DNA of 64,000 bases from a virus: IMG/VR virus record IMGVR_UViG_3300007644_000002, positions 1 to 64,000 of that record; one strand, 5' to 3'. Positions 1 to 64,000 of this stretch are shown here, piece after piece. Made by a program: the position numbers and the translations under genes. Below the pieces are notes generated by a model. The model was given only the letters and a program-made list of their open reading frames with translations. It ran no database searches and was not told the origin of the DNA. Positions within the stretch are counted from its first letter, which is position 1; every line of letters starts with the position of its first letter.

Positions 1-78
1 AATAAATAATGTTGCTGCCCACTTAACATACCAATCTAGTGGATATGTTCCGTTTTTACTTTCTTCACGTGTTGTCAT
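1..78 (-). CDS. Small membrane protein, 5' part only (runs off the window)
   Basis: The first 26 codons of a gene are present and the rest lies beyond position 1. An ATG at 76-78 is preceded by AAGGA seven bases upstream. The peptide starts MTTREESKNGTYPLDWYVKW and then turns hydrophobic (AATLFI), which looks like the beginning of a membrane segment. A short charged head followed by an LDWYVKWAA-type entry into a helix is familiar from small membrane proteins of T4-like marine phages, but no function is known. It follows tRNA-Leu and is probably read from the same promoter at 284-312. Confidence 0.6.
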   Translation of the reverse strand, partial: MTTREESKNGTYPLDWYVKWAATLFI

Positions 79-93
79 AATATAATCCTTAAA

Positions 94-178
94 TGGTACG
101 AGTGAGAGGACTTGAACCTCCACTGATTTCTCAACAAGAACCTAAATCTTGCGCGTCTACCAATTTCGCCACACTCGC
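94..178 (-). tRNA. tRNA-Leu (UAG)
   Basis: An 85-nt class II tRNA with a long variable arm. The acceptor stem GCGAGTG pairs with CACTCGT (one G-T pair). The discriminator A and the 3' CCA are encoded. The anticodon loop is TTTAGGT between CAAGA and TCTTG, giving anticodon TAG for Leu CUN codons. The T arm carries GGTTCAAGTCC. It lies five bases after tRNA-Asn on the same transcript. In bacteria with CmoA/CmoB, tRNA-Leu(UAG) is a normal cmo5U34 substrate, which matters because a CmoA-like gene is in this window. Confidence 0.95.
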
Positions 179-182
179 ATTC

Positions 183-257
183 TGGCTCCGAAGGTTGGGA
201 TCGAACCAACGACCAATTGATTAACAGTCAACTGCTCTACCGCTGAGCTACTTCGGA
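183..257 (-). tRNA. tRNA-Asn (GUU)
   Basis: A 75-nt tRNA with an acceptor stem TCCGAAG/CTTCGGA, discriminator G and encoded CCA. The anticodon loop TGTTAAT lies between TTGAC and CAATT, giving anticodon GTT. The T loop GGTTCGATCC is standard. It is the first gene after the consensus promoter at 284-312. Confidence 0.95.
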
Positions 258-283
258 ATTTCTTCTTTCTTACTAAGAACGCT

Positions 284-312
284 ATTATACTACACTATGA
301 GTTATTTGTCAA
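284..312 (-). promoter_or_regulatory. Sigma-70 consensus promoter for the tRNA-Asn/tRNA-Leu unit
   Basis: Read on the minus strand: TTGACA (307-312), a 17-base spacer, TATAAT (284-289). Both hexamers match consensus exactly. It sits just inside the stop of the upstream gene and about 25 bases before tRNA-Asn. Confidence 0.85.
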
Positions 313-686
313 CTATCTAAATCAGATAAATCAACAAAACCTTGTTCTAACCATTTTCTCTCAATTGGGGTTAACTTTATACGTTCTACTTCAGACGCTT
401 CCAATTCTAGACTATGGTTACGATAACCTTTCCTGAGAAATATCCACATATACCTCAAATAGAATCTAAGTACACCGTATCGTTTTATCTGGTAACAATG
501 CTCCAATTCATGTCTGAACAAAGTCTCTAGTGCCAATTGATTATTCATAGTATTAGCACCAATACTCATGGTAGTGAATTTTCTCGGTCTCATTATGATA
601 TAAGGATATAACACAACTCCTCGATACCGTGAGGGCCAAGGAAAGATAGAACCATCTTCTTCACGATATACTATACGGAATTTCAT
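309..686 (-). CDS. Small HExxH zinc-metallopeptidase-like protein
   Basis: A 125-residue protein with a zinc-peptidase motif HELEH (about residues 59-63) followed by CYQIKRYG. A Glu-rich helix (LELEASEVER, about residues 93-102) is placed where a minigluzincin-type fold would supply its third zinc ligand. Single-domain HExxH proteins of this size are common in phages, and their substrates are mostly unknown. There is no signal peptide, so a cytoplasmic role is likely. The stop overlaps the -35 box of the tRNA promoter. The start ATG touches the stop of the 70-residue gene upstream, so the two are probably translationally coupled. A role in cleaving a host or phage protein is inference only. 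Confidence 0.55.
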   Translation of the reverse strand: MKFRIVYREEDGSIFPWPSRYRGVVLYPYIIMRPRKFTTMSIGANTMNNQLALETLFRHELEHCYQIKRYGVLRFYLRYMWIFLRKGYRNHSLELEASEVERIKLTPIERKWLEQGFVDLSDLDS

Positions 687-898
687 TACGCTGCGTTTAA
701 CTCAGTAATGGCTTGCTGAGTGAATCCTCGTTTAACCAGTTCATTACGGAACTTTGCTTTAATCTTAGGAGTCCTACATCTAGAATACTCTTCGATAAGT
801 TCAGGTGTCTGAAGTGTTTTCACGAAGAATCTCTCGGTAGTAAATTTACCGGTAGTGCGATTGTGGTGGACGACATCGTCTTTATACTTAATAGGCAT
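686..898 (-). CDS. Conserved small phage protein, function unknown
   Basis: A 70-residue basic protein (MPIKYKDDVV...) with a C-terminal helix-rich part (NELVKRGFTQQAITEL). It resembles a short protein often seen in T4-like marine phages, but I cannot name a domain. It has no membrane segment or cysteine cluster. It lies between tRNA-Glu and the HExxH gene. Its stop and the next start share a base, so the pair is probably co-translated. Confidence 0.5.
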   Translation of the reverse strand: MPIKYKDDVVHHNRTTGKFTTERFFVKTLQTPELIEEYSRCRTPKIKAKFRNELVKRGFTQQAITELNAA

Positions 899-920
899 TT
901 CAGTGTTCTCAGTTAATAAG

Positions 921-996
921 TGGCGTCCCGTAGGGGAGTCGAACCCCTGTTACCGCCGTGAAAGGGCGGTGTCCTAGGCCTCTAGACGAACGGGAC
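921..996 (-). tRNA. tRNA-Glu (UUC)
   Basis: A 76-nt tRNA: acceptor GTCCCGT/ACGGGAC, discriminator G, encoded CCA. The anticodon stem CCGCC/GGCGG encloses CTTTCAC, giving anticodon TTC. The T loop is GGTTCGACTCC. It sits between two small protein genes and probably belongs to the transcript that begins at 1974-2002. Confidence 0.95.
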
Positions 997-1000
997 TTAG

Positions 1001-1258
1001 TTAATGTAATTTTTCTATCATTATGGTAAGTTCGCCAGCATTACCACTGACGTATATAGCAGCGTCACTTATATCTACATGAACACTGTTATATTGATAG
1101 TCTGCGCAGACCTCTTCTACTGCTCGGTCTATCGCACTATCAGGACAAGTATAACATCCCACTATCCAACCCATATGGTCATATATGATATAGACATGCC
1201 GTTCAGACGATTCGTCTATTTCATGAGCAAGACCTAGTGGAGTGTTAAAATATTCCAT
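1001..1258 (-). CDS. Hypothetical protein
   Basis: An 85-residue acidic protein (MEYFNTPLGLAHEIDESSER...) with no motif I recognise. Alternating hydrophobic strands and a helix (SAIDRAVEEVCADYQ) suggest a small alpha/beta fold. It ends four bases before tRNA-Glu and starts 18 bases after the wall-hydrolase gene, in the same predicted transcript. Function unknown. Confidence 0.45.
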   Translation of the reverse strand: MEYFNTPLGLAHEIDESSERHVYIIYDHMGWIVGCYTCPDSAIDRAVEEVCADYQYNSVHVDISDAAIYVSGNAGELTIMIEKLH

Positions 1259-1275
1259 ACGATTATATAGGGAAA

Positions 1276-1782
1276 TTATAGCGTCTCCAAATAAAATATA
1301 TGGTCACCTATCCCACCGATGAGTATCATACTTTCATTCCAGAAAGGGTCAACATAATCAGTATGATAGTGAGTAGCACCCTCAGTCAATCCTCTATACT
1401 TACCTACCGAAAGCATTTGTGTCGCAACAGATAATGAACGATACCACGCATCCATTTCACTGGGGGTGTCTGTCTTACCATCACAATACCATGAAAACTG
1501 ACACTTATTGCGAACTGGGTAACCTTCCCACAAACGTGCTTGGTGTACCACTTCGCATACTGTATCAGGGAATCGATTAGACTCAACCCTATTGAGTACT
1601 ACATCAGCAACCGCATACTGACCAGCAAGACTCTCTGAACGTGCTTCGTGGTAGATATTCATCGCGAGACATCTAACGTCTGGTTGGATATCAGTATACG
1701 AAGTGGGAGCAGATTCACTGATTACTGGAAGAGTGATTAGACCTACTAGTGACATTGACGCAACTATTAACTTCATGTTCAT
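1276..1782 (-). CDS. Secreted SleB-type cell-wall hydrolase
   Basis: A 168-residue protein of the Hydrolase_2 / SleB family, glycosidases that cut the peptidoglycan glycan strand. Residues 1 to about 24 form a signal peptide (MNMKLIVASM, hydrophobic core, SESA). The family signature starts at CLAMNIYHEARSE (38-50), with Glu46 as the likely catalytic residue, and the second block ATHYHTDYVDPFWN follows near the C terminus. Two Cys in the mid region (KCQFSWYC) suit a periplasmic location. A signal-bearing lysin would reach the wall by the host Sec system without a holin. It follows a small membrane protein gene and a consensus early promoter, not a late one, which is unusual for a lysis gene. 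Confidence 0.8.
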   Translation of the reverse strand: MNMKLIVASMSLVGLITLPVISESAPTSYTDIQPDVRCLAMNIYHEARSESLAGQYAVADVVLNRVESNRFPDTVCEVVHQARLWEGYPVRNKCQFSWYCDGKTDTPSEMDAWYRSLSVATQMLSVGKYRGLTEGATHYHTDYVDPFWNESMILIGGIGDHIFYLETL

Positions 1783-1949
1783 TATATGTACCTCTTGAAG
1801 ATATAATTATGCGTTTCTGAAATAAGATAGAACATAGCAGGAATAGAGGCAAAAACAACAGCTGTATCAGCAACACCAAACGTATTTCTCTGATATACCG
1901 CAGCACTTACGACTAAGATACTTAGAATACAAAACACAATAGATTTCAT
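1782..1949 (-). CDS. Small two-helix membrane protein upstream of the wall hydrolase
   Basis: A 55-residue protein with two hydrophobic stretches (SIVFCILSILVVSAAVY and TAVVFASIPAMFYLI) and a basic C terminus. A longer reading frame begins at 1982, but the ATG at 1949 is preceded by AAAGGAG five bases upstream, and the longer start would fall on the promoter -10 box, so the shorter form is chosen. The stop overlaps the ATG of the SleB-type gene. A holin-like or accessory lysis role is possible from size and position but is not shown by the sequence. Confidence 0.65.
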   Translation of the reverse strand: MKSIVFCILSILVVSAAVYQRNTFGVADTAVVFASIPAMFYLISETHNYIFKRYI

Positions 1950-1973
1950 GTGGTCTCCTTTAGTTAATGGTAC

Positions 1974-2002
1974 ATTATACACGAGACCCGAAACTTTGTC
2001 AA
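1974..2002 (-). promoter_or_regulatory. Sigma-70 consensus promoter of the SleB unit
   Basis: Minus strand: TTGACA (1997-2002), 17 bases, TATAAT (1974-1979). It is a perfect match and lies 25 bases before the ATG at 1949. Its spacer resembles that of the promoter at 31317-31345 (both contain GGGTCTCGTG before the -10). Confidence 0.85.
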
Positions 2003-2015
2003 GGCATTTTAAAGC

Positions 2016-2042
2016 AAAAAAAAGAGACCGCTAGGGTCTCTT
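2016..2042 (-). terminator. Intrinsic terminator after the P-loop kinase gene
   Basis: On the minus strand an eight-base stem AAGAGACC/GGTCTCTT with a five-base loop is followed by a run of T. It closes the late unit that ends with the kinase gene and insulates the promoter at 1974-2002. Confidence 0.85.
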
Positions 2043-2063
2043 CTTAAACTACCAGTAAACCGG

Positions 2064-2747
2064 CTATTTCTTCTGCTGTGCGATCCACTTCTTCGCTATA
2101 GGGTTTTCTATAGGCGACTTAGTAAACCTAGTAGCATCACGGTATGCGCGTACAGTCTCTTGTTTGTAGTCTTTACCTTCAGAGTTGTCCACAACTAGAA
2201 AGTTCTTCTTACCGAACATCTGTTGGAACTTACCAATATTACGTTGTACTGCTTTCCAGTATTTGGTTGCCTCTGCTGCGCCGATAGTACGTTCGCGTTC
2301 AGCGTCTCGTTTAACAGCAGTGTCCACATCAGTGTTCACAAAGACCATTGCGACATCATAACCAATCTCACGTAACGAAGCTGCCTGTTTAGCAATCTTG
2401 TCGGGGTCTTTACCCGTACCATCGATAACGAGACCAAGACGACCTTTAATGTACATCGCCTGTTTGGTACCTGTTAGTGCCTTCGCTTTACCGCGAAGTT
2501 CTTGTCCTTGAACAGAGAAGATATTATCGGGATTCATTTCCATCCCAGCCTTCTTCATTGCTGCTTCGAATGCGTCATCAGAGTTAACAACTTTATAACC
2601 CATTGAGGTCAATCCAGTCTTACCTACGATAAATGATTTGCCAGAGCCTGGCCCACCCGCAAGAAAGATTGCCTTGAAGATCGCGGGGTCATTGACCCCT
2701 TCTTGTAAGTAAGTATTGAATGATTTTACCACGGTTGAAGTGCCCAT
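2064..2747 (-). CDS. P-loop kinase/zeta-toxin-like protein with a capsid-targeting-like N terminus
   Basis: A 227-residue P-loop NTPase of the AAA_33/zeta-like kinase type. Walker A is GGPGSGKS (about 31-38), followed by VVNSDDAFE, LVIDGTGKD and a lid-like AERERTIG. Such enzymes phosphorylate a small molecule or nucleic-acid end; the substrate here is unknown. The N terminus VVKSFNTYLQEG resembles T4 capsid-targeting peptides (MKTYQEFIAEA in IPIII) and contains an L-x-E|G site of the kind cut by the prohead protease gp21. A GTG at 2732 would start the protein at MVKSF and overlap the upstream stop as GTGGTAA, so either start is possible. The gene lies in a late-promoter unit. Confidence 0.65.
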   Translation of the reverse strand: MGTSTVVKSFNTYLQEGVNDPAIFKAIFLAGGPGSGKSFIVGKTGLTSMGYKVVNSDDAFEAAMKKAGMEMNPDNIFSVQGQELRGKAKALTGTKQAMYIKGRLGLVIDGTGKDPDKIAKQAASLREIGYDVAMVFVNTDVDTAVKRDAERERTIGAAEATKYWKAVQRNIGKFQQMFGKKNFLVVDNSEGKDYKQETVRAYRDATRFTKSPIENPIAKKWIAQQKK

Positions 2748-3010
2748 AACTGTAATGCTGACTCTACAAGGTCTGCTTTCTTAGTAGGTAGACGATCTGC
2801 CGGAAAACCAAGACTCTGTCGTTTCAGTTGAATAAAGACTTTTAGTTCTTTAACAGTCATGGCATTCAACAATGCTCGTTCTGCTTCTTTCGCTTCTTCA
2901 GACGGGCCGGTAAGTACAGTTCGAGTATTCTCACCTCTCTTACTTAACCACACTCCGACTAGCACAGCGACTATTACAAAAAGACCGATTGTTAACGTAG
3001 TATCACTCAT
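2726..3010 (-). CDS. Membrane-anchored small protein with a SAP-like helix pair
   Basis: A 94-residue protein. Residues 5-22 are one transmembrane helix (TIGLFVIVAVLVGVWLSK). A short linker leads to a C-terminal helical segment MTVKELKVFIQLKRQS...LPTKKADLVESAL that has the spacing of a SAP/LEM-like helix-extended loop-helix, a fold that usually binds DNA. The match is by eye. It is the first gene after the late promoter at 3052-3059 and overlaps the kinase gene. Confidence 0.5.
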   Translation of the reverse strand: MSDTTLTIGLFVIVAVLVGVWLSKRGENTRTVLTGPSEEAKEAERALLNAMTVKELKVFIQLKRQSLGFPADRLPTKKADLVESALQLWALQPW

Positions 3011-3051
3011 AATTTTTTGCCTATATTAATTAATGTTAGGTTATTTTACTT

Positions 3052-3059
3052 TATTTATA
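3052..3059 (-). promoter_or_regulatory. T4-type late promoter (TATAAATA)
   Basis: Exact TATAAATA on the minus strand, about 42 bases before the ATG at 3010. It lies in a short gap and heads the membrane protein/kinase unit that ends at the terminator 2016-2042. Confidence 0.8.
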
Positions 3060-3071
3060 CAAATAGTAAGT

Positions 3072-3866
3072 TTAAGTTTCAATACTATCAAATTCTGCTA
3101 ACATGAGATCTGACCATACATGCTGAGTCTTCTCGCCCGGATGACCAAACTCTTTAACGTCCTGAAGTTTTTTGGCGGTAACATACATACATGGGCCTTT
3201 ACCTAGTCCGTATCTACTTCTTGGTCTTAGAGCACCTAGAGCATCCTTCACCCACCTATTGTACATTGGAGTATCTCCGATAAACCCCACGTTGTGGTCG
3301 GGGCAGACCCCGACCTTCGGGTCTTTGAGGTTAAGAACTCCGAGCAAGTTAGACCAACTGCGATAGTGGAAAACTCCCTGTATGAGTTTAATACCAAGTG
3401 CGTCACACATCACTTCCATAGTCTTCATCATGGTAAGGTGGTGCATGATGTCTGTACGGGAATCATAAGCTTCGTTATAATAGTGTGCTAATATGTCCCG
3501 TTTCTTTTTAGTTCCAATAGTAGCGGTACGTACCGGAGAGTACTGAGTAGCATTCTCCGGTCGGTTTAGTCCAACAACGTTTTCACGAGACATTCGCATA
3601 TATTCGACAACTTCTGCCCGTTGCCATGCCGACCATATCACAACCATGTGAGTCGGATTCTCTAACTCAGGATTGTGAAGGTGATCGGTTACAGCACGGA
3701 ATATTCTGTCATTAGATGAACCACATACACCTAAGTTGACATAATCCATATTCAGTTTTTTCGCAAGAATAGAAGTCCATGTTTTGTCCCAATGTTCAGG
3801 TGGGTTACGGTCGAACCCCTCTAACTCATCTCCCCATACAAAGCTACAACCAGCAGTCAACAACAT
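3072..3866 (-). CDS. SGNH-hydrolase-like protein
   Basis: A 264-residue protein that starts LLTAGCSFVWGDEL, matching block I of SGNH/GDSL hydrolases with Ser8 as the candidate nucleophile. VNLGVCGSSNDR (about 43-54) looks like block II/III. The C-terminal HPGEKTQHVWSD carries the Asp/His expected of block V. Families of this type remove acyl groups from carbohydrates or lipids; the target is unknown. It has its own late promoter at 3904-3911, which suggests a late or virion-linked role. Confidence 0.55.
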   Translation of the reverse strand: MLLTAGCSFVWGDELEGFDRNPPEHWDKTWTSILAKKLNMDYVNLGVCGSSNDRIFRAVTDHLHNPELENPTHMVVIWSAWQRAEVVEYMRMSRENVVGLNRPENATQYSPVRTATIGTKKKRDILAHYYNEAYDSRTDIMHHLTMMKTMEVMCDALGIKLIQGVFHYRSWSNLLGVLNLKDPKVGVCPDHNVGFIGDTPMYNRWVKDALGALRPRSRYGLGKGPCMYVTAKKLQDVKEFGHPGEKTQHVWSDLMLAEFDSIET

Positions 3867-3903
3867 GTAATACTGTCCCTAATTAGTAATTAATTTATGA
3901 GAG

Positions 3904-3911
3904 TATTTATA
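3904..3911 (-). promoter_or_regulatory. T4-type late promoter (TATAAATA)
   Basis: Exact TATAAATA on the minus strand, 38 bases before the ATG of the SGNH-like gene at 3866. It overlaps the stop codon of the gene before it. Confidence 0.75.
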
Positions 3912-4344
3912 CTACTTCAGAATCGTGCTCTAAGTCATGTATGTACAGTTGAATCAACGAGTAGTGTAACACTTTAATAATGTCCTTACGCCACTCTTTA
4001 GGAGTCTCACCCTTCTTACCATAACGTTTTAAATACTTCTTAGCGTTACCGATACAAAACCCTGTTCCATGCCCATCGTCAATAATATCTTCGGTCGCCT
4101 GAATCTTACCGCCGGCATAGTGTTGGTTATAAGTTGAATCAATGTACAACCGTAATTCATCGAGTAACTGACCTTCACGGAACTTATATGGTGTAGACTT
4201 CTTATCGGCATCAAGGAGAGCGACTAGTTTGTCGTATCCAATGGATTCTTTAGGGGCCCTTACACCAAACCCAGCCTTATCCCACCCTGCGGGAGTTGCG
4301 TCATTCAATCGACTAGCAAGTTCTTGTTCTGAATAATGACTCAT
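3907..4344 (-). CDS. DUF3310 family protein
   Basis: A 145-residue protein. The C-terminal half (YNQHYAGGKIQATEDIIDDG..., GFCIGNAKKYLKRYGKKG, DIIKVLHYSL) is the DUF3310 signature: an HY-GGI motif, a GN-KY helix and an R-GKKG turn. The domain is widespread in phages, sometimes fused to nucleotide-metabolism enzymes, and its reaction is unknown. It overlaps the end of dsbA by four bases, so it is the last gene of the long operon that runs from the PrimPol-like gene through uvsX and 41. Confidence 0.75.
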   Translation of the reverse strand: MSHYSEQELASRLNDATPAGWDKAGFGVRAPKESIGYDKLVALLDADKKSTPYKFREGQLLDELRLYIDSTYNQHYAGGKIQATEDIIDDGHGTGFCIGNAKKYLKRYGKKGETPKEWRKDIIKVLHYSLIQLYIHDLEHDSEVV

Positions 4345-4580
4345 ATGAACAACTCCTCGTACAAATCAAAGACCTCATTAGTTTCAGAACGAGCTTCATC
4401 TAGATTTCGTTTATGATAGATGTTGGCAATCTTACGAAAGTGTTTCTTATCAATCTCGTACTTTTCAGCAGTAACGTCGACGATATCTTTCATCAACTCA
4501 CGTTCCGCTTCGATACGTAACATGCTATCGGACATTTCTCTTACCGCCGCAGCGACTTTATCTTTATCTGCTAAAATCAT
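4341..4580 (-). CDS. dsbA: DsbA, double-stranded DNA binding protein
   Basis: A 79-residue protein matching T4 DsbA, a small dsDNA-binding protein that helps late transcription. The aligned core is ERELMKDI...KYEIDKKHFRKIANIYHKRNL, ending NEVFDLYEELF, against T4's IKDIR...LYHKDNRDVFEAETEEVVELYD. It is slightly shorter than T4 DsbA (89). Its start overlaps the stop of the LSm-like gene upstream, and DUF3310 follows with a four-base overlap. In T4, gene 33 and gene 32 lie next to dsbA; neither is recognisable here. Confidence 0.8.
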   Translation of the reverse strand: MILADKDKVAAAVREMSDSMLRIEAERELMKDIVDVTAEKYEIDKKHFRKIANIYHKRNLDEARSETNEVFDLYEELFI

Positions 4581-4849
4581 TATAGTATAATCCCACTAGT
4601 TGCTCGTGTATATTCCTTAGAAAAGTCTTGATTTGTTTCAGTAACAAACACATACTGTTGGAATGCCACAGACCTAGTGTCTTCATCACTAGTCATACAA
4701 ATACCACGGGCAAAACCAACACCCTGATCACCATGAATTAACATACGTGGGTCTTTTAGTGTTACCACTCCATTGGAGTTCATAGATTCAAACTTACCTA
4801 CATATTCGCCACTTACCGTGACTACTGTTACCACATCATTTAATTTCAT
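4580..4849 (-). CDS. Small beta-barrel (LSm/SH3-like) protein, function unknown
   Basis: An 89-residue protein beginning MKLNDVVTVVTVSGEYVGKF, then SNGVVTLKDPRML. The strand pattern (two strands, Gly turn, third strand with VTLKDPR) is that of an LSm- or SH3-like small barrel. The family is not one I can name. It is packed between the HxN oxygenase gene and dsbA with overlaps at both ends, so it is co-translated with DNA-binding and regulatory genes. Confidence 0.45.
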   Translation of the reverse strand: MKLNDVVTVVTVSGEYVGKFESMNSNGVVTLKDPRMLIHGDQGVGFARGICMTSDEDTRSVAFQQYVFVTETNQDFSKEYTRATSGIIL

Positions 4850-5526
4850 TCTTCACTCTCAATTTCATCAATTAACATATCACGCATCGCTCTCGCTTGC
4901 GCATCTTCAGGGTTATTCACACTACCACCATTAACAAACTTATATGCTAGTGTAATGCGTTGACATCCTGCGTAAGCAGCGTGCCAACAGTGTAAATCTT
5001 CTTCTTCTCCAGAACCAAAATAATAGTGTCTAGCTTGCCATCCAGGCACATCTTGGATACGAACTATTTCGTCAGTCTTCTTATCATAGTACTCAAAGTA
5101 ACCATCACCAGTCTCAGACCAAGTGAATAGTATTTGATAAGCGTTCGCATCATAGTTAGTATGCCATCCGACAAAACCGCCTGGCGGGTAATAGGAGAGT
5201 AATGCGGACGTGTGTGCTCCAATCTCCGCAGCGAAGTCATACTTGACCTTCTGCATAAAGTCTCCCCACATTTCCTTATCTTCACGTACCATCTTAGAGA
5301 TAGGTTGCGCAAAGTAACGGTCGGGTGGGCCTACTAACTCAGGGTATCTAGATAGACAATCATCAAGATACTCACGAGACGTATAGTAAATACCTTTGTT
5401 GATATCTTCAACTTCGTGGTATGTCCAATACTTCTCATTATTGTAAGAAGGTTTTGATAACATCTCTTGCGAGAAACCATCGAGAACCTTTAACAACTCT
5501 TTATTCCTAATAACAACTTCGCTCAT
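4846..5526 (-). CDS. 2OG-Fe(II)-oxygenase-like protein, HxN type (copy 1)
   Basis: A 226-residue double-stranded beta-helix protein related to prolyl-4-hydroxylase-type oxygenases. The core block is YYPPGGFVGWHTNYDANAY (112-130), with iron-ligand candidates His122 and His182 (CWHAAYAGC) and the 2OG-anchoring Arg190. The usual second ligand Asp (HxD) is Asn124 here. The same change occurs in the two other copies in this window (34402-35049 and 62127-62837), so it is a family feature and not a local defect. Substrate unknown; phage relatives are often suspected of protein or nucleotide hydroxylation. Its stop overlaps the next gene by four bases. Confidence 0.7.
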   Translation of the reverse strand: MSEVVIRNKELLKVLDGFSQEMLSKPSYNNEKYWTYHEVEDINKGIYYTSREYLDDCLSRYPELVGPPDRYFAQPISKMVREDKEMWGDFMQKVKYDFAAEIGAHTSALLSYYPPGGFVGWHTNYDANAYQILFTWSETGDGYFEYYDKKTDEIVRIQDVPGWQARHYYFGSGEEEDLHCWHAAYAGCQRITLAYKFVNGGSVNNPEDAQARAMRDMLIDEIESEE

Positions 5527-5529
5527 AAA

Positions 5530-5718
5530 TCACTTCTTGTTTAACGTAAAACTTCCATCGATTAATTGTTTCCATTGTAACACATCGCCCACCTTCAAGT
5601 CAAGGGCTTCCATGAGTTCATCAGAGAATTCTATAGCAAGCTCTCCATCTTCCACTTCAACTATAGGGCAGGTGAATATATTTTTATCTTCCGCGTCGCT
5701 CATTTTCAAATCGTTCAT
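5530..5718 (-). CDS. AbrB/SpoVT-like small DNA-binding protein
   Basis: A 62-residue protein. Residues 25-60 (ELAIEFSDELMEALDLKVGD, then a GSFTL strand) match the swapped-hairpin AbrB/MazE-type fold: strand, helix with LxLKxGD, strand, strand. This fold dimerises and binds DNA, as in antitoxins and transition-state regulators, but no toxin partner is adjacent. The gene overlaps the membrane-protein gene upstream by 35 bases. An alternative ATG five codons in (MSDAEDKN) is equally plausible; neither has a strong ribosome binding site. Confidence 0.55.
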   Translation of the reverse strand: MNDLKMSDAEDKNIFTCPIVEVEDGELAIEFSDELMEALDLKVGDVLQWKQLIDGSFTLNKK

Positions 5719-5872
5719 TGGCTGTTTTAATATCCTCGTCAGTTAACACATCATAGTTCGTTAAGTAATTTATAGTGTTGGCAATACCGCTCGCTAATCC
5801 AGACCGTCTACCTATCCTATAGGCAATAGCAATAACTGCCAACGCAATTACGGTGTGTAGTATTGGATCCAT
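5684..5872 (-). CDS. Small single-pass membrane protein
   Basis: A 62-residue protein with an N-terminal membrane helix (TVIALAVIAIAYRIGRRSG) containing a small-residue/Arg stretch, then a soluble acidic tail (LTDEDIKTANERFENERRGR). No family recognised. It lies between the gp41 helicase gene and the AbrB-like gene in the main replication operon. Confidence 0.5.
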   Translation of the reverse strand: MDPILHTVIALAVIAIAYRIGRRSGLASGIANTINYLTNYDVLTDEDIKTANERFENERRGR

Positions 5873-5883
5873 TATAGGATTCC

Positions 5884-7305
5884 TTATAGTTTGAAGTCAG
5901 AAAAATTAGATCTCTCCGTTAACAGTCTCTGGCCAGATGCGCTATTATCGAACGCTGGGCCATTGTCCTCTTCTTTATTTAGAGGCGAATCATTCTGGTC
6001 AACATCATACAATCGCATCTTACTTCTATCTACACCGATAACGAATCTCTGGTTCGCACCAAGGTCGTTATATCGGTTCTTTAACTGTTTCACTAATATC
6101 TGATTTGACGCTTTAAGTTCGTCATTCACTATGAGCGCAAACATAAGGTCTGCGGTCGCAGGCAATCCAAAAGACTCAGACGTATCTTCCAATCCGACAT
6201 CATCATTATTGTAACCACCACGAGTAGTTTGTGTCGCCGACACGACAGGCACGTCAAACTCGACAGCAAGTCCACGTAACTCTTCAGCAATTGACTTGAT
6301 GTAACTATAAGAGTTGATTGACCCACCCATACCCTTCATACGCGCACTTGAACAAATGTTCAGATAGTCAATGAAAATAATATCAGGTATCATATTACGT
6401 TTAAGTTTTAGCTCATTCAGTAACGCACGGAAGTGATTAGCATGAGCGGAACCAGTTGGATACTCTTTAATGATTAACTTACCATTAGTCTTAGTAGCAA
6501 TATTCTGAACCTTCTTAGTAAATGAATCTTTACTGAGATGTTCTAATTGATCAATAGGGACATTCAGTAAGTTCGCATCAATACGTTCTGCGATACGTTC
6601 TTCGGACATCTCCATAGTGATGTATAGGACGTTCTTACCCTGAGACAGAGCAGAAGCTGCCATATGGCACATGAACAGAGACTTACCAACACCAGTACCC
6701 GCAAGAGCGATGTTCAATGTCTTCTTAGGTAGACCGCCTTTAGTAATACGATTGAAATAGTCTAAATCAAATTCTAGACGTTCTTCTTCCAAGTGGTAGA
6801 AATCAAAACGTTCATCAGCGTTATCAATATAGTCGTGACCAATGTTAGTATCGAACGATACGGACAGGGCTTTAGACAGTACATCAGGAATAGCATTCTT
6901 ACCCAACTCAGCGTGTTTGCCGTCGATGATAGAGATAGACTCCATGACAGCATTAAACACCGCACGGTCTTGACACCACTTCTCAGTGCGCTCAAGTAAC
7001 CACTCTAAGTTTTCCTCAGAGTAATTGAAGATGTCCGGAAGGATATCCATAGCATGACGGTACTGCTCGTCAGTGAGACGGTCAGTACTGTCCAGTTCAA
7101 TCTTGAAAGCTTCCTTAGAGGGAAGACGATTGAACTTAGCAATGAACTTAGTAAACTCTTTGAAGAGTGCCTGATAGACACCCTCAAAGTAGTCAGGATT
7201 TATAAACGCTGCGACCTTACGTGTGTAAGGATCATTAGTCAATAGATTCCGTAGAATCGTCTGTTGTAGATTGATTTCCGTCACTTGCTGCTCCAATTGA
7301 ACCAT
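5884..7305 (-). CDS. 41: gp41 replicative DNA helicase (DnaB family)
   Basis: A 473-residue hexameric helicase, close to T4 gp41 (475). The N-terminal helical domain (1 to about 160) is followed by the RecA-like motor: Walker A GTGVGKS (203-209), Walker B IIFIDYLN, and a glutamine-switch motif VVSATQTTRGG. It unwinds the lagging-strand template and normally loads a primase; no gp61 or gp59 gene is seen in the window. The start at 7305 overlaps the previous gene by 71 bases; no later in-frame ATG would preserve the N-terminal domain, and the length supports this start. A promoter-like site lies at 7648-7676. Confidence 0.92.
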   Translation of the reverse strand: MVQLEQQVTEINLQQTILRNLLTNDPYTRKVAAFINPDYFEGVYQALFKEFTKFIAKFNRLPSKEAFKIELDSTDRLTDEQYRHAMDILPDIFNYSEENLEWLLERTEKWCQDRAVFNAVMESISIIDGKHAELGKNAIPDVLSKALSVSFDTNIGHDYIDNADERFDFYHLEEERLEFDLDYFNRITKGGLPKKTLNIALAGTGVGKSLFMCHMAASALSQGKNVLYITMEMSEERIAERIDANLLNVPIDQLEHLSKDSFTKKVQNIATKTNGKLIIKEYPTGSAHANHFRALLNELKLKRNMIPDIIFIDYLNICSSARMKGMGGSINSYSYIKSIAEELRGLAVEFDVPVVSATQTTRGGYNNDDVGLEDTSESFGLPATADLMFALIVNDELKASNQILVKQLKNRYNDLGANQRFVIGVDRSKMRLYDVDQNDSPLNKEEDNGPAFDNSASGQRLLTERSNFSDFKL

Positions 7306-7600
7306 CTTTAATTGCTAGTTCTATTACATCAATTAATATATCTGTGCAAAACTGCTGCAACTCTTCATTTACGAGATTGACCGTCTCAGGATAGCGTGTG
7401 GAGACGACATCAAAATTAAACTTTAATTGAGTCTCTTCACCTTCACCATCAAGTTGTACATTTTTATAACGGATTCTACTCCCATCAAATGGAGCACGTA
7501 GAATCATTACTTCCCACGTTTGACTATCGTCCTGCGCGTACGCAGGCACTAATTCGTAATCAACACCTTGACTAGGTTTATCTAAATCTAACGCTCTCAT
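7235..7600 (-). CDS. Conserved protein between uvsX and 41, function unknown
   Basis: A 121-residue acidic protein (MRALDLDKPSQGVDYELVP...). Its middle (MILRAPFDGSRIRYKNVQLDGEGEETQLKFNFDVV) is a run of beta strands, and the tail is Ser/Thr/Asp rich. A protein of similar size and character occupies the same slot between uvsX and 41 in T4-like marine phages, where T4 itself has gene 40. I see no catalytic motif. It overlaps uvsX by four bases and gene 41 by 71 bases, so it is tightly co-translated with both. Confidence 0.55.
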   Translation of the reverse strand: MRALDLDKPSQGVDYELVPAYAQDDSQTWEVMILRAPFDGSRIRYKNVQLDGEGEETQLKFNFDVVSTRYPETVNLVNEELQQFCTDILIDVIELAIKDGSIGAASDGNQSTTDDSTESID

Positions 7601-8652
7601 TCAATTATCTCCTTTAACGCATCAAGTGTATCTAAGTTGATGGGGCTATTATACCCTATTTGATAGGTCTTGGCAAGGAATTCTTTGAAATCACTTTCAG
7701 AAAAGATAGGTTCCCAGAATTCTTCGGTTAGAGTGTCCTTGGTACGAAACTTCTTATCTTCTGCTTCGGTGCCATGACAACGCGAATACCAACCATTACT
7801 TGGTTTGATAACATATCCACCAGCCAAGGCAACCTCGAGCAGACCAGACCACTTCTGTACACCACCTTCCCAAGATACGCCAATCGGAATCTTCGACTGT
7901 TCTTTCACATATCGAGACTTCTCAACCTTGATGATGAAGTTGTAACCAGTGATTTCCATGCCAGTCTTTTCTTGTTGACGGCCAATAATCCAAATGTTAT
8001 CAGCTGAGTAATAGATGCCGGTGCCGCCACTAACCACATCTTTCGGAAACAAACCAATCTCTTTATAAGTGTGATTGATTGCCAACATTGGAATGTTCTT
8101 CATCGCAAGATACGGAGTACACATTCTGAACAGACCCTTCAGTGCCTTCGCACGTGACATGTCCGCAACACCTTTCTCGCTCAAGGCATCGTCCAGTTCT
8201 TTTTTAGACGCAAGGTTACCAATAGAGTCAATGACAATGATTACATCGTCGTCACGGTCTAGTTCTTCAAGCTGACTAATCAAGTCAAACTTCAAGTCTT
8301 CGACGTGTTTGATAGGCGTGTGTAACACACGAGAGGTATCAATACCAAACTGCTCGAAGTATGATTGAGGCGATCCAAACTCTGAATCATAGAACAACAT
8401 AACCGCATCTTTCTTCGCTTTCAGGTAAGCACCTGCCATCAACAATGCGAATGAAGTCTTGAAGTGTTTAGATGGGCCTGCAAGAACAGTTAGACCTGGC
8501 GCCACACCCCCATCAACAGAACCCGATAAAGCGACGTTCACCATTGGAACGTCGGTCGGTATCATATCTTTTGCTGTAAAGAATTTACTCGTACTGAGAA
8601 CTTCAGTCTCTTTAATCTTAGAGTTCTTCTTTAGTTTGTCCATTATACTCAT
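7597..8652 (-). CDS. uvsX: UvsX recombinase (RecA family)
   Basis: A 351-residue RecA-like strand-exchange protein. The P-loop is GPSKHFKTS (59-67), typical of UvsX. Walker B is DVIIVIDSIGNL (about 136-147), and AINHTYKEIG with GGTGIYYSADNIW matches the L2/catalytic region. UvsX coats ssDNA with help from UvsY (33917-34363 here) and drives recombination-dependent replication. Length agrees with T4 UvsX (about 390) minus part of the acidic C terminus. It abuts the UDP-sugar dehydrogenase gene (one-base overlap). Confidence 0.93.
   Translation of the reverse strand: MSIMDKLKKNSKIKETEVLSTSKFFTAKDMIPTDVPMVNVALSGSVDGGVAPGLTVLAGPSKHFKTSFALLMAGAYLKAKKDAVMLFYDSEFGSPQSYFEQFGIDTSRVLHTPIKHVEDLKFDLISQLEELDRDDDVIIVIDSIGNLASKKELDDALSEKGVADMSRAKALKGLFRMCTPYLAMKNIPMLAINHTYKEIGLFPKDVVSGGTGIYYSADNIWIIGRQQEKTGMEITGYNFIIKVEKSRYVKEQSKIPIGVSWEGGVQKWSGLLEVALAGGYVIKPSNGWYSRCHGTEAEDKKFRTKDTLTEEFWEPIFSESDFKEFLAKTYQIGYNSPINLDTLDALKEIIE
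7648..7676 (-). promoter_or_regulatory. Sigma-70-like promoter inside the 3' end of uvsX
   Basis: Minus strand: TTGCCA (7671-7676), 17 bases, TATAAT (7648-7653); one mismatch in the -35. It is placed to boost the 121-residue gene and gene 41. It lies in coding sequence, so it may be coincidental. Confidence 0.5.
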
Positions 8653-9566
8653 TAATCTTTTGCCTCACCAAAGTTAGCGAATGTGATGTTATTAACCTTT
8701 TCTCTTTCATCAAGGTCGTATTGTACACGATAACGAGTGTTTATGTCAAGTACTTTCTCAAGTAAGTCAAAAGATATTTCTTGGTCATCCACCTTATGGG
8801 CAGAGAACTTTAAGAAAGCATTCGTATCTTTAGGAAGACACGCACCACCGAAACCTCGTTTACCATCAAAGCCAGGCACACGAGTGTGGCCCATACCAAC
8901 ACGTTCGTCCAGTCCTGCCGCACGAGTAATGATGTTATAAGAACATCCATATAGATTAACCAAGTCATATAACTGATTAAAGAATGTTACCTTCGTAGCA
9001 AGATAGGAGTTGATTGTATACTTAACGAATGATGCCTCGAATGCGGTCATACGGTGATAGTCATTAGACTCACAACCACTGAAGATATCATAGATTTCAA
9101 TCAGTTCTTGAGTTGCCTGTGGAGAACCACCCATGACGTGGAACTTGGCAGTAACGAAGTCAGCCTTAGCGTTCTTCTCTGTCAGGAACTCAGGATTATA
9201 ACAGAATCGGTCTACTTGACGACGATCCATAGTATTGTATAGTCGCTGGACTACATCCGGAGTGACCGTAGATTTAACTACGACCAATGCGTTAGTGTGA
9301 TAAAGAGTCTTCAGTACAGCATTTTCCACGATAGTAGAGTCTACAGTTCCGTTGTCATTAGATGGAGTCGGAGCACACACAAATACACATTGTGGGTCGA
9401 ACTCTTTTAGATCATCTACCGATGTATTGTACTTCGGGTCAATTAGTTTGAAAGCAACCATCGGATGAGTAAACGCATACTCAACCGCTTGGCCAACAAA
9501 ACCGTGACCTACGATTGCCACACGAAAAGGATTCGCTGGACTTAGTGGAGCATCATTATTTGACAT
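8652..9566 (-). CDS. UDP-glucose/GDP-mannose dehydrogenase family enzyme (short form)
   Basis: A 304-residue NAD-dependent UDP-sugar dehydrogenase. It has the Rossmann motif VAIVGHGFVG (16-25), the VVKST block (97-101), YNPEFLTE (123-130) and the active-site block RGFGGACLPKDT (238-248) with catalytic Cys243. It lacks most of the C-terminal UDP-binding domain of cellular enzymes (390-450 residues). The family oxidises UDP-glucose to UDP-glucuronate with two NAD+. The epimerase gene directly upstream overlaps by one base, so the pair could make UDP-glucuronate and then UDP-galacturonate for the several glycosyltransferases in this genome. Confidence 0.82.
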   Translation of the reverse strand: MSNNDAPLSPANPFRVAIVGHGFVGQAVEYAFTHPMVAFKLIDPKYNTSVDDLKEFDPQCVFVCAPTPSNDNGTVDSTIVENAVLKTLYHTNALVVVKSTVTPDVVQRLYNTMDRRQVDRFCYNPEFLTEKNAKADFVTAKFHVMGGSPQATQELIEIYDIFSGCESNDYHRMTAFEASFVKYTINSYLATKVTFFNQLYDLVNLYGCSYNIITRAAGLDERVGMGHTRVPGFDGKRGFGGACLPKDTNAFLKFSAHKVDDQEISFDLLEKVLDINTRYRVQYDLDEREKVNNITFANFGEAKD

Positions 9567-10507
9567 TATTTAATCCCATTATAAGTTTTGTACCATTCAT
9601 AAAAACGTTCAACACCTTCGGCGATACTTACCTTGGGTTGATATCCTAGAGCCTCTAACTTAGAAGTATTAGACCAAGTCTCTAGAGTATCCGCTGGATG
9701 TTTAGGTGCGAGGTTTTTAATTGCCTCTTTACCTACATTCTTTTCAATTTGCGTGATGAATTCCATAAGTTCGACTTGTTCACCACGACCGATGTTGAAA
9801 ATCTCTCCCGATTCAATCTCAGGATGATTTAAAACGCACTCGATACCATCTAGGATATCTTCCACGAAGGTAAAGTCTCGCTTCATGTTCCCGTAATTAT
9901 ACACGGTAATCTCTTCCCCGTCAAGGATTTTATTCGTAAAATCAAATAAAGCCATATCAGGACGACCCCAAGGGCCATATACAGTGAAGAATCGTAGACC
10001 GACAGTGTTGAGTCCTGACGATTGGAACTGACATTCGTTTGCCCACTTGGTGTAACCATATGCGTTCAACTGTTTACCGGTCTCTTGACCTTCAGTCCAA
10101 GGTACCTGAGAACCCGCGTACACACAAGACGTTGACGCATAAATGATACGAGTGTCGGGAAGGTATTTCTTACACACATCAATAAGATTCTGAGTAGCAT
10201 CAATGTTGTTACGGTGATACTGTTTCTCTTTACCCATTGAGTCACGTACGCCCGCGTGAGCAGCGAGATGGATGATAACATCTGGAGAAAATTCACGCAA
10301 TAACGCTTCAGTCTTGATGTCGTCCGCGAGGTCACAGTTCCAGATAAACAGGTCAAAGTGAGTCATGCGGTCTATTTTGAGTTTCGGGTCATACAGGTGA
10401 CGATTGAAATTATCGATACCTTTTACTTCATACCCATTGTTTTGTAAACGTCCAGCGAGTTGTGAACCTATGAATCCGGCAGCGCCGGTTACAAGTATTT
10501 TCTTCAT
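9566..10507 (-). CDS. NAD-dependent nucleotide-sugar epimerase (extended SDR)
   Basis: A 313-residue extended short-chain dehydrogenase. TGAAGFIG (7-14) binds NAD, LAAHAGVRDS (81-90) and YASTSCVYAG (123-132) hold the substrate pocket, and the catalytic pair is Tyr150/Lys154 (YGYTK). The HAGVRDS block is typical of UDP-glucuronate 4-epimerases and relatives. With the adjacent dehydrogenase this suggests a UDP-Glc to UDP-GlcA to UDP-GalA route. The exact substrate cannot be fixed by eye; UDP-glucose 4-epimerase is the main alternative. Confidence 0.8.
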   Translation of the reverse strand: MKKILVTGAAGFIGSQLAGRLQNNGYEVKGIDNFNRHLYDPKLKIDRMTHFDLFIWNCDLADDIKTEALLREFSPDVIIHLAAHAGVRDSMGKEKQYHRNNIDATQNLIDVCKKYLPDTRIIYASTSCVYAGSQVPWTEGQETGKQLNAYGYTKWANECQFQSSGLNTVGLRFFTVYGPWGRPDMALFDFTNKILDGEEITVYNYGNMKRDFTFVEDILDGIECVLNHPEIESGEIFNIGRGEQVELMEFITQIEKNVGKEAIKNLAPKHPADTLETWSNTSKLEALGYQPKVSIAEGVERFYEWYKTYNGIK

Positions 10508-10510
10508 TGT

Positions 10511-11479
10511 TTAACCATTCCTATAAATGTATTCTAATGCTCGATCAGCCTCTACCAACAGAGGCCTACTAGCATACCAGTTTCCAGTATCGTTGTCGAA
10601 CTCACGAATTAGGTCTGCGAGTTGGGTGGCGGTGAGGGGATATCCTTTCGCATATGCGTTACCCGCAATTGACAACATAATGCTGTACATCTTACCATAC
10701 CACCCAGTGTCGCTAATTTGTTGATACTCCGCACCCAGTCTTCGAGGCCAGAACGGGCAGTCACGATATGATGACCATCTGAAGTCAGTATTATTTAGAC
10801 CGTCCTTACGATGTTGAATTACGGCAGATGCCAAGTGTGGAGGTAGTCTATCTAGAAAAGAATTACCAGTCTTCTCGTGATAAGGATGTTTAGCAATCAA
10901 CTCTGACACATTCAGAGCAGCTCCTTTATTCTCAAAGAAGAACGACCACGCGTTAGGATATACCGCAGGGATATAGTACATACGCGCAAGGTCTTTAGTC
11001 TGTGGGTCACCGATCTCACCCAGTTCAGTGTTGAGTGCGTACCAGAACGCTTTGATGCGCTCGGTCTCAACCGTCTCGTCTAATCGAAAGACAATGCGAA
11101 ACTTAGGATAGTTATCTACGTCTTTCGGATGAGTCGGCTCACGTGAACTTGCTGTATTGTAGACCACATAATCATACTGACCGAAGTCTTCACGTAATGC
11201 GTCTTCTAGGGCACTAAGAGAACCGGTAGGATAATTATGATCGTCCACATCAACACAGCACCAACCACCCCAACGTAGAGTATTGCGGTTAGCGCGAGTC
11301 GTGCCGTCCTCGAAAACAGCAGGAGTAATAAGAGCAGAACTGTTAGCACCACCTTTTTGTCCCTCTTTAGTCGAGAGTGCTTTCAGTAAACCAACGAAGG
11401 CATCCCAAGTATCAAAAGATTGCTTGCGATGAGTCTTGTTGTCGAACTGATTTTTAAATATAGTTAATTCGTAATTCAT
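10511..11479 (-). CDS. Archaeo-eukaryotic primase (PrimPol-like) protein, candidate replicative primase
   Basis: A 322-residue protein with features of the AEP superfamily: the hDhD metal motif in WCCVDVDDH (73-81, Asp77 and Asp79), the block YNTASSREPTHP...YPKFRIVF (107-131), and DPQTKDLARMYYIP (158-171). These match, in order, the motifs of plasmid and phage RepB/PrimPol-type primases. It starts 30 bases after a consensus promoter and lies next to gene 43, uvsX and 41. No DnaG-type gp61 gene is visible here, so this protein might prime the lagging strand. The family call rests on motif order only. Confidence 0.6.
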   Translation of the reverse strand: MNYELTIFKNQFDNKTHRKQSFDTWDAFVGLLKALSTKEGQKGGANSSALITPAVFEDGTTRANRNTLRWGGWCCVDVDDHNYPTGSLSALEDALREDFGQYDYVVYNTASSREPTHPKDVDNYPKFRIVFRLDETVETERIKAFWYALNTELGEIGDPQTKDLARMYYIPAVYPNAWSFFFENKGAALNVSELIAKHPYHEKTGNSFLDRLPPHLASAVIQHRKDGLNNTDFRWSSYRDCPFWPRRLGAEYQQISDTGWYGKMYSIMLSIAGNAYAKGYPLTATQLADLIREFDNDTGNWYASRPLLVEADRALEYIYRNG

Positions 11480-11485
11480 GTGACC

Positions 11486-11514
11486 ATTATACCATAATAT
11501 AGAGTGCCTGTCAA
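11486..11514 (-). promoter_or_regulatory. Sigma-70 consensus promoter of the PrimPol-uvsX-41 operon
   Basis: Minus strand: TTGACA (11509-11514), 17 bases, TATAAT (11486-11491). Perfect match. The -10 is seven bases from the ATG at 11479, so the transcript would be nearly leaderless, or the first part of the gene may be translated from an internal start. Confidence 0.8.
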
Positions 11515-14006
11515 CCGAAGAAATCCTCTAGTGACGACGGAGGTTCCGCGTCCCAACCAACCGCATCAAGAATGGGAGTAAGTGGGTCTAGGAAACTTTT
11601 AGTAAACATCAGGTCATAATCGATATGAGTATGTAGACGCAACTCTTTTGGCATATTAAGTGGGTATGATATAACATTCTGACCCAAGTAATTAGGAACT
11701 TTCAGATAAACGAACTTAATCTTCTCGCCCGTCTGGACTTCCTGATACTTCTGTGTCAGACCGTGAGTCTTCAATGCGGCATTGTAACACAACGCACCGC
11801 GCACATGAATCGGAGTACCTTTCTTGAAGATAGTCTTGCGGTCTACCCATTTGTTCAGGGCAGATATACCACGAGGGAATGAAATATCTTCGGGTGGTAA
11901 GGTTCTGAAATGGGACTTAAAGTCTCGAATGTACTGTTGTGTGTCTGATTCGGTACCTTCTACGATAACCCGAAAGATTTCCTTGAACTTGTCACGCACG
12001 ACCGAAGGTGTCGAAGACTTGATTGCCTCGATACCCATCATCTTGAGTTTAGGTTCTGCGTATTGGACACCCTCGTTGTTATGGACGTTCAGGATGTAAC
12101 GTTTCTTAGCCATCCAGATACCACGGTCAGCGATAACTTCACGTCCCATCTCCATACGATTACTATATGCGCCAGTAATCTTCGCCATCTCTGCGTAAGA
12201 TGTTTCCAGAACTTTCTCAAAGTGTTCGGAACAAATCTTGTCTAGGAATTTAACAGGGTCTTTAGGAGCAAACTTATCAACCAAGGCACCCATACGAATA
12301 TAAACAGAGTCGGTATCAATTGCCACAACGTAGTCTTCATCTGTTTTAAGGAGGTTTTGCATTTCATTGTTAACGGCTCTCTCTGCCCATTTGATTGCGA
12401 GTTGACCCGCAATAGTAATTGATTCCGCAACTCGCTGATCAAAATATCTAAAATAGCGATTCCCAAGGGCGCCATAAAGTGAATTCATAAGAATCTTGAT
12501 GGCGGCCTGTTTATTGTTCAGAGAGGTAATCTTATACTGGAGCGCCTTAGATGGATTATGTTGATACTCTTGTTGAAGTTCCAACATCTCTTTCTTGACT
12601 ACCCGACGTTCCGAATAGTATTGTTCGATGATTGAAGGAACAACACCTTTTCGGTCGTGCGAGAATCTAACACCAGTAGGCGCAATAGAATGACAGAGTT
12701 TAGAATAATCAAAGTCGTCACTATACATAGTACCGTCTAGTATTTTATCCACAGACATATTTGGAACAATACCATCCAAAACAGTCTCGGGGGACATGTT
12801 GTACTGTACAATGATGTTAGGATACAGAGAGTTCAAATCGAAAGAGGTTACCCAGTCGTGCGAACCGACTTGAGGTTCTTTCACGTAACCACCGGCAAAT
12901 GCGGACTTAGGTTTATCTGTCTTAGGTGGAACCACAATCTGTTTCGCGTTCAGCATACGATAGATGATGCTGTCCCAGATATTAGTAGTACCTAGGGTAT
13001 CACCGTAGTTGGCACCTGCCTTATATGCCATAGTCAGGATAAGGGAGATGAGGTCGAGTTTCTCGTCCAACGCATGAACGAGTTCAACATCCTTAATGTT
13101 ATAGTCGATGAACTTCTGGTAATCTTCTTTGTAGAGATTAAACAGGGTACCGTGTTCTTCGTAGTCGATTTTACGCTCACCGAGTTCGATAGTCGCGATG
13201 TGGTCGAGACGATACGATTCTTGTTGGGTATATGTGAACTTCTTGTAAACATCCAAGTAATCGAGATGCTCAATACCCTCAAGGATATATTCTTGAACCT
13301 TCTTACCGAAGTATTCCCGATTGCGCTCGCGGATGATACCCCAAGGCGATAGTTTAGAAAGTAGTGTTTCGTCACCAAATAGATTACGCGTACGGTTGAT
13401 GATGTACGGAATATCAAATCCCATAGTGTTCCAACCAGTAATTACGTCGGGAGTATGGCGACTCCAGTGGTCAATAAACTTACGCAACAAATCCATCTCG
13501 TTATCGCATTTGATATACAAGACATCTTTACGTGTGACCACATAGTCATTCAGACCCCACACCCAGTAGACACCGTCGTTCTTGCGTAACGTAATAGAGA
13601 TGACAGGATGTTCGGCCTTACTAGGTTCAGGGAACCCCGCGTCAGACGCAACCTCAATATCGAAGTTGGTGACTTCTACCGAAGAACGGTCGAACTCGAT
13701 ATCGGTCGGGAATTTTTTAGCGATGTACTGAAACACCATGTTATTCATACCGTACACATTGACGTTAGAAACGTCACGATACAGTTTATCAAACTCGGTC
13801 GCCTCAGACATAGAGTCGAAAGTCACGGGCGCGACATTCTGACCGTCTAGGGTTTTCCAAGGTGAGGTTTTGTCACTATTGACAAATAGAGTGGGTTTAA
13901 ACGCAATCTTTTTCTTGACGCGTTCGCCATTTTTGTATCCGCGATACAGCAAGTTATTGCCGCGACGGACAACTGAGGTATAGAATTCTTTAGTATTTTT
14001 TATCAT
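11511..14006 (-). CDS. 43: gp43 DNA polymerase (family B)
   Basis: An 831-residue family B polymerase, slightly shorter than T4 gp43 (898). Exonuclease motifs: ExoI FDIE (115-118), ExoII GWNTMGFDIPY (191-201), ExoIII YNIKDVELV (302-310). Polymerase motifs: A SFDLNSLYPN (388-397), B KILMNSLYGALGN (504-516), C DTDS (564-567). All catalytic acidic residues are present, so both proofreading and synthesis should be active. It should work with the clamp gp45 and loader gp44/62. It has its own promoter at 14013-14041 with almost no leader. Confidence 0.96.
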   Translation of the reverse strand: MIKNTKEFYTSVVRRGNNLLYRGYKNGERVKKKIAFKPTLFVNSDKTSPWKTLDGQNVAPVTFDSMSEATEFDKLYRDVSNVNVYGMNNMVFQYIAKKFPTDIEFDRSSVEVTNFDIEVASDAGFPEPSKAEHPVISITLRKNDGVYWVWGLNDYVVTRKDVLYIKCDNEMDLLRKFIDHWSRHTPDVITGWNTMGFDIPYIINRTRNLFGDETLLSKLSPWGIIRERNREYFGKKVQEYILEGIEHLDYLDVYKKFTYTQQESYRLDHIATIELGERKIDYEEHGTLFNLYKEDYQKFIDYNIKDVELVHALDEKLDLISLILTMAYKAGANYGDTLGTTNIWDSIIYRMLNAKQIVVPPKTDKPKSAFAGGYVKEPQVGSHDWVTSFDLNSLYPNIIVQYNMSPETVLDGIVPNMSVDKILDGTMYSDDFDYSKLCHSIAPTGVRFSHDRKGVVPSIIEQYYSERRVVKKEMLELQQEYQHNPSKALQYKITSLNNKQAAIKILMNSLYGALGNRYFRYFDQRVAESITIAGQLAIKWAERAVNNEMQNLLKTDEDYVVAIDTDSVYIRMGALVDKFAPKDPVKFLDKICSEHFEKVLETSYAEMAKITGAYSNRMEMGREVIADRGIWMAKKRYILNVHNNEGVQYAEPKLKMMGIEAIKSSTPSVVRDKFKEIFRVIVEGTESDTQQYIRDFKSHFRTLPPEDISFPRGISALNKWVDRKTIFKKGTPIHVRGALCYNAALKTHGLTQKYQEVQTGEKIKFVYLKVPNYLGQNVISYPLNMPKELRLHTHIDYDLMFTKSFLDPLTPILDAVGWDAEPPSSLEDFFG

Positions 14007-14012
14007 GTGGCC

Positions 14013-14041
14013 ATTATAGGTTAATATGAACGCTGTGTCAA
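14013..14041 (-). promoter_or_regulatory. Sigma-70 consensus promoter of gene 43
   Basis: Minus strand: TTGACA (14036-14041), 17 bases, TATAAT (14013-14018). Perfect match. It lies in the short gap between the PP-loop gene and gene 43, with the -10 seven bases before the ATG. Confidence 0.8.
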
Positions 14042-14907
14042 GAGAAAAAATCGGAAAGGGTAGCAGTATTGTTCTGTTCGTACCAGTCTCTACAAATGTC
14101 CATCACTCGCTGACGACGTTTGTAATTAATCTCACCATTATCTATTAGTGTTTCAAATAACTTGTCTATCCCGCCACCTAGTTGTAGGTTGATGTGGGGT
14201 TTGACCTTACCAAGAACTTTTTCGATCTCAAACTCTTCTCGAATTATATTCTTCTGTTTTGGTTTGTTGAGTTCTTCCCACGAGAACTTCATAAAGAACT
14301 CGCGTACGCGTGGATCTAGATACGGAGTAACATGAACCTTACCATGTTTCTCTGCTAGATTAGTGTGTTGTTTTAGTCCTGCGCAGTCACCGTCGAGGTA
14401 GGCATTACGGAACTCATTCCAGTTGACTCTCTTCTGGTTGTTTTCTTTACAGTACTTGACATAGTTGCGCTTCTTTTTAAAAGAAGAGTATCTAATCATT
14501 GCTTTCTTAGAACACCCGAAGTATGCGTCAGCACCCCATCCAGTGATACAGTATTCTTCTGTCATGTTTTCATAACAATAGAGGAAGGGAAACACTGCGG
14601 CTTCGTAGTGGGATTTCTTGCGACAACCATGTTTGACTAGTCGGTGCCAGTCTTCAACTAGGTTATCAGTAGGGACAATAATAGTGGTGAACTCCCACCC
14701 CATGATTTCTGCGACTTCCTTTGCCTTCGCGTGGTCATAAGATGGTTGTCCTTCAAGATGGAAACTATACGCGTGTACAGTCTTCCCAGCATCCTGTGCA
14801 GCGATTGCCACACTGATACTGTCAACACCACCAGAAAGAAGTACCGCAACTTTATCATGCGGCACCTTTCCTGCTATGTGGTCAGAGAGAATTTCTCTAA
14901 TCATCAA
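14038..14907 (-). CDS. Asparagine-synthase-like PP-loop ATP pyrophosphatase (no glutaminase domain)
   Basis: A 289-residue enzyme with the N-type PP-loop SGGVDS (25-30), then HAYSFHLEG and GWGADAYFGCSKK, as in the C-terminal synthetase domain of AsnB-type asparagine synthases. The N-terminal glutamine amidotransferase domain with its Cys nucleophile is absent, so it must use free ammonia, another amine donor or a partner protein. The chemistry expected is adenylation of a carboxylate and formation of an amide. It is the last gene of the operon that begins with the C5 methyltransferase and CmoA-like genes, which would supply a carboxylate. Amidation of a sugar acid is the main alternative. Confidence 0.72.
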   Translation of the reverse strand: MMIREILSDHIAGKVPHDKVAVLLSGGVDSISVAIAAQDAGKTVHAYSFHLEGQPSYDHAKAKEVAEIMGWEFTTIIVPTDNLVEDWHRLVKHGCRKKSHYEAAVFPFLYCYENMTEEYCITGWGADAYFGCSKKAMIRYSSFKKKRNYVKYCKENNQKRVNWNEFRNAYLDGDCAGLKQHTNLAEKHGKVHVTPYLDPRVREFFMKFSWEELNKPKQKNIIREEFEIEKVLGKVKPHINLQLGGGIDKLFETLIDNGEINYKRRQRVMDICRDWYEQNNTATLSDFFS

Positions 14908-15768
14908 TTACCCCATATGGCTCTTAATATAACTACCATTTAAAATATCCTTATCCCACTCACTCATAGGTCGTCTAGCAACATCTAGAAGTGTGCCCAT
15001 TCCCATTAAATCAGTACCCTGAACTCGACAATGATTAAACTTAGTATTAGGTTTGCGATAATCGTAGTGTTTCACAACAGGGAGACCATCAAGACTCATC
15101 AATAGGTCGGTACACGTATGACCATTCCATGTCTGGTCTAGATATTGAACAGTCGCATCATTCTTGAATAACATATATTGGATGTACGGCTGGTCTGTTA
15201 TATAATAACTCGCATCTATACCAGAATCCTGAATAACCTCAACATAGTCTTTAAGGTCGAACCACCCTTCCGTACGTGCGCGTATACGCATCTTCTTCGA
15301 ATATATCACAACACCACTGTTTAACGCAATAGGTAATTGCCCATCTATACTAGGAAACTCAACACCCAACTTAGTTCTCACCAAGTTATCCCATTCTATA
15401 AGTTCAATGCGTTTGTGGTCTGGCATAGGATTATCCAGTACCCACAATTCAGGTACCATACCAACATCCATATTCTCATTGAATGCGTCGAATATATTAT
15501 ATTGTAGTTTCTCTGCGGGAAATATATCTAAGTCAGCAAACAGAACTTTATCATATTCATCGAACATAGGGTCGAATATAGGTTTTAGTGCTGAAAAGAA
15601 GTAACCCTTATCACCTACCGAATAGTTAAAATGTTTTGATAAGAAGTCAGGGTTATGTTCAAATATGTAATGAACACCTATACGTCTAGCATACTCCTCC
15701 ATCATGCGACGACCCAACAAGATATCTGCTCTTAAATCACCATCCCAGTACTGGTAAATGACATTCAT
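14908..15768 (-). CDS. Glycosyltransferase, GT8-like fold (copy A)
   Basis: A 286-residue GT-A fold enzyme that starts MNVIYQYWDGD. The metal/sugar-nucleotide motif is DLD in VLFADLDIFP (75-84). Later blocks ALNSGVVIYSK and TDQPYIQYML match the acceptor region of GT8-like enzymes. It is clearly paralogous to the gene at 19466-20239 over its whole length (the openings MNVIYQYWDGD and MNLIYQYFDGD align, as do HCRV and HCRL near the C terminus). The acceptor is unknown: modified DNA base, virion protein or host surface sugar are all possible. It lies in the same operon as the DNA methyltransferase. Confidence 0.75.
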   Translation of the reverse strand: MNVIYQYWDGDLRADILLGRRMMEEYARRIGVHYIFEHNPDFLSKHFNYSVGDKGYFFSALKPIFDPMFDEYDKVLFADLDIFPAEKLQYNIFDAFNENMDVGMVPELWVLDNPMPDHKRIELIEWDNLVRTKLGVEFPSIDGQLPIALNSGVVIYSKKMRIRARTEGWFDLKDYVEVIQDSGIDASYYITDQPYIQYMLFKNDATVQYLDQTWNGHTCTDLLMSLDGLPVVKHYDYRKPNTKFNHCRVQGTDLMGMGTLLDVARRPMSEWDKDILNGSYIKSHMG

Positions 15769-16655
15769 GTGGTAGAATCTTGGTTGATCTGAAACTTGCG
15801 GTATACCCCAGTTTTATTCAGACTAACATGATTGAAGTTAGACACATTACCATGTAATTGGATATTCGCGTGACCAAATTTAAGGAATCTATCGGACGCA
15901 ACACATAGACACTGGAACATGAAAGTTGCGCGACCAGAGTTACTCATAGACCACGACTGTTCTTTGAAGAACTCAAAGAAATCGGTAGTTAAAGCAAAAC
16001 TATCTTGTCCTAGAATTTCGTCTTTCAAGCAGTCTAGAAACTGAATCGCAGTGTCTTCTTCACCAATCTCCGACATGAGAGATGCCCAAGAAGCAAAGTT
16101 TCTTCGGTAGGGGGAATATTCTGAAACGCTATCAAAGAAATCGTCTATAATATCATTACCTCTCTTCACTATACCGGAATAACTTTTCCAATATTCAATG
16201 GCATTTGACATGTTAAGGGAAGGGAGACCCTTACGTTTTACCGCATCGCCCAGAGTAGTTATCTCACTAGCCTTTGCCTTTGGATACTTGCGTTGAATCT
16301 CATCACCGGCAGTACGCTTACGAGCTTCGGTTCCTTTGGTAAAGGTGTCAGGCATAACTCCCAGTATAACCGGAACTAATACCGTTATACCTAACTTTAT
16401 CACAGCGATCAATCTATGCTGGAACTCGGTTATGTTACCATCGGTGTTGAATGTTAAAGCACCACCATCCCACAACCAACCTTCTCTCTCAATATTCCTA
16501 ACAAGATTATTGACTTGATTCTTTTTAATAAGTCTATTATCATAGTTATGGTTGTCAAGAATGTATTGGGCGACTGTTGGAGTTAATAACAGCTGGGTAA
16601 CCCCTTTTGTTTCTGATTTGGGATCAAACCCCAATTTTTCTACTCTTAAAGTCAT
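15765..16655 (-). CDS. ParB/sulfiredoxin-fold-like protein
   Basis: A 296-residue protein. The N-terminal region IKKNQVNNLVRNIEREGWLWDGGALTFNTDGNI followed by FQHRLIAVIKLG has the layout of ParB-like nuclease/sulfiredoxin-fold proteins, in which a G-QHR-A motif forms the nucleotide site; here Gly is replaced by Phe before QHR. The rest is helical and unassigned. Phage proteins with this domain often accompany DNA modification or partition genes. It is sandwiched between the CmoA-like and glycosyltransferase genes (43-base gap before, four-base overlap after). A direct role in choosing DNA sites is speculation. Confidence 0.55.
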   Translation of the reverse strand: MTLRVEKLGFDPKSETKGVTQLLLTPTVAQYILDNHNYDNRLIKKNQVNNLVRNIEREGWLWDGGALTFNTDGNITEFQHRLIAVIKLGITVLVPVILGVMPDTFTKGTEARKRTAGDEIQRKYPKAKASEITTLGDAVKRKGLPSLNMSNAIEYWKSYSGIVKRGNDIIDDFFDSVSEYSPYRRNFASWASLMSEIGEEDTAIQFLDCLKDEILGQDSFALTTDFFEFFKEQSWSMSNSGRATFMFQCLCVASDRFLKFGHANIQLHGNVSNFNHVSLNKTGVYRKFQINQDSTT

Positions 16656-16697
16656 ATTTCGAATCCTCTATTTTATGACGTTTATATAATAGTACTA

Positions 16698-17411
16698 TTA
16701 CTTTATCGCAATAGCACCCACAAACAGGTGATTCATCCAGAACGGTTGAATCTTTGTTGAATCAAAACCAACTGAGGTCAGTAGACTAGTCAGGTCATTC
16801 CAAGTCATCGGTTTCAACATAGTTCGGAGAATCTTCTCTTTCTCCATAATATCTTCATAGGTAAAGTGCTGTGCCTTGTACTCATAAAACGTAGAGGTCA
16901 TCATATCTTGGATACGTGAGTTCTCCGCATAAGTCTTCTCGGCAAAGATAAACGCACCACCTTCGTTGAGTCCGTCATAGATGTTCTGTAGTACTTTCTT
17001 TCTCCATAAAGGTTGCATAAACTGTAACGTAAAGATAGATGTCACAAGAGAACAGTTGGCGAAGTTGTGGTGGATGATGTTTTTGTTTTGAAAACAGACG
17101 TGATGACCACCTTCGTTAAGTCTTGTCTGTCGCGCAGTCATATCGTCTTGAAATACCGGAGCATACTCAACACCACAGTAATGTGCGTTAGGGGCAGTAG
17201 TATGATTCTGTTCAACCATTGCTTCGATAGTCTTACCTGTACTACATCCAATGTCAACGACCTTAGTATCGTTCTCTACAAAGTAACGTGATAGGTTTAC
17301 CACGTCATCATGGAGCGTGGAGTAGTGACGAATCGAAGCATCGATGTGATTATCGAAACCTTCTTCGCGGTGACCAAACGTAAAGTCTTTATACTTCTCT
17401 CTATCTTTCAT
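16698..17411 (-). CDS. CmoA-like methyltransferase-fold enzyme (candidate carboxy-SAM synthase)
   Basis: A 237-residue class I SAM-binding protein similar to E. coli CmoA along its length. Motif I is VVDIGCSTG (51-59; CmoA has YDLGCSLG). SIFTLQFMQP (125-134; CmoA VVLNFTLQFLEP), IYDGLNEGGAFIFAEK (144-159) and the ending FVGAIAIK (CmoA FGSLVALK) also match. CmoA makes carboxy-S-adenosyl-methionine from SAM and prephenate. The helix that carries the carboxylate-binding Arg199 in E. coli reads EKEKILRTML here, so that residue is not obviously kept. The gene overlaps the C5 methyltransferase gene by 11 bases. It could act on another small molecule. Confidence 0.7.
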   Translation of the reverse strand: MKDREKYKDFTFGHREEGFDNHIDASIRHYSTLHDDVVNLSRYFVENDTKVVDIGCSTGKTIEAMVEQNHTTAPNAHYCGVEYAPVFQDDMTARQTRLNEGGHHVCFQNKNIIHHNFANCSLVTSIFTLQFMQPLWRKKVLQNIYDGLNEGGAFIFAEKTYAENSRIQDMMTSTFYEYKAQHFTYEDIMEKEKILRTMLKPMTWNDLTSLLTSVGFDSTKIQPFWMNHLFVGAIAIK

Positions 17412-18549
17412 TATACACCTTCAATACGTTCTCATAAACGCTCTCTGCGACTGCTTTCATCATTAGTGGAGGAACCATACGACCAACACGTTCTGCCTTC
17501 TGGTTCCACTTACCCGTGAGTTTAAAATCATCAGGAAGTGACATTATACGCTTTAATTCACCTAGTGTCAACTTTCTTGGTTCACTCCAGTGAAATGCGC
17601 CGGCAGTAGTGTCACCATTACCCATTGCGGTAAGAGTAGGAGCAGGAGCTTCGAGAGATACACGTTTAAGGTTGAAGTGATGTCCTTTAGGATGATAGTC
17701 ACCACCAGTCAAGACCTTATCAGGGAACCTTGGCATTAGAGATCCCGTGTCTTTCCAGTAGGCGGTTCTCTCGAACTTCTCGGTCAGGTATTTGACTTCT
17801 TCGTCATCATACTCCAAACCAAGGAGAGCATCCTTCAGTGGAATTGTGGTGTTAGATGGTGTAGGGAATAAGTGATTCATTGTCAAGAAATGTAGACCAA
17901 CCTTGTCAGCAACATCTTGTCTCACGGCAATGAAGATTACACGTGAACGAGTTTGCGATACACCATAGTAACGAGCATCTAGTACTTCCGACACAACCTC
18001 GTAACCAATATTCTCAAACTCATTTAGAATACGTGCGTAGTATTCCTTAGCCTCACCAATAGTAAGACCTTTAACGTTCTCCGCGATAATAACCTTGGGT
18101 TGAATATCGTTAGCAACACGAAGGAACTCGAAGAACAGGTCTTCAATATTCTCGACAATTTTACCATCAGAGTATTTTTTAGTTTGTCCCCATCCATCAG
18201 AATGTTTGCCATCCGATGAATGGGAAAGTTTCCCTGCGACAGAGAATGCTGAACACGGGGGTGACCCGTCAAGAATGTCCAGTTCACCTTTCTTGAGACC
18301 GACAAGGTCTAGAAAGTCTTGACCAGACAATTCTTTGATATCGTTGGGGACGATAGGAGTGGTAGGATAGTTATCTTTGTAGGTGTTACGTGCTTCTTCG
18401 ACAAACTCATTGATCGCGAGAATATCACCACCGGCAAGACGATAACCAGTGGATGAACCGCCACCACCCGCAAAGGTGGAGACTACGTTAAATTTCTTTT
18501 GAGATGCTGCGTCGTAAACATCTTGTAATGTATAGGGGGTGTAAGTCAT
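17401..18549 (-). CDS. C5-cytosine DNA methyltransferase with Arg in motif X (candidate carboxymethyltransferase)
   Basis: A 382-residue C5 DNA methyltransferase with all main motifs in order: I FAGGGGSS (26-33), IV GSPPCSAFS (95-103, catalytic Cys99), VI AENVKG (156-161), VIII YYGVSQTRSRV (194-204), IX KLTLGELKRIMSLPDDF (326-342), and motif X at 354-361. Motif X reads RVGRMVPP: the nearly invariant Asn of the G-N-x-V motif is Arg357. In engineered M.MpeI, changing this Asn to Lys or Arg allows use of carboxy-SAM. The CmoA-like gene downstream overlaps by 11 bases. Two consensus promoters precede it. Target sequence unknown. No restriction endonuclease is adjacent, so it is more likely protective or hypermodifying than part of an R-M pair. 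Confidence 0.85.
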   Translation of the reverse strand: MTYTPYTLQDVYDAASQKKFNVVSTFAGGGGSSTGYRLAGGDILAINEFVEEARNTYKDNYPTTPIVPNDIKELSGQDFLDLVGLKKGELDILDGSPPCSAFSVAGKLSHSSDGKHSDGWGQTKKYSDGKIVENIEDLFFEFLRVANDIQPKVIIAENVKGLTIGEAKEYYARILNEFENIGYEVVSEVLDARYYGVSQTRSRVIFIAVRQDVADKVGLHFLTMNHLFPTPSNTTIPLKDALLGLEYDDEEVKYLTEKFERTAYWKDTGSLMPRFPDKVLTGGDYHPKGHHFNLKRVSLEAPAPTLTAMGNGDTTAGAFHWSEPRKLTLGELKRIMSLPDDFKLTGKWNQKAERVGRMVPPLMMKAVAESVYENVLKVYNER

Positions 18550-18575
18550 AATATACCTTCAGTTGTATAAGTTGC

Positions 18576-18604
18576 ATTATACAGTATTTAGCGTAGTATG
18601 TCAA
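18576..18604 (-). promoter_or_regulatory. Sigma-70 consensus promoter P1 of the methyltransferase operon
   Basis: Minus strand: TTGACA (18599-18604), 17 bases, TATAAT (18576-18581). Perfect match, 27 bases before the ATG at 18549. Confidence 0.85.
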
Positions 18605-18643
18605 CTAGAATATAGCACATACAGTCATTCAATTCATGCTGAT

Positions 18644-18672
18644 ATTATACATGACTCTGAAGGGTTTGTCAA
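18644..18672 (-). promoter_or_regulatory. Sigma-70 consensus promoter P2 of the methyltransferase operon
   Basis: Minus strand: TTGACA (18667-18672), 17 bases, TATAAT (18644-18649). A second perfect match 68 bases upstream of P1, so this operon has tandem consensus promoters, the only such pair in the window. It overlaps the stop codon of the gene upstream. Confidence 0.85.
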
Positions 18673-19469
18673 TCAATTATTGCGAAAAACTTGTGTCGTG
18701 TCCAAGGTTCATTAATATGAGTCTCATTATAACCGTGATGGTCTTGAGTAACTAACAACCTCTTAGAGATGACTTGAGTGGTAGGTGTAAGAATACCTTT
18801 ACCATTCTTGTCAAGCATATTGAACGGTTCGCCAATGTCGCGACAAAAGGTCAAAGTATCACACCCATGCCATGGATGTATAGCAGTATCAGATAACCCC
18901 AGATAGTTTACTTCAGGTAGTGCCAGATGAGACGTGGTGTACGTTCTAAACAATCTCTGTAGGGTACAGTACGGGCCGCAGTTGATTGGAAAATTATTAT
19001 TAACAAGAGTATGATTCGCCCAATGAGCAAACCGTCTATCTAGGGAATACATCCCCATAAACAAACCTATGTTGGCGTAAAGCATACTGTCCGACGCCTT
19101 CGCGAGAGATTTAAACACCTCGTATCGCTCAGGAATCAGATAGGTATCATGTTCTATAACCCAAAACTTCTCACCGGACTCTGCTTGTTGTCTCATGAGT
19201 TCCCAATGAGAACACATTCCTGCCTTCTCTGTAGGAGAGTGATCGTCCTTCGCGTTACCAGAATGTAGGTCGACTCCCATGAGACTAGCCTTCCAGTTGT
19301 AACGGTCTACATGTTCTTGAAACGTATCAGACTCAGGAGTGATAGCATCAAACACTTCTATACCATCAATAAACCCATCGTCAATAGCACATTGAAAAGA
19401 CTTCCGAGAAATCTCAGCATACTCTTCTGACCTTTCATTACCCTTGATTACTATCTGTCTTACTTTCAA
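18669..19469 (-). CDS. Glycosyltransferase, GT25-like
   Basis: A 266-residue protein whose central block GMCSHWELMRQQ...EKFWVIEHDTYL (84-111) follows the GT25/LPS-type pattern: a conserved Ser-His-hydrophobic helix followed by a hydrophobic strand ending in acidic E-x-D (Glu106, Asp108). The first strand MKVRQIVIKGNERSEEY also suits a GT-A fold. Family members add galactose or glucose to lipopolysaccharide or collagen-like acceptors. It overlaps the GT8-like gene upstream by four bases, so the two sugar transferases are made together. Confidence 0.6.
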   Translation of the reverse strand: MKVRQIVIKGNERSEEYAEISRKSFQCAIDDGFIDGIEVFDAITPESDTFQEHVDRYNWKASLMGVDLHSGNAKDDHSPTEKAGMCSHWELMRQQAESGEKFWVIEHDTYLIPERYEVFKSLAKASDSMLYANIGLFMGMYSLDRRFAHWANHTLVNNNFPINCGPYCTLQRLFRTYTTSHLALPEVNYLGLSDTAIHPWHGCDTLTFCRDIGEPFNMLDKNGKGILTPTTQVISKRLLVTQDHHGYNETHINEPWTRHKFFAIID

Positions 19470-20239
19470 GAAATTCTCCTTTTGATAAACTCTTCCTGAT
19501 TACCACTTCTTAACCTACAATGAACAAACTTAGTAGTTGGGGTTCTCATATCATTCCAGATTTCAGACACATTATTAAAAAGCTTCACGCTGTCTGTCCA
19601 TATATGACCATTCCAGTCCTGACTTAACAATTGTATGTCAGCATTATTCTTATGTAACATATACTGAAGATATGGTTGAGCGGTCAGAAAATATTCATCA
19701 GGCATTCTATTTTCAAAGTCATTTAACCTAGGTGCCTTATCAATCATCCACTCTACGTATTCAGGTAGGTCAAACCAGTTCCTCGCTTTCTCTCTGATTT
19801 GTTTTGAATACAACACGACTCCGCTGTTAAATGATACATCAACAACAGCAACTTCTTCCTTCCATTCTTTTAGTTTCTTTAGTTTAGTCGGAGGAATTCT
19901 ATCATGGAAGGTTTCTTCGACGACTCCGACTTCACCCGTGAGTTCATCAAATATATTATCAGTCAGTCCCTCGATAGGAAGAACATCAACGTCCGCGTAA
20001 AGAATTTTGTCGTATTGGTCAAACCGAGGGTCTAGTAAGGGTTTCAGTGAACCGAAGTACACGTCATTATTTTGGATACGATTACCAGTAGTGTATTGGT
20101 AATGTGTTTGTAAGAAATCGGTATTATGCTCGAACATGTATTCAACACCGACAGTCTTAGCATATTCTGTCATAAGATGAACGCCCGCTTCTACTTCAGG
20201 GGTGATATCACCATCGAAATATTGATATATAAGATTCAT
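19466..20239 (-). CDS. Glycosyltransferase, GT8-like fold (copy B)
   Basis: A 257-residue paralogue of the enzyme at 14908-15768. The opening MNLIYQYFDGD, the block VEYMFEHNTDFLQTHYQYT (32-50), the DxD motif in KILYADVDVLP (78-88), SFNSGVVLYSK and the ending HCRLRSG align one to one with copy A. A terminator lies just upstream (20258-20287) and no promoter is obvious between it and the ATG, so expression may depend on read-through. Donor and acceptor unknown; the two copies may add successive sugars. Confidence 0.75.
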   Translation of the reverse strand: MNLIYQYFDGDITPEVEAGVHLMTEYAKTVGVEYMFEHNTDFLQTHYQYTTGNRIQNNDVYFGSLKPLLDPRFDQYDKILYADVDVLPIEGLTDNIFDELTGEVGVVEETFHDRIPPTKLKKLKEWKEEVAVVDVSFNSGVVLYSKQIREKARNWFDLPEYVEWMIDKAPRLNDFENRMPDEYFLTAQPYLQYMLHKNNADIQLLSQDWNGHIWTDSVKLFNNVSEIWNDMRTPTTKFVHCRLRSGNQEEFIKRRIS

Positions 20240-20257
20240 TCATCAGTTTCCATAATT

Positions 20258-20287
20258 AAAAAAAAGGGAGACATTGCTGTCCCCCTT
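20258..20287 (-). terminator. Intrinsic terminator after the Hsp20/small-protein unit
   Basis: On the minus strand a ten-base stem AAGGGGGACA/TGTCTCCCTT (one G-T pair) with loop GCAA is followed by eight T. It lies seven bases after the stop of the 35-residue gene and before the glycosyltransferase gene. Confidence 0.85.
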
Positions 20288-20293
20288 ATTTAG

Positions 20294-20401
20294 TTAAGCA
20301 AGTAAGGTTAGACAATACATAATGGTATAGCCACTAAGTACCGCAGCACAGATAACACCGATTTGGTCAATACGACTGTTATACGATTTTCTCTTTTGCA
20401 T
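20294..20401 (-). CDS. 35-residue small membrane protein
   Basis: A short frame starting ATG at 20399-20401, preceded by GAGGAAA about eight bases upstream, and ending TAA at 20294. It encodes a basic head (MQKRKSYNSRIDQ) and one hydrophobic helix (IGVICAAVLSGYTIMYCLTL). It overlaps the last 23 bases of the Hsp20 gene and stops seven bases before the terminator stem. Position, ribosome binding site and head-plus-helix layout support a real gene. Function unknown. Confidence 0.6.
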   Translation of the reverse strand: MQKRKSYNSRIDQIGVICAAVLSGYTIMYCLTLLA

Positions 20402-20831
20402 TTTTTGTTTCCTCGTTAGAATTGATTGATATCTTACGAGGCTTCTGACTATCAGGTATTACGACTTCCAATTTTATGGCAAGTAACCCATTCCTGAAAT
20501 CAGCTCCAGTTACTTCAACATACTCCGACAGACGGAATTGTTTCTCAAACTTCTTAGTTGAGATACCCTTGTGAATATATTCCCTACCACGGTCTTCATG
20601 CTTACCTCGAACGGTAAGTGTGCGGTTCTGTATTACGATATCGATTTCATCTTCACCGAAACCGGCACATGCTAATTCGATAAGGTAATTGTTACCCCCA
20701 GTAGTAATAATATTATGTGGGGGAAAGTTATCGCCCGAGTTGCGTGAGACGCGGTCTAGGTCTTGAAACATAGAATCGAATCCTACGAATGCTGAGCGAG
20801 GGAATAGTGATTTTGTTGCTGTGTTTGTCAT
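20379..20831 (-). CDS. Hsp20 family small heat-shock protein
   Basis: A 150-residue alpha-crystallin-type chaperone. The alpha-crystallin domain runs from about residue 40 to 130: PPHNIITTGGNNYLIELACAGF, IDIVIQNRTLTVRGKHED, and the C-terminal GLLAIKLEVVIP strand, followed by a basic tail instead of a clear I-x-I motif. Small Hsp20 genes are frequent in T4-like cyanophages and relatives, where they are thought to hold unfolded structural proteins or protect host membranes. It has an exact late promoter at 20899-20906, consistent with a role in virion assembly. Confidence 0.88.
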   Translation of the reverse strand: MTNTATKSLFPRSAFVGFDSMFQDLDRVSRNSGDNFPPHNIITTGGNNYLIELACAGFGEDEIDIVIQNRTLTVRGKHEDRGREYIHKGISTKKFEKQFRLSEYVEVTGADFRNGLLAIKLEVVIPDSQKPRKISINSNEETKNAKEKIV

Positions 20832-20898
20832 GTAATGACTCCTTAATTAAAAGCAAGTATAATAGGATACCCGAACCATTCGGCATATCCTGAGTCGC

Positions 20899-20906
20899 TA
20901 TTTATA
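20899..20906 (-). promoter_or_regulatory. T4-type late promoter (TATAAATA) of the Hsp20 gene
   Basis: Exact TATAAATA on the minus strand, 68 bases before the Hsp20 ATG at 20831, in the gap after the JmjC-like gene. Confidence 0.75.
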
Positions 20907-20918
20907 CAAATAACAACC

Positions 20919-21458
20919 TTAGTAGTATTTCGACGGACAAGGGTCACCTTCAACTCCGAAGGAGAAGGAGACTCGTGATTCTCGTGGAATTACTTGATGA
21001 TGCGTACCTCGGGGGAGGTACACGTACATACCCGGCTTAAAATCAAAAGGTTCATTGTTATTGACACCTTCTACTTTTAAACCGACAGTGCTGATCACTT
21101 GGACGAGAAAAACGTCCATAGAGTCTTTATGCCAAGGGTATGACCCACTCGCACGACCAAATCCACTAAACGCGATGTTAGTGATTTTATTGGCGTGTAG
21201 GGTGAATACGTCTTGCATCTCTTCATAAATGTTCTTAGCAAACTCCGGAGCACTTCCGCGAGAATGAAACTTATTTAATCCGATACGCATTTTGTCTGAG
21301 TTGCGATCATATAGATCGTCTGGATGCGAGTCCATCATCTTCATGAACTCATTCCAGCTGTAGGTATCTTCCATATTAAACGGAAGACTACCCACAAACG
21401 GAATTTTATTTTTTATATTGTCGTCACGGTTTTCAAAAATATCATAATAATCTGACAT
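20919..21458 (-). CDS. JmjC/cupin-type 2OG-Fe(II) oxygenase-like protein
   Basis: A 179-residue cupin-fold protein with a proper HxD...H iron site: His110-x-Asp112 in YPWHKDSMDVFL and His153 or His154 in YLPRGTHHQV. The run FKPGMYVYLPRGTHHQVIP is the cupin motif 2 typical of JmjC-like and ribosomal-protein hydroxylases. Unlike the three HxN proteins in this window, its metal site looks canonical. It follows regA by 20 bases, in the place where T4 has gene 43. Substrate unknown; hydroxylation of a protein side chain is the likeliest activity for this fold. Confidence 0.65.
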   Translation of the reverse strand: MSDYYDIFENRDDNIKNKIPFVGSLPFNMEDTYSWNEFMKMMDSHPDDLYDRNSDKMRIGLNKFHSRGSAPEFAKNIYEEMQDVFTLHANKITNIAFSGFGRASGSYPWHKDSMDVFLVQVISTVGLKVEGVNNNEPFDFKPGMYVYLPRGTHHQVIPRESRVSFSFGVEGDPCPSKYY

Positions 21459-21478
21459 GATTTAGGTATTCCAAATAA

Positions 21479-21850
21479 TTAATTATTACCTATATTGTAC
21501 TTAGGCTGTAATGTCCAGTTGGCCTTATCTTGGTACGATATAATTTTAATCTGCCTCATCGGAGCGCAGTCTTTAGCAACTTCTTTATTCACTATGGCAA
21601 CAAGACCCCAGTCCTGTAATAGAGTTGCTATGGTATTGCGACGTTCTACATCGCCTTCCTCAAGATTACTTTTCTTCCCATCTAGTAAAAACAGTTCTTT
21701 AAAATGAACTATGAAGTATCTACCCTGCTTATGTAGGATATGACAAGATTGGAATAGAGTATTGTCGCGACGGGATGCGACACCTATTCTGGTCAAAGTT
21801 TCTCTAACTTTGAGGAAGTCATCTGGCTCAGCCAACGTTATTTCTAACAT
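21479..21850 (-). CDS. regA: RegA translational repressor
   Basis: A 123-residue protein, nearly the same length as T4 RegA (122). MLEITLAEPDDFLKVRETLTR, LFQSCHILHKQGRYFIVHFKE and LLQDWGLV align with T4 MIEITLKKPEDFLKVKETLTRMG, YQSCHILQKKG and LLEDWGLI. RegA binds the ribosome sites of early mRNAs and shuts their translation. The frame stays open to a GTG at 21889 inside gene 62, but the T4-like start is the ATG at 21850 (or 21853), placed just after the gp62 stop. It keeps the T4 order 44-62-regA apart from the inserted sulfotransferase. Confidence 0.9.
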   Translation of the reverse strand: MLEITLAEPDDFLKVRETLTRIGVASRRDNTLFQSCHILHKQGRYFIVHFKELFLLDGKKSNLEEGDVERRNTIATLLQDWGLVAIVNKEVAKDCAPMRQIKIISYQDKANWTLQPKYNIGNN

Positions 21851-21866
21851 CATATCTAAGTTCCAT

Positions 21867-22274
21867 TTAACGAGATTTTTCTCTTCCACCTTTATACACC
21901 TTATTTTTTATTACGCTGATCTGTTCATCAGTCAATAATGATAGAGCCTGCCTGGCCTTTTCATTACTGTATCCATAATATTCTTTTATTAATTGAATGG
22001 CATCAGTCTGACTTGCTTTATTCCACTTAGAAAATCTCTTTCTTTTCCTAACAATATTTATAAGAAAGTCATTCTGAAGTCGCACACTAATATGATGTAA
22101 TCTGTTCATTTCGTTGGCAAGAATTACGGTATCTGAGAAGTAGGATAGAGACCTATTAATCAGATAACTGTTATAATATGTATCATTATCCGCGTCTCCG
22201 ACCAACAAATTCTTCTTGGTGTCATTAATGCTTTTTACGAAGTCAAAGGGACTTAATTTTTTAGATTCGGTCAT
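21867..22274 (-). CDS. 62: gp62 clamp-loader small subunit
   Basis: A 135-residue helical protein in the gp62 position between 44 and regA. SPFDFVKSINDTKKNLL and ANEMNRLHHISVRLQNDFLINIVRKRKRFSKWNK resemble the short gp62 of marine T4-like phages; T4's own is longer (187). It should pair with gp44 to load gp45. It overlaps the end of the sulfotransferase gene by 14 bases. Identity rests on position, size and the helical signature more than on strong identity to T4. Confidence 0.75.
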   Translation of the reverse strand: MTESKKLSPFDFVKSINDTKKNLLVGDADNDTYYNSYLINRSLSYFSDTVILANEMNRLHHISVRLQNDFLINIVRKRKRFSKWNKASQTDAIQLIKEYYGYSNEKARQALSLLTDEQISVIKNKVYKGGREKSR

Positions 22275-22917
22275 CTATCTTACACCATCCTCTTCTAAAG
22301 TCTTTTTCATATAACGTATTAATTCTAGCAATCTGGTCTGCAGTCATGATACCATCGTATACTTTCATAGTACTAGCGTTGTCATGAATGTTTAGTCTAT
22401 CCGCAGACAACCCCAGAGCAGAGGACTCATTTATCAGCACTAGTAATCTATTTAGTTCACTGATATCTACGACAATATCGTAGTCTTCCGGAACGCCCAT
22501 GTACCATGACTGAGTATAGAAGTGATTATTTTTAACAGAACCATCTTCCATAGATATAATAACTTTTTCAATGTCACTATCCAATGAAGGAAGTTCATTA
22601 CCACGGCCGCTGCGAATGTGGCGGGCCTGGTTCGCTACGATGTACTCACACGCAGATTTGAATCTATCAATTGGATCTCTTCGAACCGCAAGTCTAAAAC
22701 TATCCTTACGGAAGGGAATATCGAATTGGTCTCCTTCTTTGCGGACTTTATCTAGTCTACCCGCACGACCAATATACTCATCGTGACCTCTATGAATTCT
22801 ATACAATTCTTTTAGGGTAGACATACCGTTCTTGGGGCAAAGTCTCACATCAACATTATTAGGAAAATATAATACGTTATCGGCGGGAGACATTTCATAT
22901 AGTGAAGTATTTTGCAT
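22261..22917 (-). CDS. PAPS-dependent sulfotransferase-like protein
   Basis: A 218-residue protein with the two PAPS-binding blocks of the Sulfotransfer_2 family: the 5'-phosphosulfate loop CPKNGMSTLKEL (27-38) and the 3'-phosphate block VRRDPIDRFKSAC (78-90). FYTQSWYMG (about 133-141) matches the conserved Q-S-Y segment. Such enzymes sulfate a sugar hydroxyl, or less often a protein or small molecule. The gene is inserted between 44 and 62 with one- and 14-base overlaps, so it would be made in step with the clamp loader. Acceptor unknown; the nearby glycosyltransferase products are candidates. Confidence 0.72.
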   Translation of the reverse strand: MQNTSLYEMSPADNVLYFPNNVDVRLCPKNGMSTLKELYRIHRGHDEYIGRAGRLDKVRKEGDQFDIPFRKDSFRLAVRRDPIDRFKSACEYIVANQARHIRSGRGNELPSLDSDIEKVIISMEDGSVKNNHFYTQSWYMGVPEDYDIVVDISELNRLLVLINESSALGLSADRLNIHDNASTMKVYDGIMTADQIARINTLYEKDFRRGWCKIDDRI

Positions 22918-23861
22918 TATGCTTTTATTTCCACGTTTGCCATGACCTCAGTGAGGCAGGCGACTAGGTTAAGTTCGTGATCTTGAACAAACGCATTCTT
23001 ATATTGATAATCACCAAGTATCAGCACTAATTGTGGAATACTATTGGGCACAACATAATCATACATTTTATCGTATATGCCGCGAAAGATTGCGGCGGGC
23101 TCTATATCTATATTATTTACGACCCAAGAACGCATACTCTTAAAGTTTTTATCTCGAATAGCCTTGAATAACGCAGTATATGGGTCAGAGACTTGCTTAG
23201 CTGCTGTTAGCGGGATGTTCAGAGTGCCAGAGATAGAACCACGCTGCATCTCATTGATGACCCTGCGCCAGTCAGGAGCGTGCCGCATGATGAGGTTTGC
23301 GATCACGTTATTATCAAACTGAACGTTCTCTTCTTTGAGAATATGTTGGGCGCGAGACATGAATTGCCCACACAACTGAACCATAACTGTTTTGTTAAAA
23401 TTGAACTGGTATTTGGAACATCTAGAGTGAAGAGGTTCGATAATACGGTTCTCGAAGTTACAAGTCATAATAAAACGACAGTTCTTAGAAAACTCTTCGA
23501 TGAACCCACGGAGAGCAGGTTGGGTCGATTGGGGATTGAGGTAGTCCGCCTCATCTAGGATGACAACTTTGTAACCACCCTGTAAGGATACCGAGGAAGC
23601 AAACTGTTTAATCTTACCACGTAGGGTATCAATGTTACCTTCTTCCGACCCGTTCACAATGATGTAATCTACGTCCAGTTCTTCACAGATAGCACGTGCG
23701 ACAGTAGTCTTACCAGTACCAGCGGTACCAGTGAACATCATATTAGGAATCTCGCCACCATCGACGATTTTCTGGAAGGTGGTCTTCAGTTCTGTAGGAA
23801 GGATTGTTTCTGAAACTTTTGATGGGCGATACTTCTCAACCCAAAGGAATTCTTTGCTCAT
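22917..23861 (-). CDS. 44: gp44 clamp-loader large subunit (AAA+)
   Basis: A 314-residue AAA+ ATPase, close to T4 gp44 (319). It opens WVEKYRPSKVSE, then Walker A GTAGTGKTT (45-53), Walker B VVILDEADYLN, sensor 1 FIMTCNFENRI and the SRC Arg-finger segment HSRCSKYQF. With gp62 it opens the gp45 ring on primed DNA. It starts 44 bases after a near-consensus promoter at 23905-23933. Confidence 0.94.
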   Translation of the reverse strand: MSKEFLWVEKYRPSKVSETILPTELKTTFQKIVDGGEIPNMMFTGTAGTGKTTVARAICEELDVDYIIVNGSEEGNIDTLRGKIKQFASSVSLQGGYKVVILDEADYLNPQSTQPALRGFIEEFSKNCRFIMTCNFENRIIEPLHSRCSKYQFNFNKTVMVQLCGQFMSRAQHILKEENVQFDNNVIANLIMRHAPDWRRVINEMQRGSISGTLNIPLTAAKQVSDPYTALFKAIRDKNFKSMRSWVVNNIDIEPAAIFRGIYDKMYDYVVPNSIPQLVLILGDYQYKNAFVQDHELNLVACLTEVMANVEIKA

Positions 23862-23904
23862 GTGTTACTCCATAATAAAATAAATGTATCTTTCAACGAG
23901 AGCT

Positions 23905-23933
23905 ATTATACTACAATAACTCTCTCATGTAAA
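23905..23933 (-). promoter_or_regulatory. Sigma-70-like promoter of the 44-62-regA operon
   Basis: Minus strand: TTTACA (23928-23933), 17 bases, TATAAT (23905-23910); one mismatch in the -35. It lies in the 78-base gap between metK and gene 44. Confidence 0.8.
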
Positions 23934-23939
23934 TAGGTA

Positions 23940-25028
23940 TTAATCAAATAAGTTAAATAAATCTAAAGATTCCCACGGCCAGTAGGTGTAACCAAAATGT
24001 CCCCACCTCGCGGTCTCTTTTAAGTTTATGGAAAAGAGATCGAAACGGTCAATGATTCCTTTGGGTGTCAGGTCAACAGTATCCAGAACCAATTTTACGA
24101 GGTCTTCGCGCACTTGTCCGTCCGCATAGATGTATAAACTAGTGGGTTCTTTCACACCAATAGCATAACTCAACTGAACGGTACAGTTACTCACACCAAA
24201 AGAATGAACAATATTCTTTGCGATGTAACGTGCCATATATGCGCCAGAACGGTCAACCTTGGTACAGTCTTTACCACTAAACGCACCACCACCATGTGGA
24301 CAGTACCCACCATAGGTGTCTACAATAATCTTTCGACCAGTAACACCAGCATCACCATCAGGGCCGCCAATGATAAACTGACCTGTGGGATTAATAAGAT
24401 ATTCAGTTTGGTTATCGACCCAATCACCGAGACATTTTTTGATAAGTTCTTTTATATTAGTTCGTACAATCTCTATATCTTGCTTTGCGGTATGTTGCGC
24501 ACTACAAACGACTTTAGACACTCGAAGAGGTTTACCTGTTTCAGCATAATCGACAGAGACCTGAGACTTGATGTCGGGGCCATACTTTGAATACGCACTA
24601 ACACTTTCTATTATCTTTTTACTGAGACTAATTGCGAGAGGCATATAGGTATCGGTCTCTGTACACGCATAACCAAACATTAGTCCTTGGTCACCCGCAC
24701 CGAAGTCATCAGTACCTAGAGCGATGTCAGCAGATTGACCGTGTAGTTCATTGTAAACCTTTAAGTTTCTCCAATGGAAACCATCTTGTTCGTAACCAAT
24801 TTCATACACAACGTCTCGAACAATCTGTTCAATACGTTTCTTGTCAAACTTATCGCTCTTATATTCTCCAGCAAGGACTACCATGTTAGTAGTTACAAGG
24901 GTTTCGACCGCAGCGCGATGGGAGGGGTTTTTATCTATCAGGTAGGTTGCTACAGCATCAGATATGATGTCAGCAATTTTATCGGGGTGGCCACTACTAA
25001 CGCTTTCACTAGTAAAAGTGTAACTCAT
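23940..25028 (-). CDS. metK: S-adenosylmethionine synthetase (MetK)
   Basis: A 362-residue SAM synthetase, near the length of E. coli MetK (384). It has SGHPDKIADIISDA (12-25), GAGDQGLMFGYA with its ATP/metal residues, NPTGQFIIGGPDGDAGVTGRK and GGGAFSGKDCTKVDRSGAYM, all intact. It makes SAM from methionine and ATP. It starts 24 bases after the 3' end of tRNA-Thr on the same strand. Several SAM-using genes are near: the C5 methyltransferase and CmoA-like pair and the methyltransferase at 25331-25978. A phage-borne full-length MetK suggests a heavy SAM demand during infection. Confidence 0.93.
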   Translation of the reverse strand: MSYTFTSESVSSGHPDKIADIISDAVATYLIDKNPSHRAAVETLVTTNMVVLAGEYKSDKFDKKRIEQIVRDVVYEIGYEQDGFHWRNLKVYNELHGQSADIALGTDDFGAGDQGLMFGYACTETDTYMPLAISLSKKIIESVSAYSKYGPDIKSQVSVDYAETGKPLRVSKVVCSAQHTAKQDIEIVRTNIKELIKKCLGDWVDNQTEYLINPTGQFIIGGPDGDAGVTGRKIIVDTYGGYCPHGGGAFSGKDCTKVDRSGAYMARYIAKNIVHSFGVSNCTVQLSYAIGVKEPTSLYIYADGQVREDLVKLVLDTVDLTPKGIIDRFDLFSINLKETARWGHFGYTYWPWESLDLFNLFD

Positions 25029-25052
25029 AATAAATTCTCATAATATATAAAA

Positions 25053-25128
25053 TGGAGCCGCCTATCCGATTCGAACGGATCACCTGCTGATTACAAGTCA
25101 GCTGCTCTACCAAATGAGCTAAGGCGGC
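25053..25128 (-). tRNA. tRNA-Thr (UGU)
   Basis: A 76-nt tRNA: acceptor GCCGCCT/AGGCGGC, discriminator T, encoded CCA. The anticodon stem GCTGA/TCAGC encloses CTTGTAA, giving anticodon TGT. The T loop is GTTCGAATC. It is isolated from the other three tRNAs and lies directly upstream of metK. Thr(UGU) is a known cmo5U34 substrate in bacteria. Confidence 0.95.
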
Positions 25129-25155
25129 ATTTACTTTCTAACTATTAGTATATAG

Positions 25156-25338
25156 TCAGAGTTTAACTATCAATGTTACCAGTATAGCAAGTAGTAACAT
25201 ATTAGTCGTAAAGATTTCTATCGCTAGTATTGTGTGATACCAAACCCAACGAGTCTTGTAAGCATTCTCGACGGTAATATCGTCGGGGTCTGCATCGGTC
25301 ATTGGTGTTGAGGTTATTCCTCTTAAAAATTTAAACAT
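25156..25338 (-). CDS. Small tail-anchored membrane protein
   Basis: A 60-residue protein: a short soluble part (MFKFLRGITSTPMTDADPDD) followed by a long hydrophobic C-terminal half (WYHTILAIEIFTTNMLLLAI) that ends in VTLIVKL. No family recognised. It overlaps the methyltransferase gene upstream by eight bases and precedes tRNA-Thr by 28 bases. Confidence 0.5.
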   Translation of the reverse strand: MFKFLRGITSTPMTDADPDDITVENAYKTRWVWYHTILAIEIFTTNMLLLAILVTLIVKL

Positions 25339-25978
25339 CGTTACGCCGTATGAGAGTTACTTTAGCATTATGGTTTTCCGTTTTAGCAGGCCCTTTACTA
25401 GGAAAGTACCTACAGTAGTTTACAATAGAATATAGACCGTCGTGTTCAGCATTAAACTTTCTAAACGTACTAGCGACAGAATCAGTTTCAGTGTCGTCTA
25501 GGACTATAAAAGGTACTTTAAGTTGATGACATAAATTAAGGTCGTTCATAGCACATTCTTTACTATGACCACCATCAACAAATACCACGTCTAGACCTTT
25601 AGGAAAGTTGTCTACAGTCATTGTCAATGAATCTATTTTAGTGAATTCAAATCTATCACCAAATAGTTCTTTAGTTAACACGGCATTAGGTTCGGTGTAA
25701 TCATGAAACCCTATGTCGTAAGAATGTACTTTAAGATTAGGAAACAAAGTGAGTAGCAAATTACTACTATGTCCTGCGTTAAATCCTATCTCAGCAATAC
25801 TCTTAAAGTTAGTTAACTTCTGAACACCATACCAGAACTGAAATAATCTGGTTTGAGGTTTCATATAGCCTTCAGTTATCTTTCGTGTTTCTAGATAGGG
25901 GAAAGATATTGCCTCTAACTCGTCATATGTGTATTTAGTACGATCTTTTAAATAATCAGTCATTTCTTCTTTTTTCAC
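25331..25978 (-). CDS. Class I SAM-dependent methyltransferase (Methyltransf_24-like)
   Basis: A 215-residue methyltransferase fold. Motif I is IAEIGFNAGHSS (61-72), the acidic strand LKVHSYDIG follows, and LDVVFVDGGHSKECAMNDL (128-146) is the DGxHxY-like signature of the Methyltransf_24 group, which includes O-methyltransferases that act on sugars or lipids. It lies two genes upstream of metK. Substrate unknown; a sugar hydroxyl is likely for this group and would fit the other carbohydrate genes. Confidence 0.68.
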   Translation of the reverse strand: MKKEEMTDYLKDRTKYTYDELEAISFPYLETRKITEGYMKPQTRLFQFWYGVQKLTNFKSIAEIGFNAGHSSNLLLTLFPNLKVHSYDIGFHDYTEPNAVLTKELFGDRFEFTKIDSLTMTVDNFPKGLDVVFVDGGHSKECAMNDLNLCHQLKVPFIVLDDTETDSVASTFRKFNAEHDGLYSIVNYCRYFPSKGPAKTENHNAKVTLIRRNDV

Positions 25979-26183
25979 TATAATGACGCACTATGTATAT
26001 TCGAGTAAATGCGACAACAGAAAACCAACAAGTAATTATGTTAGAAATCCAGAACGGACTGGTTATCTCCCACTCACCTACAATCAACCACAAAAAGAAA
26101 ATGTTGAGGGGGTAATTTATCATCGCCCCCGTCAACACATGTATCGCAGCTTCTTTAGCTATATAGGGATTTAGTTTAAACAA
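25956..26183 (-). CDS. Two-helix membrane protein (DUF7220-like)
   Basis: A 75-residue protein with two membrane helices (MINYPLNIFFLWLIVGEW and FWISNIITCWFSVVAF) and the basic ending RIYIVRHYSEKRR. The layout, with the helix-loop-helix and R-Y-x-x-R-x-Y-ending, resembles a short phage membrane family (DUF7220), but the match is by eye. It overlaps both neighbours (peroxiredoxin by 13 bases, methyltransferase by 23). Confidence 0.5.
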   Translation of the reverse strand: MFKLNPYIAKEAAIHVLTGAMINYPLNIFFLWLIVGEWEITSPFWISNIITCWFSVVAFTRIYIVRHYSEKRRND

Positions 26184-26707
26184 CTATTTCTCAAAACATC
26201 TACTAGATTCTCGGGAGAAGAAACACTGTACGGGTCAAGTGGACAGTCATCCATACAACCATCTTCAGGTAAGAAATTCGTGACAACCATGTCATTAACT
26301 ACCATAGAATATCTCCAAGAACGTTCACCAAATCCTAGATTACGTTTAGATACAGACATTCCAAGACTGAGAGCAAAGTCACCATTACCATCTGGTAACA
26401 TCTTAACATTCTTGATACCTAACTTTTCTGCCCACTGAAACATACTGAAGGCATCATTGACAGATGTACAATATATTTCATCAATACCTAAGTCCATAAA
26501 CTCTTGGTACATATGTTCGTAAGAAGGTAACTGTTCGTTAGAACACGTAGGAGTAAATGCGCCTGGCAGTCCGAAGATTACTACACGTTTACCACCGATC
26601 AGTTCAGATAGATTTTTGCGCACCCAAACAAATGGGTTGTCTCCACCTATAGAGTCATCACGTTCTCTGAGATGAAATGTCACGTCAGTTAAAAACGGGT
26701 CAAACAT
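26171..26707 (-). CDS. Peroxiredoxin (Prx5/AhpC-TSA family)
   Basis: A 178-residue peroxiredoxin with the Prx5-type active site GLPGAFTPTCS (46-56) and peroxidatic Cys55, followed by the conserved DAFSMFQWA helix and LPDGNGDFALSLGM. The Arg needed for peroxide activation is likely in ERSWRYSMVV. It reduces H2O2 or organic peroxides with host thioredoxin or glutaredoxin. A phage peroxiredoxin would protect against host oxidative stress during lysis or light exposure. A 110-base leader with alternative hairpins precedes it (26726-26802). Confidence 0.87.
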   Translation of the reverse strand: MFDPFLTDVTFHLRERDDSIGGDNPFVWVRKNLSELIGGKRVVIFGLPGAFTPTCSNEQLPSYEHMYQEFMDLGIDEIYCTSVNDAFSMFQWAEKLGIKNVKMLPDGNGDFALSLGMSVSKRNLGFGERSWRYSMVVNDMVVTNFLPEDGCMDDCPLDPYSVSSPENLVDVLRNSCLN

Positions 26708-26725
26708 ATTTTACTCCAATAAAAG

Positions 26726-26802
26726 TGATGGTGTGGGGTGATCATAATAAACATATATTCAATCAAATCAATGGGGGCAAAGAAATATTGCCCACACCAT
26801 CA
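26726..26802 (-). repeat. Inverted repeat with an alternative inner hairpin in the peroxiredoxin leader
   Basis: Two perfect 12-base arms, TGATGGTGTGGG (minus strand, from 26802) and CCCACACCATCA (to 26726), flank a 53-base interval. An inner hairpin GGGCAA/TTGCCC (26775-26793) uses the same GGG as the outer stem, so the two folds exclude each other. The outer stem is followed by CTTTTATT. This accounts for most of the gap 26708-26815; no gene is seen in it. Confidence 0.6.
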
Positions 26803-26815
26803 AAAGGGTTACAAA

Positions 26816-27046
26816 TTATTTCTTAGCAGGTTTACTGCTGGATTCTTCGATAGCGGCAGCTGCGGCTGCTTGAGCAATACGCTCATACAACGCGACTACT
26901 TGAACACCTTGGTCACGTAGTTGACCGATAGTGGTGAGTTCTTCACCTTTAAAGGCACCACGGGTTACGATGGTATCAATAACTGCGATACACGAACGTG
27001 CTACGCGGTTTGCTAAATCATTAAGTTGTGCTTGTTCTGGGGTCAT
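26816..27046 (-). CDS. Conserved small protein downstream of the sliding clamp
   Basis: A 76-residue helical protein (MTPEQAQLNDLANRVARSCI...). The middle RGAFKGEELTTIGQLRDQGVQVV resembles a short protein found beside gene 45 in T4-like cyanophages. The tail is Ala-rich and basic. It starts within the stop of gene 45. In T4 the neighbouring rpbA binds RNA polymerase, but there is no clear similarity. Function unknown. Confidence 0.5.
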   Translation of the reverse strand: MTPEQAQLNDLANRVARSCIAVIDTIVTRGAFKGEELTTIGQLRDQGVQVVALYERIAQAAAAAAIEESSSKPAKK

Positions 27047-27729
27047 TATTTTGCTCCTGTTGATGAATTTTCTACTGCAATAAAGTATTCGATTTCTGAT
27101 TGAAGAGACTTGAATTTAGAAATGAGACGATTGCTCACACCAACCTCGTAGTCTTCACCAATCAATTTAAGGTTATTCACACCAATAACATAATTAAACT
27201 CAGAACCTTCGGGGTACGTACCCTCTACGGTAATTGAGAATGAATTAGATGATTGGGATGTCTTGGACTTACCGTCGACGACGATCTCAATAGCACCATT
27301 ACTTGGTCGTATATTAATCTCTTCGTGACCTAGCGCTGAGGCGGCACGTTTGATTTTAGACAAAGTATCGTTAGTGAGAACGAACTTGACTTCAGCATCT
27401 GGCATCTGAATATCTTTCTTAGGTGCCGTCAGCATTTCTGGGTCGCAATAGAAATACTTGACTGAAGATAGTCCGCTTCCATCCCGTATAGAACAGTTCT
27501 TTTCATCGAACTCGATTCTTGGATTGTCTACAAGATTTAGTACTGACAAAAACTCAGACAAATCATAGATACCAAAGTCAGTCGGGAAAGACTCTTCTAT
27601 TACAGCAGTTACAACCAAGTTCTTCTTGATTGACATAGTTTTTAAAATGTTGCCTTTAGCGACAACGATGTTGGGGTTAATGTTTGCGAAGTTTCGCAAG
27701 ATGTCGATTGTTCTACTAGTTAATTCCAT
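27046..27729 (-). CDS. 45: gp45 sliding clamp
   Basis: A 227-residue DNA polymerase processivity clamp, the length of T4 gp45 (228). It starts MELTSRTIDILRNFANINPNI, and IYDLSEFLSVLNLVDNPRIEF corresponds to the interdomain/PIP pocket region. It forms a trimeric ring that tethers gp43 and, in T4, also activates late transcription through gp55 and gp33. That is relevant here because late promoters are abundant. It begins 29 bases after a consensus promoter. Confidence 0.92.
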   Translation of the reverse strand: MELTSRTIDILRNFANINPNIVVAKGNILKTMSIKKNLVVTAVIEESFPTDFGIYDLSEFLSVLNLVDNPRIEFDEKNCSIRDGSGLSSVKYFYCDPEMLTAPKKDIQMPDAEVKFVLTNDTLSKIKRAASALGHEEINIRPSNGAIEIVVDGKSKTSQSSNSFSITVEGTYPEGSEFNYVIGVNNLKLIGEDYEVGVSNRLISKFKSLQSEIEYFIAVENSSTGAK

Positions 27730-27757
27730 TGAATGTTTCCTCGTTCAAGATGTAGCC

Positions 27758-27786
27758 ATTATATATTAAATGGGGGTGAGTGTCAA
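27758..27786 (-). promoter_or_regulatory. Sigma-70 consensus promoter of gene 45
   Basis: Minus strand: TTGACA (27781-27786), 17 bases, TATAAT (27758-27763). Perfect match. The -35 overlaps the stop of gene 46. Confidence 0.85.
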
Positions 27787-29507
27787 GTAATTTCTTTCAT
27801 TTTACTGAAGTTTTTGTCTTTATAGAATGTCAACTTACGTTCGAAGTGAGCATCCTCAAGTTCAGCCTTGTGTGATATAACGAACACGTTAGTGTCCTCT
27901 TTCAGGGTTTCGATAATCTTCATTAGGTTATCTACACCCTCACCGTCAAGTGACGAGTCAAACGTCTCATCTAGTACCAACAAGTTAGTCGACACCGAGT
28001 TCTTCATCTTAGCAATGGTACGCCAAGTGAATAACAGAGATAAATCGATGCGCTGTTTCTCGCCCTCAGAGAATGAGTCGTAAGAAAACGCATCACGATA
28101 ACGTGACCGAATAGTCTCGTTAAAACTTTCATCCAGTTCAAAGTGAACGAAGAAGTCCAATATTTGGAGGTACTGGTTCGTTAACTGATTGATTACTGGA
28201 ATATATTGCTTAATAATTTTAGTCTTGATACCAGTATCACGCAGTAGTTCACTCGCAATTCTATTGTAAGCAGACTTCTCGCTCAACACATACTTGGTAT
28301 CGGTAAGAGAATGACTCTCTCCTTCGAGGGTTTCTAGGTCTCTGTTGGCCTGACTCTGGTCACCATCACTATCTACCATACCATCCATATCAACACGGAT
28401 ACGGTCGATATCACGGTGAAGTCTTTCAATAGTCTGCTGATTGTGATGAAGTTTATTCTGGTCATTCATACACAACTGTAACTGTTCTTCTAGAGAATCA
28501 ATTTCCGACTGATATTCAGTCAGTTTTTCTTTCGCCTTATCCATAGCATGTTTTAGTTCTTTCGCCTTGGATGTAGCAGCGTCCTTCTTAGATGTGCGCA
28601 AGTCTTCCGCAATATCTTGGTCACATGTAGGACAGTGTTCGTTCTCATCAAAGAACTTAGCATCCTTAACTACAGTCTTTACTTGGGCATTAAACTGAGC
28701 ATAGTACTGGTCTAGTTGCTGTTTATTTCCACGTATAGACGCTAATTGTGTAGTAACAGTCGGCAGTAAAGCGTTTACAGTTTTAGATAGTACCGAATTG
28801 TTATCATTAATAATTCGAATCTCGTCCTGTAACTCAATAATATGAGACTCTTTCTCTTTACGATGCGCAGTGTTAATGGCTGTCAGATCACGGATATATT
28901 TTCTCTGAGCAGAAATCTTAGTCTTAACGACTTCTATCTGGTGAGAATTACCTTCAATCTCAGTTTTAAGGTGAGATATCTTTTCTTTTAGAATGGTGTT
29001 CATCTTAGAGAAGATGTTAATATCCAAAAGGTCTTCGATAACATCACGACGACTGGTAGAGTTAAGTTGCATAAATGGAACAAACGAAGACGAACCGAGA
29101 ACCACAATCTGGTGAAAACTCTTATGAGACATTTGTAAAACGTTCTTCTCAAGAATTTCCTGATATTCCCTAGCGTGTGAACTCTGGTTAATCATAACAT
29201 CATCCTTCCAGATTTCAAACTTGGCTGGTTTGATACCACGGACGACACGATACTCCATACCATTTACGGAGAACTGTACTTCAACAGAACAATCTTTATT
29301 ATTGATTGTGTTAATCAACTGATTCTTGGTAATTTTACGGTGGGGTTTACCGAACAACGCAAACGACAGTGCGTCCAGCATAGTAGATTTACCCGCACCA
29401 TTCTGACCAACAACTAGATTGGTAGACGCTTTTAATAAATCAATCTCATTAAAGTAGTTACCCGTCGAAAGAAAATTCTTCCATTTAAGTGTTTGAAACT
29501 TAATCAT
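27783..29507 (-). CDS. 46: gp46 recombination nuclease ATPase subunit (SbcC/Rad50-like)
   Basis: A 574-residue Rad50-like protein, near T4 gp46 (560). Walker A GQNGAGKST (34-42) lies near the N terminus. A long coiled coil (about 170-400) is interrupted by the zinc hook EHCPTCDQD. The C-terminal ABC signature SFSEGEKQRIDLSLLF and Walker B LLVLDETFDSSLDGEG close the ATPase. With gp47 it resects DNA ends for recombination-dependent replication and degrades host DNA. It overlaps gene 47 by four bases. Confidence 0.93.
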   Translation of the reverse strand: MIKFQTLKWKNFLSTGNYFNEIDLLKASTNLVVGQNGAGKSTMLDALSFALFGKPHRKITKNQLINTINNKDCSVEVQFSVNGMEYRVVRGIKPAKFEIWKDDVMINQSSHAREYQEILEKNVLQMSHKSFHQIVVLGSSSFVPFMQLNSTSRRDVIEDLLDINIFSKMNTILKEKISHLKTEIEGNSHQIEVVKTKISAQRKYIRDLTAINTAHRKEKESHIIELQDEIRIINDNNSVLSKTVNALLPTVTTQLASIRGNKQQLDQYYAQFNAQVKTVVKDAKFFDENEHCPTCDQDIAEDLRTSKKDAATSKAKELKHAMDKAKEKLTEYQSEIDSLEEQLQLCMNDQNKLHHNQQTIERLHRDIDRIRVDMDGMVDSDGDQSQANRDLETLEGESHSLTDTKYVLSEKSAYNRIASELLRDTGIKTKIIKQYIPVINQLTNQYLQILDFFVHFELDESFNETIRSRYRDAFSYDSFSEGEKQRIDLSLLFTWRTIAKMKNSVSTNLLVLDETFDSSLDGEGVDNLMKIIETLKEDTNVFVISHKAELEDAHFERKLTFYKDKNFSKMKEIT

Positions 29508-30562
29508 ACTATTTCTACGCTCTGCGCCTCAATCATTAATTCACCCAATACAGACTTAATGCGATCTTTATCTAAGTCAGTATCTACATCTTGGATATAA
29601 TTATACACTAAAGTTTCGGTATCGTCAATAGTTATATCAGCATCATCGACGTTTTCTCCACGGAATTCTTTGAAGTCTTCAGCAATCTTCAACTCATAAA
29701 TCTTTTGGTTGTTGATGCGGTCGATGAATCGTTCGAACTTTTTCATGTCAGTACGATTTGCCACCATCACTTTCACAAACTTATTATCGAGGTAAGACAA
29801 ATCTTCGAAGTGATTTACTGTGTCCTCATTATAATGTAACTTGTGGTATAGTGTCATGGGGTTCTGTACAGGAGTTAACTTACCAGTATCAGTATCAAAT
29901 ATATGGAAGTATTTGGGGTCATGCGCATCATTCCAGAAGAATTCCATCTGAGCACCCAAGTAATGGATATGCCCGTTGTTAGACTTGGTATGAAAGTGAC
30001 CTGACATTACTAAGTCAAAGCGTTGTAGTGGAGCAGGATTCATACCATGCTGACACATAAGACCCTTATCCATCTCAAACCCAGCCAACTCGAAGTGACC
30101 ACCGCAAATACTAGACTTAGTGTTCGCAAGGAATTTAAGTATATTTTTCTCATTCTCAGGATTAATCCAAGGGACAAGCGCGATAGTTGTATCACCGTAC
30201 TTCATGTCAATAGGTTCTTCAACTATATTAATCTCATTCATATAGTGACCCATCAACTCCTTCAACGAATTGAGACGATTGGTGTTTTTAAAATAAGTAT
30301 CATGGTTGCCTGGGATGATATCCATAGTGATACCAAGTTCCCGCAATCGATCAAGGAAGATGCGTCTATTATGATTCAGAGCTTTGATGTTGATAGTTTT
30401 ACGGTTATCATAGTAATCTCCCAAATGGAGAATCTGGGAGATGCCGTGTTCTTGTAAGTATGGGAAAAATACATCCGAGTAGAATCTTTCCTGATACTCC
30501 ATAAAGATGTCCGAAGAATTCCTGACACCACAGTGTGTATCATTCAGTATTGCGATTAACAA
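29504..30562 (-). CDS. 47: gp47 recombination nuclease subunit (SbcD/Mre11-like)
   Basis: A 352-residue metallophosphoesterase, close to T4 gp47 (339). All motifs are present: NDTHCGV (7-13), LHLGDYYDNR (45-54), IPGNHDTYF, SICGGHFE and VMSGHFHTKS. It cuts DNA together with gp46. It is the first gene after the consensus promoter at 30650-30678 with an 87-base leader. Confidence 0.93.
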   Translation of the reverse strand: MLIAILNDTHCGVRNSSDIFMEYQERFYSDVFFPYLQEHGISQILHLGDYYDNRKTINIKALNHNRRIFLDRLRELGITMDIIPGNHDTYFKNTNRLNSLKELMGHYMNEINIVEEPIDMKYGDTTIALVPWINPENEKNILKFLANTKSSICGGHFELAGFEMDKGLMCQHGMNPAPLQRFDLVMSGHFHTKSNNGHIHYLGAQMEFFWNDAHDPKYFHIFDTDTGKLTPVQNPMTLYHKLHYNEDTVNHFEDLSYLDNKFVKVMVANRTDMKKFERFIDRINNQKIYELKIAEDFKEFRGENVDDADITIDDTETLVYNYIQDVDTDLDKDRIKSVLGELMIEAQSVEIV

Positions 30563-30649
30563 TTCTAATAACCTCTCAAATATGTTTCATTAAATATACA
30601 TTGTACAATATAAGACACACTCATGTGACATGTGTGTAATCTAGAAGCC

Positions 30650-30678
30650 ATTATATCAGATTGACCGCGTACTGTCAA
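30650..30678 (-). promoter_or_regulatory. Sigma-70 consensus promoter of the 47-46 unit
   Basis: Minus strand: TTGACA (30673-30678), 17 bases, TATAAT (30650-30655). Perfect match in the 121-base gap between genes 55 and 47. Confidence 0.87.
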
Positions 30679-30683
30679 GTACT

Positions 30684-31289
30684 TTAATCAAAGAAATCTG
30701 AGAGGTCTGAGTCAACATGTACCGCACGTCGTTTACGCATTTTCTTTTCTTCTTTTGCGTAAATCTTAAACTCTTGATCCGCAGATTTGACGGTGTCAAT
30801 ACGCAGGCGCAGAGTGTCGACTAAAGTGGATGGGGAATCCATGACGGAACCACCATTGTAAGAATCATTGTTATTGCTATCAACGAATTGGTCTATACCC
30901 GCTTCGGATATGAACTTCATCTTAATATCTTGTTGCTTCTTCTCTTTTTGGATTCGTCGTAGAAACGCATACCAAGATATCTGAGTGAAGTATGCGAACG
31001 CGTTCGGTTTACCAGAACGAGTGGCAGCTTCAATATCATAGTTTTCAATTGCTTTAAGACAGTTCTCTACCGCATCCATTACCATTTCTTCACGGTAAGT
31101 GTAACGGACAAAGTTTGCTTTGTGTGATAGACCTTCTGATATGCGTAGGAAACATTTAGCAATGTAATCAGTGACCACCGGAATAGATTCACCCTTATCC
31201 TTGGCATATTTTACTTGCGTACAATAATCTACTACAGACTCAGAGAACTCTCTGTTATTGACGTAATGTGGTTTTTCTTTTGGTTTCAT
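30684..31289 (-). CDS. 55: gp55 late sigma factor
   Basis: A 201-residue sigma factor, near T4 gp55 (185). REEMVMDAVENCLKAIENYD and KPNAFAYFTQISWYAFLRRIQKEKKQ form the region-2-like segment that binds core polymerase and melts the late TATAAATA promoter. There is no region 4, as in T4, so clamp-linked coactivation is expected. The eleven TATAAATA sites in this window fit its presence. It has its own consensus promoter. Confidence 0.88.
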   Translation of the reverse strand: MKPKEKPHYVNNREFSESVVDYCTQVKYAKDKGESIPVVTDYIAKCFLRISEGLSHKANFVRYTYREEMVMDAVENCLKAIENYDIEAATRSGKPNAFAYFTQISWYAFLRRIQKEKKQQDIKMKFISEAGIDQFVDSNNNDSYNGGSVMDSPSTLVDTLRLRIDTVKSADQEFKIYAKEEKKMRKRRAVHVDSDLSDFFD

Positions 31290-31316
31290 TCATATATTCC
31301 TATTAACAATACACGT

Positions 31317-31345
31317 ATTATACACGAGACCCGGCAGGGTGTCAA
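31317..31345 (-). promoter_or_regulatory. Sigma-70 consensus promoter of gene 55
   Basis: Minus strand: TTGACA (31340-31345), 17 bases, TATAAT (31317-31322). Perfect match, 28 bases before the ATG at 31289. Its spacer shares GGGTCTCGTG with the promoter at 1974-2002. Confidence 0.85.
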
Positions 31346-31785
31346 GGGTTAATACCATCTTTCATACCAATCAATGGGTCTTTCATAGCGACTCGTTTAC
31401 GTAGGTCACTAGTGGAGAAACGATGGTCTCTCCTATTAAAGTATATCTCTATACCCCGTGCGGCACAAGTCGCACGTCCAGTGAAGGTCTTGTCTTTATA
31501 CTCACTACCGATAATTCGTACATCAATATCAACCATCTTGAGAATGTCTTCTAGGTCTGTTTCTGTCTGATAGGGAATGATTTCGTCAACGTACTTAACT
31601 GCGGAGAGTTGTGTGTGTCTTTCGACTAATGTTTGTACAGGAGAGTTTTTATTTTCTCTGTCTTTGGAGGGGTCTACTTGTATAGCACAAATGAGGTAAT
31701 CACATTGTGTTTTCGCTTCGCGTAACATTGATATGTGGCCAGCGTGTAATAAATCAAAGGTGGAGGCGGTAAAACCAACTTTCAT
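31342..31785 (-). CDS. Cytidylyltransferase-like nucleotidyltransferase (TagD/glycerol-3-phosphate type)
   Basis: A 147-residue nucleotidyltransferase with the HxGH motif in FDLLHAGHISML (10-21) and the C-terminal RFSTSDLRKRV block that corresponds to the ISTT-R motif of CTP:glycerol-3-phosphate cytidylyltransferases. The family joins CTP or ATP to a phosphorylated small molecule, making CDP-glycerol, ADP-heptose or similar. It could provide an activated precursor for surface or virion sugars. It ends inside the gp55 promoter. The substrate cannot be fixed by eye. Confidence 0.75.
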   Translation of the reverse strand: MKVGFTASTFDLLHAGHISMLREAKTQCDYLICAIQVDPSKDRENKNSPVQTLVERHTQLSAVKYVDEIIPYQTETDLEDILKMVDIDVRIIGSEYKDKTFTGRATCAARGIEIYFNRRDHRFSTSDLRKRVAMKDPLIGMKDGINP

Positions 31786-31814
31786 AACATAATCTCATAT
31801 AATAAAAATAAAAC

Positions 31815-31843
31815 TTGACACGGCGTCGTTTATAGTGTATAAT
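31815..31843 (+). promoter_or_regulatory. Plus-strand sigma-70 consensus promoter (antisense to the main transcripts)
   Basis: Plus strand: TTGACA (31815-31820), 17 bases, TATAAT (31838-31843). It is a perfect match of the same design as the minus-strand promoters, including flanking C-TTGACA-C and TG before TATAAT. It lies in the 87-base gap 31786-31872 and points into the 3' end of the gene at 31873-32277. No plus-strand gene follows beyond a four-codon frame (ATG at 31876) with GGAGG upstream, so an antisense RNA is the likely product. Confidence 0.75.
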
Positions 31844-31872
31844 CTACTTGTTGTCCGGAGGGGAGAATATAG

Positions 31873-32277
31873 CTAATGTTTCACTAGTCCTGAAGTATCA
31901 GAATCAATCAGTGAGTAGTTCTCCATATGATTGAACCACTCTTCGTCAGTCATATCATCTTGAAGGTCATCATCAGTAACAGTGCTATACGAATTCATCG
32001 AGTCAACTGCTATTGCGTACTGTTGAAGCATATCTTTAGAAGGTGTACATAAAGCAACAACCTTACTGTTCATCAATAATATAACATCCAATGGACTGTC
32101 TTGGTACGTCATCAAACTACGGAAGACAAAATATCTCTGACCATCCGAACCCATTCTATCCTCAAGGGTAAGACAATTTCTTACTGCTATAGAATCAACT
32201 TGCTCATCTAATACGTCACAAATAACCTCTTCACCGGTAGACAGTTTAAGTTGTTTGATCGAAGACTGTATCATCAT
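31873..32277 (-). CDS. Conserved protein downstream of uvsW, possible small beta-barrel
   Basis: A 134-residue acidic protein. The N-terminal IKQLKLSTGEEVICDVLDEQ then SIAVRNCLTLEDR has the strand and Gly pattern of an LSm-like barrel; the C terminus is Asp/Glu-rich and helical. Similar proteins are common in T4-like marine phages with no known role. It overlaps uvsW by 32 bases and ends at the region covered by the plus-strand promoter, which would give an RNA complementary to its mRNA. Confidence 0.5.
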   Translation of the reverse strand: MMIQSSIKQLKLSTGEEVICDVLDEQVDSIAVRNCLTLEDRMGSDGQRYFVFRSLMTYQDSPLDVILLMNSKVVALCTPSKDMLQQYAIAVDSMNSYSTVTDDDLQDDMTDEEWFNHMENYSLIDSDTSGLVKH

Positions 32278-33778
32278 ATAATCCCTTTATAGGTTTAAGG
32301 TCAATGGGATATATCTTGTAGGAAAATCCTTCCTTAGTATATATCTTAATCCTTTCGGCACTATGTTTCAGAGTAAAATTCTTATGGCTGCCCACATGGA
32401 GGTCATCAGCAACATCGAAAAGCTTAGTAGTCCTACCATCGTCAGACTGACGAAGGCCCCTTCCAATTGATTGTAGTACCTTGACTTGGGACTTAGATGG
32501 GGTCGCGAATATAATATTATGCAAATTGCGGATGTTGATGCCAGTGCTGAAAGTACCGAGAGAAGCAACAATAATTGAATCATTCTGAGTTTCTACAATC
32601 CCTCTTATTTGTTCACGATCAGCAGCACCTACTTCACCGGAGACATAAAATACTTTACGATCTTCTCCGACCATGCTCCTGATCATCTCATACAATACCT
32701 TACCATGTTTCTCAACGAATTGGAACATGACTAAGGTATTTCCTTTTTGGTCTATTGCAAGCTTACTTATAAACTTATTACGTGGTTCATATTGGACGAT
32801 GTAATCCAGTTCATCTTGATACTTCATATCTTTTATCATATTACACGCATCACTATGGTAGCGCAATAAGAGAATAGATATATCAAGATCGGCAAGCTGT
32901 TTACTTTTCTGTAATTTCACGGTGCTAGTCACCGTAAAAGTCGGCCCGAATAAACCTTCTAACACCAATTTGTTAGTTTCCGTACCATCCAGTGTTCCTG
33001 TGAGACCAAAGCGATATTTCGCCTCAGTACACTTGTCCATCATAGTAGAGAGAGACTTTGCTTTGAAAAGATGTACTTCATCCCCAAAGACAGTTTCAAA
33101 CTGTTCAAACCACTCATGGTCAAATCTATAGATTGACTGCCACGTTGATATGATAATACGTTTGTCAGTGACTTTCTCTTTACCTGAGTAAATACGATGA
33201 CAGTACTGACCTACATCATATCCGTAGTCTTCGAAGTCTTTATACATCTGTTCTACTAGAGATGTAGTAGGAACAATTACCAGTATATTACCTTGAGTAG
33301 CTTCTAGAGCATAACGCATTAGGTTATAGATGATAAATGACTTACCGCTACCGGTGGGAGATAATAGAATAGAACGGTAGTTTTCTATACCGTGAGCAAT
33401 TGCTTTATATTGATAGTCTCTTGGTTCGTATGGACTATCCAGTGACGCTAGAAACTTAACTAGAGTTGGGTGATCGATGTCGTCCTTTGCGCTAGGTATA
33501 CCATAGACTTCGTGCTCAAGTATCTCTAACTTATAGAATCTATCCGCGCAGAAACGACGTAGATGACTATAAAGTCCTACGTTAAGTTGTTTAGAAACCA
33601 TGTTATAGAGACGGATTTTTCCATCCCAGCGACGTGCTTTAAACGCGGGAGTCCACTTGGCGCCAGGCACCATGAAGGAGAAATACTCACGGAGTTCTGC
33701 TTCTTGAGCAGGGTGCGACTCAACCGCGAAGTAACTGTGGTTGACCATCCTGATTCGAATCTTGTTGTCTACGCTCAT
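32246..33778 (-). CDS. uvsW: UvsW helicase (SF2)
   Basis: A 510-residue SF2 helicase, close to T4 UvsW (503). The N-terminal DNA-binding domain (MVPGAKWTPAFKARRWDGKIRLYN) is followed by motif I LLSPTGSGKSFI, Ia LVIVPTTSLVEQM, II as GDEVHLFK (DEVH), III GLTGTLDG, and VI QSIGRGLRQSDD. UvsW processes recombination intermediates and R-loops and helps switch from origin- to recombination-driven replication. The first ATG at 33778 has no strong ribosome binding site, and translation may couple to the short overlapping frame upstream. Confidence 0.93.
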   Translation of the reverse strand: MSVDNKIRIRMVNHSYFAVESHPAQEAELREYFSFMVPGAKWTPAFKARRWDGKIRLYNMVSKQLNVGLYSHLRRFCADRFYKLEILEHEVYGIPSAKDDIDHPTLVKFLASLDSPYEPRDYQYKAIAHGIENYRSILLSPTGSGKSFIIYNLMRYALEATQGNILVIVPTTSLVEQMYKDFEDYGYDVGQYCHRIYSGKEKVTDKRIIISTWQSIYRFDHEWFEQFETVFGDEVHLFKAKSLSTMMDKCTEAKYRFGLTGTLDGTETNKLVLEGLFGPTFTVTSTVKLQKSKQLADLDISILLLRYHSDACNMIKDMKYQDELDYIVQYEPRNKFISKLAIDQKGNTLVMFQFVEKHGKVLYEMIRSMVGEDRKVFYVSGEVGAADREQIRGIVETQNDSIIVASLGTFSTGINIRNLHNIIFATPSKSQVKVLQSIGRGLRQSDDGRTTKLFDVADDLHVGSHKNFTLKHSAERIKIYTKEGFSYKIYPIDLKPIKGLYDDTVFDQTT

Positions 33779-33872
33779 ATATAAGTTTCGCTAATTCCAC
33801 TATATCTAAATTGGGGTAGTGCCCTACGTCTTTTAGCATCCCCGCTTTAATTAAATCATCTTCTTCAAACAT
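33720..33872 (-). CDS. Possible 50-residue protein overlapping the uvsW start
   Basis: A short frame from ATG at 33870-33872 to TGA at 33720, overlapping uvsW by 59 bases. It reads MFEEDDLIKAGMLKDVGHYP then a helix LDIVELAKLIYERRQ. The acidic head, Pro/Asn turn and amphipathic helix look protein-like, and the frame covers a gap otherwise without coding. The ribosome site (GAGAG) is weak. It may act mainly to couple translation into uvsW. Moderate to low confidence. Confidence 0.4.
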   Translation of the reverse strand: MFEEDDLIKAGMLKDVGHYPNLDIVELAKLIYERRQQDSNQDGQPQLLRG

Positions 33873-33916
33873 CTATTTATCTCTCTCTTAACTCGCGATT
33901 ATTGGTAGGTTTGATA

Positions 33917-34363
33917 TTAACCACCTGCCTCAAATTGGCGCCACTTAATCATGTTACCAATTGTCTGGTGTCTCCATTTTAAAGTATCCACTATATTACT
34001 TAGAGTTTCAATAAGTGTCTTATAGTACGCAATCCGTTCCTCAGACTTTTGAATTTCTGGGTCTGCGTCGTAGTATAAATCCATATCACCTTTGAGTATA
34101 CGAAGACCATTGAAGGGGTCTAAGTCCCAACCAGTAGCACGTAGTTCATCTTCGTCCATCTTACCGTTGTAGTACTTAAACTTTTTAAGTAAAAGAGTCT
34201 TCTGAGAGTTCTCACAACGTTTGAGCTGTAACTTTGCGAGTGCGTGATATTGTAGATACTTTGCGTGTAACGACGGTGTGTGTCTAGAGACTTCGTCTAG
34301 TTGATGCTGAGGTATAGTACAGTCTTCTGACCATTCTTTGAGAACGGTTTCCAAATCAATCAT
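33917..34363 (-). CDS. uvsY: UvsY recombination mediator
   Basis: A 148-residue helical protein matching T4 UvsY (137). HAKYLQYHALAKLQLKRCEN, KKFKYYNGKM and the ending TIGNMIKWRQFEAGG align with T4 KWLNKHSSIKKEML..., ARLDYYSGRG and FAIKHIQDMRAFEAGK. It helps load UvsX on gp32-coated ssDNA. It starts 33 bases after a near-consensus promoter and precedes uvsW, as in T4. Confidence 0.87.
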   Translation of the reverse strand: MIDLETVLKEWSEDCTIPQHQLDEVSRHTPSLHAKYLQYHALAKLQLKRCENSQKTLLLKKFKYYNGKMDEDELRATGWDLDPFNGLRILKGDMDLYYDADPEIQKSEERIAYYKTLIETLSNIVDTLKWRHQTIGNMIKWRQFEAGG

Positions 34364-34395
34364 TATATAGTACCTTTTTAATGGGGGAATGCTGT

Positions 34396-34424
34396 ATTAT
34401 ATCACACTTCGGTAATATAGTCAA
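34396..34424 (-). promoter_or_regulatory. Sigma-70-like promoter of uvsY
   Basis: Minus strand: TTGACT (34419-34424), 17 bases, TATAAT (34396-34401); one mismatch in the -35. It lies in the gap between the HxN oxygenase gene and uvsY, partly overlapping the end of the former. Confidence 0.75.
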
Positions 34425-35049
34425 TCATATCCTTCCAATAATCATAATCGTGTCCTAGGACGTAGGACAGTGTCATTCTGTAACAGTTTGTTTTTGCCGC
34501 ATGGTACACTACATCACCTGAACCGTACGCGCCAAAGTACCCTGCTTTCATGTTCCATCCCTTCTCATCCTGAATGGTAATCACTTCACCTGTTGTAGGT
34601 TCTACATACTTGAACCATCCATCACCATCCTGAGACCATGTGAAAATTACGTTGAACATCGCTGCGTTGGCGTTATTGTGCCAGCATATAAATCCTTTAG
34701 GTGGATATAGTTGTGATAGGGCAGAAGAATATAATCCGAGTTCTTCCTTTAATCTCTTATCCAGAGCAATGTACGTTTTACGGTACTCTTCTGGATGAGT
34801 TCCTTGATAGTGGTCTGGTTTTATAGGGTGTGAGTAACCATGCTCGGCAGCACCATTGTGGTTCTCCCCCAGCGCTATAATTCGACGCATTTCCTTGTCT
34901 GAAGTATATTGGTCTGCCGCATTTTCTAAGCCAGGGCTCAATACCTCACAACATTCTTCTGGTCTGTACAAATCTCTATAGGTGTAACGAAAATCTTCAA
35001 GAATTGCCAATACATTCGAATTCTTGATTTCGTACTTTTTCAAACTCAT
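34402..35049 (-). CDS. 2OG-Fe(II)-oxygenase-like protein, HxN type (copy 2)
   Basis: A 215-residue paralogue of the genes at 4846-5526 and 62127-62837. The core is YPPKGFICWHNNANAAMF (115-132) with His124 and Asn126 in place of the usual HxD, then TWSQDGDGWFKY, His183 in VVYHAAKTNC and Arg191. It overlaps the virion tube-like gene upstream by four bases, so it is transcribed from a late promoter (35536-35543). That makes a virion protein a reasonable candidate substrate. Substrate not known. Confidence 0.7.
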   Translation of the reverse strand: MSLKKYEIKNSNVLAILEDFRYTYRDLYRPEECCEVLSPGLENAADQYTSDKEMRRIIALGENHNGAAEHGYSHPIKPDHYQGTHPEEYRKTYIALDKRLKEELGLYSSALSQLYPPKGFICWHNNANAAMFNVIFTWSQDGDGWFKYVEPTTGEVITIQDEKGWNMKAGYFGAYGSGDVVYHAAKTNCYRMTLSYVLGHDYDYWKDMIDYITEV

Positions 35050-35510
35050 AATATAGTAAATTCCGTAAATCTAAACACAGCATCAAAAGTTAATACTGGA
35101 ACATCACCTGAAGTAGAATTGAATTCGATTGCGCCAATACTTGTAGGTACACAATCCTTATACTTAATGCGAACGTTTCCGTTATTGTGGCTTGTTAGGA
35201 TAATTAATGTTATATCATTATATAGTGCCGATGTTTCGTTCTCAGTTACAGTTCTTTCCATCCACGATTGCATTTCTTTATATGCGGACATATCTTCGTC
35301 CAGAATAAGATTAACCGACAATTCTGAATAAGTAAGTTTTGATCCCGACATGGGCATTCCCATCAACCTAGGGATAGGAACTTCTATTGTATTTACAATA
35401 GAGCCTGGGTGCTGTACTGACAGCGCGAAGTATTCTAGACTAGAGTATTTCTCTTTGTCTATAATGATTTTAAACCCAGTGGGTTGTAGAAAATTTTTAT
35501 TAATGCTCAT
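35046..35510 (-). CDS. Virion structural protein, tail-tube-like fold
   Basis: A 154-residue protein from the ATG at 35510, chosen because GAGGA lies six bases upstream; the frame extends eight codons further into a region overlapping the late promoter. INKNFLQPTGFKIIIDKEKYSSLEYF, VEIPIPR-like strands and DEDMSAYKEMQSWMERTV follow the pattern of T4-like tail-tube or tube-initiator proteins (gp19/gp54 fold). It is the first gene of a late unit that then includes the HxN oxygenase. Exact role not known. Confidence 0.6.
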   Translation of the reverse strand: MSINKNFLQPTGFKIIIDKEKYSSLEYFALSVQHPGSIVNTIEVPIPRLMGMPMSGSKLTYSELSVNLILDEDMSAYKEMQSWMERTVTENETSALYNDITLIILTSHNNGNVRIKYKDCVPTSIGAIEFNSTSGDVPVLTFDAVFRFTEFTIL

Positions 35511-35535
35511 GACATATCCTCGGACGACTCGCATG

Positions 35536-35543
35536 TATTTATA
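35536..35543 (-). promoter_or_regulatory. T4-type late promoter (TATAAATA)
   Basis: Exact TATAAATA on the minus strand, 26 bases before the ATG at 35510. It supports that start over the longer frame at 35534. Confidence 0.8.
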
Positions 35544-35578
35544 CGAGAATTAAGTACCATCCTTGGTCGGTATACTCC

Positions 35579-35788
35579 TTACTTTGTTTCTTCGGGTGCT
35601 GTCGCAGCTGTCCCCGTCTTATCAGCAACATCTTTAATCACGTTAGACGTTACATCCAAAACACCGGCAGTGATACCAAAGACATCGGAACTGACACCTT
35701 TAATAATACCACCCGTACCATCAATAGTTGACTCGACGGTTGAACAAGCAGACAGAGCCAATGCGAACGCAATTGCGATTATACGCAT
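35579..35788 (-). CDS. Small lipoprotein (entericidin-like)
   Basis: A 69-residue protein with a lipoprotein signal: MRIIAIAFALALSAC, lipobox L-S-A-C with Cys15. The mature part (STVESTIDGTGGIIKGVSSD...) is Gly/Ser/Val-rich, ending APEETK, similar in style to entericidins. It should sit in the inner or outer membrane facing the periplasm. It has its own late promoter (35881-35888). A part in lysis (o-spanin-like) or in blocking superinfection is possible; no i-spanin partner is seen. Confidence 0.65.
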   Translation of the reverse strand: MRIIAIAFALALSACSTVESTIDGTGGIIKGVSSDVFGITAGVLDVTSNVIKDVADKTGTAATAPEETK

Positions 35789-35880
35789 AGTAATCTCCTA
35801 TCCTGTAATTCCGAGGGTGGTCTCCTACCCACTCATGTGCAGTACGTACCACTTGATACGTAGAACATCTTCCTTACATA

Positions 35881-35888
35881 TATTTATA
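35881..35888 (-). promoter_or_regulatory. T4-type late promoter (TATAAATA) of the lipoprotein gene
   Basis: Exact TATAAATA on the minus strand, directly after the gene 23 terminator and 93 bases before the lipoprotein ATG. Confidence 0.8.
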
Positions 35889-35893
35889 CGCAT

Positions 35894-35922
35894 AAAAAAA
35901 CCCCCATCCGAAGATGAGGGTT
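35894..35922 (-). terminator. Intrinsic terminator after gene 23
   Basis: Minus strand: ten-base stem AACCCTCATC/GATGGGGGTT (one T-G pair), TTCG tetraloop, then a T run. It stops the major capsid transcript. Confidence 0.88.
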
Positions 35923-35967
35923 TAAAAGTGGTAGGTTAACCCTACTCTATTTTTTATTCATTATTGC

Positions 35968-37248
35968 TTATGCAGCAGGGGTGTTACCCATGATGTTAGC
36001 AACGTTGAATCGACGGTAGTACTGGTTAGTACCAGCAAGCGCTAGACCATCGGCAGGTGCAGCACCTACGAATGGGTTAGACGCCATACCATAACGAGTC
36101 TTGAACCCGATACGTGGCTGGAAGTCATTCTCGCCGACAGCTTTAACCATCTGGAGAGGTACGTATGGGCAGTAGAAAATACCTGCGTCATATGCGTTAG
36201 TACCTTTATAACCTACAGTGATGTAGTCTGAAGAGGCATATGGGTCGATATAGACCTTAGTGCGACCGTTAAGGACACCAGCAAAAGTGTTACCAGTATC
36301 GTCAACCTGAAGACCAGTAGACATAGCAGGTGTGTAGTCAAGCATACCAGAGGCAGCAAGAGCAGTAGCAACATCTGAAGAACAGATTACTACGTTACCT
36401 TTACCACGACGAGTTTCTTTAGCAATTGCGTTCGCTTCGCGATCCAACTGAACTACTAGACCCTTGAACTTCTCTGCAGACCAACGGCCGTCAGCATCAG
36501 TTTCTAGATCGAATGTGCCTGGAACGATAACGTTTGAAGTAGTCGCGCCTTGCTTCGCTTGGCTGTTAATTGTGTGAATAACTTCACGGTTGATTTCAGC
36601 AAGAATCTCAGTAGAAAGAATGTTAGCAAGTTCTGTTTCAGCATCCAAACCGTGGATTGCTTTCAAATCTTGTGCTAGTTCTAGAGAGTATTCAGCCTTC
36701 AACGCACGAGACTTAGCAGTTACAGTTGCTTTCTCGATTGTGAAACCCATTTCTGCGAATGAACCTGAAGGTTGACCTTCAACGTCAACGCCGCCACGAC
36801 CAAGAGCTTCACCAGCTGCGGTAGTAGTACCTTTACCGGCAGGGTGAGTGCCCGCGCCAGAGAAACCAGTATCAGCTTCGCCGAATAGTGCTTCAGGGTT
36901 AGTAGTAGCTCCGCCGTCGTAACGTGACTTCATCGCGAAGATAAGACCAGTTGGGCCTGACATTGGCTGTACGCCACATACGTCATATGCCATTAGGTTA
37001 GGCATTGCACGACGTACTAGAGAGATCAATACTGGATCCCACTTAGATACAGAACCAGTGTTGGCTCCGCCAGATGCGTCTTCGGTCATGAAACCAGAGT
37101 AAGCAACACGCTCTTCCATCATTGCTTTTTCTTGGTTTTCTAGGATAGCAGCGGTTACTGCTTTACGGTGGTGATCGTGGATCGCGCCCGCAGACTCTTC
37201 GTTAAGAACTGGAGCCCATTTTTCGATAAGAGTATCAAAAGATTGCAT
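35968..37248 (-). CDS. 23: gp23 major capsid protein precursor
   Basis: A 426-residue HK97-fold capsid protein. LVRRAMPNLMAYDVCGVQPMSGPTGLIFAMKSRY matches the T4 gp23 core (VRRAIPNLIAFDICGVQPMNSPTGQVFALRAVY). KSRALKAEYSLELAQDLKAIHG and the ending YYRRFNVANIMGN agree too. The propeptide ends at a gp21-type site, M-T-E|D (54-57), matching T4's L-T-E|A at residue 65. It is shorter than T4 gp23 (521), mostly in the insertion domain. It lies between scaffold gene 22 and a terminator. Confidence 0.96.
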   Translation of the reverse strand: MQSFDTLIEKWAPVLNEESAGAIHDHHRKAVTAAILENQEKAMMEERVAYSGFMTEDASGGANTGSVSKWDPVLISLVRRAMPNLMAYDVCGVQPMSGPTGLIFAMKSRYDGGATTNPEALFGEADTGFSGAGTHPAGKGTTTAAGEALGRGGVDVEGQPSGSFAEMGFTIEKATVTAKSRALKAEYSLELAQDLKAIHGLDAETELANILSTEILAEINREVIHTINSQAKQGATTSNVIVPGTFDLETDADGRWSAEKFKGLVVQLDREANAIAKETRRGKGNVVICSSDVATALAASGMLDYTPAMSTGLQVDDTGNTFAGVLNGRTKVYIDPYASSDYITVGYKGTNAYDAGIFYCPYVPLQMVKAVGENDFQPRIGFKTRYGMASNPFVGAAPADGLALAGTNQYYRRFNVANIMGNTPAA

Positions 37249-37259
37249 TTTAGTATTCC

Positions 37260-38309
37260 TTATTTTTTAGAGGTTTTTCGTAGAGCAGAGATGTAGCCTT
37301 CCATCATGGAAGATACTTCAACTTCTTCATCAGCGTCAGCGGATGCTGATTCTGTGATTGGCTCTGGGATTTCTTTAGAAAAGTATGATTGCTTGATAGT
37401 AGCGATTTTCTTAACGAAGCTTGCTTCGTCTTCAAAGTCTACGTTCTCAACGAGTTCTTTTAACTTTTCTGCTTGGGTGTCCGCAAGGTCACGTGAAGCT
37501 TCAGCAATAAGAGTATTACGCTTGTAAGTTTCAAGTTCTTCTGCGAGTTGAATTGCGTCACCAGTTGTTGCGTTTAGTTTTTCTTCTAACTCGTCAACTT
37601 GTAATGCTAATTCGTCAACTAGGTCAACCTTGGATTCTGGAACGTCAACATAAGATTCTACGAATAGATCTCTCATTGATGACATAAAGTTTTCTGCGAT
37701 TTCGGTACGTAGACCACTTTGAATCGCTAACTTGTTGTCTTCCATCCAAGTTTCAACTACATAGTTTAGGTAAGAATCTACTTTTGTTACGAGGTCAGTC
37801 TTAATAGACTCGACTTCTTCAGATAATTCTTCTGTGTATTGTTCTTCAAGACGCGTTACTTCTTCTGACAACTTTGTTTTAACAGCTGCTTCGAAAATAA
37901 GTGCGGTCTTTTCCTTGAACTCTTCAGATAGAGTTGCTTCACCTTCGACAATAGCACGTAATTGTGATTGAGTGTCGTTTTCTTGTGCAACATCTTCATC
38001 CAGATCTACACCGGCTTGTTCACATACTTTGGCATATGCTGCTTGCAAGTCACCTTTCTTCATTTTTGAAGCGGTTTGGTACATTGCGTTCAACATTCCT
38101 GCCTTGGTTTTTGGAAGCGATGTTTTGGATGTAGCGTCCGCAGCCTTATCTACCGATGCGATTGACTCAGGTTCGGATACTGGTGTAGCCTCTGCCTTAC
38201 CCTTCGCTTTAGGTGCTTGTGCTTCGTCCAGAGTTTCCTCCACGATTTCGTTAGTATCAACAATGCTATCGCGGATTTCAACTTCGACTTCTTTTTTAAG
38301 ATTAGTCAT
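37260..38309 (-). CDS. 22: gp22 prohead scaffold (core) protein
   Basis: A 349-residue, highly charged, mostly helical protein in the gene 22 position between 21 and 23. The N-terminal third is acidic and Ala/Pro-rich; from about 130 to 330 it is a long coiled coil (EEVTRLEEQYTEELSEEVES...). EASFVKKIATIKQSYF and SSMMEGYISALRK near the C terminus match the conserved end of phage gp22 proteins. It forms the inner core on which gp23 assembles and is later digested by gp21. It is longer than T4 gp22 (269). Confidence 0.88.
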   Translation of the reverse strand: MTNLKKEVEVEIRDSIVDTNEIVEETLDEAQAPKAKGKAEATPVSEPESIASVDKAADATSKTSLPKTKAGMLNAMYQTASKMKKGDLQAAYAKVCEQAGVDLDEDVAQENDTQSQLRAIVEGEATLSEEFKEKTALIFEAAVKTKLSEEVTRLEEQYTEELSEEVESIKTDLVTKVDSYLNYVVETWMEDNKLAIQSGLRTEIAENFMSSMRDLFVESYVDVPESKVDLVDELALQVDELEEKLNATTGDAIQLAEELETYKRNTLIAEASRDLADTQAEKLKELVENVDFEDEASFVKKIATIKQSYFSKEIPEPITESASADADEEVEVSSMMEGYISALRKTSKK

Positions 38310-38318
38310 AGTGACTCC

Positions 38319-38981
38319 TTATAGTTTAGATTTGATTAACGAGAGGAAATTCTTAAACTCACGCATCTGCACTTCAGGTCGATATGCAGCGGGTGTTGCT
38401 TTGATTTCAGTCTCTATCTCTTCAATTGCTTGAGGCTCAAGAATTCCATTATTCCAAACCCAGTCTACACCTTCCATAATACCATTAACAAAAGCATTTG
38501 GTGCACTTGGGTCTTGTACGATATCTACTGTACTAAGAATAAAGTCTTCTCCGACATAATTTATGCCATTTTTGCTCACAAGACTTCCCATACCACGAGT
38601 TGACACTCCTAGTTGAACACCACCAGCAAGAAGACCTTTTACAATCTTACCCATAGGAGTGTCCAATATTTGCGCCCTTCCGATTACATCATTGCCTTCA
38701 AAGTGAAGGTCAGTGATTAAATGCGAAACTTTATCCAAGTTAACAGTTGGGCCTTCCGGATGATTTAACTCACCGACTGCTCTCTTCTTGCTAACTTGTT
38801 CGGTAACGTACTTATTTACAGCACGTTCCATAATTGCTTTGGGGTAAATTCGCCCATTACGGTTTTTTGAATCTGCTTGTGCGAACACACCCTCGATGAC
38901 ATAATTCTTTTCGCCATTCTCCTTGGCTTCCACGATACACTGTAAATCGTGGCTGTCATTAAATTCGGTAATCAGCTTCAT
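38319..38981 (-). CDS. 21: gp21 prohead core protease
   Basis: A 220-residue serine protease of the herpes-assemblin type, near T4 gp21 (212). VFAQADSKNRNGRIYPKAIM (32-51), catalytic His74 in GELNHPEG and catalytic Ser127 in QLGVSTRGMGS are conserved. It matures gp23 and destroys the core after assembly by cutting after Glu in (L/I/M)-x-E sites. It overlaps the 66-residue gene upstream by four bases. Confidence 0.93.
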   Translation of the reverse strand: MKLITEFNDSHDLQCIVEAKENGEKNYVIEGVFAQADSKNRNGRIYPKAIMERAVNKYVTEQVSKKRAVGELNHPEGPTVNLDKVSHLITDLHFEGNDVIGRAQILDTPMGKIVKGLLAGGVQLGVSTRGMGSLVSKNGINYVGEDFILSTVDIVQDPSAPNAFVNGIMEGVDWVWNNGILEPQAIEEIETEIKATPAAYRPEVQMREFKNFLSLIKSKL

Positions 38982-39178
38982 TTTAATTTTCCTAAGTCTA
39001 TGAGGACTTGTTTAGCAGTTGACTCTGCTTCCTTCTGCGTCTTGAAAGCATCTACGTAGTCTCCATCAATATTCAACTCAAACCCTTTTTTGGTCTGATT
39101 AATTACTACCGGATAACCACCCATCTTCTTACTGAAGACTTTTTTAGATGATTCTCTAATTTGTTGAAATGATTTCAT
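38978..39178 (-). CDS. Small prohead-block protein with a capsid-targeting-like start
   Basis: A 66-residue basic protein that begins MKSFQQIRESSKK, similar to the short N-terminal capsid-targeting peptides of T4 internal proteins, with an I-R-E|S possible gp21 site. The remainder (GYPVVINQTKKGFELNIDGDYVDAFKTQKEAESTAKQVL) is a compact strand-strand-helix unit. It occupies the slot of T4 gene 68 between 67 and 21, but I see no real similarity to gp68. It has its own late promoter at 39197-39204. Confidence 0.6.
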   Translation of the reverse strand: MKSFQQIRESSKKVFSKKMGGYPVVINQTKKGFELNIDGDYVDAFKTQKEAESTAKQVLIDLGKLK

Positions 39179-39196
39179 CTTTTACTCTTTTCCTAT

Positions 39197-39204
39197 TATT
39201 TATA
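39197..39204 (-). promoter_or_regulatory. T4-type late promoter (TATAAATA) of the 21-22-23 unit
   Basis: Exact TATAAATA on the minus strand, 19 bases before the ATG at 39178 and in the gap after the glycosyltransferase gene. It can drive the 66-residue gene, 21, 22 and 23 up to the terminator 35894-35922. Confidence 0.82.
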
Positions 39205-39216
39205 CAAAAATAAAAC

Positions 39217-39858
39217 TTAAACGTAAATTTTCTTTGTACTTCCCCACATTTGTTCAGCATATATCTTATCATTACCCATATAAGGAGTGGAACGAATAGA
39301 ATAATGCCTCGGGATAGTATAATAGGAAGGCCAGATAGTTAATTTATGTTTCTCTTTATCAGGTACAAACTGTGAGAGAAATTCATTACCGGTAGACTGC
39401 CACGGTTTTAAACTAAGCTCTTCTACTTTCAATTCATGTAAGGTATCTATCAATAACTTAACTAAGGTATTCCCCGCGTTACATGCCTGTATAGGGGATA
39501 TCCAGTTCGGTGCTATATGTTCATCCCTGTCATTTTCATATACGGTGTACGCATAATCTGACGGGCTGGTGAACACTTCATCCATATTCTCATAGCATAT
39601 AGCGTCTGCGGGTGGTAAGAAACCACCGTCCTCATATAATAATTCATAACGAATTAAATCTGCGACACCTGCCCAAACTTCTTTGGAATAGTACTCATCC
39701 ATGAGATGTTGATTATACCACGTGCGTGACTTGTACATCTCATCGGTGAATATACTATAGTCCCAATCGGGGTGTTTCTCTTTCCACGTATTCATCCATT
39801 GGATGGGGGGTTTAAAAGGCCCAATCCAAATGTGAACCATCTTCTTAGTTAGATTCAT
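39217..39858 (-). CDS. Glycosyltransferase-like protein (Gly_transf_sug/OCH1 type) inserted in the prohead block
   Basis: A 213-residue protein. KMVHIWIGPFKPPIQWMNTW (6-25) and WAGVADLIRYELLYEDGGF (62-80) are clear signatures of the DXD-containing Gly_transf_sug family (usual form A-x-x-S-D-xx-R-x-xx-L-xxxGG-x-Y-x-D-x-D). Here the expected DxD segment after GG reads FLPPADA, with only Asp85 left, so metal binding may be altered. It lies between genes 67 and 21, where T4 has only core genes. Target unknown; a capsid or core protein is one idea. Confidence 0.68.
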   Translation of the reverse strand: MNLTKKMVHIWIGPFKPPIQWMNTWKEKHPDWDYSIFTDEMYKSRTWYNQHLMDEYYSKEVWAGVADLIRYELLYEDGGFLPPADAICYENMDEVFTSPSDYAYTVYENDRDEHIAPNWISPIQACNAGNTLVKLLIDTLHELKVEELSLKPWQSTGNEFLSQFVPDKEKHKLTIWPSYYTIPRHYSIRSTPYMGNDKIYAEQMWGSTKKIYV

Positions 39859-39865
39859 GTTAGAA

Positions 39866-40129
39866 TCAGTCTTCGTCAGACTCGGTTTCGTCGTCTAAAT
39901 CATCTTCTAGATCATCGTCTAGGTCATCACCGTCTAATTCTTCTTCATCATTGAATATCCGTCCTGCGACTGCGATTTTCTCTGCGTCTAAAGACGACTG
40001 TACTTTATCCGCGAGCATATCGTTGAATATACTTTCTGCGGAACGGAAGTCTCCACCTTGTAGAGCATTGACAAAGTCCATGCCTGGCTCTTCGATATCT
40101 TCATTTACTACGGTTGTTACTTCAGTCAT
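39866..40129 (-). CDS. 67: gp67 prohead core protein
   Basis: An 87-residue protein from the ATG at 40129, which directly follows the portal stop and has GGAG nine bases upstream; the frame runs 17 codons further back into gene 20 without support. FVNALQGGDFRSAESIFNDML and AEKIAVAGRIF align with T4 gp67 (IEAIKSNDLVAARKLFAEAM, EEKIAIARNF), and both end in a long Asp/Glu tail. gp67 is a minor prohead core protein that influences head shape. Confidence 0.85.
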   Translation of the reverse strand: MTEVTTVVNEDIEEPGMDFVNALQGGDFRSAESIFNDMLADKVQSSLDAEKIAVAGRIFNDEEELDGDDLDDDLEDDLDDETESDED

Positions 40130-40130
40130 A

Positions 40131-41630
40131 TTATATCTCCAAATCATCCGCGTCGTCAGAGTTGGCATTTTCTGCTTCAACTTCTTTACGCATATTTTCT
40201 ATATCGTCATCATTCATCATCATGACATTCTTCATTACCCACTCACGTGAGAAATATTCACCTACATATTGTGAAACCTGATCCATAGTCTGTAGACGTT
40301 CACGCAACAACTCAGCATCCTTCATCTCAGTGAAGTGATTATCCCTGTTATAGTCTACTTGAATCTCACGTTTCCATAGTTCCCAATCCTGTTCTGTACA
40401 GATACCTTTAAGAAGAAGTTGTTTCTTCAGAATATCAATGAACAGATGAGAGAACTTTTTACGCAGACGGTCAATGAACTTCTGAAATTTAACTTCATCT
40501 CGACCAATCTCTGTAGAACGACCTAAACTAAATTGCGCCTCTTGTTCGAGTCTATTTAGAGGAACATTAAGTGACCTATATAACTTCTTCTGGAAGTATA
40601 TAATGTCGTCAATCTGTCCTAGGTTTTCACCGCCAGGTAGTGTACTAATCTCAGTACCACGACCACCTTCGCGACGAGGTAACCAGAAATCTTCGAGCAT
40701 AGACATATGTTTACGGTCATCTTTAATTTCACCGCTACTCGCGTCATAGACTACTTTGTTTCTATAACGTGACATAATATCTTTGATATGTTGTTCAGCT
40801 TTACCCTTCGGTAAGTTGCCCACGTCAATATAGAAGATACGACGTTCAGGCGCACGTGCCATACGATAGATGACTAGAGAGTCTTCCATCATACGTAACT
40901 GATTAACTGGTTTGACTGCTTTATGTAAATATGATAACACACGCTTCTTCGAGGAGTCTAATAGACCCGACGTGACATAATTTACTGAGTCTGGAGTAAG
41001 TTTTACTCCGTTAGTACCACCGGCACGTTCTTGATAGATGTAGAAGTCCAGAGTTTTATCTACGATCTTAGCACCAGTCTTCTCATCTTTCTTGTACTTT
41101 ACTTCTTTTACCTTCCTCATCTTAGTAGCATCGATAGGTCGAATTTCTACAATACCCGCTTTTAAATTGGACTCGTTTACCACTAAATGGTGGTACAAAC
41201 GTCCATCTACATACCACGAACGGAAGATGTCGTGTCCATGTTCTTCAAAATTCAACATAGAACAAATGTTGTTGAACTCTTCGGTAATGGTTTTTTTAAT
41301 GCTGTCTGTTGTTTTGACTTTGTCTAAATTAATACTTACAGCTGATTCTAACTCGCCGCCAACAATACCCTCATTAATAATATCTTCAATAGCAGCATCA
41401 CATTCTGGATGTTCCGCAATAGTACGATATTTTTTAATAAGTTCTTGGTTGTCTTTGGCTCCAGTTCCTTCTAGGTCTACATATTGACCAAAATAAGAAC
41501 CAGACGCTGACACATAGCCCGCGCCATCTTCATCGACTGCGGGAACTATTGATTGCGCCTTTTTGGCTTCAGGTTTCTCAACTTTCTTTAATTCAAAACC
41601 AAACGCTTTAAAAAAACTATTATCTGCCAT
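40131..41630 (-). CDS. 20: gp20 portal vertex protein
   Basis: A 499-residue portal, near T4 gp20 (524). YRTIAEHPECDAAIEDIINEGIV (68-90), APERRIFYIDVGNLPKGKAEQH and DFWLPRREGGRGTEISTLPGG are hallmark gp20 segments, and LNVPLNRLEQE follows. It forms the dodecameric ring at the packaging vertex. A terminator lies 14 bases before its start. No promoter is seen in the 62-base gap, so it may rely on read-through from 19. Confidence 0.95.
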   Translation of the reverse strand: MADNSFFKAFGFELKKVEKPEAKKAQSIVPAVDEDGAGYVSASGSYFGQYVDLEGTGAKDNQELIKKYRTIAEHPECDAAIEDIINEGIVGGELESAVSINLDKVKTTDSIKKTITEEFNNICSMLNFEEHGHDIFRSWYVDGRLYHHLVVNESNLKAGIVEIRPIDATKMRKVKEVKYKKDEKTGAKIVDKTLDFYIYQERAGGTNGVKLTPDSVNYVTSGLLDSSKKRVLSYLHKAVKPVNQLRMMEDSLVIYRMARAPERRIFYIDVGNLPKGKAEQHIKDIMSRYRNKVVYDASSGEIKDDRKHMSMLEDFWLPRREGGRGTEISTLPGGENLGQIDDIIYFQKKLYRSLNVPLNRLEQEAQFSLGRSTEIGRDEVKFQKFIDRLRKKFSHLFIDILKKQLLLKGICTEQDWELWKREIQVDYNRDNHFTEMKDAELLRERLQTMDQVSQYVGEYFSREWVMKNVMMMNDDDIENMRKEVEAENANSDDADDLEI

Positions 41631-41643
41631 ATATCCTCACGAT

Positions 41644-41670
41644 AAGAAAAGTGGGGAGTATTCTCCCCAC
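41644..41670 (-). terminator. Intrinsic terminator after gene 19
   Basis: Minus strand: perfect eight-base stem GTGGGGAG/CTCCCCAC with loop AATA, followed by TTTTCTTAT. It separates tail-tube gene 19 from portal gene 20 and may reduce portal transcription relative to 18 and 19. Confidence 0.85.
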
Positions 41671-41692
41671 GATACACTTACTTATACCATTA

Positions 41693-42214
41693 TTAACTAG
41701 TCGTATTAGATTCCCAATACTGGACTTGAAACTCAACTGTAAACTCTTCGATTGCTTCGTTATCATAACTAACTTCAATTGATGAAACGTTAGTCGGAAA
41801 ACATCCACGAAGGTTATAAGTTTTTACAGTAGAACCATCTTTATCTAACTGCTCAACAATGAGGTCAGATTGATATAAGACTGGGTTGGTGATACCAGTA
41901 TTTGAACTATGTGCGTTCATACCGTTCATCCAACGTTCCATAGAATTTCGAACCTCGAAACCAGTGTCGTTTAAGACAGTGATTGTCCAAGTTTCGAATG
42001 TCCGATCCCCTGCTATCTTAAGCATACGACCACGAAAAGGAACTTCTACAAATCCCATTGTCGATGCTGGCAACTGAGCACCCTTACACATAAACGATGT
42101 AAGTTCTGCGTCTCCGCCAGCATAGGCAGGAAAGTTTAATGTAGCTTTGAAAAGGTTGGTACGAGCACCACCACCTTTCAGTTTTGCTTTAAAATCATCG
42201 ACTCTTAGTGACAT
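41693..42214 (-). CDS. 19: gp19 tail tube protein
   Basis: A 173-residue protein, near T4 gp19 (163). MSLRVDDFKAKLKGGGARTNLFKATLNFPAY, FVEVPFRGRMLKIAGDRTFETWTITVLND and CFPTNVSSIEVSYDNEAIEEFTVEFQVQYWE carry the tube-protein signature. It polymerises into the inner tail tube around which gp18 assembles. It follows gene 18 by 11 bases. Confidence 0.95.
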   Translation of the reverse strand: MSLRVDDFKAKLKGGGARTNLFKATLNFPAYAGGDAELTSFMCKGAQLPASTMGFVEVPFRGRMLKIAGDRTFETWTITVLNDTGFEVRNSMERWMNGMNAHSSNTGITNPVLYQSDLIVEQLDKDGSTVKTYNLRGCFPTNVSSIEVSYDNEAIEEFTVEFQVQYWESNTTS

Positions 42215-42225
42215 TATATATCTCC

Positions 42226-44121
42226 TTAAACTGTGCCAACGACTTCTTCAAACTCGACACCTGATCTAACTGCTACGAAGTTTAATGTTACGTAGTTGAT
42301 AGAACGTGCTGGTTTGATGAAGACTGTTGCTACGAATTCGTTACGATCAACGACTGCTGATGTATTGTTTGTTTCATCACAAACAACACGGAAGTCAGTG
42401 ATACCGCGACGACCCTGAATCTCACGTAGGAACGGTTCTACGATGTTAACAAATTCTGCGCGAGTAAACTCATCGTTGAATTCGAACATTGCGTTTTTAC
42501 CCGCCTCTGCGATTGAACGTTCAATCACCAAGAACAAACGACGTACGTTGATACGGTCGAATGCTGATGGACGTGATAGGTGAGTCTTATCACCGAATAG
42601 TACAGTACCTTGGCCAGGCAAGCTGACGATTGGATTTACTTTTGCGCTATATAATGTATCACGTTGTGCCTTGGTTGGATTGAAGACAAGAGATGTTACA
42701 CCAAAGTATTGACCACGACGTGAACCAGCTGGTGAGAACCAAGGTGCTGAATCTCTATCTGCTGCTGCCATGATACCTGCGGTAGATGATGCCGCCGCGA
42801 TAGTCTCGTACTTGTCCTGATACTTGTTGTATACCTTTAACCAGTTACCGTCACAAATGAGGTAATCGCTGTCGGGTAATCCATTAGACCAAGCTATAAT
42901 GTCGTCCATGCTTGATGCTTTGACTGCGTCCCCATAAGGAGATGCTACCGCAACACAATCTCTACGTGTTTTGGCCAAAGCTGCTACCTCAACATCAATC
43001 CCGTCATTTGCTCCGCGAGAAGGTGCTACTAAGAAATCTACTGTAATTGAATCTACGTCTGCGTACTGGTCGAATGCGCGAATATAGTCCGCCTTACCAT
43101 GTACACCGTTAGCTCCACCTGACAAGGTGAATGTCACAACACTAGTTGTTAAAGTACCAATGCTAGACGCCCAAACCCAATCGGATTTGTTATTGATAAC
43201 ATCCAATACATTGTTCGCTGAACCGTCTGGTAGTTTTGCGCCTTCAACAGTTGATAAGTACTCGTGAGTCTCAACAACTTCACCGTCGACTAAGATCACG
43301 ACGTGAACTTCATTACCTACTGGCGCAGAAGAAAACTTGCTTGCGTAAGTCCATTGGGCAAATGCTGCAGGAGGGCAAACTTGAACACTAATGAGGTTAC
43401 CACGGTCGCCAGGATAGCGTGCTATAATCTTGTAAAAATCCAAATCTTGCTGTTCGTAATCTTCAGCATTAAGTACTTGGATACCAGTAGGTAGTGGTTG
43501 GTCATATAACCATGTTGCTACGATTTCTGGATGTGGAGTTACCACTCCATCACCGTCAGCTTCAGGGGTATATACTAACCGACTGTTACCAGTTAGCGGA
43601 GGAGTTGTTAATGTCAACTCACCATCAGCCGAAGTGCCGACAGCATGAACTACGGCTCCGGTGGCGTCAAGAACATTAGTTTTCCATGTGCTATCAATTA
43701 CAGGGTTTAACGCATTATCTCCGACGCGGAAGGGTAATTCATAGAAATACACTTCGCCTTCGGTGACATACCGCAAAGTTAGATCGCTACCACCGGCAAC
43801 AACTTCTGTCCCGCCTGCCGAACCTTCAGCAACAGCGTTAGTGTCTCCATCGCTTACAATACGCGTAACGTATGCAGTTGATGAATATTTGAGGAATTGC
43901 GCAACAGACAAAAAGTCTGAGGCGGCCGCGCCTCCTTGTACAGGTGACCCAAATTTAAGTGCCAACTCTGCTTCGTTAGAAACGATAGTTGGTTTAAGTG
44001 CGGGGCCCCAGTTAAATTCTCCAGCGAATGCGCCAGTAGTACTAGACGTAGCAGGAACAACGCCTGTTAGATCGACTTCGCGTACTGTAACATTTGGAGA
44101 CTCTGACGATTTAAGAGCCAT
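42226..44121 (-). CDS. 18: gp18 contractile tail sheath protein
   Basis: A 631-residue sheath protein, near T4 gp18 (659). The N-terminal SSESPNVTVREVDLTGVVPATSSTTGAFAGEFNWGPA and the C-terminal domain (APWFSPAGSRRGQ, NPIVSLPGQGTVLFGDKTH, RINVRRLFLVIERSI, FVATVFIKPARSINYVTLNFVA) are conserved in phage sheaths. The middle holds two divergent insertion domains. It has a late promoter 67 bases upstream. Confidence 0.95.
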   Translation of the reverse strand: MALKSSESPNVTVREVDLTGVVPATSSTTGAFAGEFNWGPALKPTIVSNEAELALKFGSPVQGGAAASDFLSVAQFLKYSSTAYVTRIVSDGDTNAVAEGSAGGTEVVAGGSDLTLRYVTEGEVYFYELPFRVGDNALNPVIDSTWKTNVLDATGAVVHAVGTSADGELTLTTPPLTGNSRLVYTPEADGDGVVTPHPEIVATWLYDQPLPTGIQVLNAEDYEQQDLDFYKIIARYPGDRGNLISVQVCPPAAFAQWTYASKFSSAPVGNEVHVVILVDGEVVETHEYLSTVEGAKLPDGSANNVLDVINNKSDWVWASSIGTLTTSVVTFTLSGGANGVHGKADYIRAFDQYADVDSITVDFLVAPSRGANDGIDVEVAALAKTRRDCVAVASPYGDAVKASSMDDIIAWSNGLPDSDYLICDGNWLKVYNKYQDKYETIAAASSTAGIMAAADRDSAPWFSPAGSRRGQYFGVTSLVFNPTKAQRDTLYSAKVNPIVSLPGQGTVLFGDKTHLSRPSAFDRINVRRLFLVIERSIAEAGKNAMFEFNDEFTRAEFVNIVEPFLREIQGRRGITDFRVVCDETNNTSAVVDRNEFVATVFIKPARSINYVTLNFVAVRSGVEFEEVVGTV

Positions 44122-44187
44122 AATAGTTTCCTTTTCGATTAAGGTATAATAAGTTTATCATAATACGGATTTTTTTCTCAATACTTC

Positions 44188-44195
44188 TATTTATA
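44188..44195 (-). promoter_or_regulatory. T4-type late promoter (TATAAATA) of genes 18-19
   Basis: Exact TATAAATA on the minus strand in the 86-base gap between genes 17 and 18, 67 bases before the gene 18 ATG. Confidence 0.82.
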
Positions 44196-44207
44196 TTATT
44201 TTTAAAT

Positions 44208-45830
44208 CTACCATTCTTCGGGAGTAAACTGCTGTGCTGATATGTCATGCCAACCCGCATTATAGGGATCTGTCAGGTCAAGTTCGGTACTATATGATGA
44301 GCCATCATCAATAATTCCGAATGGGGGTATGTCGTCTTCAATCTCTTTCATTCGTTGTTCAAATAGCATTGTTCTAAAATCAACATCCGCAACATTGCCA
44401 AAAGATTGTGAGCTAACAAAGTATCCAAACATCACAAGGTTCATCATTAAGTCATCATGGTTACCGTCACTCGCTTCGAAAGACAACCCCTTAGATATAA
44501 AGGTTGATATTTCCATGATAGTATTTTCATCGTAAATATCTAGTTTATGATTTTCGATGATGTCCTTGATTGCCGAACATCCAATTCGTTTGACTTTTTT
44601 GTCCATACGAATACCAATAGAATCTGCCTTGATTGCTGACTCTAGATGGATGTTCTCATACTCTAAGTCTTGATATAGACCAACACACACGACCATACCT
44701 TGGTCATTGTTCTCTACGACAACATACGCTTCGTTGTATACGGTAGCATATTTATATATTATGTTGGGATAAAGAATTGGGGATATTCGGTTATTGCGAT
44801 ACACGCATACCTGTTTGAATGGTTGTACTGAAACATCAAATATAGTAAATGTAGAATAATCTTGTCCACGCCCTTGACAAACATCAACGGTCATGATATA
44901 CTGGTGATCTATAATGGGTTCTTCATATACTGATACGTCCCCGCCTTCCAATCGACGAACTGGTTGACGCGCACGTAAATCTAGAAGTATCTGACCCTCA
45001 ATGAGAGTATTACCCGTACCGAAGAACGTATTACCAAATTCTTGGTCAAACTGTAAGGAGGAGGTGTTTGCTATAGTTTGCGCTTTCCACTTCTCGTCTC
45101 GGCCAGGGACATCCCACCAATCTACACGAAACGGTTTGTAGGCATTAACACCCTGTACAGCACCTTCCCATATCTTTTGGAAAGTATTACCAATACCGTT
45201 TGCGGTACTTGTTATGATAACTTTTGTGTCCTTACCGGACGAAATTACAGGATAGGTTGATGTATAGAACTCTGCCGCATTCTCTACGAACGCAAACTCG
45301 TCTAGGAACAGAAGGTTAACCGACATACCACGAATAGAAGAACCAGAGGTTGCTGCAGCAATGATACGAGAGTTATTAGAGAACTCTATTGACCCTTTGT
45401 TAAGTGCTTTACAGCCAGGCTGTAGGAAGAACGGGAGGTTCTCTAACATGAGTGTTACACGAGATAACATCTCACGTGCCGTCGCGCCTTTGTTAGCAAG
45501 AACCGCAATAGTCTTTTCTGGATGAAATACGGCATACCATAAAATATACCCTACCGAACTAATTGATTTACCAGATTGCCTACAAGCGAGAACGATAGAA
45601 AATCTATTATCATTAAAGTGATTAAACATATTTTCTTGATAATCATATAGATCGAAAGGTACTAGACCTTTATCAAGATGAACTACCTTAACATACTTCC
45701 TACAGAAATACGCGGGGTCTTTCATACACTTCTGGTATTCTCGAAGTTTCTTCTTATCCCACTCCTCTGAGACACCGTCACGTTTTACTTGAGGGTTTCC
45801 GAGATAGGAGTTCTTAGTGAAAGATGCCAT
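44208..45830 (-). CDS. 17: gp17 terminase large subunit
   Basis: A 540-residue packaging motor. ATPase domain: Walker A ACRQSGKS (82-89), Walker B NLLFLDEFAF, coupling motif IITSTANG. Nuclease domain: first Asp in MTVDVCQGRGQDYS, then VVENNDQG and the last acidic cluster DGNHDDLMMNLV. T4 gp17 is 610 residues. It cuts concatemeric DNA and pumps it through the gp20 portal. Its start touches the stop of gene 16. Confidence 0.96.
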   Translation of the reverse strand: MASFTKNSYLGNPQVKRDGVSEEWDKKKLREYQKCMKDPAYFCRKYVKVVHLDKGLVPFDLYDYQENMFNHFNDNRFSIVLACRQSGKSISSVGYILWYAVFHPEKTIAVLANKGATAREMLSRVTLMLENLPFFLQPGCKALNKGSIEFSNNSRIIAAATSGSSIRGMSVNLLFLDEFAFVENAAEFYTSTYPVISSGKDTKVIITSTANGIGNTFQKIWEGAVQGVNAYKPFRVDWWDVPGRDEKWKAQTIANTSSLQFDQEFGNTFFGTGNTLIEGQILLDLRARQPVRRLEGGDVSVYEEPIIDHQYIMTVDVCQGRGQDYSTFTIFDVSVQPFKQVCVYRNNRISPILYPNIIYKYATVYNEAYVVVENNDQGMVVCVGLYQDLEYENIHLESAIKADSIGIRMDKKVKRIGCSAIKDIIENHKLDIYDENTIMEISTFISKGLSFEASDGNHDDLMMNLVMFGYFVSSQSFGNVADVDFRTMLFEQRMKEIEDDIPPFGIIDDGSSYSTELDLTDPYNAGWHDISAQQFTPEEW

Positions 45831-46207
45831 TATGAATCGTCCTGATCAATCACCTTTTCATCACCACCCAATAACATGCGCTGAAGGTCTGTAGTAGAAC
45901 CTACAAATAAATTGTTATTAGTAGTTGTTGCGTCTGCGGGTCTATCGTCTTTTAAAAGTTCTTTCTGCTTCTTGTTCAAATCCATTAACTTATCGTTAAC
46001 GTCAGCGATACCTTTAATCATACCAGCCAGAACTTCAAATGCTCGGGGGTGCTCACTTTCGCGAGCTACCTCAATCATCAACTCTAAAGACTCACGACCC
46101 TTTTCAATAAGGTCGTAGTAAGTTTCACGAGAGTATTCATAGTCTTGTTCATGTACAAAATTACGTTTCTCTTCTTTGTTAGATACCGTTGGGACTTTGC
46201 TCATCAT
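45830..46207 (-). CDS. 16: gp16 terminase small subunit
   Basis: A 125-residue helical protein in the gp16 position. YYDLIEKGRESLELMIEVARESEHPRAFEVLAGMIKGIADVNDKLMDLNKKQKEL is the central coiled coil that forms the gp16 ring, and NNNLFVGSTTDLQRML near the C terminus is typical of marine T4-like gp16. It recognises phage DNA and stimulates gp17. It overlaps gene 15 by 29 bases. Two adjacent ATGs could serve as the start. Confidence 0.87.
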   Translation of the reverse strand: MMSKVPTVSNKEEKRNFVHEQDYEYSRETYYDLIEKGRESLELMIEVARESEHPRAFEVLAGMIKGIADVNDKLMDLNKKQKELLKDDRPADATTTNNNLFVGSTTDLQRMLLGGDEKVIDQDDS

Positions 46208-46958
46208 TAATCTCTATAGTAAATCCATAGTCACTATCAGGACTCACGTCAATTGGGTCTGTAGTAATTCTTATATTACTCAAGAACGGGTTTAAATCAT
46301 CATTGGAAAGCATGTGTATATTAGTGTTAACTTCTCTAATAAGCGTGCCTTCCTTCACTGGCCCGTAGAAATTAGTTTTCATCTCAAAGTTAAGATTATA
46401 TATAATTGTTCTACGTTGCTCTAATGGGCCTTCATAATCATCTTGAAAATCTACACCAGTGAGAGTGACCGGAATATCTTCGACTATATCGGGTAAATCG
46501 CTGAATGGTTTTACCGAGAGCGTGTATTGCGGAGCAAAGTATGGTATAATTTGTTCAACCACTTGTAACGCATCATCTTGCGATTTAGCATAAACTGCTA
46601 ATTGAAACGACAATATATACGGAACACCTGTGTATAAATCTTTTCTTTCACCAATAGGTGCCGCATTAAACGTATTCATTTTAGGTAACTGACGCTGCGG
46701 GTCATAATTAATACCAATTATCTCGAAGGACATTCTAGGTAACTTAATGGCGACGCGACGTTCAGCCTCTTCACCTTGCGACATCTCTTCGAGTCTCTCT
46801 AAGAAACTCCTCTTCGGAGCATAAGATAATGGTACTTTGACTTGTGATAAGACTTTACCGTTAGAGTCTGTTCTCAAAACATGTATGTCATTAAACAGAG
46901 AACCAAATATAGATACGGAAGTCCTTACTCGCTTGTTATAAAAATAAGTACCTAACAT
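46179..46958 (-). CDS. 15: gp15 tail sheath stabiliser/connector
   Basis: A 259-residue protein, near T4 gp15 (272). MLGTYFYNKRVRTSVSIFGSLFNDIHVLR, RMSFEIIGINYDPQRQLPKMNTF and PYILSFQLAVYAKSQDDALQVVEQIIPYFAPQYTLSVKPF are the family signatures. It caps the tail and joins it to the head neck. It follows gene 14 with a one-base overlap. Confidence 0.93.
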   Translation of the reverse strand: MLGTYFYNKRVRTSVSIFGSLFNDIHVLRTDSNGKVLSQVKVPLSYAPKRSFLERLEEMSQGEEAERRVAIKLPRMSFEIIGINYDPQRQLPKMNTFNAAPIGERKDLYTGVPYILSFQLAVYAKSQDDALQVVEQIIPYFAPQYTLSVKPFSDLPDIVEDIPVTLTGVDFQDDYEGPLEQRRTIIYNLNFEMKTNFYGPVKEGTLIREVNTNIHMLSNDDLNPFLSNIRITTDPIDVSPDSDYGFTIEINDEQSPNGI

Positions 46959-47848
46959 TATGAAACATCTCCGAAGGGGTTCGATTCTGAAAAGTCTAGG
47001 AAATCATTTTCGAAATCATCAAATATTTTATTCTGTGATAGAGGTTGTATTTCGTTTACATTATCCCCAATGGTTCCCTGTACCGGCATATACACCGCAC
47101 CAGACTCCGCAAATACTTCTCGGTCATCAGACCACATGTGGTATTGTCCGTCATCAGCACCCGTGTGCGCGATAGATAGCACACGTGTTTGACTGTTCCA
47201 CGCAGTAACTTCACCGCCAAGTTCAAAATCGTCAAACGTCTGGAATACGTATTCTCCGGTCTCGTAGAAACCACCTTGGTTAGAATCTGGTTCAGCCATA
47301 GTCATATGATACTGATAGGCGTGTTCTTTTTCTACGATATCAATTGCGTCAATACCAGTGTCAAAGTCTTCATCAGAGAACTCAAACAACTCACACTGCA
47401 TACGGAAGAGTGGTAACTGGGATAACTGATAGAAAGGAGTTTCAGTCTCAACTTTCTTGACCTCGAACAAAGACTGAGATAGAGGTAAGAATATAAGATC
47501 ACCCTCCCTTGGTCTGAATTTCTTGTCTGATAGTTTATCACCAATTAATTCCTGCCATCGCCGACGAGCAATCACAAATGTTGCTTGATCGCGTAACTCG
47601 ATACCAAACTTGGTGAACAGGTCTCCCTCTCCGTCAAATCCGTCAGTATTCTCTATGAAAACCTCTACCTTATAGGCGTCAGAGAACTGGGACTGAATGC
47701 TGTCCAGAAAGATATCTTCCCTCTCTACAACTTCTCGGGGTAGATAATAAATGTCCTGACCATAGAATTTAATAGACTCTATAATTAAGTCTTCGTATAA
47801 ACTCTGTTCTGGTCTGTGATTTTGACTTATATATGGATTAGTTGCCAT
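46958..47848 (-). CDS. 14: gp14 neck protein
   Basis: A 296-residue protein, near T4 gp14 (256). NPYISQNHRPEQSLYEDLIIESIKFYGQDIYYLPRE is the typical N terminus, and FLPLSQSLFEVKKVETETPFYQLSQLPLFRMQCELFEF follows. It forms part of the neck below the portal with gp13. It starts three bases after the stop of gene 13. Confidence 0.94.
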   Translation of the reverse strand: MATNPYISQNHRPEQSLYEDLIIESIKFYGQDIYYLPREVVEREDIFLDSIQSQFSDAYKVEVFIENTDGFDGEGDLFTKFGIELRDQATFVIARRRWQELIGDKLSDKKFRPREGDLIFLPLSQSLFEVKKVETETPFYQLSQLPLFRMQCELFEFSDEDFDTGIDAIDIVEKEHAYQYHMTMAEPDSNQGGFYETGEYVFQTFDDFELGGEVTAWNSQTRVLSIAHTGADDGQYHMWSDDREVFAESGAVYMPVQGTIGDNVNEIQPLSQNKIFDDFENDFLDFSESNPFGDVS

Positions 47849-47851
47849 GGG

Positions 47852-48622
47852 TTACCCTACAAAAAAGATTGGGCCTTCGTCTTCCTCTTCACGGAATTTC
47901 TCCATGATTTTTTCGATGTCTTGTAGAGCATCTTCATAGATTTGACGAGCGTTTACAGTGACACCGCCTGGCAATGTCATTCCATCAAACTTAATCAAGT
48001 TAGTACCCCACTGTCTCTTAATGAGCGCAGTACAATATGATTTGAGAAAACGATGATTCCAAAGAGAGTTATATTCTGTTATTGAATCGTCTGGGTCTCT
48101 AATACCATATACCTCAAATACGATATAATCCCCCGCAGTAAGTTTGCTTTTACCTATAGTTAGATTTATTCTATTATATTGTCTATCGAATAAAATCTCT
48201 GGTTGTCCAGTTAACTTCATGTCCAACAACGATAAGTGTTGCTGCATCTGTTCGTACTGAGCAAGGTCTCCCAAGATGCCATTTCCGGCAACAAAGTCTG
48301 ACATGGTAAATTTCATGTACTGCCATGCGTCACTGAACCATCCATTCTGTGAACCGTTAAAGGACATGGGGAGCATACGAACTACACTTATCATATCCAA
48401 ATTGTCAGGAAAATCGATAGATTGATTGTCGATATCTTCCTGAGTCAATTGATGCTTCAAGTAAAAGCGTTTACTTCCATCTGGATGAAATTCACGAAAC
48501 CACTGAAGTGCTTCGTCTACACGGTCATCCAATTGTTCTTCATCTATATTGACTTCTACTACTGGGTGCCCTAATGCACGCAAGCAATAGTCCATCAAAT
48601 CATCTCGGTTAGTTACATACAT
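47852..48622 (-). CDS. 13: gp13 neck protein
   Basis: A 256-residue protein, near T4 gp13 (309). RDDLMDYCLRALGHPVVEVNIDEEQLDDRVDEALQWFREFH is the family N terminus, and NSLWNHRFLKSYCTALIKRQWGTNLIKFDGMTLPGG is the conserved centre. It binds under the portal and seals packaged DNA with gp14. It is the first gene after late promoter 48651-48658 and could start a unit running through 17. Confidence 0.94.
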   Translation of the reverse strand: MYVTNRDDLMDYCLRALGHPVVEVNIDEEQLDDRVDEALQWFREFHPDGSKRFYLKHQLTQEDIDNQSIDFPDNLDMISVVRMLPMSFNGSQNGWFSDAWQYMKFTMSDFVAGNGILGDLAQYEQMQQHLSLLDMKLTGQPEILFDRQYNRINLTIGKSKLTAGDYIVFEVYGIRDPDDSITEYNSLWNHRFLKSYCTALIKRQWGTNLIKFDGMTLPGGVTVNARQIYEDALQDIEKIMEKFREEEDEGPIFFVG

Positions 48623-48650
48623 GAGGTGCGTCCTAAAGTTATTCTAGTTC

Positions 48651-48658
48651 TATTTATA
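48651..48658 (-). promoter_or_regulatory. T4-type late promoter (TATAAATA) of the 13-14-15-16-17 unit
   Basis: Exact TATAAATA on the minus strand, 29 bases before the gene 13 ATG and just after the fibre-gene terminator. Confidence 0.83.
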
Positions 48659-48675
48659 CGTTTTATAGCGCACAT

Positions 48676-48700
48676 AAAAAAAGGGACACCGAAGTGTCCC
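48676..48700 (-). terminator. Intrinsic terminator after the 1142-residue fibre gene
   Basis: Minus strand: perfect seven-base stem GGGACAC/GTGTCCC with TTCG loop, then seven T. It is followed directly by the late promoter of gene 13. Confidence 0.88.
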
Positions 48701-48726
48701 CTTTCGCATACTACTTATTAGTAATA

Positions 48727-51700
48727 TTAGTTTACAATAACACCATTGATATCATAGATGTCAATACGGTAGTGAGAAGGAGCTTGTCCACCCAAACCGT
48801 TCGCGTTAGTAGATGATGCTACGTGTAGAGATGAAGCAGTTTCCGCTTCGTCAATCTTGATTTCACCAGTGGTTGAATTGTAAGTGATACATAGACCACC
48901 AGACAATACCGACTTAGTACGTTCCGGAGTCCAGTACTTGTTAGTACCTTCACTTAGGTCATCAGTGTCCCAATTTTCGATAGCACCTACTTTAGTATTT
49001 AAAGTAGAGATACTAGCATTGTTAGAACTGACCAATCCTTGTAACGTTCCATCAGCAGATTGGAAAGCAGCAACAATCTCTGTCAATGAATCCAAAGCAG
49101 CTGGATCAGTGTTAGAGACAATACTGTTAATCTGATTCTGAAGTGAATTATCACCAGCAACACGTAACGCAACTTCTGTGTTAATGTTATTCTGGAGAGT
49201 AGTATCACCGGCAGCACGAACAACCAATTCGGCAGCAAGACCGACCTGTAGGTCACTATCAGCAGCCGCACGAGTTGATGCTTCTGTATCAATGTTACCC
49301 TGTAAGAGGATATCCGCAGCAGAACGAGCTGATGCTTCCGAAGTAATCGCAGTATCGTTGACACCTTCCGCAGCAGTAGCACGAGTGATTTCGTTACTGA
49401 TTGAAGTGACAGCAGTATTTAATTCACCGTGTAGTTCGTTGATAGCAACTGCTAGTGAAGCAGCAGTAGTATCAAGAGCAGTACCTATACCAGTGAATGT
49501 CTGTAACGAATCAACATTACCTTCTTCAGTAGACAGACGACCACCCTGAACAGCTACTGTAGATGCTGTGGCAGATGCGAGTCCCTGAACCACTGCCATA
49601 TCTGAGTCTAAAGTATCTACACGACCGTCAATAACATTAATCGCTGAAGAGTTTCCACTCATCAATGACTGTAAATTACCGTCAGCAGCCTCAAACGCAG
49701 CAACAACTTCTACTATAGTATCTAGAGCAGGAATTGTACCGGTAGTGATTGCGTTAACCGCATTCTGTACAGAAGTAATTGCCGCTTGTAGGTTGTTATC
49801 ACCTGTGATACGAGCAGTATTAGCATTCGCAACATCAGTGATTAGACCTGATACAGCGTTTGCGCGTGAAGTAACTTCTGCTGTAATCTGACTCTGTAGA
49901 TCACTGTCAGCACTTTCGCGAGCAAGTTGTTCCGCATCAATATTACTCTGGAGAGTAGTATCAGCAGACGCACGGGTTGATGCTTCAGATGAAATTGCTG
50001 TCGCATTAACACCTTCCGCAGCAGTAGCACGAGTAACTTCTGCCGTGATATTACCTTGAAGTACACTATCAGCAGACGCACGGGTTGATGCTTCAGTAGA
50101 CGCACCAGAACTTAGAGTATGAATCTGTCCCTGTAGGTCATTGTCTAGAGCAGTAACCGCAGATGCGATATCTGCCGCAACAGCTGATTTTGCTTTAGCA
50201 TCAGTAAAGTACTCATTAGAACCTTCCACTAGGTCGCTAGTAGATAGCGCAATCTTAGTGTAAGAAGAACCGTCGAATACTTCCCACTGATCTGAGGTTT
50301 CATTCCATCGAATCTGAGCAGCAGCTTCGTCACCACGCATTACGCGGAAACCAGCATTCTCAGTCGGAGTACCAGAAGTAACATTTGAGTTCAAGTCAAT
50401 GATGTTATCTGCTAATGAGATAGTCTCAGAGTTAACTGTAGTTACAGTACCTTGAACAGATAAATTACCTTGAACATCAACGTCGCCTAAGAAAGACTTA
50501 TTACCTACGTGATCAGCAGCAATCTTACTATCAACATATCCTTTGTTAGCAGCTTCGCCGTCTGTTTGTGGAACCGCAACATTAAAGATGCAGTTACCAT
50601 TCATTTCAACGTCACCGCCGAATTGAGTAGCAGCGCCACCAACAGTTGTGATTGTTTTGCCAGAAGACAGGATAAAATTAGATTTAACCTGAATAGATTC
50701 TGAACCAGCGTTTAGATCAATTACACCACCACCGGAAGTACCGAATGATAGGTTCTGACCTGAGTCCGCGTACATTGTGATTGTACCGCTGTTGTCCTCA
50801 AGGATTTTAGTACCGTTGATGTATAATGAGCCAGGGCCGATATACACATCACGCCATACTTTGTCCGGAGAACCAAGACTATACGTGTCATCTAGAGAAG
50901 GAACCAAATTCTGCCCGATAGATGTACCATCAATAGAGATAGTACCACCAGATACACTAACACCGTCACCAGCAACTAGGTTAGTTGAAAACTCACCGGT
51001 TGATTGGTTATAAGACAATCCAGTACCAGCTTGTACCGACGCACGTGCCTTGGCAGTAGTGAAGTACTCATTAGAACCTTGTGGAATATCAGTAGTAGAA
51101 TATCCTTCTACCGCAGTTATACGAGAACTTAACGCGGTATCAGCAGCGGCACGAGTATTCGCTTCAGCGTCAACAGTGCTACTAACAATAGAAACCGCAT
51201 ATGCGTTCGCTGCCACTTTGGCAGCATCTGCCTTAGTAGTTGCGTCTGCGGATGCCGTAGTTTCCGCCGCCAGTTGGGCAGCGTCTGCTTTAGAAGTCGC
51301 GTCTGCGGATGAGGTAGCGATTGCTGCAAGGACATCACTGTCACGAGCAGATTCTTCCGCACTAAATGATGCAGCAACATCAGATGCGTTTGCCTTGAGA
51401 CCAAGAGCAGCAGTAGTCGCAGTATCGTCAGCTTTAGTTGCGATAGACGCAGTAATTGATGACGCAAAGTTCGCGTCGTCACCCAAGGCAGCTGCCAACT
51501 CGTTAAGAGTATCTAGTGCGCCAGGAGCAGAAGCAACCAATGCGGCAACTTCAGTATCAGTATATGCGTTTGCAGCAGCTTCAGCAGCGTCTGCTTTAGT
51601 AGTTGCGTCAGCAGATGCTGCAGAGATTGCTTCTGATTTAGCAGTATTAATTGCTGAAGTTAGAGTTGTAGTATCTCCGGTCTGCGCACTTTTTACAGTA

Positions 51701-52155
51701 GCAACTTCAGATACTAGTTCGTTAATTGCCGGAACAACATTAGTCGCGACAGTTGAAAGTGAAGCACCACCTTTGACAAATGTTTCTAGGACACCAATAT
51801 CGGAATCTAAGCCACTAATGTCAGCAGGAGTTGCGACTCCACTCGCCAGAGTGTTATTAATTGTAGTAATAGCAGATGCGTTAGCAGCAACAGTTCCGGT
51901 TAAAGTACTGTCCGCAGCTTCAAAAGCAGCAACAATCTCTTGTAAAGTATCCAGAGATTCCGGAGAACTCCCAAGAATTGTAGTTACCTGTGCCTGCAAA
52001 TCAGCCAAGTCGCCTGCGGTTAGTGACGCAACTGCGGTAGCAATCGCATCCGCACTAACGTTACCGTTCGCATCAATGATAGTAATATCATCGATAGACA
52101 GTTCACCGATTATGTTAACGCCATTCTGAATTCTAAATTTTTTGTTCGAAGACAT
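48727..52155 (-). CDS. Large repetitive tail fibre protein
   Basis: A 1142-residue fibre, Ala/Ser/Thr/Asp-rich with long heptad/hendecad coiled-coil segments (SADATTKADAAEAAANAYTD...). It carries modules also found in the next fibre gene: L-D-x-L-x-EIVAAF-x-x-AD (three copies), LNELAAALGDD (one) and EG-N-YFT-x-x-x-A (three). The middle has beta-rich receptor-fibre segments (DTYSLGSPDKVWRDVYIGP, LYINGTKIL). The last residues HYRIDIYDINGVIVN nearly match the end of the 753-residue protein. It probably trimerises into a distal fibre rod; its place relative to T4 gp34-37 cannot be assigned. Confidence 0.8.
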   Translation of the reverse strand: MSSNKKFRIQNGVNIIGELSIDDITIIDANGNVSADAIATAVASLTAGDLADLQAQVTTILGSSPESLDTLQEIVAAFEAADSTLTGTVAANASAITTINNTLASGVATPADISGLDSDIGVLETFVKGGASLSTVATNVVPAINELVSEVATVKSAQTGDTTTLTSAINTAKSEAISAASADATTKADAAEAAANAYTDTEVAALVASAPGALDTLNELAAALGDDANFASSITASIATKADDTATTAALGLKANASDVAASFSAEESARDSDVLAAIATSSADATSKADAAQLAAETTASADATTKADAAKVAANAYAVSIVSSTVDAEANTRAAADTALSSRITAVEGYSTTDIPQGSNEYFTTAKARASVQAGTGLSYNQSTGEFSTNLVAGDGVSVSGGTISIDGTSIGQNLVPSLDDTYSLGSPDKVWRDVYIGPGSLYINGTKILEDNSGTITMYADSGQNLSFGTSGGGVIDLNAGSESIQVKSNFILSSGKTITTVGGAATQFGGDVEMNGNCIFNVAVPQTDGEAANKGYVDSKIAADHVGNKSFLGDVDVQGNLSVQGTVTTVNSETISLADNIIDLNSNVTSGTPTENAGFRVMRGDEAAAQIRWNETSDQWEVFDGSSYTKIALSTSDLVEGSNEYFTDAKAKSAVAADIASAVTALDNDLQGQIHTLSSGASTEASTRASADSVLQGNITAEVTRATAAEGVNATAISSEASTRASADTTLQSNIDAEQLARESADSDLQSQITAEVTSRANAVSGLITDVANANTARITGDNNLQAAITSVQNAVNAITTGTIPALDTIVEVVAAFEAADGNLQSLMSGNSSAINVIDGRVDTLDSDMAVVQGLASATASTVAVQGGRLSTEEGNVDSLQTFTGIGTALDTTAASLAVAINELHGELNTAVTSISNEITRATAAEGVNDTAITSEASARSAADILLQGNIDTEASTRAAADSDLQVGLAAELVVRAAGDTTLQNNINTEVALRVAGDNSLQNQINSIVSNTDPAALDSLTEIVAAFQSADGTLQGLVSSNNASISTLNTKVGAIENWDTDDLSEGTNKYWTPERTKSVLSGGLCITYNSTTGEIKIDEAETASSLHVASSTNANGLGGQAPSHYRIDIYDINGVIVN

Positions 52156-52187
52156 TTTATTACCTTTGTTTTAGAATTTTTATTTGC

Positions 52188-52209
52188 GGAGGGGGACGAA
52201 TCCCCCTCC
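52188..52209 (-). terminator. Strong hairpin between the two large fibre genes (no T run)
   Basis: Minus strand: perfect nine-base stem GGAGGGGGA/TCCCCCTCC with a TTCG loop, 17 bases after the stop of the 1676-residue gene. The following bases are GCAAATAAAAATTC, with no uridine tract, so it may be a leaky terminator or an mRNA-protecting hairpin. Confidence 0.55.
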
Positions 52210-52226
52210 ACCTAGGGTTAAAGTTA

Positions 52227-55200
52227 TTATGCGTCGACGTATGTAGCAGATACAGAAACTACAGAACCAGCTGATACAGAAGTGTATAATAGTTCAACAG
52301 TAGAACCAGTAACACGTATATCAGTATCACCTAGTAATGCCGCACCAGTGTATACGATACCGTATTCAGTGATGAAAGCGTCAGTTCCGTTGTGAATAAC
52401 TAGACATTCGCGTGTTTCGAACTCACTACCATTTGCGACAGTAACGATGTACTTAGCAGTTCGGTAGTTTGCTGAGTTGAATGAAGAAACTACTGTAGCA
52501 GAAGTTCCTACAACAATATCATTGCCTTGTTCGAAGACTTTGATGTTATCAGCAAGAGTTTCTAGACCAACAGACTTAGGATCTAGTACACCAACCGAGT
52601 TAGTAGACTGAGCGATAACTACCGCTTGTGTACCAACAGGAATCGCTGCGTTGAAACTGATTGTCTGTGCTTCAGAGTCGATGTTATAGTGTACAGATGG
52701 ATCCTGTACAACACCACCAACAAATACCATCGCGTTAGCTTCTAGAGTTGCGAAGTTTAATGCGAATGTAGTCTGAGCACCGTCACCACTAATAGTCTGA
52801 CGTTGAGCATTGTTAAACGCCAGCTGTGTTGGGTCAACAAGTTCGATACCAGAACCATCAGTCTTAACACGAGCAACAAAACCTTCCTTACCAGTGATAG
52901 TTGAATCTGTAACATCAGTTAGTTCAACGAATGCCTTAGCAGTGTTTAAAGAGAACACACCGTTTGTTACAGAAACATTACCTTCACCAGAAACGTCAGT
53001 GACGGATACTGCCGCGTGAACGCGAGCATTTGTGAAGTAAAGGTTAGTACCATTCGGATCTTCTAGAAGGTCGCTAGTATCAAACTGAGAGATATGCTGT
53101 GCAGCAAGACCCGCGTCCAACTGACCTTTGTTAACTGCGTCAGCATAAACCGTACCGTCTGCAAGACCACCGACCTTGTTACCGGACATGTCTAGATCGC
53201 CAGACATCGCATCGCCAGACTTAGAAACCTTACCGTTAATGTTTGTCTGAAGAAGAGTGTCAGCAGCAGCGAACTCACCACGAATCGCAGAACCCTGTGC
53301 CGCACGTGCGGTAAGTTCCGCAGCAAGACCTGAAGCGTTAGTTGCGATATCAGTTTGGTTCTGAGATACTAGACCAGTAAGAGTACCGTCAGCAGCCTGG
53401 AAGGCAGCTACGATTTCAGTTAACGAATCCAGAGCAGCAGAATCAGTGTTGGCTTTAATAAAGTCGATCTGAGACTGTAAGTTAGCATCGGCACTTTGAC
53501 GTGAATTAGATTCAGTCACAATCGAAGCAGCGTTAATAGAAACGTTAGATGTCAATACACCTTCAGCAGCAAGAGCACGTGATACTTCCGCGTCAAGACT
53601 AACCTGTAGGTCAGAGTCGCCCGCGATTCTAGCAGCAATTTCGTTGTTGATTGAAGTAGTGTTTGCGCCTTCAGCAGCAAGAGCACGAGTCTGTTCCGCT
53701 TTAAGAGCAGCATCCAATTTACTATCAGCATCTTTCAATGTAACAGCAGTGTCTAGGAAGTTAGTACCACTTGGAGCAACATAGTTACCGTTAGCAGCAA
53801 GACCAGCACCTGACTGAGTCGCAGTCATTTCAGTTTCAAGTACAGTAGCACGTGAACTTAGAGTAGCGTCAGCACTTAGACGGGCAGTTACTTCAGCATC
53901 GATTGCGGATTGTAATACGGCATCAGCGTTCGTGCGATCAACTACTTCGTCACCAACAATAGTGTCTGCGTAAATCTTAGCAGCTGCTTCAGCGTTGTTC
54001 GCTTTAGTAGTTGCGTCGACAGAGGCAGATGAAAGAACAACCGCATCGGCAGCAATGTAAGCAGAAGTTATGGCAGTATCAGCAGCAGCAAATTCTGAAC
54101 GGATGGCAGTTTCCTGACCAAGCGCACGAGAAGATTCAGCTGAGATAGCAGCAGCGTTTGAAAGGATGTCCGCTTCCGCAGAATCTACGCGAGCCTCAAT
54201 AGCATTAATTTCACCGTGTAGTTCGTTCGAAGAACCAACAGCAGTTTGTGAAGTTGTAGCGAATACGCCAGAACCCATCTTAGATTCTAGTGAGTCGATG
54301 TCACCTTCGTTAACTGTTAAACGACCTGCCTGTAGAGCTTGTTCAGCTTCAACAGCATTCATTTCGCCTTCTAGAACTGTGACTTGACCTTCAACAGCAG
54401 TCATCTCACCTTGTAGTGTAGAAACTTTACCAGCTTCAACATCTAGTTCAGAGTGGATTTCATTGATAGCAGCAGATAGGTTAGTAGCAGTAGTACCTAG
54501 AGTGGCAACGCCAACTTTAGATTCTAGACCGTCAATGTCACCTTCGTTAACTGTTAGACGACCACCTTGTGCTAATTGCACAGACTCAAGAGTAGTAGCA
54601 CGACCTTCAAGAGCAGTTGAGCGTGACTCTAAATCAGTAGCGCGTACTTCAACAGCATCGATGTCACTTTCAGCAGCAGTCAAACGACCAGAGTTGTTAT
54701 TGATAATGTTCTGGATGTCTGAATCAGCACCTTCGAACGCAGCAACGATTTCTTGAAGTGTATCAAGAGTTTCTGGAGAAGTACCGATGATAGCATCAAC
54801 ACGACCGGTTACTGTGTTAACGTCAGTGCGTAGACCAGACTCAATGCCAGTAGCACGAACGATTTCTGCAGCAAGACCAGATGCGTTAACACCTTCTGCG
54901 GCAGTAGCACGAGCGATTTCAACAGAAAGATCAGAGTCAACACCAGAGATTGATAGGGCATTCGCGTCAACGTCAGTACGTAGAGCAACATCGCCAGCAG
55001 CACGTAATCCAGCTTCAGTTGCGATTGAAGTTGCGTTAACACCTTCCGCAGCAGTAGCACGAGCGATTTCTGCAGCAAGACCAGATGCGTTGACAGCTTC
55101 AGCAGCAAGAGCACGAGTAGTCTCGACACTAATTGCGGCAGCGTTAGCAGCACCAGTAACAGTGTTTGCGTCTACATCAACACGTAGTCCACTTTCGACA

Positions 55201-57257
55201 CCAGATGCGCGAGTTACTTCGTTAGAGATTGCGGTTGCGTTAGCAACTTCTGCCGCAGTAGCACGAGTAGTTTCCGCTAGGATTGCTGATGCGTTAACAC
55301 CTTCCGCAGCAGTAGCACGAGTGATTTCTGCAGCAAGACCTGCCTGAACACTTGCGTCTCCAGATACACGTAGAGCAGTCTCAGCAAGGATGTCTGCTTC
55401 AACAGTATCCATCTCACCTTGAAGAGTTGAAACATCACCTTCTAATGCAGATGCGCGTAGAGACAATGCGTTATCAGCTGCCAAACGAGTTGCTGCTTCA
55501 GCAGAAACCTTTGTGTCAGTGTAAGTAGATGCTTGAGATTTAGCAGTTGCGATACGAGCAGTAAGAGTATTACCAACAGTACCATCAACAGATGCGTCAC
55601 CGATAAGTGCGGTGTCTTGTGCGTCTGCGTGAACGATAGCGGCAGCTTCAGCAGCGTCTGCTTTAGAAGTCGCATCTGTTTGGGCAGATACAAGAGTTGC
55701 GGCATCACCGGCAATTCGAGCAGTTGCTTCAGCAGTAATATTAGATTGTAAAGTAGTATCAGCACCTGAGCGAGTTGATGCTTCAGTTGTGATATTAGTT
55801 TGTAGTACTGAGTCCGCAGATGCGCGAACACCAGCTTCAGCATTAATTGCTACAGTGTTTGACGCGATCAACGCAGACATATCAGAGTCAGCAGATACGA
55901 ACGCAGCAACGATTTCAGTCAATGAATCAAGAGCGGCGGGATCGGTGTTAGCAATAACATTGTCCAATTTCGCTTCGATTCGACTTTCTTCACCAGTCGC
56001 ACGACTAGTCTCTGTAGAGATTGCGGAAGCATTAACGCCTTCAGCAGCAGTAGCACGAGCGATTTCTGCGTCTAGACCTGATTGAAGGTCACTATCGGCA
56101 AGAGCAAATTCACTACGAATAGCAGATTCTTGACCCTGCGCACGAGTTGTTTCAGTAGCAACTGCTGAACTAACACGATCAGTAACAGTATTACCTGAAG
56201 AACCGTCGACAGATGCGTCACCGATTAGTAGGTTGTCATTTGCTTTAGCAGATACAAGAGTTGCAGCATCACCATTAGTAATCAATGAAGTCATGTCAAC
56301 GCGGACTGAAGTGTCAGCAGCGGCACGAGCAGTGATTTCTGCTTGAAGGTTAGTAGCGTTAGCAGCTTCTGCTCCAGTCGCACGAACGATTTCCGCAGCA
56401 AGACCAGATGCGTTAACTTGTTCTGCTTGACCAGCGCGAGAAATTTCTGCGGCAAGATCAGTTTCTAGTGAACTTACATCACCTTCAGCAACAGTCAAAC
56501 GAGCGTCAAGAGCACCATCGGCAGCCAAACGAGTTGCCGCTTCACTAGTGATTGAAGACTGTAGACCAGCTTCAACGCCAGTTGCGCGAGTTACTTCACT
56601 AGCGATAGCAGTTGCGTTAGCAGTCTCAGCAGCAGTGGCGCGAGCGACTTCACCCGAGATAGCACTAGAGTTAGCAATAGTAGACGCGGTCAATACACTA
56701 TCAGCGTTTTGGAAAGCAACAACAATTTCTGCTAGAGAGTTAAGTGCGTCAGAATCAGTATTTGTTAGAATGTTATCAATACGAACTGATAAGGCAGCGT
56801 CAGCTGTCTGGTATGCGGATTCGATTGCGTTTTCGCGAACAGTTGCGCGATTTGTTTCTGTTGAAATAGCAGTTGCGTTAGCAACTTCAGCAGCGGTAGC
56901 ACGATTTGTTTCAGTTACGATTGAAGTTGCGTTAACACCTTCAGCAGCAGTAGCACGAGCAGTTTCTACAGCAACAGCAGAAGCAATATCTGCGGCAACA
57001 GCGTCTTGAGCGCGTTGCGGTGTAAAGTACTGTTTGGAACCTTCTGCCAAGTCGTCAGTATCAAAGCTTCCGAAGAATGCCGCAGTACTAATTTTCTTAA
57101 GCGAGTCAGAACCTACATCGTATAGCAGCGTAAAGCAATCTGCAGGATTGGCCATTCCGGTAAGAAGGGTTTGTCCCGTAACAGCACTTGAGTCTAGTTT
57201 GGTACTAATTATAGACCGATCTGCTAATGCTGGTGATTTAATTTGTCTAAATGACAT
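52227..57257 (-). CDS. Giant repetitive tail fibre protein
   Basis: A 1676-residue fibre, the largest gene here. The N terminus (MSFRQIKSPALADRSIISTKLDSSAVTG) looks like an attachment domain. About residues 75-1400 are coiled-coil repeats of the type R-A-T-A-A-E-G-V-N-A-(T/S)-x-I, with four L-D-x-L-x-EIVAAF modules and two EG-x-YFT modules. The C-terminal 300 residues are beta-rich, including a domain (QTISGDGAQTTFALNFA...FVGGVVQDPSVHY) shared with the proteins at 57313 and 57748. A proximal-fibre or long rod role similar to T4 gp34 is plausible. The plus-strand frames opposite this gene are shadows of its biased codons. Confidence 0.8.
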   Translation of the reverse strand: MSFRQIKSPALADRSIISTKLDSSAVTGQTLLTGMANPADCFTLLYDVGSDSLKKISTAAFFGSFDTDDLAEGSKQYFTPQRAQDAVAADIASAVAVETARATAAEGVNATSIVTETNRATAAEVANATAISTETNRATVRENAIESAYQTADAALSVRIDNILTNTDSDALNSLAEIVVAFQNADSVLTASTIANSSAISGEVARATAAETANATAIASEVTRATGVEAGLQSSITSEAATRLAADGALDARLTVAEGDVSSLETDLAAEISRAGQAEQVNASGLAAEIVRATGAEAANATNLQAEITARAAADTSVRVDMTSLITNGDAATLVSAKANDNLLIGDASVDGSSGNTVTDRVSSAVATETTRAQGQESAIRSEFALADSDLQSGLDAEIARATAAEGVNASAISTETSRATGEESRIEAKLDNVIANTDPAALDSLTEIVAAFVSADSDMSALIASNTVAINAEAGVRASADSVLQTNITTEASTRSGADTTLQSNITAEATARIAGDAATLVSAQTDATSKADAAEAAAIVHADAQDTALIGDASVDGTVGNTLTARIATAKSQASTYTDTKVSAEAATRLAADNALSLRASALEGDVSTLQGEMDTVEADILAETALRVSGDASVQAGLAAEITRATAAEGVNASAILAETTRATAAEVANATAISNEVTRASGVESGLRVDVDANTVTGAANAAAISVETTRALAAEAVNASGLAAEIARATAAEGVNATSIATEAGLRAAGDVALRTDVDANALSISGVDSDLSVEIARATAAEGVNASGLAAEIVRATGIESGLRTDVNTVTGRVDAIIGTSPETLDTLQEIVAAFEGADSDIQNIINNNSGRLTAAESDIDAVEVRATDLESRSTALEGRATTLESVQLAQGGRLTVNEGDIDGLESKVGVATLGTTATNLSAAINEIHSELDVEAGKVSTLQGEMTAVEGQVTVLEGEMNAVEAEQALQAGRLTVNEGDIDSLESKMGSGVFATTSQTAVGSSNELHGEINAIEARVDSAEADILSNAAAISAESSRALGQETAIRSEFAAADTAITSAYIAADAVVLSSASVDATTKANNAEAAAKIYADTIVGDEVVDRTNADAVLQSAIDAEVTARLSADATLSSRATVLETEMTATQSGAGLAANGNYVAPSGTNFLDTAVTLKDADSKLDAALKAEQTRALAAEGANTTSINNEIAARIAGDSDLQVSLDAEVSRALAAEGVLTSNVSINAASIVTESNSRQSADANLQSQIDFIKANTDSAALDSLTEIVAAFQAADGTLTGLVSQNQTDIATNASGLAAELTARAAQGSAIRGEFAAADTLLQTNINGKVSKSGDAMSGDLDMSGNKVGGLADGTVYADAVNKGQLDAGLAAQHISQFDTSDLLEDPNGTNLYFTNARVHAAVSVTDVSGEGNVSVTNGVFSLNTAKAFVELTDVTDSTITGKEGFVARVKTDGSGIELVDPTQLAFNNAQRQTISGDGAQTTFALNFATLEANAMVFVGGVVQDPSVHYNIDSEAQTISFNAAIPVGTQAVVIAQSTNSVGVLDPKSVGLETLADNIKVFEQGNDIVVGTSATVVSSFNSANYRTAKYIVTVANGSEFETRECLVIHNGTDAFITEYGIVYTGAALLGDTDIRVTGSTVELLYTSVSAGSVVSVSATYVDA
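53394..56760 (-). repeat. Four coding copies of the EIVAAF fibre module
   Basis: Within the 1676-residue gene, copies of about 35 codons encoding L-(D/N)-(S/T)-L-x-E-I-V-(A/V)-A-F-x-x-A-D lie near 53394-53455, 54727-54795, 55890-55950 and 56700-56762. Related copies occur in the 1142-residue gene near 49040, 49680 and 51910. Spacing between copies is irregular. Confidence 0.7.
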
Positions 57258-57312
57258 TGAGTAATCTCCATGAGGTTTTAGTTAGGATTGTGTTTAAACG
57301 TTTAATAATATA

Positions 57313-57672
57313 CTAACGAAATTTAATATAAATGTCCGTCCCTTGCGGGGGGATTTCACTGAACTGAATGACATCACCAATAGTGTCATATGTCTCAACA
57401 TGGTGTTGAAGAACATCATTCACCCAAACATCTACAAGATCCGCCCTAGAAGGAGCAGCATTTAATGTAAATATCGCGGTTTCACCGTCAGCAATAATAT
57501 GTTGTGCTTCAGGTATGATTGAGTTGTCATTGGTGGAAGAAGAAGTACCTTCGATAAGTTCGAATATCTCCGTCTCTGAGCCAGGCGATTCTTCAACTTT
57601 AGATTTTTTCTGAGATGCTAGATTAAATAAGCTCTCAGCAAATACCCTGTTAAAAGATTTTCCGTTGATCAT
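57313..57672 (-). CDS. Small fibre-associated structural protein
   Basis: A 119-residue protein. A short helical start (GKSFNRVFAESLFNLASQKK) and an acidic linker lead to a beta domain: IADGETAIFTLNAAPSRADLVDVWVNDVLQHHVETYD. This domain matches one near the C terminus of the giant fibre and one near the N terminus of the 753-residue fibre, so it may be a docking or cap element. It has its own late promoter 42 bases upstream. Confidence 0.6.
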   Translation of the reverse strand: MINGKSFNRVFAESLFNLASQKKSKVEESPGSETEIFELIEGTSSSTNDNSIIPEAQHIIADGETAIFTLNAAPSRADLVDVWVNDVLQHHVETYDTIGDVIQFSEIPPQGTDIYIKFR

Positions 57673-57713
57673 AGTGATGTGTCATCTATTTTATTAGAGT
57701 TAATATATGATGT

Positions 57714-57721
57714 TATTTATA
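57714..57721 (-). promoter_or_regulatory. T4-type late promoter (TATAAATA)
   Basis: Exact TATAAATA on the minus strand, 42 bases before the ATG at 57672. It can drive the 119-residue gene and the 1676-residue fibre gene. Confidence 0.8.
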
Positions 57722-57747
57722 ATAAATAGATTTTCTGATATGAAGTT

Positions 57748-60009
57748 CTAGTTAACTAAAGTTCCATTTATATCGTAAATATTAACTCTATAATATGAAC
57801 CATGTTGCCCGTCGAGTTGGTCTGCATCTGTCGCAGTGTCCGCATTACCTTGTAGATTACCTACAAAAGTCGCAGCTGTAACAGATGAGAAGGTTACATC
57901 ATCCGAACTGTCAATACCGAATTCACCTGTAGATGGGTTGAATGATAACCCATTAGACACAGATAATGATTGTCTTACACGTTCTTCTGTAAGGTATAAG
58001 TTATTAACGCCTTCTTCTATAACATCTGTTGTGGCGTTAGCGTCTAACTTTTGATTAATCCAGTTTTGTACTGTTCCGATAAAGTCGGAGTCGTCACCTA
58101 AGGCTGCCGATATTTCATTCAAAGTATCAAGTACTTGAGGCGCGCCATCGATAAGATTTGATATAGCAATACTAATTGCGCTGTCGGTGTATGTTACCGC
58201 AGCGGCGTCTGCCGTTATTAAGGCGGCAGATATAGCAGAGTTAGTGTAGTTCTCTAAAACCAGTTGAATGTTTGATACTGAACTGTCGGTATAAACGTTT
58301 GCTGAGTTTAGTGTTAGTAAGACTGCCGAGTCTGTATATAGTTCAGTATAATCTTTAGCTAATTGAAGATTTATAACATCTTGACTTTCTGCGTAGTCAT
58401 TTGCTGATTGTAATGTAATCGCATCATTTGAAGACGCATAAGATTTTGCTAATACTAGAGTGTCAGAGTCTTGTTCTACAGCATAAGATTTAGCAGCGAG
58501 CAATACGACCGATGCCGCAGAGTCTGCCGCAGAGTGCGCGTACAACTCGCTATAGGTCTTAGTCGCAATAGTATTATCTACTGAGATGACACCTGTCGCA
58601 GAGCTGTAGTCAATACCAGAACCCCCTGACAAGGCCTCCAGTACATTCTGTGGTATTACAGATACGGGTACTGGAAAATTAGACCGTACAGGAGATGTAC
58701 CACCAAACTGAAAATCATATGTAGTGTTAACATTACCAGTAATTTCATTACCATAGTATTTTATTACTACACGGTCAGTTGCGGTGAAATCAGTTGCTGG
58801 TAATAACGCATCTGCGTAAAACTCACCATAAGTATCTAGAGAAATTTTGCTTGTGGTTGATGAAGTAGATAATAAAGTCTCTACACCAGCAGCACTTCTT
58901 TTATATACTTCGAAATAGAATGATGCTGAACCGCCAGAGCCATCTGGATTAACTCTCACGTTACCAACAGTATGAATGTTAATAACACCAGTGTTACCTA
59001 TTAATACACCCTGTTCCGTAGCAAGTGACGCAATCAACTGATCGGCCCCAGATATGGTTCCAGTGTTGATATCTACAGCAACGGCATTAAAATCTGAGTC
59101 ACCGATAGAAGTGACCATCTTCGTGTATATACCGTCAACAGCAATAGTAGTGGTCGTTGGATATAATACAATAGAGGCGTTAAGGGCAGAAATGTCTAGT
59201 TTGGTACTATGTAGTTCATCAATCGCATCCTGAACGTTGGTAGCAATCATGTCACTATCAGGTACATAAGATACGGAGGCAGCACTTATATTCAGTGCTT
59301 CAACAAATCCAGTGTCAACCTCAGTATTGATGGTATTAATAACATCCGCTAGAGTAACAACAGATTCGCCATTAAGACGGAAGTCGCCGAATATATTTAC
59401 TCCAGCACTATCAACATCAATACGGTCACTATCGCGGTATTGGATCTTTAAATCCCCACCGTTGTAACCAAGATGTTTTAAAATCGTGTTGGTACCATTA
59501 TGATAGAACTTAGTCTCTTCATCGGTACCAACGGTAAACGAAAATCCATCGTCTAGTATGAGGTCTGCGTCAATGGACGCACCGTCTGAGTTATATGCCG
59601 CAACTTGAACTACTTGATCTACGCCAATAGGAAAGGCGAAGGTTATAGAGGAACCATCAGCTGCTGTATAGTCTATACCTTGGTGTAGTAAAACACCGTT
59701 GAGGTATACTTGAATTCTTCGGGGGGAAGCAAGGTCGTATGAAAGATAATTTCCGTAATCGTCTGCTCCGGAGAGCGTCAATAGCGTTCCGTCAGACGTG
59801 TAGATATACGTATTGAAAGTACTTACTAAGCCGGATCGTGCGTCACCACCGACTTCAATAACCTGTTCAATACCATCGTACTGTCTTTTTAAGTACAGTT
59901 TACCATCTGCGGTGTTTACTGCTAACTCACCGAGGTTCAACTGCTCTATCGTTGGGACGTTGCCTGCGACAGCACTTCGTCTTAAACGAATATCTACGTT
60001 ACGTGCCAA
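57748..60009 (-). CDS. Tail fibre protein with GELAVN-type N terminus
   Basis: A 753-residue fibre. The N terminus VDIRLRRSAVAGNVPTIEQLNLGELAVNTADGKLYLKR (5-42) is the RIRRS-GELA-N-DGKLY motif found at the start of many marine phage fibres. A beta domain follows (IQVYLNGVLLHQGIDYTAADGSSITFAFP). The middle is a coiled coil (SYAVEQDSDTLVLAKSYASS...), then LNEISAALGDDSDF and EGVNNLYLTEERV modules. The end, ADQLDGQHGSYYRVNIYDINGTLVN, closely matches the end of the 1142-residue fibre. Late promoter at 60086-60093. Confidence 0.78.
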   Translation of the reverse strand: MARNVDIRLRRSAVAGNVPTIEQLNLGELAVNTADGKLYLKRQYDGIEQVIEVGGDARSGLVSTFNTYIYTSDGTLLTLSGADDYGNYLSYDLASPRRIQVYLNGVLLHQGIDYTAADGSSITFAFPIGVDQVVQVAAYNSDGASIDADLILDDGFSFTVGTDEETKFYHNGTNTILKHLGYNGGDLKIQYRDSDRIDVDSAGVNIFGDFRLNGESVVTLADVINTINTEVDTGFVEALNISAASVSYVPDSDMIATNVQDAIDELHSTKLDISALNASIVLYPTTTTIAVDGIYTKMVTSIGDSDFNAVAVDINTGTISGADQLIASLATEQGVLIGNTGVINIHTVGNVRVNPDGSGGSASFYFEVYKRSAAGVETLLSTSSTTSKISLDTYGEFYADALLPATDFTATDRVVIKYYGNEITGNVNTTYDFQFGGTSPVRSNFPVPVSVIPQNVLEALSGGSGIDYSSATGVISVDNTIATKTYSELYAHSAADSAASVVLLAAKSYAVEQDSDTLVLAKSYASSNDAITLQSANDYAESQDVINLQLAKDYTELYTDSAVLLTLNSANVYTDSSVSNIQLVLENYTNSAISAALITADAAAVTYTDSAISIAISNLIDGAPQVLDTLNEISAALGDDSDFIGTVQNWINQKLDANATTDVIEEGVNNLYLTEERVRQSLSVSNGLSFNPSTGEFGIDSSDDVTFSSVTAATFVGNLQGNADTATDADQLDGQHGSYYRVNIYDINGTLVN

Positions 60010-60085
60010 TGTTGGCTTCCTCTTTCACTCGACCTTATATAAGGCGACTAGCTAAAACCATAAAATATATGATCTACTTAATGCT

Positions 60086-60093
60086 TATTTATA
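60086..60093 (-). promoter_or_regulatory. T4-type late promoter (TATAAATA) of the 753-residue fibre gene
   Basis: Exact TATAAATA on the minus strand, 77 bases before the ATG at 60009. It lies just before the stop of the 436-residue gene. Confidence 0.8.
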
Positions 60094-61404
60094 TCAATAA
60101 GTTCCACCGTCTAAATGCGTAATGGTTACCGCGCCTGCGTTTAACGCAAACTGGGCAGAGTCGAAAGATGCGACACCCGCATTAGAGTTTGTTGCTAATT
60201 CCGCAGCAATGATTAATTCATTGGTTTCATCGGAATATGTTAGATCAATACCTTCGCCAGCAGTTAAGAGGTTAGCAACTTTATCATCGATGAATTCACC
60301 GATCTCTACATCATTAATAGATAGTGGAGCAAGAACATTAAGTCCTTTGTCGATATCTATCTGGTCTTTGGATGCGTTGTATACTATTGATACATCAGCA
60401 CCCGCAATAAAGATACCAGCACCATCAGCTTCTGCTGGGGTGGATGCTTCATCAGCAAGAGTAAGTGTAAGGTCATTAACCGACATTACTGTCGAGTTAA
60501 TTATTGTCTGGGTACCTTGAACAACAAGGTCACCACGGATTACTAATGTACCACCGTCCGAATCTGTCGGAGCAGGGTCAATGTATAGGGTGTTGGAACT
60601 ATCAGTAGAAGATAGTGTGTTACCTGTTAGTTTTAGGTTACCAACTTCTATTGAATTGAGGTCAAGAACATTAGGTTCTAGTGAAACATTGACAGTGTTT
60701 GTTGCTGTGTCATATGCTACATTGACGTTATCAGAACCACTAAACGTTAGGTCTGAATCCAACAGAGAAATACTGTCGCCATTTACTGTTAGGTTAGTAC
60801 CAATATTTACAGTACTAGCCGCAGTAATACGACCGTCTGAATCAACAGTAAAGGTTGGGATTTCAGTCTGAGAACCGTAGTCTCCCGCAGTAACTCCAGT
60901 GGGTACCAGACTAACTGTTAACGAGTTAGCATCTGAGTCCGCAAGGGTAGTAATACCACGACCACCGGCAAAGGTGATTGCTTCGGTTGCTAGGAAAATA
61001 CTACCAGAACCACTGTCACCAGAGAATAAGAAGTTAGACCCCAACTCTTGCGCAGATAGTATCCCGTCAACGTATGCTTTGTTTGTTACATGACTGGGAT
61101 CAGTTGGGGTTCCTACCTTTAAAAAGTCTACCGCACCGTCTGAGTCGACGATGAGCGCTTTGTTAGGTAAGTTACTACCATACTGCGCAGCACCTTCACC
61201 GTGTAATAGGTTGACGTAATACGCACCACCTATGACGGTATGGTTGACCGCATCTTCGTTTGTTTCTGTGCCAGTGCCAATATATAATCGATCACCACCA
61301 TTCGCCCCATTATTTGCTAGATATGAATAGGCGAGTTCACCCTGTGCGAGGACAGATGGATTCCCCGCTACACCGGAACGTTTAATTCTTATTATTGACG
61401 CCAT
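60094..61404 (-). CDS. Tail fibre or fibre-connector protein
   Basis: A 436-residue beta-rich protein. The N terminus IIRIKRSGVAGNPSVLAQGELAYSYLANN...GGDRLYIGTGTE is the same GELA-type motif as in the 753-residue fibre. Then come HVTNKAYVDGILSAQELG, repeated Ser/Asp/Thr strands (VDSDGRITAASTVNIGTNLTVNG) and a DLVVQGTQTIINSTVMSVNDLTLTLAD block, also seen in modified form in the 1142-residue fibre (VQGTVTTVNSETISLADN). It is one base from the 91-residue gene upstream. Probably a short fibre or adaptor. Confidence 0.72.
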   Translation of the reverse strand: MASIIRIKRSGVAGNPSVLAQGELAYSYLANNGANGGDRLYIGTGTETNEDAVNHTVIGGAYYVNLLHGEGAAQYGSNLPNKALIVDSDGAVDFLKVGTPTDPSHVTNKAYVDGILSAQELGSNFLFSGDSGSGSIFLATEAITFAGGRGITTLADSDANSLTVSLVPTGVTAGDYGSQTEIPTFTVDSDGRITAASTVNIGTNLTVNGDSISLLDSDLTFSGSDNVNVAYDTATNTVNVSLEPNVLDLNSIEVGNLKLTGNTLSSTDSSNTLYIDPAPTDSDGGTLVIRGDLVVQGTQTIINSTVMSVNDLTLTLADEASTPAEADGAGIFIAGADVSIVYNASKDQIDIDKGLNVLAPLSINDVEIGEFIDDKVANLLTAGEGIDLTYSDETNELIIAAELATNSNAGVASFDSAQFALNAGAVTITHLDGGTY

Positions 61405-61680
61405 TTAGTATTGACCCCCATTGATCACTTGTTTGTCTAAAAGTTTTTGAGCGTGCCACTTTTCATCAGTGCCGTGGTACACTAGAACATCTCCATCCTC
61501 TGGATGTGGAGATTCAAAATTAATGTCAGAAAGTCCACCGATACTACTTCCAGTAGCAGTGACTCTCTGTACAGGTCTACCTAAAGTAACTCTTTTAACT
61601 TGAGTACCAGAACTAGTGGAGGCACTCGTATTAATATGAGTTGTGCCGCCATTAGATATAGAAACTTTGCGAATAGGCAT
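61405..61680 (-). CDS. Small fibre/baseplate connector protein
   Basis: A 91-residue protein. After a Ser/Thr-rich head it contains GGLSDINFESPHPEDGDVLVYHGTDEKWHAQKL, a motif typical of phage fibres and connector proteins (L-x-D-V...P-x-G-D-x-L-x-Y-x...W). It lies between two structural genes of the fibre block. Role inferred from motif and position only. Confidence 0.6.
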   Translation of the reverse strand: MPIRKVSISNGGTTHINTSASTSSGTQVKRVTLGRPVQRVTATGSSIGGLSDINFESPHPEDGDVLVYHGTDEKWHAQKLLDKQVINGGQY

Positions 61681-61686
61681 GTATGT

Positions 61687-62043
61687 TTACCTTGTTACCG
61701 AAGGAGATACTTTAATTTTCCCCTCTAAAATACGCTCTACTACGGGATATCCGTTCGCATCGATATAGGTTATTTCGACATCATACACGTACCTACCACG
61801 GGTAGATAGGGCATCAGTCTGCTCATTTGTGAGGGATAATACTAGGATACCGTCGGATGACGGGTCAGCGACCATCGCAGAGAACTCGATAGTGTCTTCG
61901 TCTTTACTGTTGAAGTTCCGCTTCATTTTGGCGGATACAGTATAAGCACTTAAATCTTTCACAGAACCATCAGCTTCAGTAAGCTCTATCTGAAAAGCAA
62001 TATCTGTGCCTTGGTCTATTGTAAAATCTTCGTAAGCTGCCAT
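61687..62043 (-). CDS. Structural beta-sandwich protein (BppU-like)
   Basis: A 118-residue protein. EDFTIDQGTDIAFQIELTEADGSVKDLSAYTVSAKMKRNF (5-44), LVLSLTNEQTDAL and GRYVYDVEITYIDANGYPVVERILEGKIKVSPSVTR follow the pattern of the N-terminal BppU/baseplate beta-sandwich that hooks receptor-binding parts to the baseplate. It opens the fibre block, directly after an exact late promoter buried in a hairpin (62052-62102). Confidence 0.65.
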   Translation of the reverse strand: MAAYEDFTIDQGTDIAFQIELTEADGSVKDLSAYTVSAKMKRNFNSKDEDTIEFSAMVADPSSDGILVLSLTNEQTDALSTRGRYVYDVEITYIDANGYPVVERILEGKIKVSPSVTR

Positions 62044-62051
62044 CCCTAAAA

Positions 62052-62102
62052 CCTCAGATTGTATTAGTAAAATTATCTAGTACTATTTATAACAATCTGA
62101 GG
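62052..62102 (-). repeat. Perfect 11-base inverted repeat enclosing a late promoter
   Basis: Arms CCTCAGATTGT (minus, from 62102) and ACAATCTGAGG (to 62052) flank 29 bases that contain the exact late promoter. The second arm is followed by TTTT, so as RNA it could act as a terminator for the transcript from upstream. It accounts for the gap 62044-62126. Confidence 0.7.
62084..62091 (-). promoter_or_regulatory. T4-type late promoter (TATAAATA) of the fibre block
   Basis: Exact TATAAATA on the minus strand, 41 bases before the ATG at 62043. It lies immediately inside the first arm of the inverted repeat 62052-62102. Confidence 0.8.
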
Positions 62103-62126
62103 CCTTAAGAATTAGCAAATCATATT

Positions 62127-62837
62127 TTATTCAGCAGACGCAATGTCTTCCAATACTAGATCACGTAGAGCATCTGAACCATCAGTAGTATCAAATACAT
62201 AAGATACTGTACAACGCCAGTCAGTATCGGCAGCAGCTGCGTGATAAAGAAGGGTTTCTGGTTCACGGTAGTGTCCGAAGTATGCGGCTTTACAAGTCCA
62301 CACGCCGGGCTTGTCTTGGCAACGAACAACTTCCTTAGTTTCAGGATGAATGTAATCAAAGTAACCAGAACCATCTCCAGAATAAGAGAAGATTAGGTTG
62401 AAGCCCGGAGCGTTAGCATTATTGTGCCAAGAGATATATCCGCCTGGCGGGTATACTGCGCACAATGCGTTATGTTTAACTGATAAGAAGTTCATCATCC
62501 TATCATTCAACTCACCTAGGTGTCTAGTGAGGTCTCTTTTAAAGATAGGGTCAGCATCACCCTCAAACATTGAGTGAGCCCGTTCGGATAACTTGAAGTT
62601 ATATCCTACTAGTTGGTCAGGGAACCCTTCATGAGCAGTCTTCTGGTCAAGAATTTCGTTCATATATGGCGCGCCGACGTAGTAACTACGCTGGCGAATA
62701 TGTTCTGCTCCATTCAAGTGGCAGTTCTTTTCAAAACCAGCCCAAGTATGAAGTTTAGCATATTCCCCAAGTATCTCCAGAAGTTCTGGATTATTAACGT
62801 CGATATGCTTTAGATATTGGTCGTTTACCTGTGTCAT
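62127..62837 (-). CDS. 2OG-Fe(II)-oxygenase-like protein, HxN type (copy 3)
   Basis: A 236-residue paralogue of the proteins at 4846-5526 and 34402-35049. The core YPPGGYISWHNNANAPGF (129-146) has His138 and Asn140 where HxD is usual; His199 in LLYHAAAADTDW and Arg208 complete the site. SGDGSGYFDYIHPETKEVV matches the loop of the other two. It is directly upstream of the fibre block, so a fibre protein is a possible substrate. It overlaps the glycosyltransferase gene upstream by four bases. Confidence 0.7.
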   Translation of the reverse strand: MTQVNDQYLKHIDVNNPELLEILGEYAKLHTWAGFEKNCHLNGAEHIRQRSYYVGAPYMNEILDQKTAHEGFPDQLVGYNFKLSERAHSMFEGDADPIFKRDLTRHLGELNDRMMNFLSVKHNALCAVYPPGGYISWHNNANAPGFNLIFSYSGDGSGYFDYIHPETKEVVRCQDKPGVWTCKAAYFGHYREPETLLYHAAAADTDWRCTVSYVFDTTDGSDALRDLVLEDIASAE

Positions 62838-63562
62838 ACGATTGGTGTGTCCTTATTTAAACCAGCAGAGAAGTGACGTAAAATCACGGGCCCTGTCTCA
62901 GGTTTAGTTCTTGCCCAGTTGAAGGCATTGTAATAATTCCATCTCAAGTCGTCATCGAAGATACCAACTTTGAGATCCTTATATTTTTCTTCTTTCTCGG
63001 TCAACCACCAGAGGGAGAACTGATCCCAAGACTTTAGAGAATCAATATAACCTTCGGGCCACCAAGTATCATTCATTTGCTTGTATGTTAAATCCCACCA
63101 ATCCTGCATAAATTCGCGGACGATTGGTTTAGTCATATCATACAAACATACCCCACCACAAAGAGTAAATTTAGCCATACCTTCTGGTGTGGAGAAATCA
63201 CGTTCCGCATAAATGTAGTCGCGATCATCAGTCAGTTCAGAGAATACCACATCGTAGTCTTTCATCTCATCCCATACCTTGATGATGTCTTCGTGCTCAC
63301 ATTCCATGTCAGCATCAATATACATTGTTATGTCATATGGCGAACGTGCCATACCCCATAACTTAGCACGATAATGGTTGTCGCAGATAATAACATCATC
63401 GGCAACATCATAACCACGTTCGTCAATATATTTTTCTTCTGTCACGAGACAGATTTTACAATCCTCATAGAAGTCTCTTAGACTTTCTGCGAGGTTAAGA
63501 GCATACAAATAAAAGTTAGGTTTATTTGATGCTACAATTACGAACCCTTTGGTCTTCTCCAT
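62834..63562 (-). CDS. Glycosyltransferase-like protein (GT-A, DxD)
   Basis: A 242-residue GT-A fold protein. GFVIVASNKPNFYLYALNLAESLRDF is a typical first Rossmann unit, and ITMYIDADMECEH (78-90) carries the DxD motif (Asp83, Asp85). TLCGGVCLYD and SWDQFSLWW correspond to acceptor and conserved W/D blocks. Located between a hypothetical gene and an HxN oxygenase, next to the fibre genes, it may modify virion or host surface structures. It starts within the stop of the upstream gene. Confidence 0.7.
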   Translation of the reverse strand: MEKTKGFVIVASNKPNFYLYALNLAESLRDFYEDCKICLVTEEKYIDERGYDVADDVIICDNHYRAKLWGMARSPYDITMYIDADMECEHEDIIKVWDEMKDYDVVFSELTDDRDYIYAERDFSTPEGMAKFTLCGGVCLYDMTKPIVREFMQDWWDLTYKQMNDTWWPEGYIDSLKSWDQFSLWWLTEKEEKYKDLKVGIFDDDLRWNYYNAFNWARTKPETGPVILRHFSAGLNKDTPIV

Positions 63563-63993
63563 TACTCAGTCCCTTCCAGAGATTCCTGTAGAATGAGAAT
63601 AGAGTACAAGTCTACTTCGATACGAGACTTCGCACGACGTAACTTTCCTTTTAATTTGCGGTTCTTAGAGGCTTTAATCTCATCAACCTCAAATGCTTCT
63701 AATTTATAATTGAAGAGTTTCTCTAACTTACGCGCCTTCTGGTGTTCTAGTTCGCGCTGCTTTTCTTCTTCTTGCTCGGCATTTTTGCGTGTTACCCGAT
63801 TAGTTGTTTCTTTATCAATGTTATCTTCACCTACAGACCCGATGACTTCATCAAACAACTCATTTGGATTACCGTCTTTATCTACACGGTTCAGTAACAT
63901 TACTTGCCTTGTTACTCTTCCAACATCATCTTCCATTTCTAGGATACAGTTCAACTTATCTTTTGCGTCTGTTTCCCAAAAAGCATTGTCCAT
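63562..63993 (-). CDS. Hypothetical coiled-coil protein
   Basis: A 143-residue acidic/basic protein with a strongly charged helix (RKNAEQEEEKQRELEHQKARKLEKLF) and a basic segment KASKNRKLKGKLRRAKSR. No domain recognised. Its start lies seven bases from the window end, so upstream context (promoter, operon) is not visible. Possibly a virion or baseplate-region protein judging from the neighbourhood. Confidence 0.5.
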   Translation of the reverse strand: MDNAFWETDAKDKLNCILEMEDDVGRVTRQVMLLNRVDKDGNPNELFDEVIGSVGEDNIDKETTNRVTRKNAEQEEEKQRELEHQKARKLEKLFNYKLEAFEVDEIKASKNRKLKGKLRRAKSRIEVDLYSILILQESLEGTE

Positions 63994-64000
63994 CCACTTT

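Follow-up and report, generated by a model that had tools for sequence, protein, structure and literature searches.

T4-like phages usually pair a DnaG-type primase, gp61, with the helicase gp41, and together these two proteins form the T4 primosome, the reference model for coupled unwinding and priming. The locus described here raises the question of which protein primes DNA synthesis in a T4-like phage that keeps gp41 and carries a protein of another fold beside its polymerase gene. In Table 3 of PMC2993671, the replication genes classed as Core or Quasicore in T4-like phages include both gp41 and gp61. The window, by which we mean the whole stretch of 64,000 bases analysed, is bases 1-64000 of the 82,714-base virus record IMGVR_UViG_3300007644_000002, which is itself a fragment. 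The original prediction from this DNA was that a PrimPol-like protein takes the place of gp61. Our answer, to which we assign a probability of about 0.83, is that a stand-alone primase of the archaeo-eukaryotic (AEP) type replaced the DnaG-type gp61 across a large clade of T4-like marine phages, one that is Kyanoviridae-like and lies next to the classical cyanophages. The genes concerned are as follows.

11511..14006, minus strand: gp43, family B DNA polymerase (phrog_262, E=0; Pfam DNA_pol_B, 6e-35)
10511..11479, minus strand: AEP-type primase gene, predicted (open reading frame from ATG to stop, 322 aa; PHROG 9765; AlphaFold2 model; fold matches to AEPs)
9566..10507, minus strand: nucleotide-sugar epimerase (Pfam Epimerase, 6.7e-52)
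8652..9566, minus strand: UDP-glucose/GDP-mannose-type dehydrogenase (Pfam, 4.9e-16)
7597..8652, minus strand: UvsX recombinase (phrog_97, 3.9e-91)
7235..7600, minus strand: 121-aa ORF between uvsX and gp41 (weak phrog_3998 match)
5884..7305, minus strand: gp41, DnaB-type replicative helicase (phrog_19, 6e-126)

The predicted location of the AEP gene, between gene 43 and the epimerase-dehydrogenase-uvsX-41 genes, is borne out. In the direction of transcription the order is gp43, AEP, epimerase, dehydrogenase, UvsX, 121-aa ORF and gp41, all on the minus strand, with 31 bases separating gene 43 from the AEP gene and 3 bases separating the latter from the epimerase gene; the plus-strand reading of 10511..11479 contains 16 stops. 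The nearby gp43, gp41 and UvsX genes make this a T4-type replisome setting, and the phrog_19 match identifies the helicase as a true gp41, of the DnaB type that had been proposed, with a start that may lie some codons inside the listed ORF (many relatives align from residue 7-13 only). Among 233 AEP loci, several of which share one contig and many of which are short, the genes in view are gp43 at 202, uvsX at 155, epimerase at 149, dehydrogenase at 142, gp41 at 134 and gp61 at 0.

Several other features of the region were noted. The epimerase and dehydrogenase genes (window 8652-10507) sit within the replication cluster, between AEP and uvsX, and their order is reversed in a few of the 233 loci, while a relative of the 121-aa ORF (window 7235-7600) is in view at 122 of them. 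An asparagine-synthase/QueC-like ORF of 289 aa with a TTG start (window 14038-14907) adjoins gene 43, and the window holds 4 tRNA genes.

Profile searches identify the protein with PHROG 9765, annotated 'DNA primase', which matches it over residues 1-254 at 2.3e-39 and matches phage C48C1 at 1.9e-39 and Vibrio phage henriette at 1.5e-94. Helicase-primase families match weakly (phrog_3228, 7.6e-6). Pfam and NCBIfam returned zero matches for the 322-aa protein, so that a check against AEP families, as suggested with the original prediction, succeeded with PHROG and failed with these two collections. The AEP family BT4734-like (Pfam PF08800; BT4734-like_N) matches 6 of 54 aligned sequences weakly, at a best E of 0.012, and the window protein is not among the six. 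Searches of PDB sequences by phmmer and by profile found no AEP, and hhalign comparisons with S-2L PrimPol and the phiST primase-helicase gave no support. Since these sequence searches gave no homology to a characterised enzyme, membership in the AEP superfamily rests on fold, motifs and PHROG.

We modelled the protein with AlphaFold2, using a 54-sequence alignment in which the window protein was joined by 53 relatives (pLDDT 87.7, pTM 0.63). The model predicts an AEP domain at approximately residues 1-203 and a helical C-terminal domain at approximately 206-322. A Foldseek search of the PDB returned two matches only at E<=0.001, the RSF1010 RepB' primase (1.2e-4) and the AEP domain of cyanophage S-2L PrimPol (6.7e-4), both with probability 1.00. 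In these best solved-structure matches an AEP domain is likewise followed by a helical domain, but S-2L PrimPol differs in that, as described in PMC8065100, it continues into a VirE/helicase-like C-terminal domain, and the motif II residue of RepB' is given as Gln in PMC5862659, unlike that of the window AEP. In the VIA search the S-2L AEP domain (Z 8.2, 3.9 A over 151 residues) is the sole row at Z 8 or above among the 50 listed; 40 of those rows cover the N-terminal part, and 40/40 are by title AEPs, primases or primase-bearing complexes, counting 2atz (HP0184) as an AEP because PMC8065100 includes it among AEP structures. The other 10 cover the helical C-terminal part alone. BFVD gave 70 matches at E<=0.001, and primase, helicase, VirE and RepB are frequent names among the 50 matches listed. 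When the C-terminal 125 residues were modelled separately, they again formed a helical domain (pLDDT 83.2) whose second-best VIA match is RepB' 217-300 (Z 5.3, 3.2 A over 75 residues); because RepB' rows are mixed there with unrelated helical bundles (designed, spidroin), we withhold a PriCT assignment for this domain.

The AEP motifs lie in the claimed order, with VDVDDH at residues 76-81, YNTASSREPTHP...FRIVF at 107-131 and DPQTKDLARMYY at 158-169. Their central residues map to the window as follows.

11243..11251, minus strand: motif I, D77-V-D79, predicted metal ligands (54/54 aligned sequences; D77 and D79 shared with two Vibrio-phage homologues)
11096..11104, minus strand: motif II segment, K126-F-R128 (54/54; K126 and R128 shared with the two Vibrio homologues)
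10982..11008, minus strand: motif III, D158 with T161/K162/D163/R166 (54/54; also in the two Vibrio homologues)

Ten residues (D77, D79, T109, K126, R128, D158, T161, K162, D163 and R166) are invariant across the 54 aligned sequences, and the two Vibrio homologues retain all of them except T109, which is substituted. D77-V-D79 agrees with the hhhDhD/E pattern by which PMC5862659 defines motif I of the superfamily, and D158, present in 54/54 and preceded by Gly in the window protein, agrees with the hD/E pattern of motif III. The sxH pattern of motif II is absent, Arg and Lys (K126-F-R128) replacing the His in 54/54. Superfamily membership tolerates this absence because, according to PMC5862659, the motif II His is family-specific and the DR0530-like family has Arg or Lys there. 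For S-2L PrimPol the residue set Y63, E85, D87, T112, K115, H118, D146 and R157 is given in PMC8065100, and by order and chemistry we offer F/Y56, D77, D79, T109, K126, R128, D158 and R166 as its candidate counterparts, with Arg for His and with spacings that differ within motif II and beyond motif III.

The protein is not of the gp61/DnaG type: phrog_47, the gp61 family profile, has no match in the record, the protein has 3 Cys and no zinc finger, and hhalign against gp61 gives a probability of 0.1. The gene is under purifying selection, with dN/dS of 0.07, 0.08 and 0.14 for three pairs of relatives; comparisons of the window protein with seven relatives give pN/pS of 0.23-0.30 at saturated or nearly saturated synonymous sites. 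We rejected a chance motif match, against which fold, PHROG and selection all argue. The AEP assignment is thus upheld by fold searches that return AEPs, by PHROG 9765 and by motif Asp residues present in 54/54 sequences. The label 'PrimPol' would imply polymerase activity, a putative property of this protein.

We then consider whether gp61 is absent where the AEP is present. The phrog_47 profile finds gp61 in T4, in S-SM2 and in 8/8 other named gp41-bearing phages, and has matches in 11 of 14 control genomes. It found no gp61 in the window, nor in the further 18.7 kb that complete the record, the rest of the genome available to the search that the original prediction had proposed, and the outcome named there as fatal, a gp61 gene elsewhere plus no AEP match, did not occur. 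Because the window's own record is a fragment, the absence of gp61 rests on the complete 156,191-base genome of C48C1 and on other long relatives. With the same profile gp61 was found in 0/42 AEP-bearing records (0/10, 0/25, 0/5 and 0/2 MAG contigs), of which 9, including C48C1, exceed 130 kb and most are fragments; gp41 is present in the 10/10 AEP-bearing records where it was sought, and in S-SM2 and T4 (12/12). Conversely, the AEP profile matched none of 30 gp61-bearing records: 0/22 contigs, in a search run without a positive control, and 0/8 named phages, in a search in which five other records do match. A search for records that carry both the AEP and gp61 found none. The replacement of gp61 is therefore supported by complete or near-complete relatives that retain gp41 and in which gp61 was not found. 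At the gene level the proposed mixed replisome of a DnaB-type helicase and an archaeal-type primase also holds, refined in that it becomes a trait of a clade and in that motif II lacks the His.

Two AEP contigs, JAAXIF010000028.1 (L369) and PBYU01000049.1 (L370), one of them 142 kb long, are binned in bacterial MAGs. They are probably phage contigs, and the gp61 matches in their MAGs fall on other contigs.

To avoid selecting on the AEP, 80 loci were drawn by gp41, although the AEP searches had also reached the contigs of some of them. Of those with gene 43 in view, 7/7 with gp41 identity of at least 66% (a cut set by us) and 0/9 below it carry the AEP, and in the same 7/7 clade loci the AEP adjoins this replicative polymerase gene. 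Three of 12 loci at or above the cut with at least 4.5 kb upstream (L390, L394 and L395) show neither AEP nor gene 43, and in L395 other long ORFs lie between the left end and uvsX. Among five records with gp41 below 66%, gp61 is found in one and in none of the other four (17.7-39.7 kb), which have no AEP in the stretches examined.

The polymerase and AEP genes are further alike in their promoters, both of which are perfect TTGACA-N17-TATAAT sequences.

14013..14041, minus strand: 12/12 sigma-70 consensus promoter before gp43 (-10 box ends 6 nt before the ATG)
11486..11514, minus strand: 12/12 sigma-70 consensus promoter before the AEP gene (-10 box ends 6 nt before the ATG)

With the -10 box ending 6 bases from the ATG, transcription is predicted to start at or beside the start codon, giving a leaderless mRNA. 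Five other same-strand sites of at least 11/12 precede ATG frames; four have leaders of 26-32 bases and the fifth stands 9 bases ahead of a 106-aa frame that is internal to the epimerase gene. We scanned relatives for promoter-like sites, defined as at least 9/12 with the -10 box 4-9 bases before the start codon, and found them in 80 of the 157 distinct upstream regions of the AEP gene and in 58 of the 111 of gp43. Shuffled upstreams had such sites in 42/2960 cases (AEP) and 52/2180 (gp43), but the shuffles were mononucleotide with one start each, any in-frame start within six codons was allowed at real loci, and related sequences are non-independent, so that neighbouring genes form the fairer control: uvsX 8/89, epimerase 2/82, gp41 1/41 and dehydrogenase 0/33. 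This shared promoter design would tie the AEP to the polymerase in expression.

These observations bear on the alternative that the AEP is active but serves as a repair or fork-restart primase-polymerase, gp61 having simply been lost and priming being left to host DnaG (or to R-loop or recombination priming). T4 gp61 is not known to be absolutely essential and the recombination gene uvsX is among the shared neighbours, both of which favour this alternative, as do published abstracts in which some AEPs function in damage tolerance. It accounts less well for an AEP that occurs without gp61 in 42/42 AEP-bearing records (the converse holding in 30/30), adjoins the replicative polymerase gene in every gp41-selected clade locus with gene 43 and often has the promoter design of gp43, and we regard it as improbable. 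A strongly diverged gp61 or another primase might instead lie among unannotated genes, with the AEP as an accessory, and more than half of the C48C1 genes are indeed 'hypothetical'. We rejected a gp61 hidden in C48C1 or in the window's own record, given that phrog_47, which detects gp61 in T4, S-SM2 and 8/8 named phages, finds none there, and that an unfiltered 81-sequence gp61 profile reached a best E of only 1.2 in 1546 C48C1 and 722 own-record open stretches (against 1.7e-123 for T4 and 4.7e-199 for S-SM2, both profile members and hence not independent controls). Moreover, in S-SM2 gp61 lies directly before nrdA, a place taken in C48C1 by a 150-aa hypothetical gene, and this alternative is very unlikely. 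Slimmer still is the chance of a degenerate AEP without catalysis, for example an adaptor bringing another primase to gp41, since the lack of a motif II His and of a zinc finger (3 Cys in the protein) is set against D77, D79, D158, K126, R128 and R166 in 54/54 and the Arg/Lys also found in the DR0530-like family (PMC5862659). We therefore prefer the role of replisome primase for the AEP because of its place, purifying selection, invariant catalytic residues and complementary distribution.

As replisome primase, the AEP would synthesise primers for lagging-strand and recombination-dependent synthesis. It would work on the gp41 ring, probably recruited via the N-terminal hairpin of gp41, which is conserved and in T4 is the binding site of gp61, and the helical C-terminal domain of the AEP may act like the PriCT/helix-bundle domains of other AEPs in binding the template or initiation site. 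Lys126 and Arg128, with the Thr109-Ser-Ser loop, could hold the phosphates of the incoming nucleotide, replacing the classical His. Residue 56 is always aromatic (39 Phe, 15 Tyr in 54 sequences) and, at 21 residues before motif I, may occupy the place of the ribonucleotide-excluding Tyr of S-2L PrimPol (22 before). Because this spacing, taken by itself, resembles that of the S-2L Tyr, DNA or mixed primers are conceivable.

According to PMC10359460, T4 gp61 uses two motifs to bind the N-terminal hairpins of gp41, and the docking segment of gp41 is T4 Phe104-Glu118. Across 76 AEP-clade and 18 gp61-cyanophage sequences, mean identity in this segment is 0.84 within the AEP clade and 0.53 between groups. 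We looked for a loss of the docking segment in AEP-clade gp41: the segment is conserved there, with no clear adaptation, and its difference between groups is no specific sign, because the N-terminal domain of gp41 as a whole diverges faster than its C-terminal domain, whether sequences are compared across the groups or inside them. Its conservation in the AEP clade fits docking of the AEP there, as far as sequence comparison goes. A more complete picture would be a chimeric primosome across an abundant marine T4-like clade, in which a zinc-less stand-alone AEP docks on gp61's former gp41 N-terminal hairpin, works with the gp41 ring and makes DNA or mixed primers, the outcome of one non-homologous replacement, with polymerase and primase co-expressed from twin consensus promoters as leaderless messages. 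Taken with all its parts, this picture is tentative and somewhat doubtful.

A tblastn search of 50,697 phage records found the AEP in 6, namely C48C1, at 70% identity, and five records of Vibrio phages, at near 30%; in the same collection gp41 is in 3108 records and gp61 in 2382. Searching IMG/VR with the window protein gave 166 relatives, of which the best 80 were kept, and with an alignment as query at least 595 stretches encode one. A viral-contig scan with the henriette protein as its only query found no relative. A quirk of a single genome is rejected by the many IMG/VR relatives, and the swap characterises a clade, not the window genome alone. In a gp41 tree of 39 rows, a single branch sets the 28 AEP phages apart (support 92/88, short of the strict level; 94% of bootstrap trees; 0/500 shuffles score as low), and the gp61-bearing classical cyanophages adjoin the AEP side. 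There was probably one old exchange of gp61 for the AEP, a single ancestral event being the simplest history; because the branch falls short of strict support and the two Vibrio-phage gp41 rows sit on a very long branch of 4.3 units, a second transfer could also have occurred.

The closest known counterpart is WJE87912 of C48C1 (OQ984149, Kyanoviridae), an orthologue annotated 'DNA primase' with 70% identity and the same gene order in a complete genome without a gp61 match. C48C1 differs in a DNA methyltransferase gene (L083:33480-34364) between gene 43 and the AEP, an insert also seen in some of its relatives. Its annotation includes clamp, clamp loader, SSB, UvsY and SbcC/SbcD-like genes too; a literature search for phage C48C1 by name found no paper. 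The PHROG 9765 members from Vibrio phages henriette 12B8, 2.058.O, 3.058.O and V6Aob are of similar length and approximately 30% identical to the window AEP, and those of henriette and V6Aob have the same motif I-III residues, in genomes where gp41 is present and gp61 was not found. In these smaller genomes, unlike the window, the gene lies near uvsY, directly before a Dda-like helicase gene and about 8 kb from the polymerase genes, and in henriette it is about 29 kb from gp41. The henriette annotation lists two 'DNA polymerase' ORFs (L087:435-1943 and L087:2573-3715) with another ORF between, possibly a split gene 43.

More distant systems resemble the AEP in part. T4 and cyanophage gp61 share its replisome slot as the partner of gp41, but have a zinc-binding domain and Toprim, as described in PMC10359460, where the window protein has an AEP fold. 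The PrimQH family treated in PMC5862659 joins an AEP to DnaB-family helicase domains, like the AEP and DnaB-type pairing here, but as one fused protein of mobile elements with Gln/His at motif II and not in a T4-type replisome with a separate gp41. Cyanophage S-TIM5 encodes a stand-alone AEP-like protein (AEZ65737, 328 aa, unannotated) with K-x-R at motif II in a genome without a gp61 match, though it is only distantly related to the window AEP (hhalign 81%). In S-TIM5 a 619-aa 'DNA primase' (L368:5593-7449; phrog_25243 its only strong PHROG match) precedes the AEP-like protein (L368:7482-8465).

It is already known that AEPs are common in phages, that AEP-DnaB fusions exist (PMC5862659), and that the C48C1 and henriette copies are annotated 'DNA primase'. 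For its T4-like group of jumbo phages PMC7824862 describes DnaG-like primases, and for a subgroup of siphoviruses it describes AEP fusions to an AAA+ ATPase. Our literature search found no report that a clade of T4-like phages had exchanged gp61 for a stand-alone AEP while keeping gp41. The proposed exchange would be a natural substitution of the primase by one of unrelated fold, while the genes for helicase, polymerase, clamp and recombination are retained, in a clade that is large in viromes (at least 595 IMG/VR stretches). It would directly probe which features of a primase a hexameric helicase depends on, whether docking surface, primer type or primer length. It also informs how a core replication subunit can be replaced, and suggests that the core of a well-studied machine is exchangeable.

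Follow-up and report, generated by a model that had tools for sequence, protein, structure and literature searches.

Does this phage locus encode a natural route for placing a carboxymethyl group on cytosine, and what would the final base be? The window, the whole stretch of DNA that was analysed, comprises bases 1-64000 of an 82,714-base IMG/VR virus record, and its neighbour genes are T4-like (DNA polymerase gp43, a UvsX-like recombinase and a clamp loader). The nearest named record found was Phage C48C1 of the Kyanoviridae, which aligns with 14% of the 20 kb compared, at ~75% identity. A preliminary description of the locus had picked out two overlapping open reading frames and had proposed that they encode a cofactor maker and a transferase adapted to its product. 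We found both frames where they had been placed, and the cassette around them very probably represents a CmoA-CmoX-CmoY DNA modification system of a T4-like, Kyanoviridae-related phage. The two genes, and the two codons on which the argument turns, are as follows.

17401-18549, minus strand: CmoX, predicted DNA cytosine C5-carboxymethyltransferase, 382 aa, 64% identity to S-B43 CmoX
18253-18255, minus strand: codon of the catalytic Cys99 (SPPC), aligning with SpCmoX Cys98
17479-17481, minus strand: codon of Arg357 in motif X, aligning with SpCmoX Arg350 and M.HhaI Asn304
16698-17411, minus strand: CmoA, predicted carboxy-SAM synthase, 237 aa, 52% identity to active SpCmoA, TIGR00740 1.1e-29

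The cmoX gene overlaps its neighbour cmoA by 11 bases (17401-17411). CmoX matches the C5 cytosine methyltransferase family PF00145 at 1.5e-53 and, among solved structures, PDB 8yf3 (E 3.4e-154, 516 bits, residues 4-377). The SPPC motif is present as S96-P97-P98-C99 and motif X reads G356-R357-M-V-P-P, with R357 at the position of Asn in M.HhaI; the family match and the M.HhaI alignment bear out the earlier assignment of a C5 methyltransferase with Cys99 and with Arg357 in place of the motif X Asn. In the crystal of SpCmoX from Synechococcus phage S-B43 (PDB 8YF3; Yang et al., Nat Commun 2025, PMC12783734), motif X Arg350 contacts the carboxylate of carboxy-SAM. Arg357 of the window protein matches this R350, and the Cx-SAM contacts named for SpCmoX are all kept as F26, E48, F49, D70, C99 and R357, the first four corresponding to SpCmoX F25, E47, F48 and D69. 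All but two of the 209 aligned CmoX-like proteins (207) carry the motif X Arg; one exception is a truncated ORF and the other has Leu, in a Methylophilales phage. We therefore take the Arg not to be a chance feature of CmoX. SpCmoX and the window enzyme differ in their target-recognition regions, and for this reason GC as the modification site is a guess, one towards which we lean slightly.

Among the CmoX-like genes, the Leu case (L005:4010-5227, Methylophilales phage Melnitz) has CPPFS; CmoA was not seen in its stretch, and an annotated RimK-like ATP-grasp gene lies nearby. The CmoX-like gene of Erwinia phage Y3 (L006:20410-22539) is interrupted at the catalytic Cys (SPP/CFTENT...VVHN/CKGFS) by a segment that looks intein-like by eye. 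Tandem cmoX pairs occur in L124 and L141. An MT-A70 adenine methyltransferase gene stands directly upstream of cmoX at L163:3228-3764 and in seven other loci, and CmoY was not found in these eight loci. Near a gp43-CmoY-CmoX arrangement, the ORF at L132:130-1326 is amidinotransferase-like by eye and has no Pfam match.

An ordinary SAM-dependent 5mC methyltransferase beside a tRNA-type CmoA for cmo5U in tRNA would also have intact C5 methyltransferase motifs, as CmoX does, and the cellular role of CmoA is tRNA modification. We retrieved viral contigs using three types of methyltransferase query and recorded which residue occupies motif X and whether CmoA occurs within the retrieved stretch; loci fetched by CmoA or CmoY queries were excluded, against circularity. 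The CmoX queries gave 159 genes, all with Arg and 145 with CmoA, and most of the CmoA-less genes sit near contig ends. When at least 2 kb was present on both sides, CmoA was found in 60/61 loci, and it was found in 0/79 Met-type and 0/87 Asn-type methyltransferase genes; the contigs are not independent observations, and these counts describe an association and not a rate. It had been suggested at the outset that motif X Arg common in methyltransferases without a CmoA neighbour would undo the proposal, and the outcome was the opposite.

The only Arg case in the Met-type set (L337) has both CmoA and CmoY. Here, two CmoX-like methyltransferases are fused in a 727-aa ORF (L337:5195-7378) in which GRSVPP appears twice, and the enzyme looks like an independent origin of motif X Arg. 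Moraxella phage Mcat8 likewise has motif X Arg and an overlapping, divergent CmoA-like gene. At L391:7980-11020, CmoA and CmoY stand beside a C5 methyltransferase (ERC-SGIPP) without motif X Arg. This may be another solution that does without Arg, or the true CmoX may lie off a contig that may be incomplete. We considered a second, Arg-free carboxymethyltransferase family and set it aside, as there is a single contig and a search found no further relatives.

Against the ordinary methyltransferase stand the motif X Arg with its near-perfect link to CmoA, the finding that wild-type SpCmoX accepts only Cx-SAM (PMC12783734), a third cassette gene that is CmoY and not CmoB, and a window CmoA that shares 52% identity with SpCmoA but 25% with E. 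coli CmoA. We therefore regard that alternative as extremely improbable and keep the reading of CmoX as a carboxymethyltransferase.

That reading requires a source of carboxy-SAM. In S-B43, CmoA converts SAM and prephenate to carboxy-SAM, and CmoX uses only carboxy-SAM and carboxymethylates C5 of cytosine at GC sites to give 5cxmdC (PMC12783734). The window CmoA is homologous to active SpCmoA over its full length, and it matches the E. coli CmoA structures 4gek/4iwn on sequence. Its best curated match is TIGR00740, which agrees with the CmoA-like call made earlier, at 103.8 bits versus a cut-off of 193.3. Since active SpCmoA misses this cut-off too (115.6 versus 193.3 bits), the low score is no argument against CmoA activity; because it falls below the cut-off just as SpCmoA does, we place the window CmoA with the phage CmoA subfamily and not with bacterial-type CmoA.

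The preliminary description had also observed that the carboxylate-binding Arg of CmoA is not obviously present, and had treated this as the main weakness of the proposal. In E. coli CmoA, Arg199 salt-bridges the carboxylate (PMC3663124). The observation holds: E. coli Arg199 aligns with Glu192 in the window CmoA and Glu188 in SpCmoA, and Glu192/Arg196 replace E. coli Arg199/Glu203. The conclusion drawn from it does not, because Glu occupies this position in the proven S-B43 CmoA too; on this comparison we see no defect in the window CmoA. Across 176 aligned CmoA sequences, E. coli positions 199/203 are Glu/Arg in 155 and Arg/Glu in 6, which suggests that the Arg of most aligned phage CmoAs has moved by one helical turn.

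The same Glu192 and the score below the NCBI cut-off could be taken to mean that the CmoA-like protein is an ordinary methyltransferase that makes no carboxy-SAM, with CmoX either inactive or relying on host CmoA, and E. coli CmoA is indeed able to supply CmoX (PMC12783734). However, the same Glu is found in SpCmoA, whose activity exceeds that of E. coli CmoA about tenfold (kcat 2.33 per s versus 0.23 per s; PMC12783734), and the swap of the two residues in 155 sequences against 6 fits a relocated Arg. We give this explanation almost no credence. The proposed pairing of a cofactor maker with an adapted transferase is instead strengthened by a close homologue of each having been purified and assayed (PMC12783734), and the window CmoA and CmoX in all likelihood act like those S-B43 homologues.

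The gene pair had been deduced correctly; the rest of the cassette (14038-16655), including the ligase CmoY, had been missed. The remaining features of the cassette are listed here.

14038-14904, minus strand: CmoY, predicted ATP-dependent amide ligase of asparagine-synthetase type, 288 aa, PF00733 6e-17
14908-15768, minus strand: GTa, predicted GT-A-fold glycosyltransferase, 286 aa, from an AlphaFold model and Foldseek
15765-16655, minus strand: ParL, phage protein of phrog_5931 (3.1e-19), possibly ParB-like, 296 aa
14007-18668, no strand assigned: CmoX-CmoA-ParL-GTa-CmoY insert, flanked by GTc and gp43

CmoY lies 1.8 kb beyond cmoA and starts at ATG 14904, the listed ORF opening at TTG 14907. 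It has PF00733 without a GATase match and a PP-loop SGGVDS at residues 25-30, in agreement with SGGxDS. Its similarity to SpCmoY (46% identity; tblastn 1e-67 and blastp 7e-81, from databases of different sizes) reaches roughly the level at which the published family was clustered, E 1e-56. PMC12783734 describes S-B43 CmoY as an asparagine-synthetase-like ligase that couples glycine to 5-carboxymethylcytosine, and the glycine adduct makes up ~10% of cytosines in S-B43 phage DNA (PMC12783734). The earlier suggestion that the phage DNA carries 5-carboxymethylcytosine or a derivative is thus supported by the homologues; because the cassette also encodes CmoY, an amide of 5cxmC is probably the final base, ahead of 5cxmC itself. 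CmoX homologues without a detected CmoY neighbour account for 20/55 well-flanked loci.

Which amine CmoY joins is a finer point. From the 46% identity, glycine is the amine we favour, with some confidence. The end product could instead be something other than the glycine amide, if CmoY couples a different amine or if GTa attaches a sugar in addition. CmoY has an insertion relative to SpCmoY as well as this limited identity, the insert contains a GT-A-fold glycosyltransferase gene flanked by ParL and cmoY, UDP-sugar genes are present at 8652-10507, and close relatives differ in what they carry between cmoA and gp43. On the other hand, the window CmoY keeps every one of the 34 positions whose conservation among 117 CmoYs is 90% or higher. 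C48C1 also has glycosyltransferases and UDP-sugar genes, although cmoX is missing from the part of it that was examined, and these genes may for that reason serve something else. Serine hydroxymethyltransferase (SHMT) genes beside cmoX in 5/200 loci (L069:8811-9965, L056, L059, L067 and L072) fit glycine, which SHMT could supply for CmoY. On balance we consider a product other than the glycine amide unlikely, and glycine remains the preferred amine.

The AlphaFold model of GTa (pLDDT 78.5) matched LARGE1 (4.9e-08) and XXYLT1 (1.7e-07) in Foldseek, and GTa has a DxD motif at D79-D81 and a 45% identical paralogue at 19466-20239. The UDP-sugar genes, for UDP-glucose dehydrogenase and a nucleotide-sugar epimerase, are conserved in the lineage. 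That GTa puts a sugar onto the amide of 5cxmC, giving a glycosylated, amide-linked cytosine, we find highly doubtful, and no description of such a base was found. A Pfam scan of ParL gave no match, including to PF02195, and its best fold matches, to Noc/ParB, were not significant (E 0.05); we therefore rejected it as a PF02195 ParBc protein, a family often near CmoX, and a ParB-like fold is weakly suggested.

In close relatives, the CmoX-CmoA core is constant and the slot between cmoA and gp43 is variable. It holds ParL with GTa and CmoY, a 330-aa protein with CmoY, a 365-aa protein, a Methyltransf_24 protein with ParL, ParL alone, or nothing. This pattern fits a handle that receives different additions, the partners being putative. 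The Methyltransf_24 protein after cmoA at L043:6982-7785 could, by analogy with CmoM in tRNA, cap the carboxylate.

GTc and gp43 are adjacent in Phage C48C1, ~30 bp apart, and the CmoX-CmoA-ParL-GTa-CmoY gene set is absent from that junction. Because five genes (an insert of ~4.7 kb) separate GTc and gp43 in the window, the cassette was either inserted in one lineage or lost from the other. GTc itself (18669-19469) was rejected as a member of the system, since in C48C1 it occupies the corresponding position with no cmoX beside it. A further gene lies ~5.4 kb from cmoX.

23940-25028, minus strand: MetK, phage SAM synthetase, TIGR01034 9.1e-120, over the cut-off

MetK is present in only some relatives; we rejected it as a defining partner and keep it as a possible source of SAM for the cassette.

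In the mechanism that we propose, the phage CmoA would combine SAM with host prephenate to form carboxy-SAM. CmoX would form the usual covalent intermediate between Cys99 and C6 of cytosine and transfer a carboxymethyl, not a methyl, group to C5, because Arg357 would hold the carboxylate of the cofactor; the product would be 5-carboxymethylcytosine, probably at GC sites. CmoY would then use ATP to adenylate the carboxylate of 5cxmC and join an amine, most likely glycine, to give a 5-carboxymethylcytosine amide. We presume that the modified bases shield phage DNA from host nucleases. For the S-B43 homologues, 5cxmC has been shown to protect from HhaI (PMC12783734).

Taken together, a reading of the sequence alone recovered a biochemical system that was published only in December 2025. 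The co-occurrence of Arg and CmoA provides independent, convergent support for motif X Arg as a mark of carboxy-SAM use, and such enzymes can therefore be called from sequence. Given the variable slot beside the constant CmoX-CmoA core, some relatives may attach different groups to the carboxymethyl handle.

Known systems resemble this cassette to different degrees. Bacterial CmoA, which acts in tRNA cmo5U formation, shares with the window CmoA its best curated family, TIGR00740, but E. coli CmoA is only 25% identical and has Arg199 where the window protein has Glu, and no CmoB partner was seen near the window gene. In engineered M.MpeI N374K (cited in PMC12783734), a positive residue in place of the motif X Asn likewise admits carboxy-SAM; that enzyme is engineered and CG-preferring and makes 5cxmC as an unnatural base, whereas the window enzyme is natural and belongs to a separate phage family. 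Synechococcus phages S-CRM01 and RN05-S have adjoining CmoA and CmoX, motif X Arg and 62-65% CmoX identity, but the stretches examined showed no CmoY. The closest likeness is to S-B43, which shares all three enzymes, the motif X Arg, SPPC, the named cofactor contacts, a CmoA with Glu/Arg for Arg/Glu, and clustering of the genes on one strand. The differences are that the order is CmoA-CmoY-CmoX in S-B43 and CmoX-CmoA-ParL-GTa-CmoY in the window, that the window adds a glycosyltransferase and the phrog_5931 protein inside the cassette, and that its enzymes (64%, 52% and 46% identical for CmoX, CmoA and CmoY) are known from sequence alone. A literature search on 5cxmC found no paper beyond PMC12783734; the available main text of that paper does not contain the motif X Arg control, the Arg/Glu swap, the convergent L337 enzyme, the L391 exception or the partner slot. 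The system is already known from another phage and the window phage is a further member of it, in which only details are new, namely the GT-A glycosyltransferase inside the cassette and the variable partner slot.
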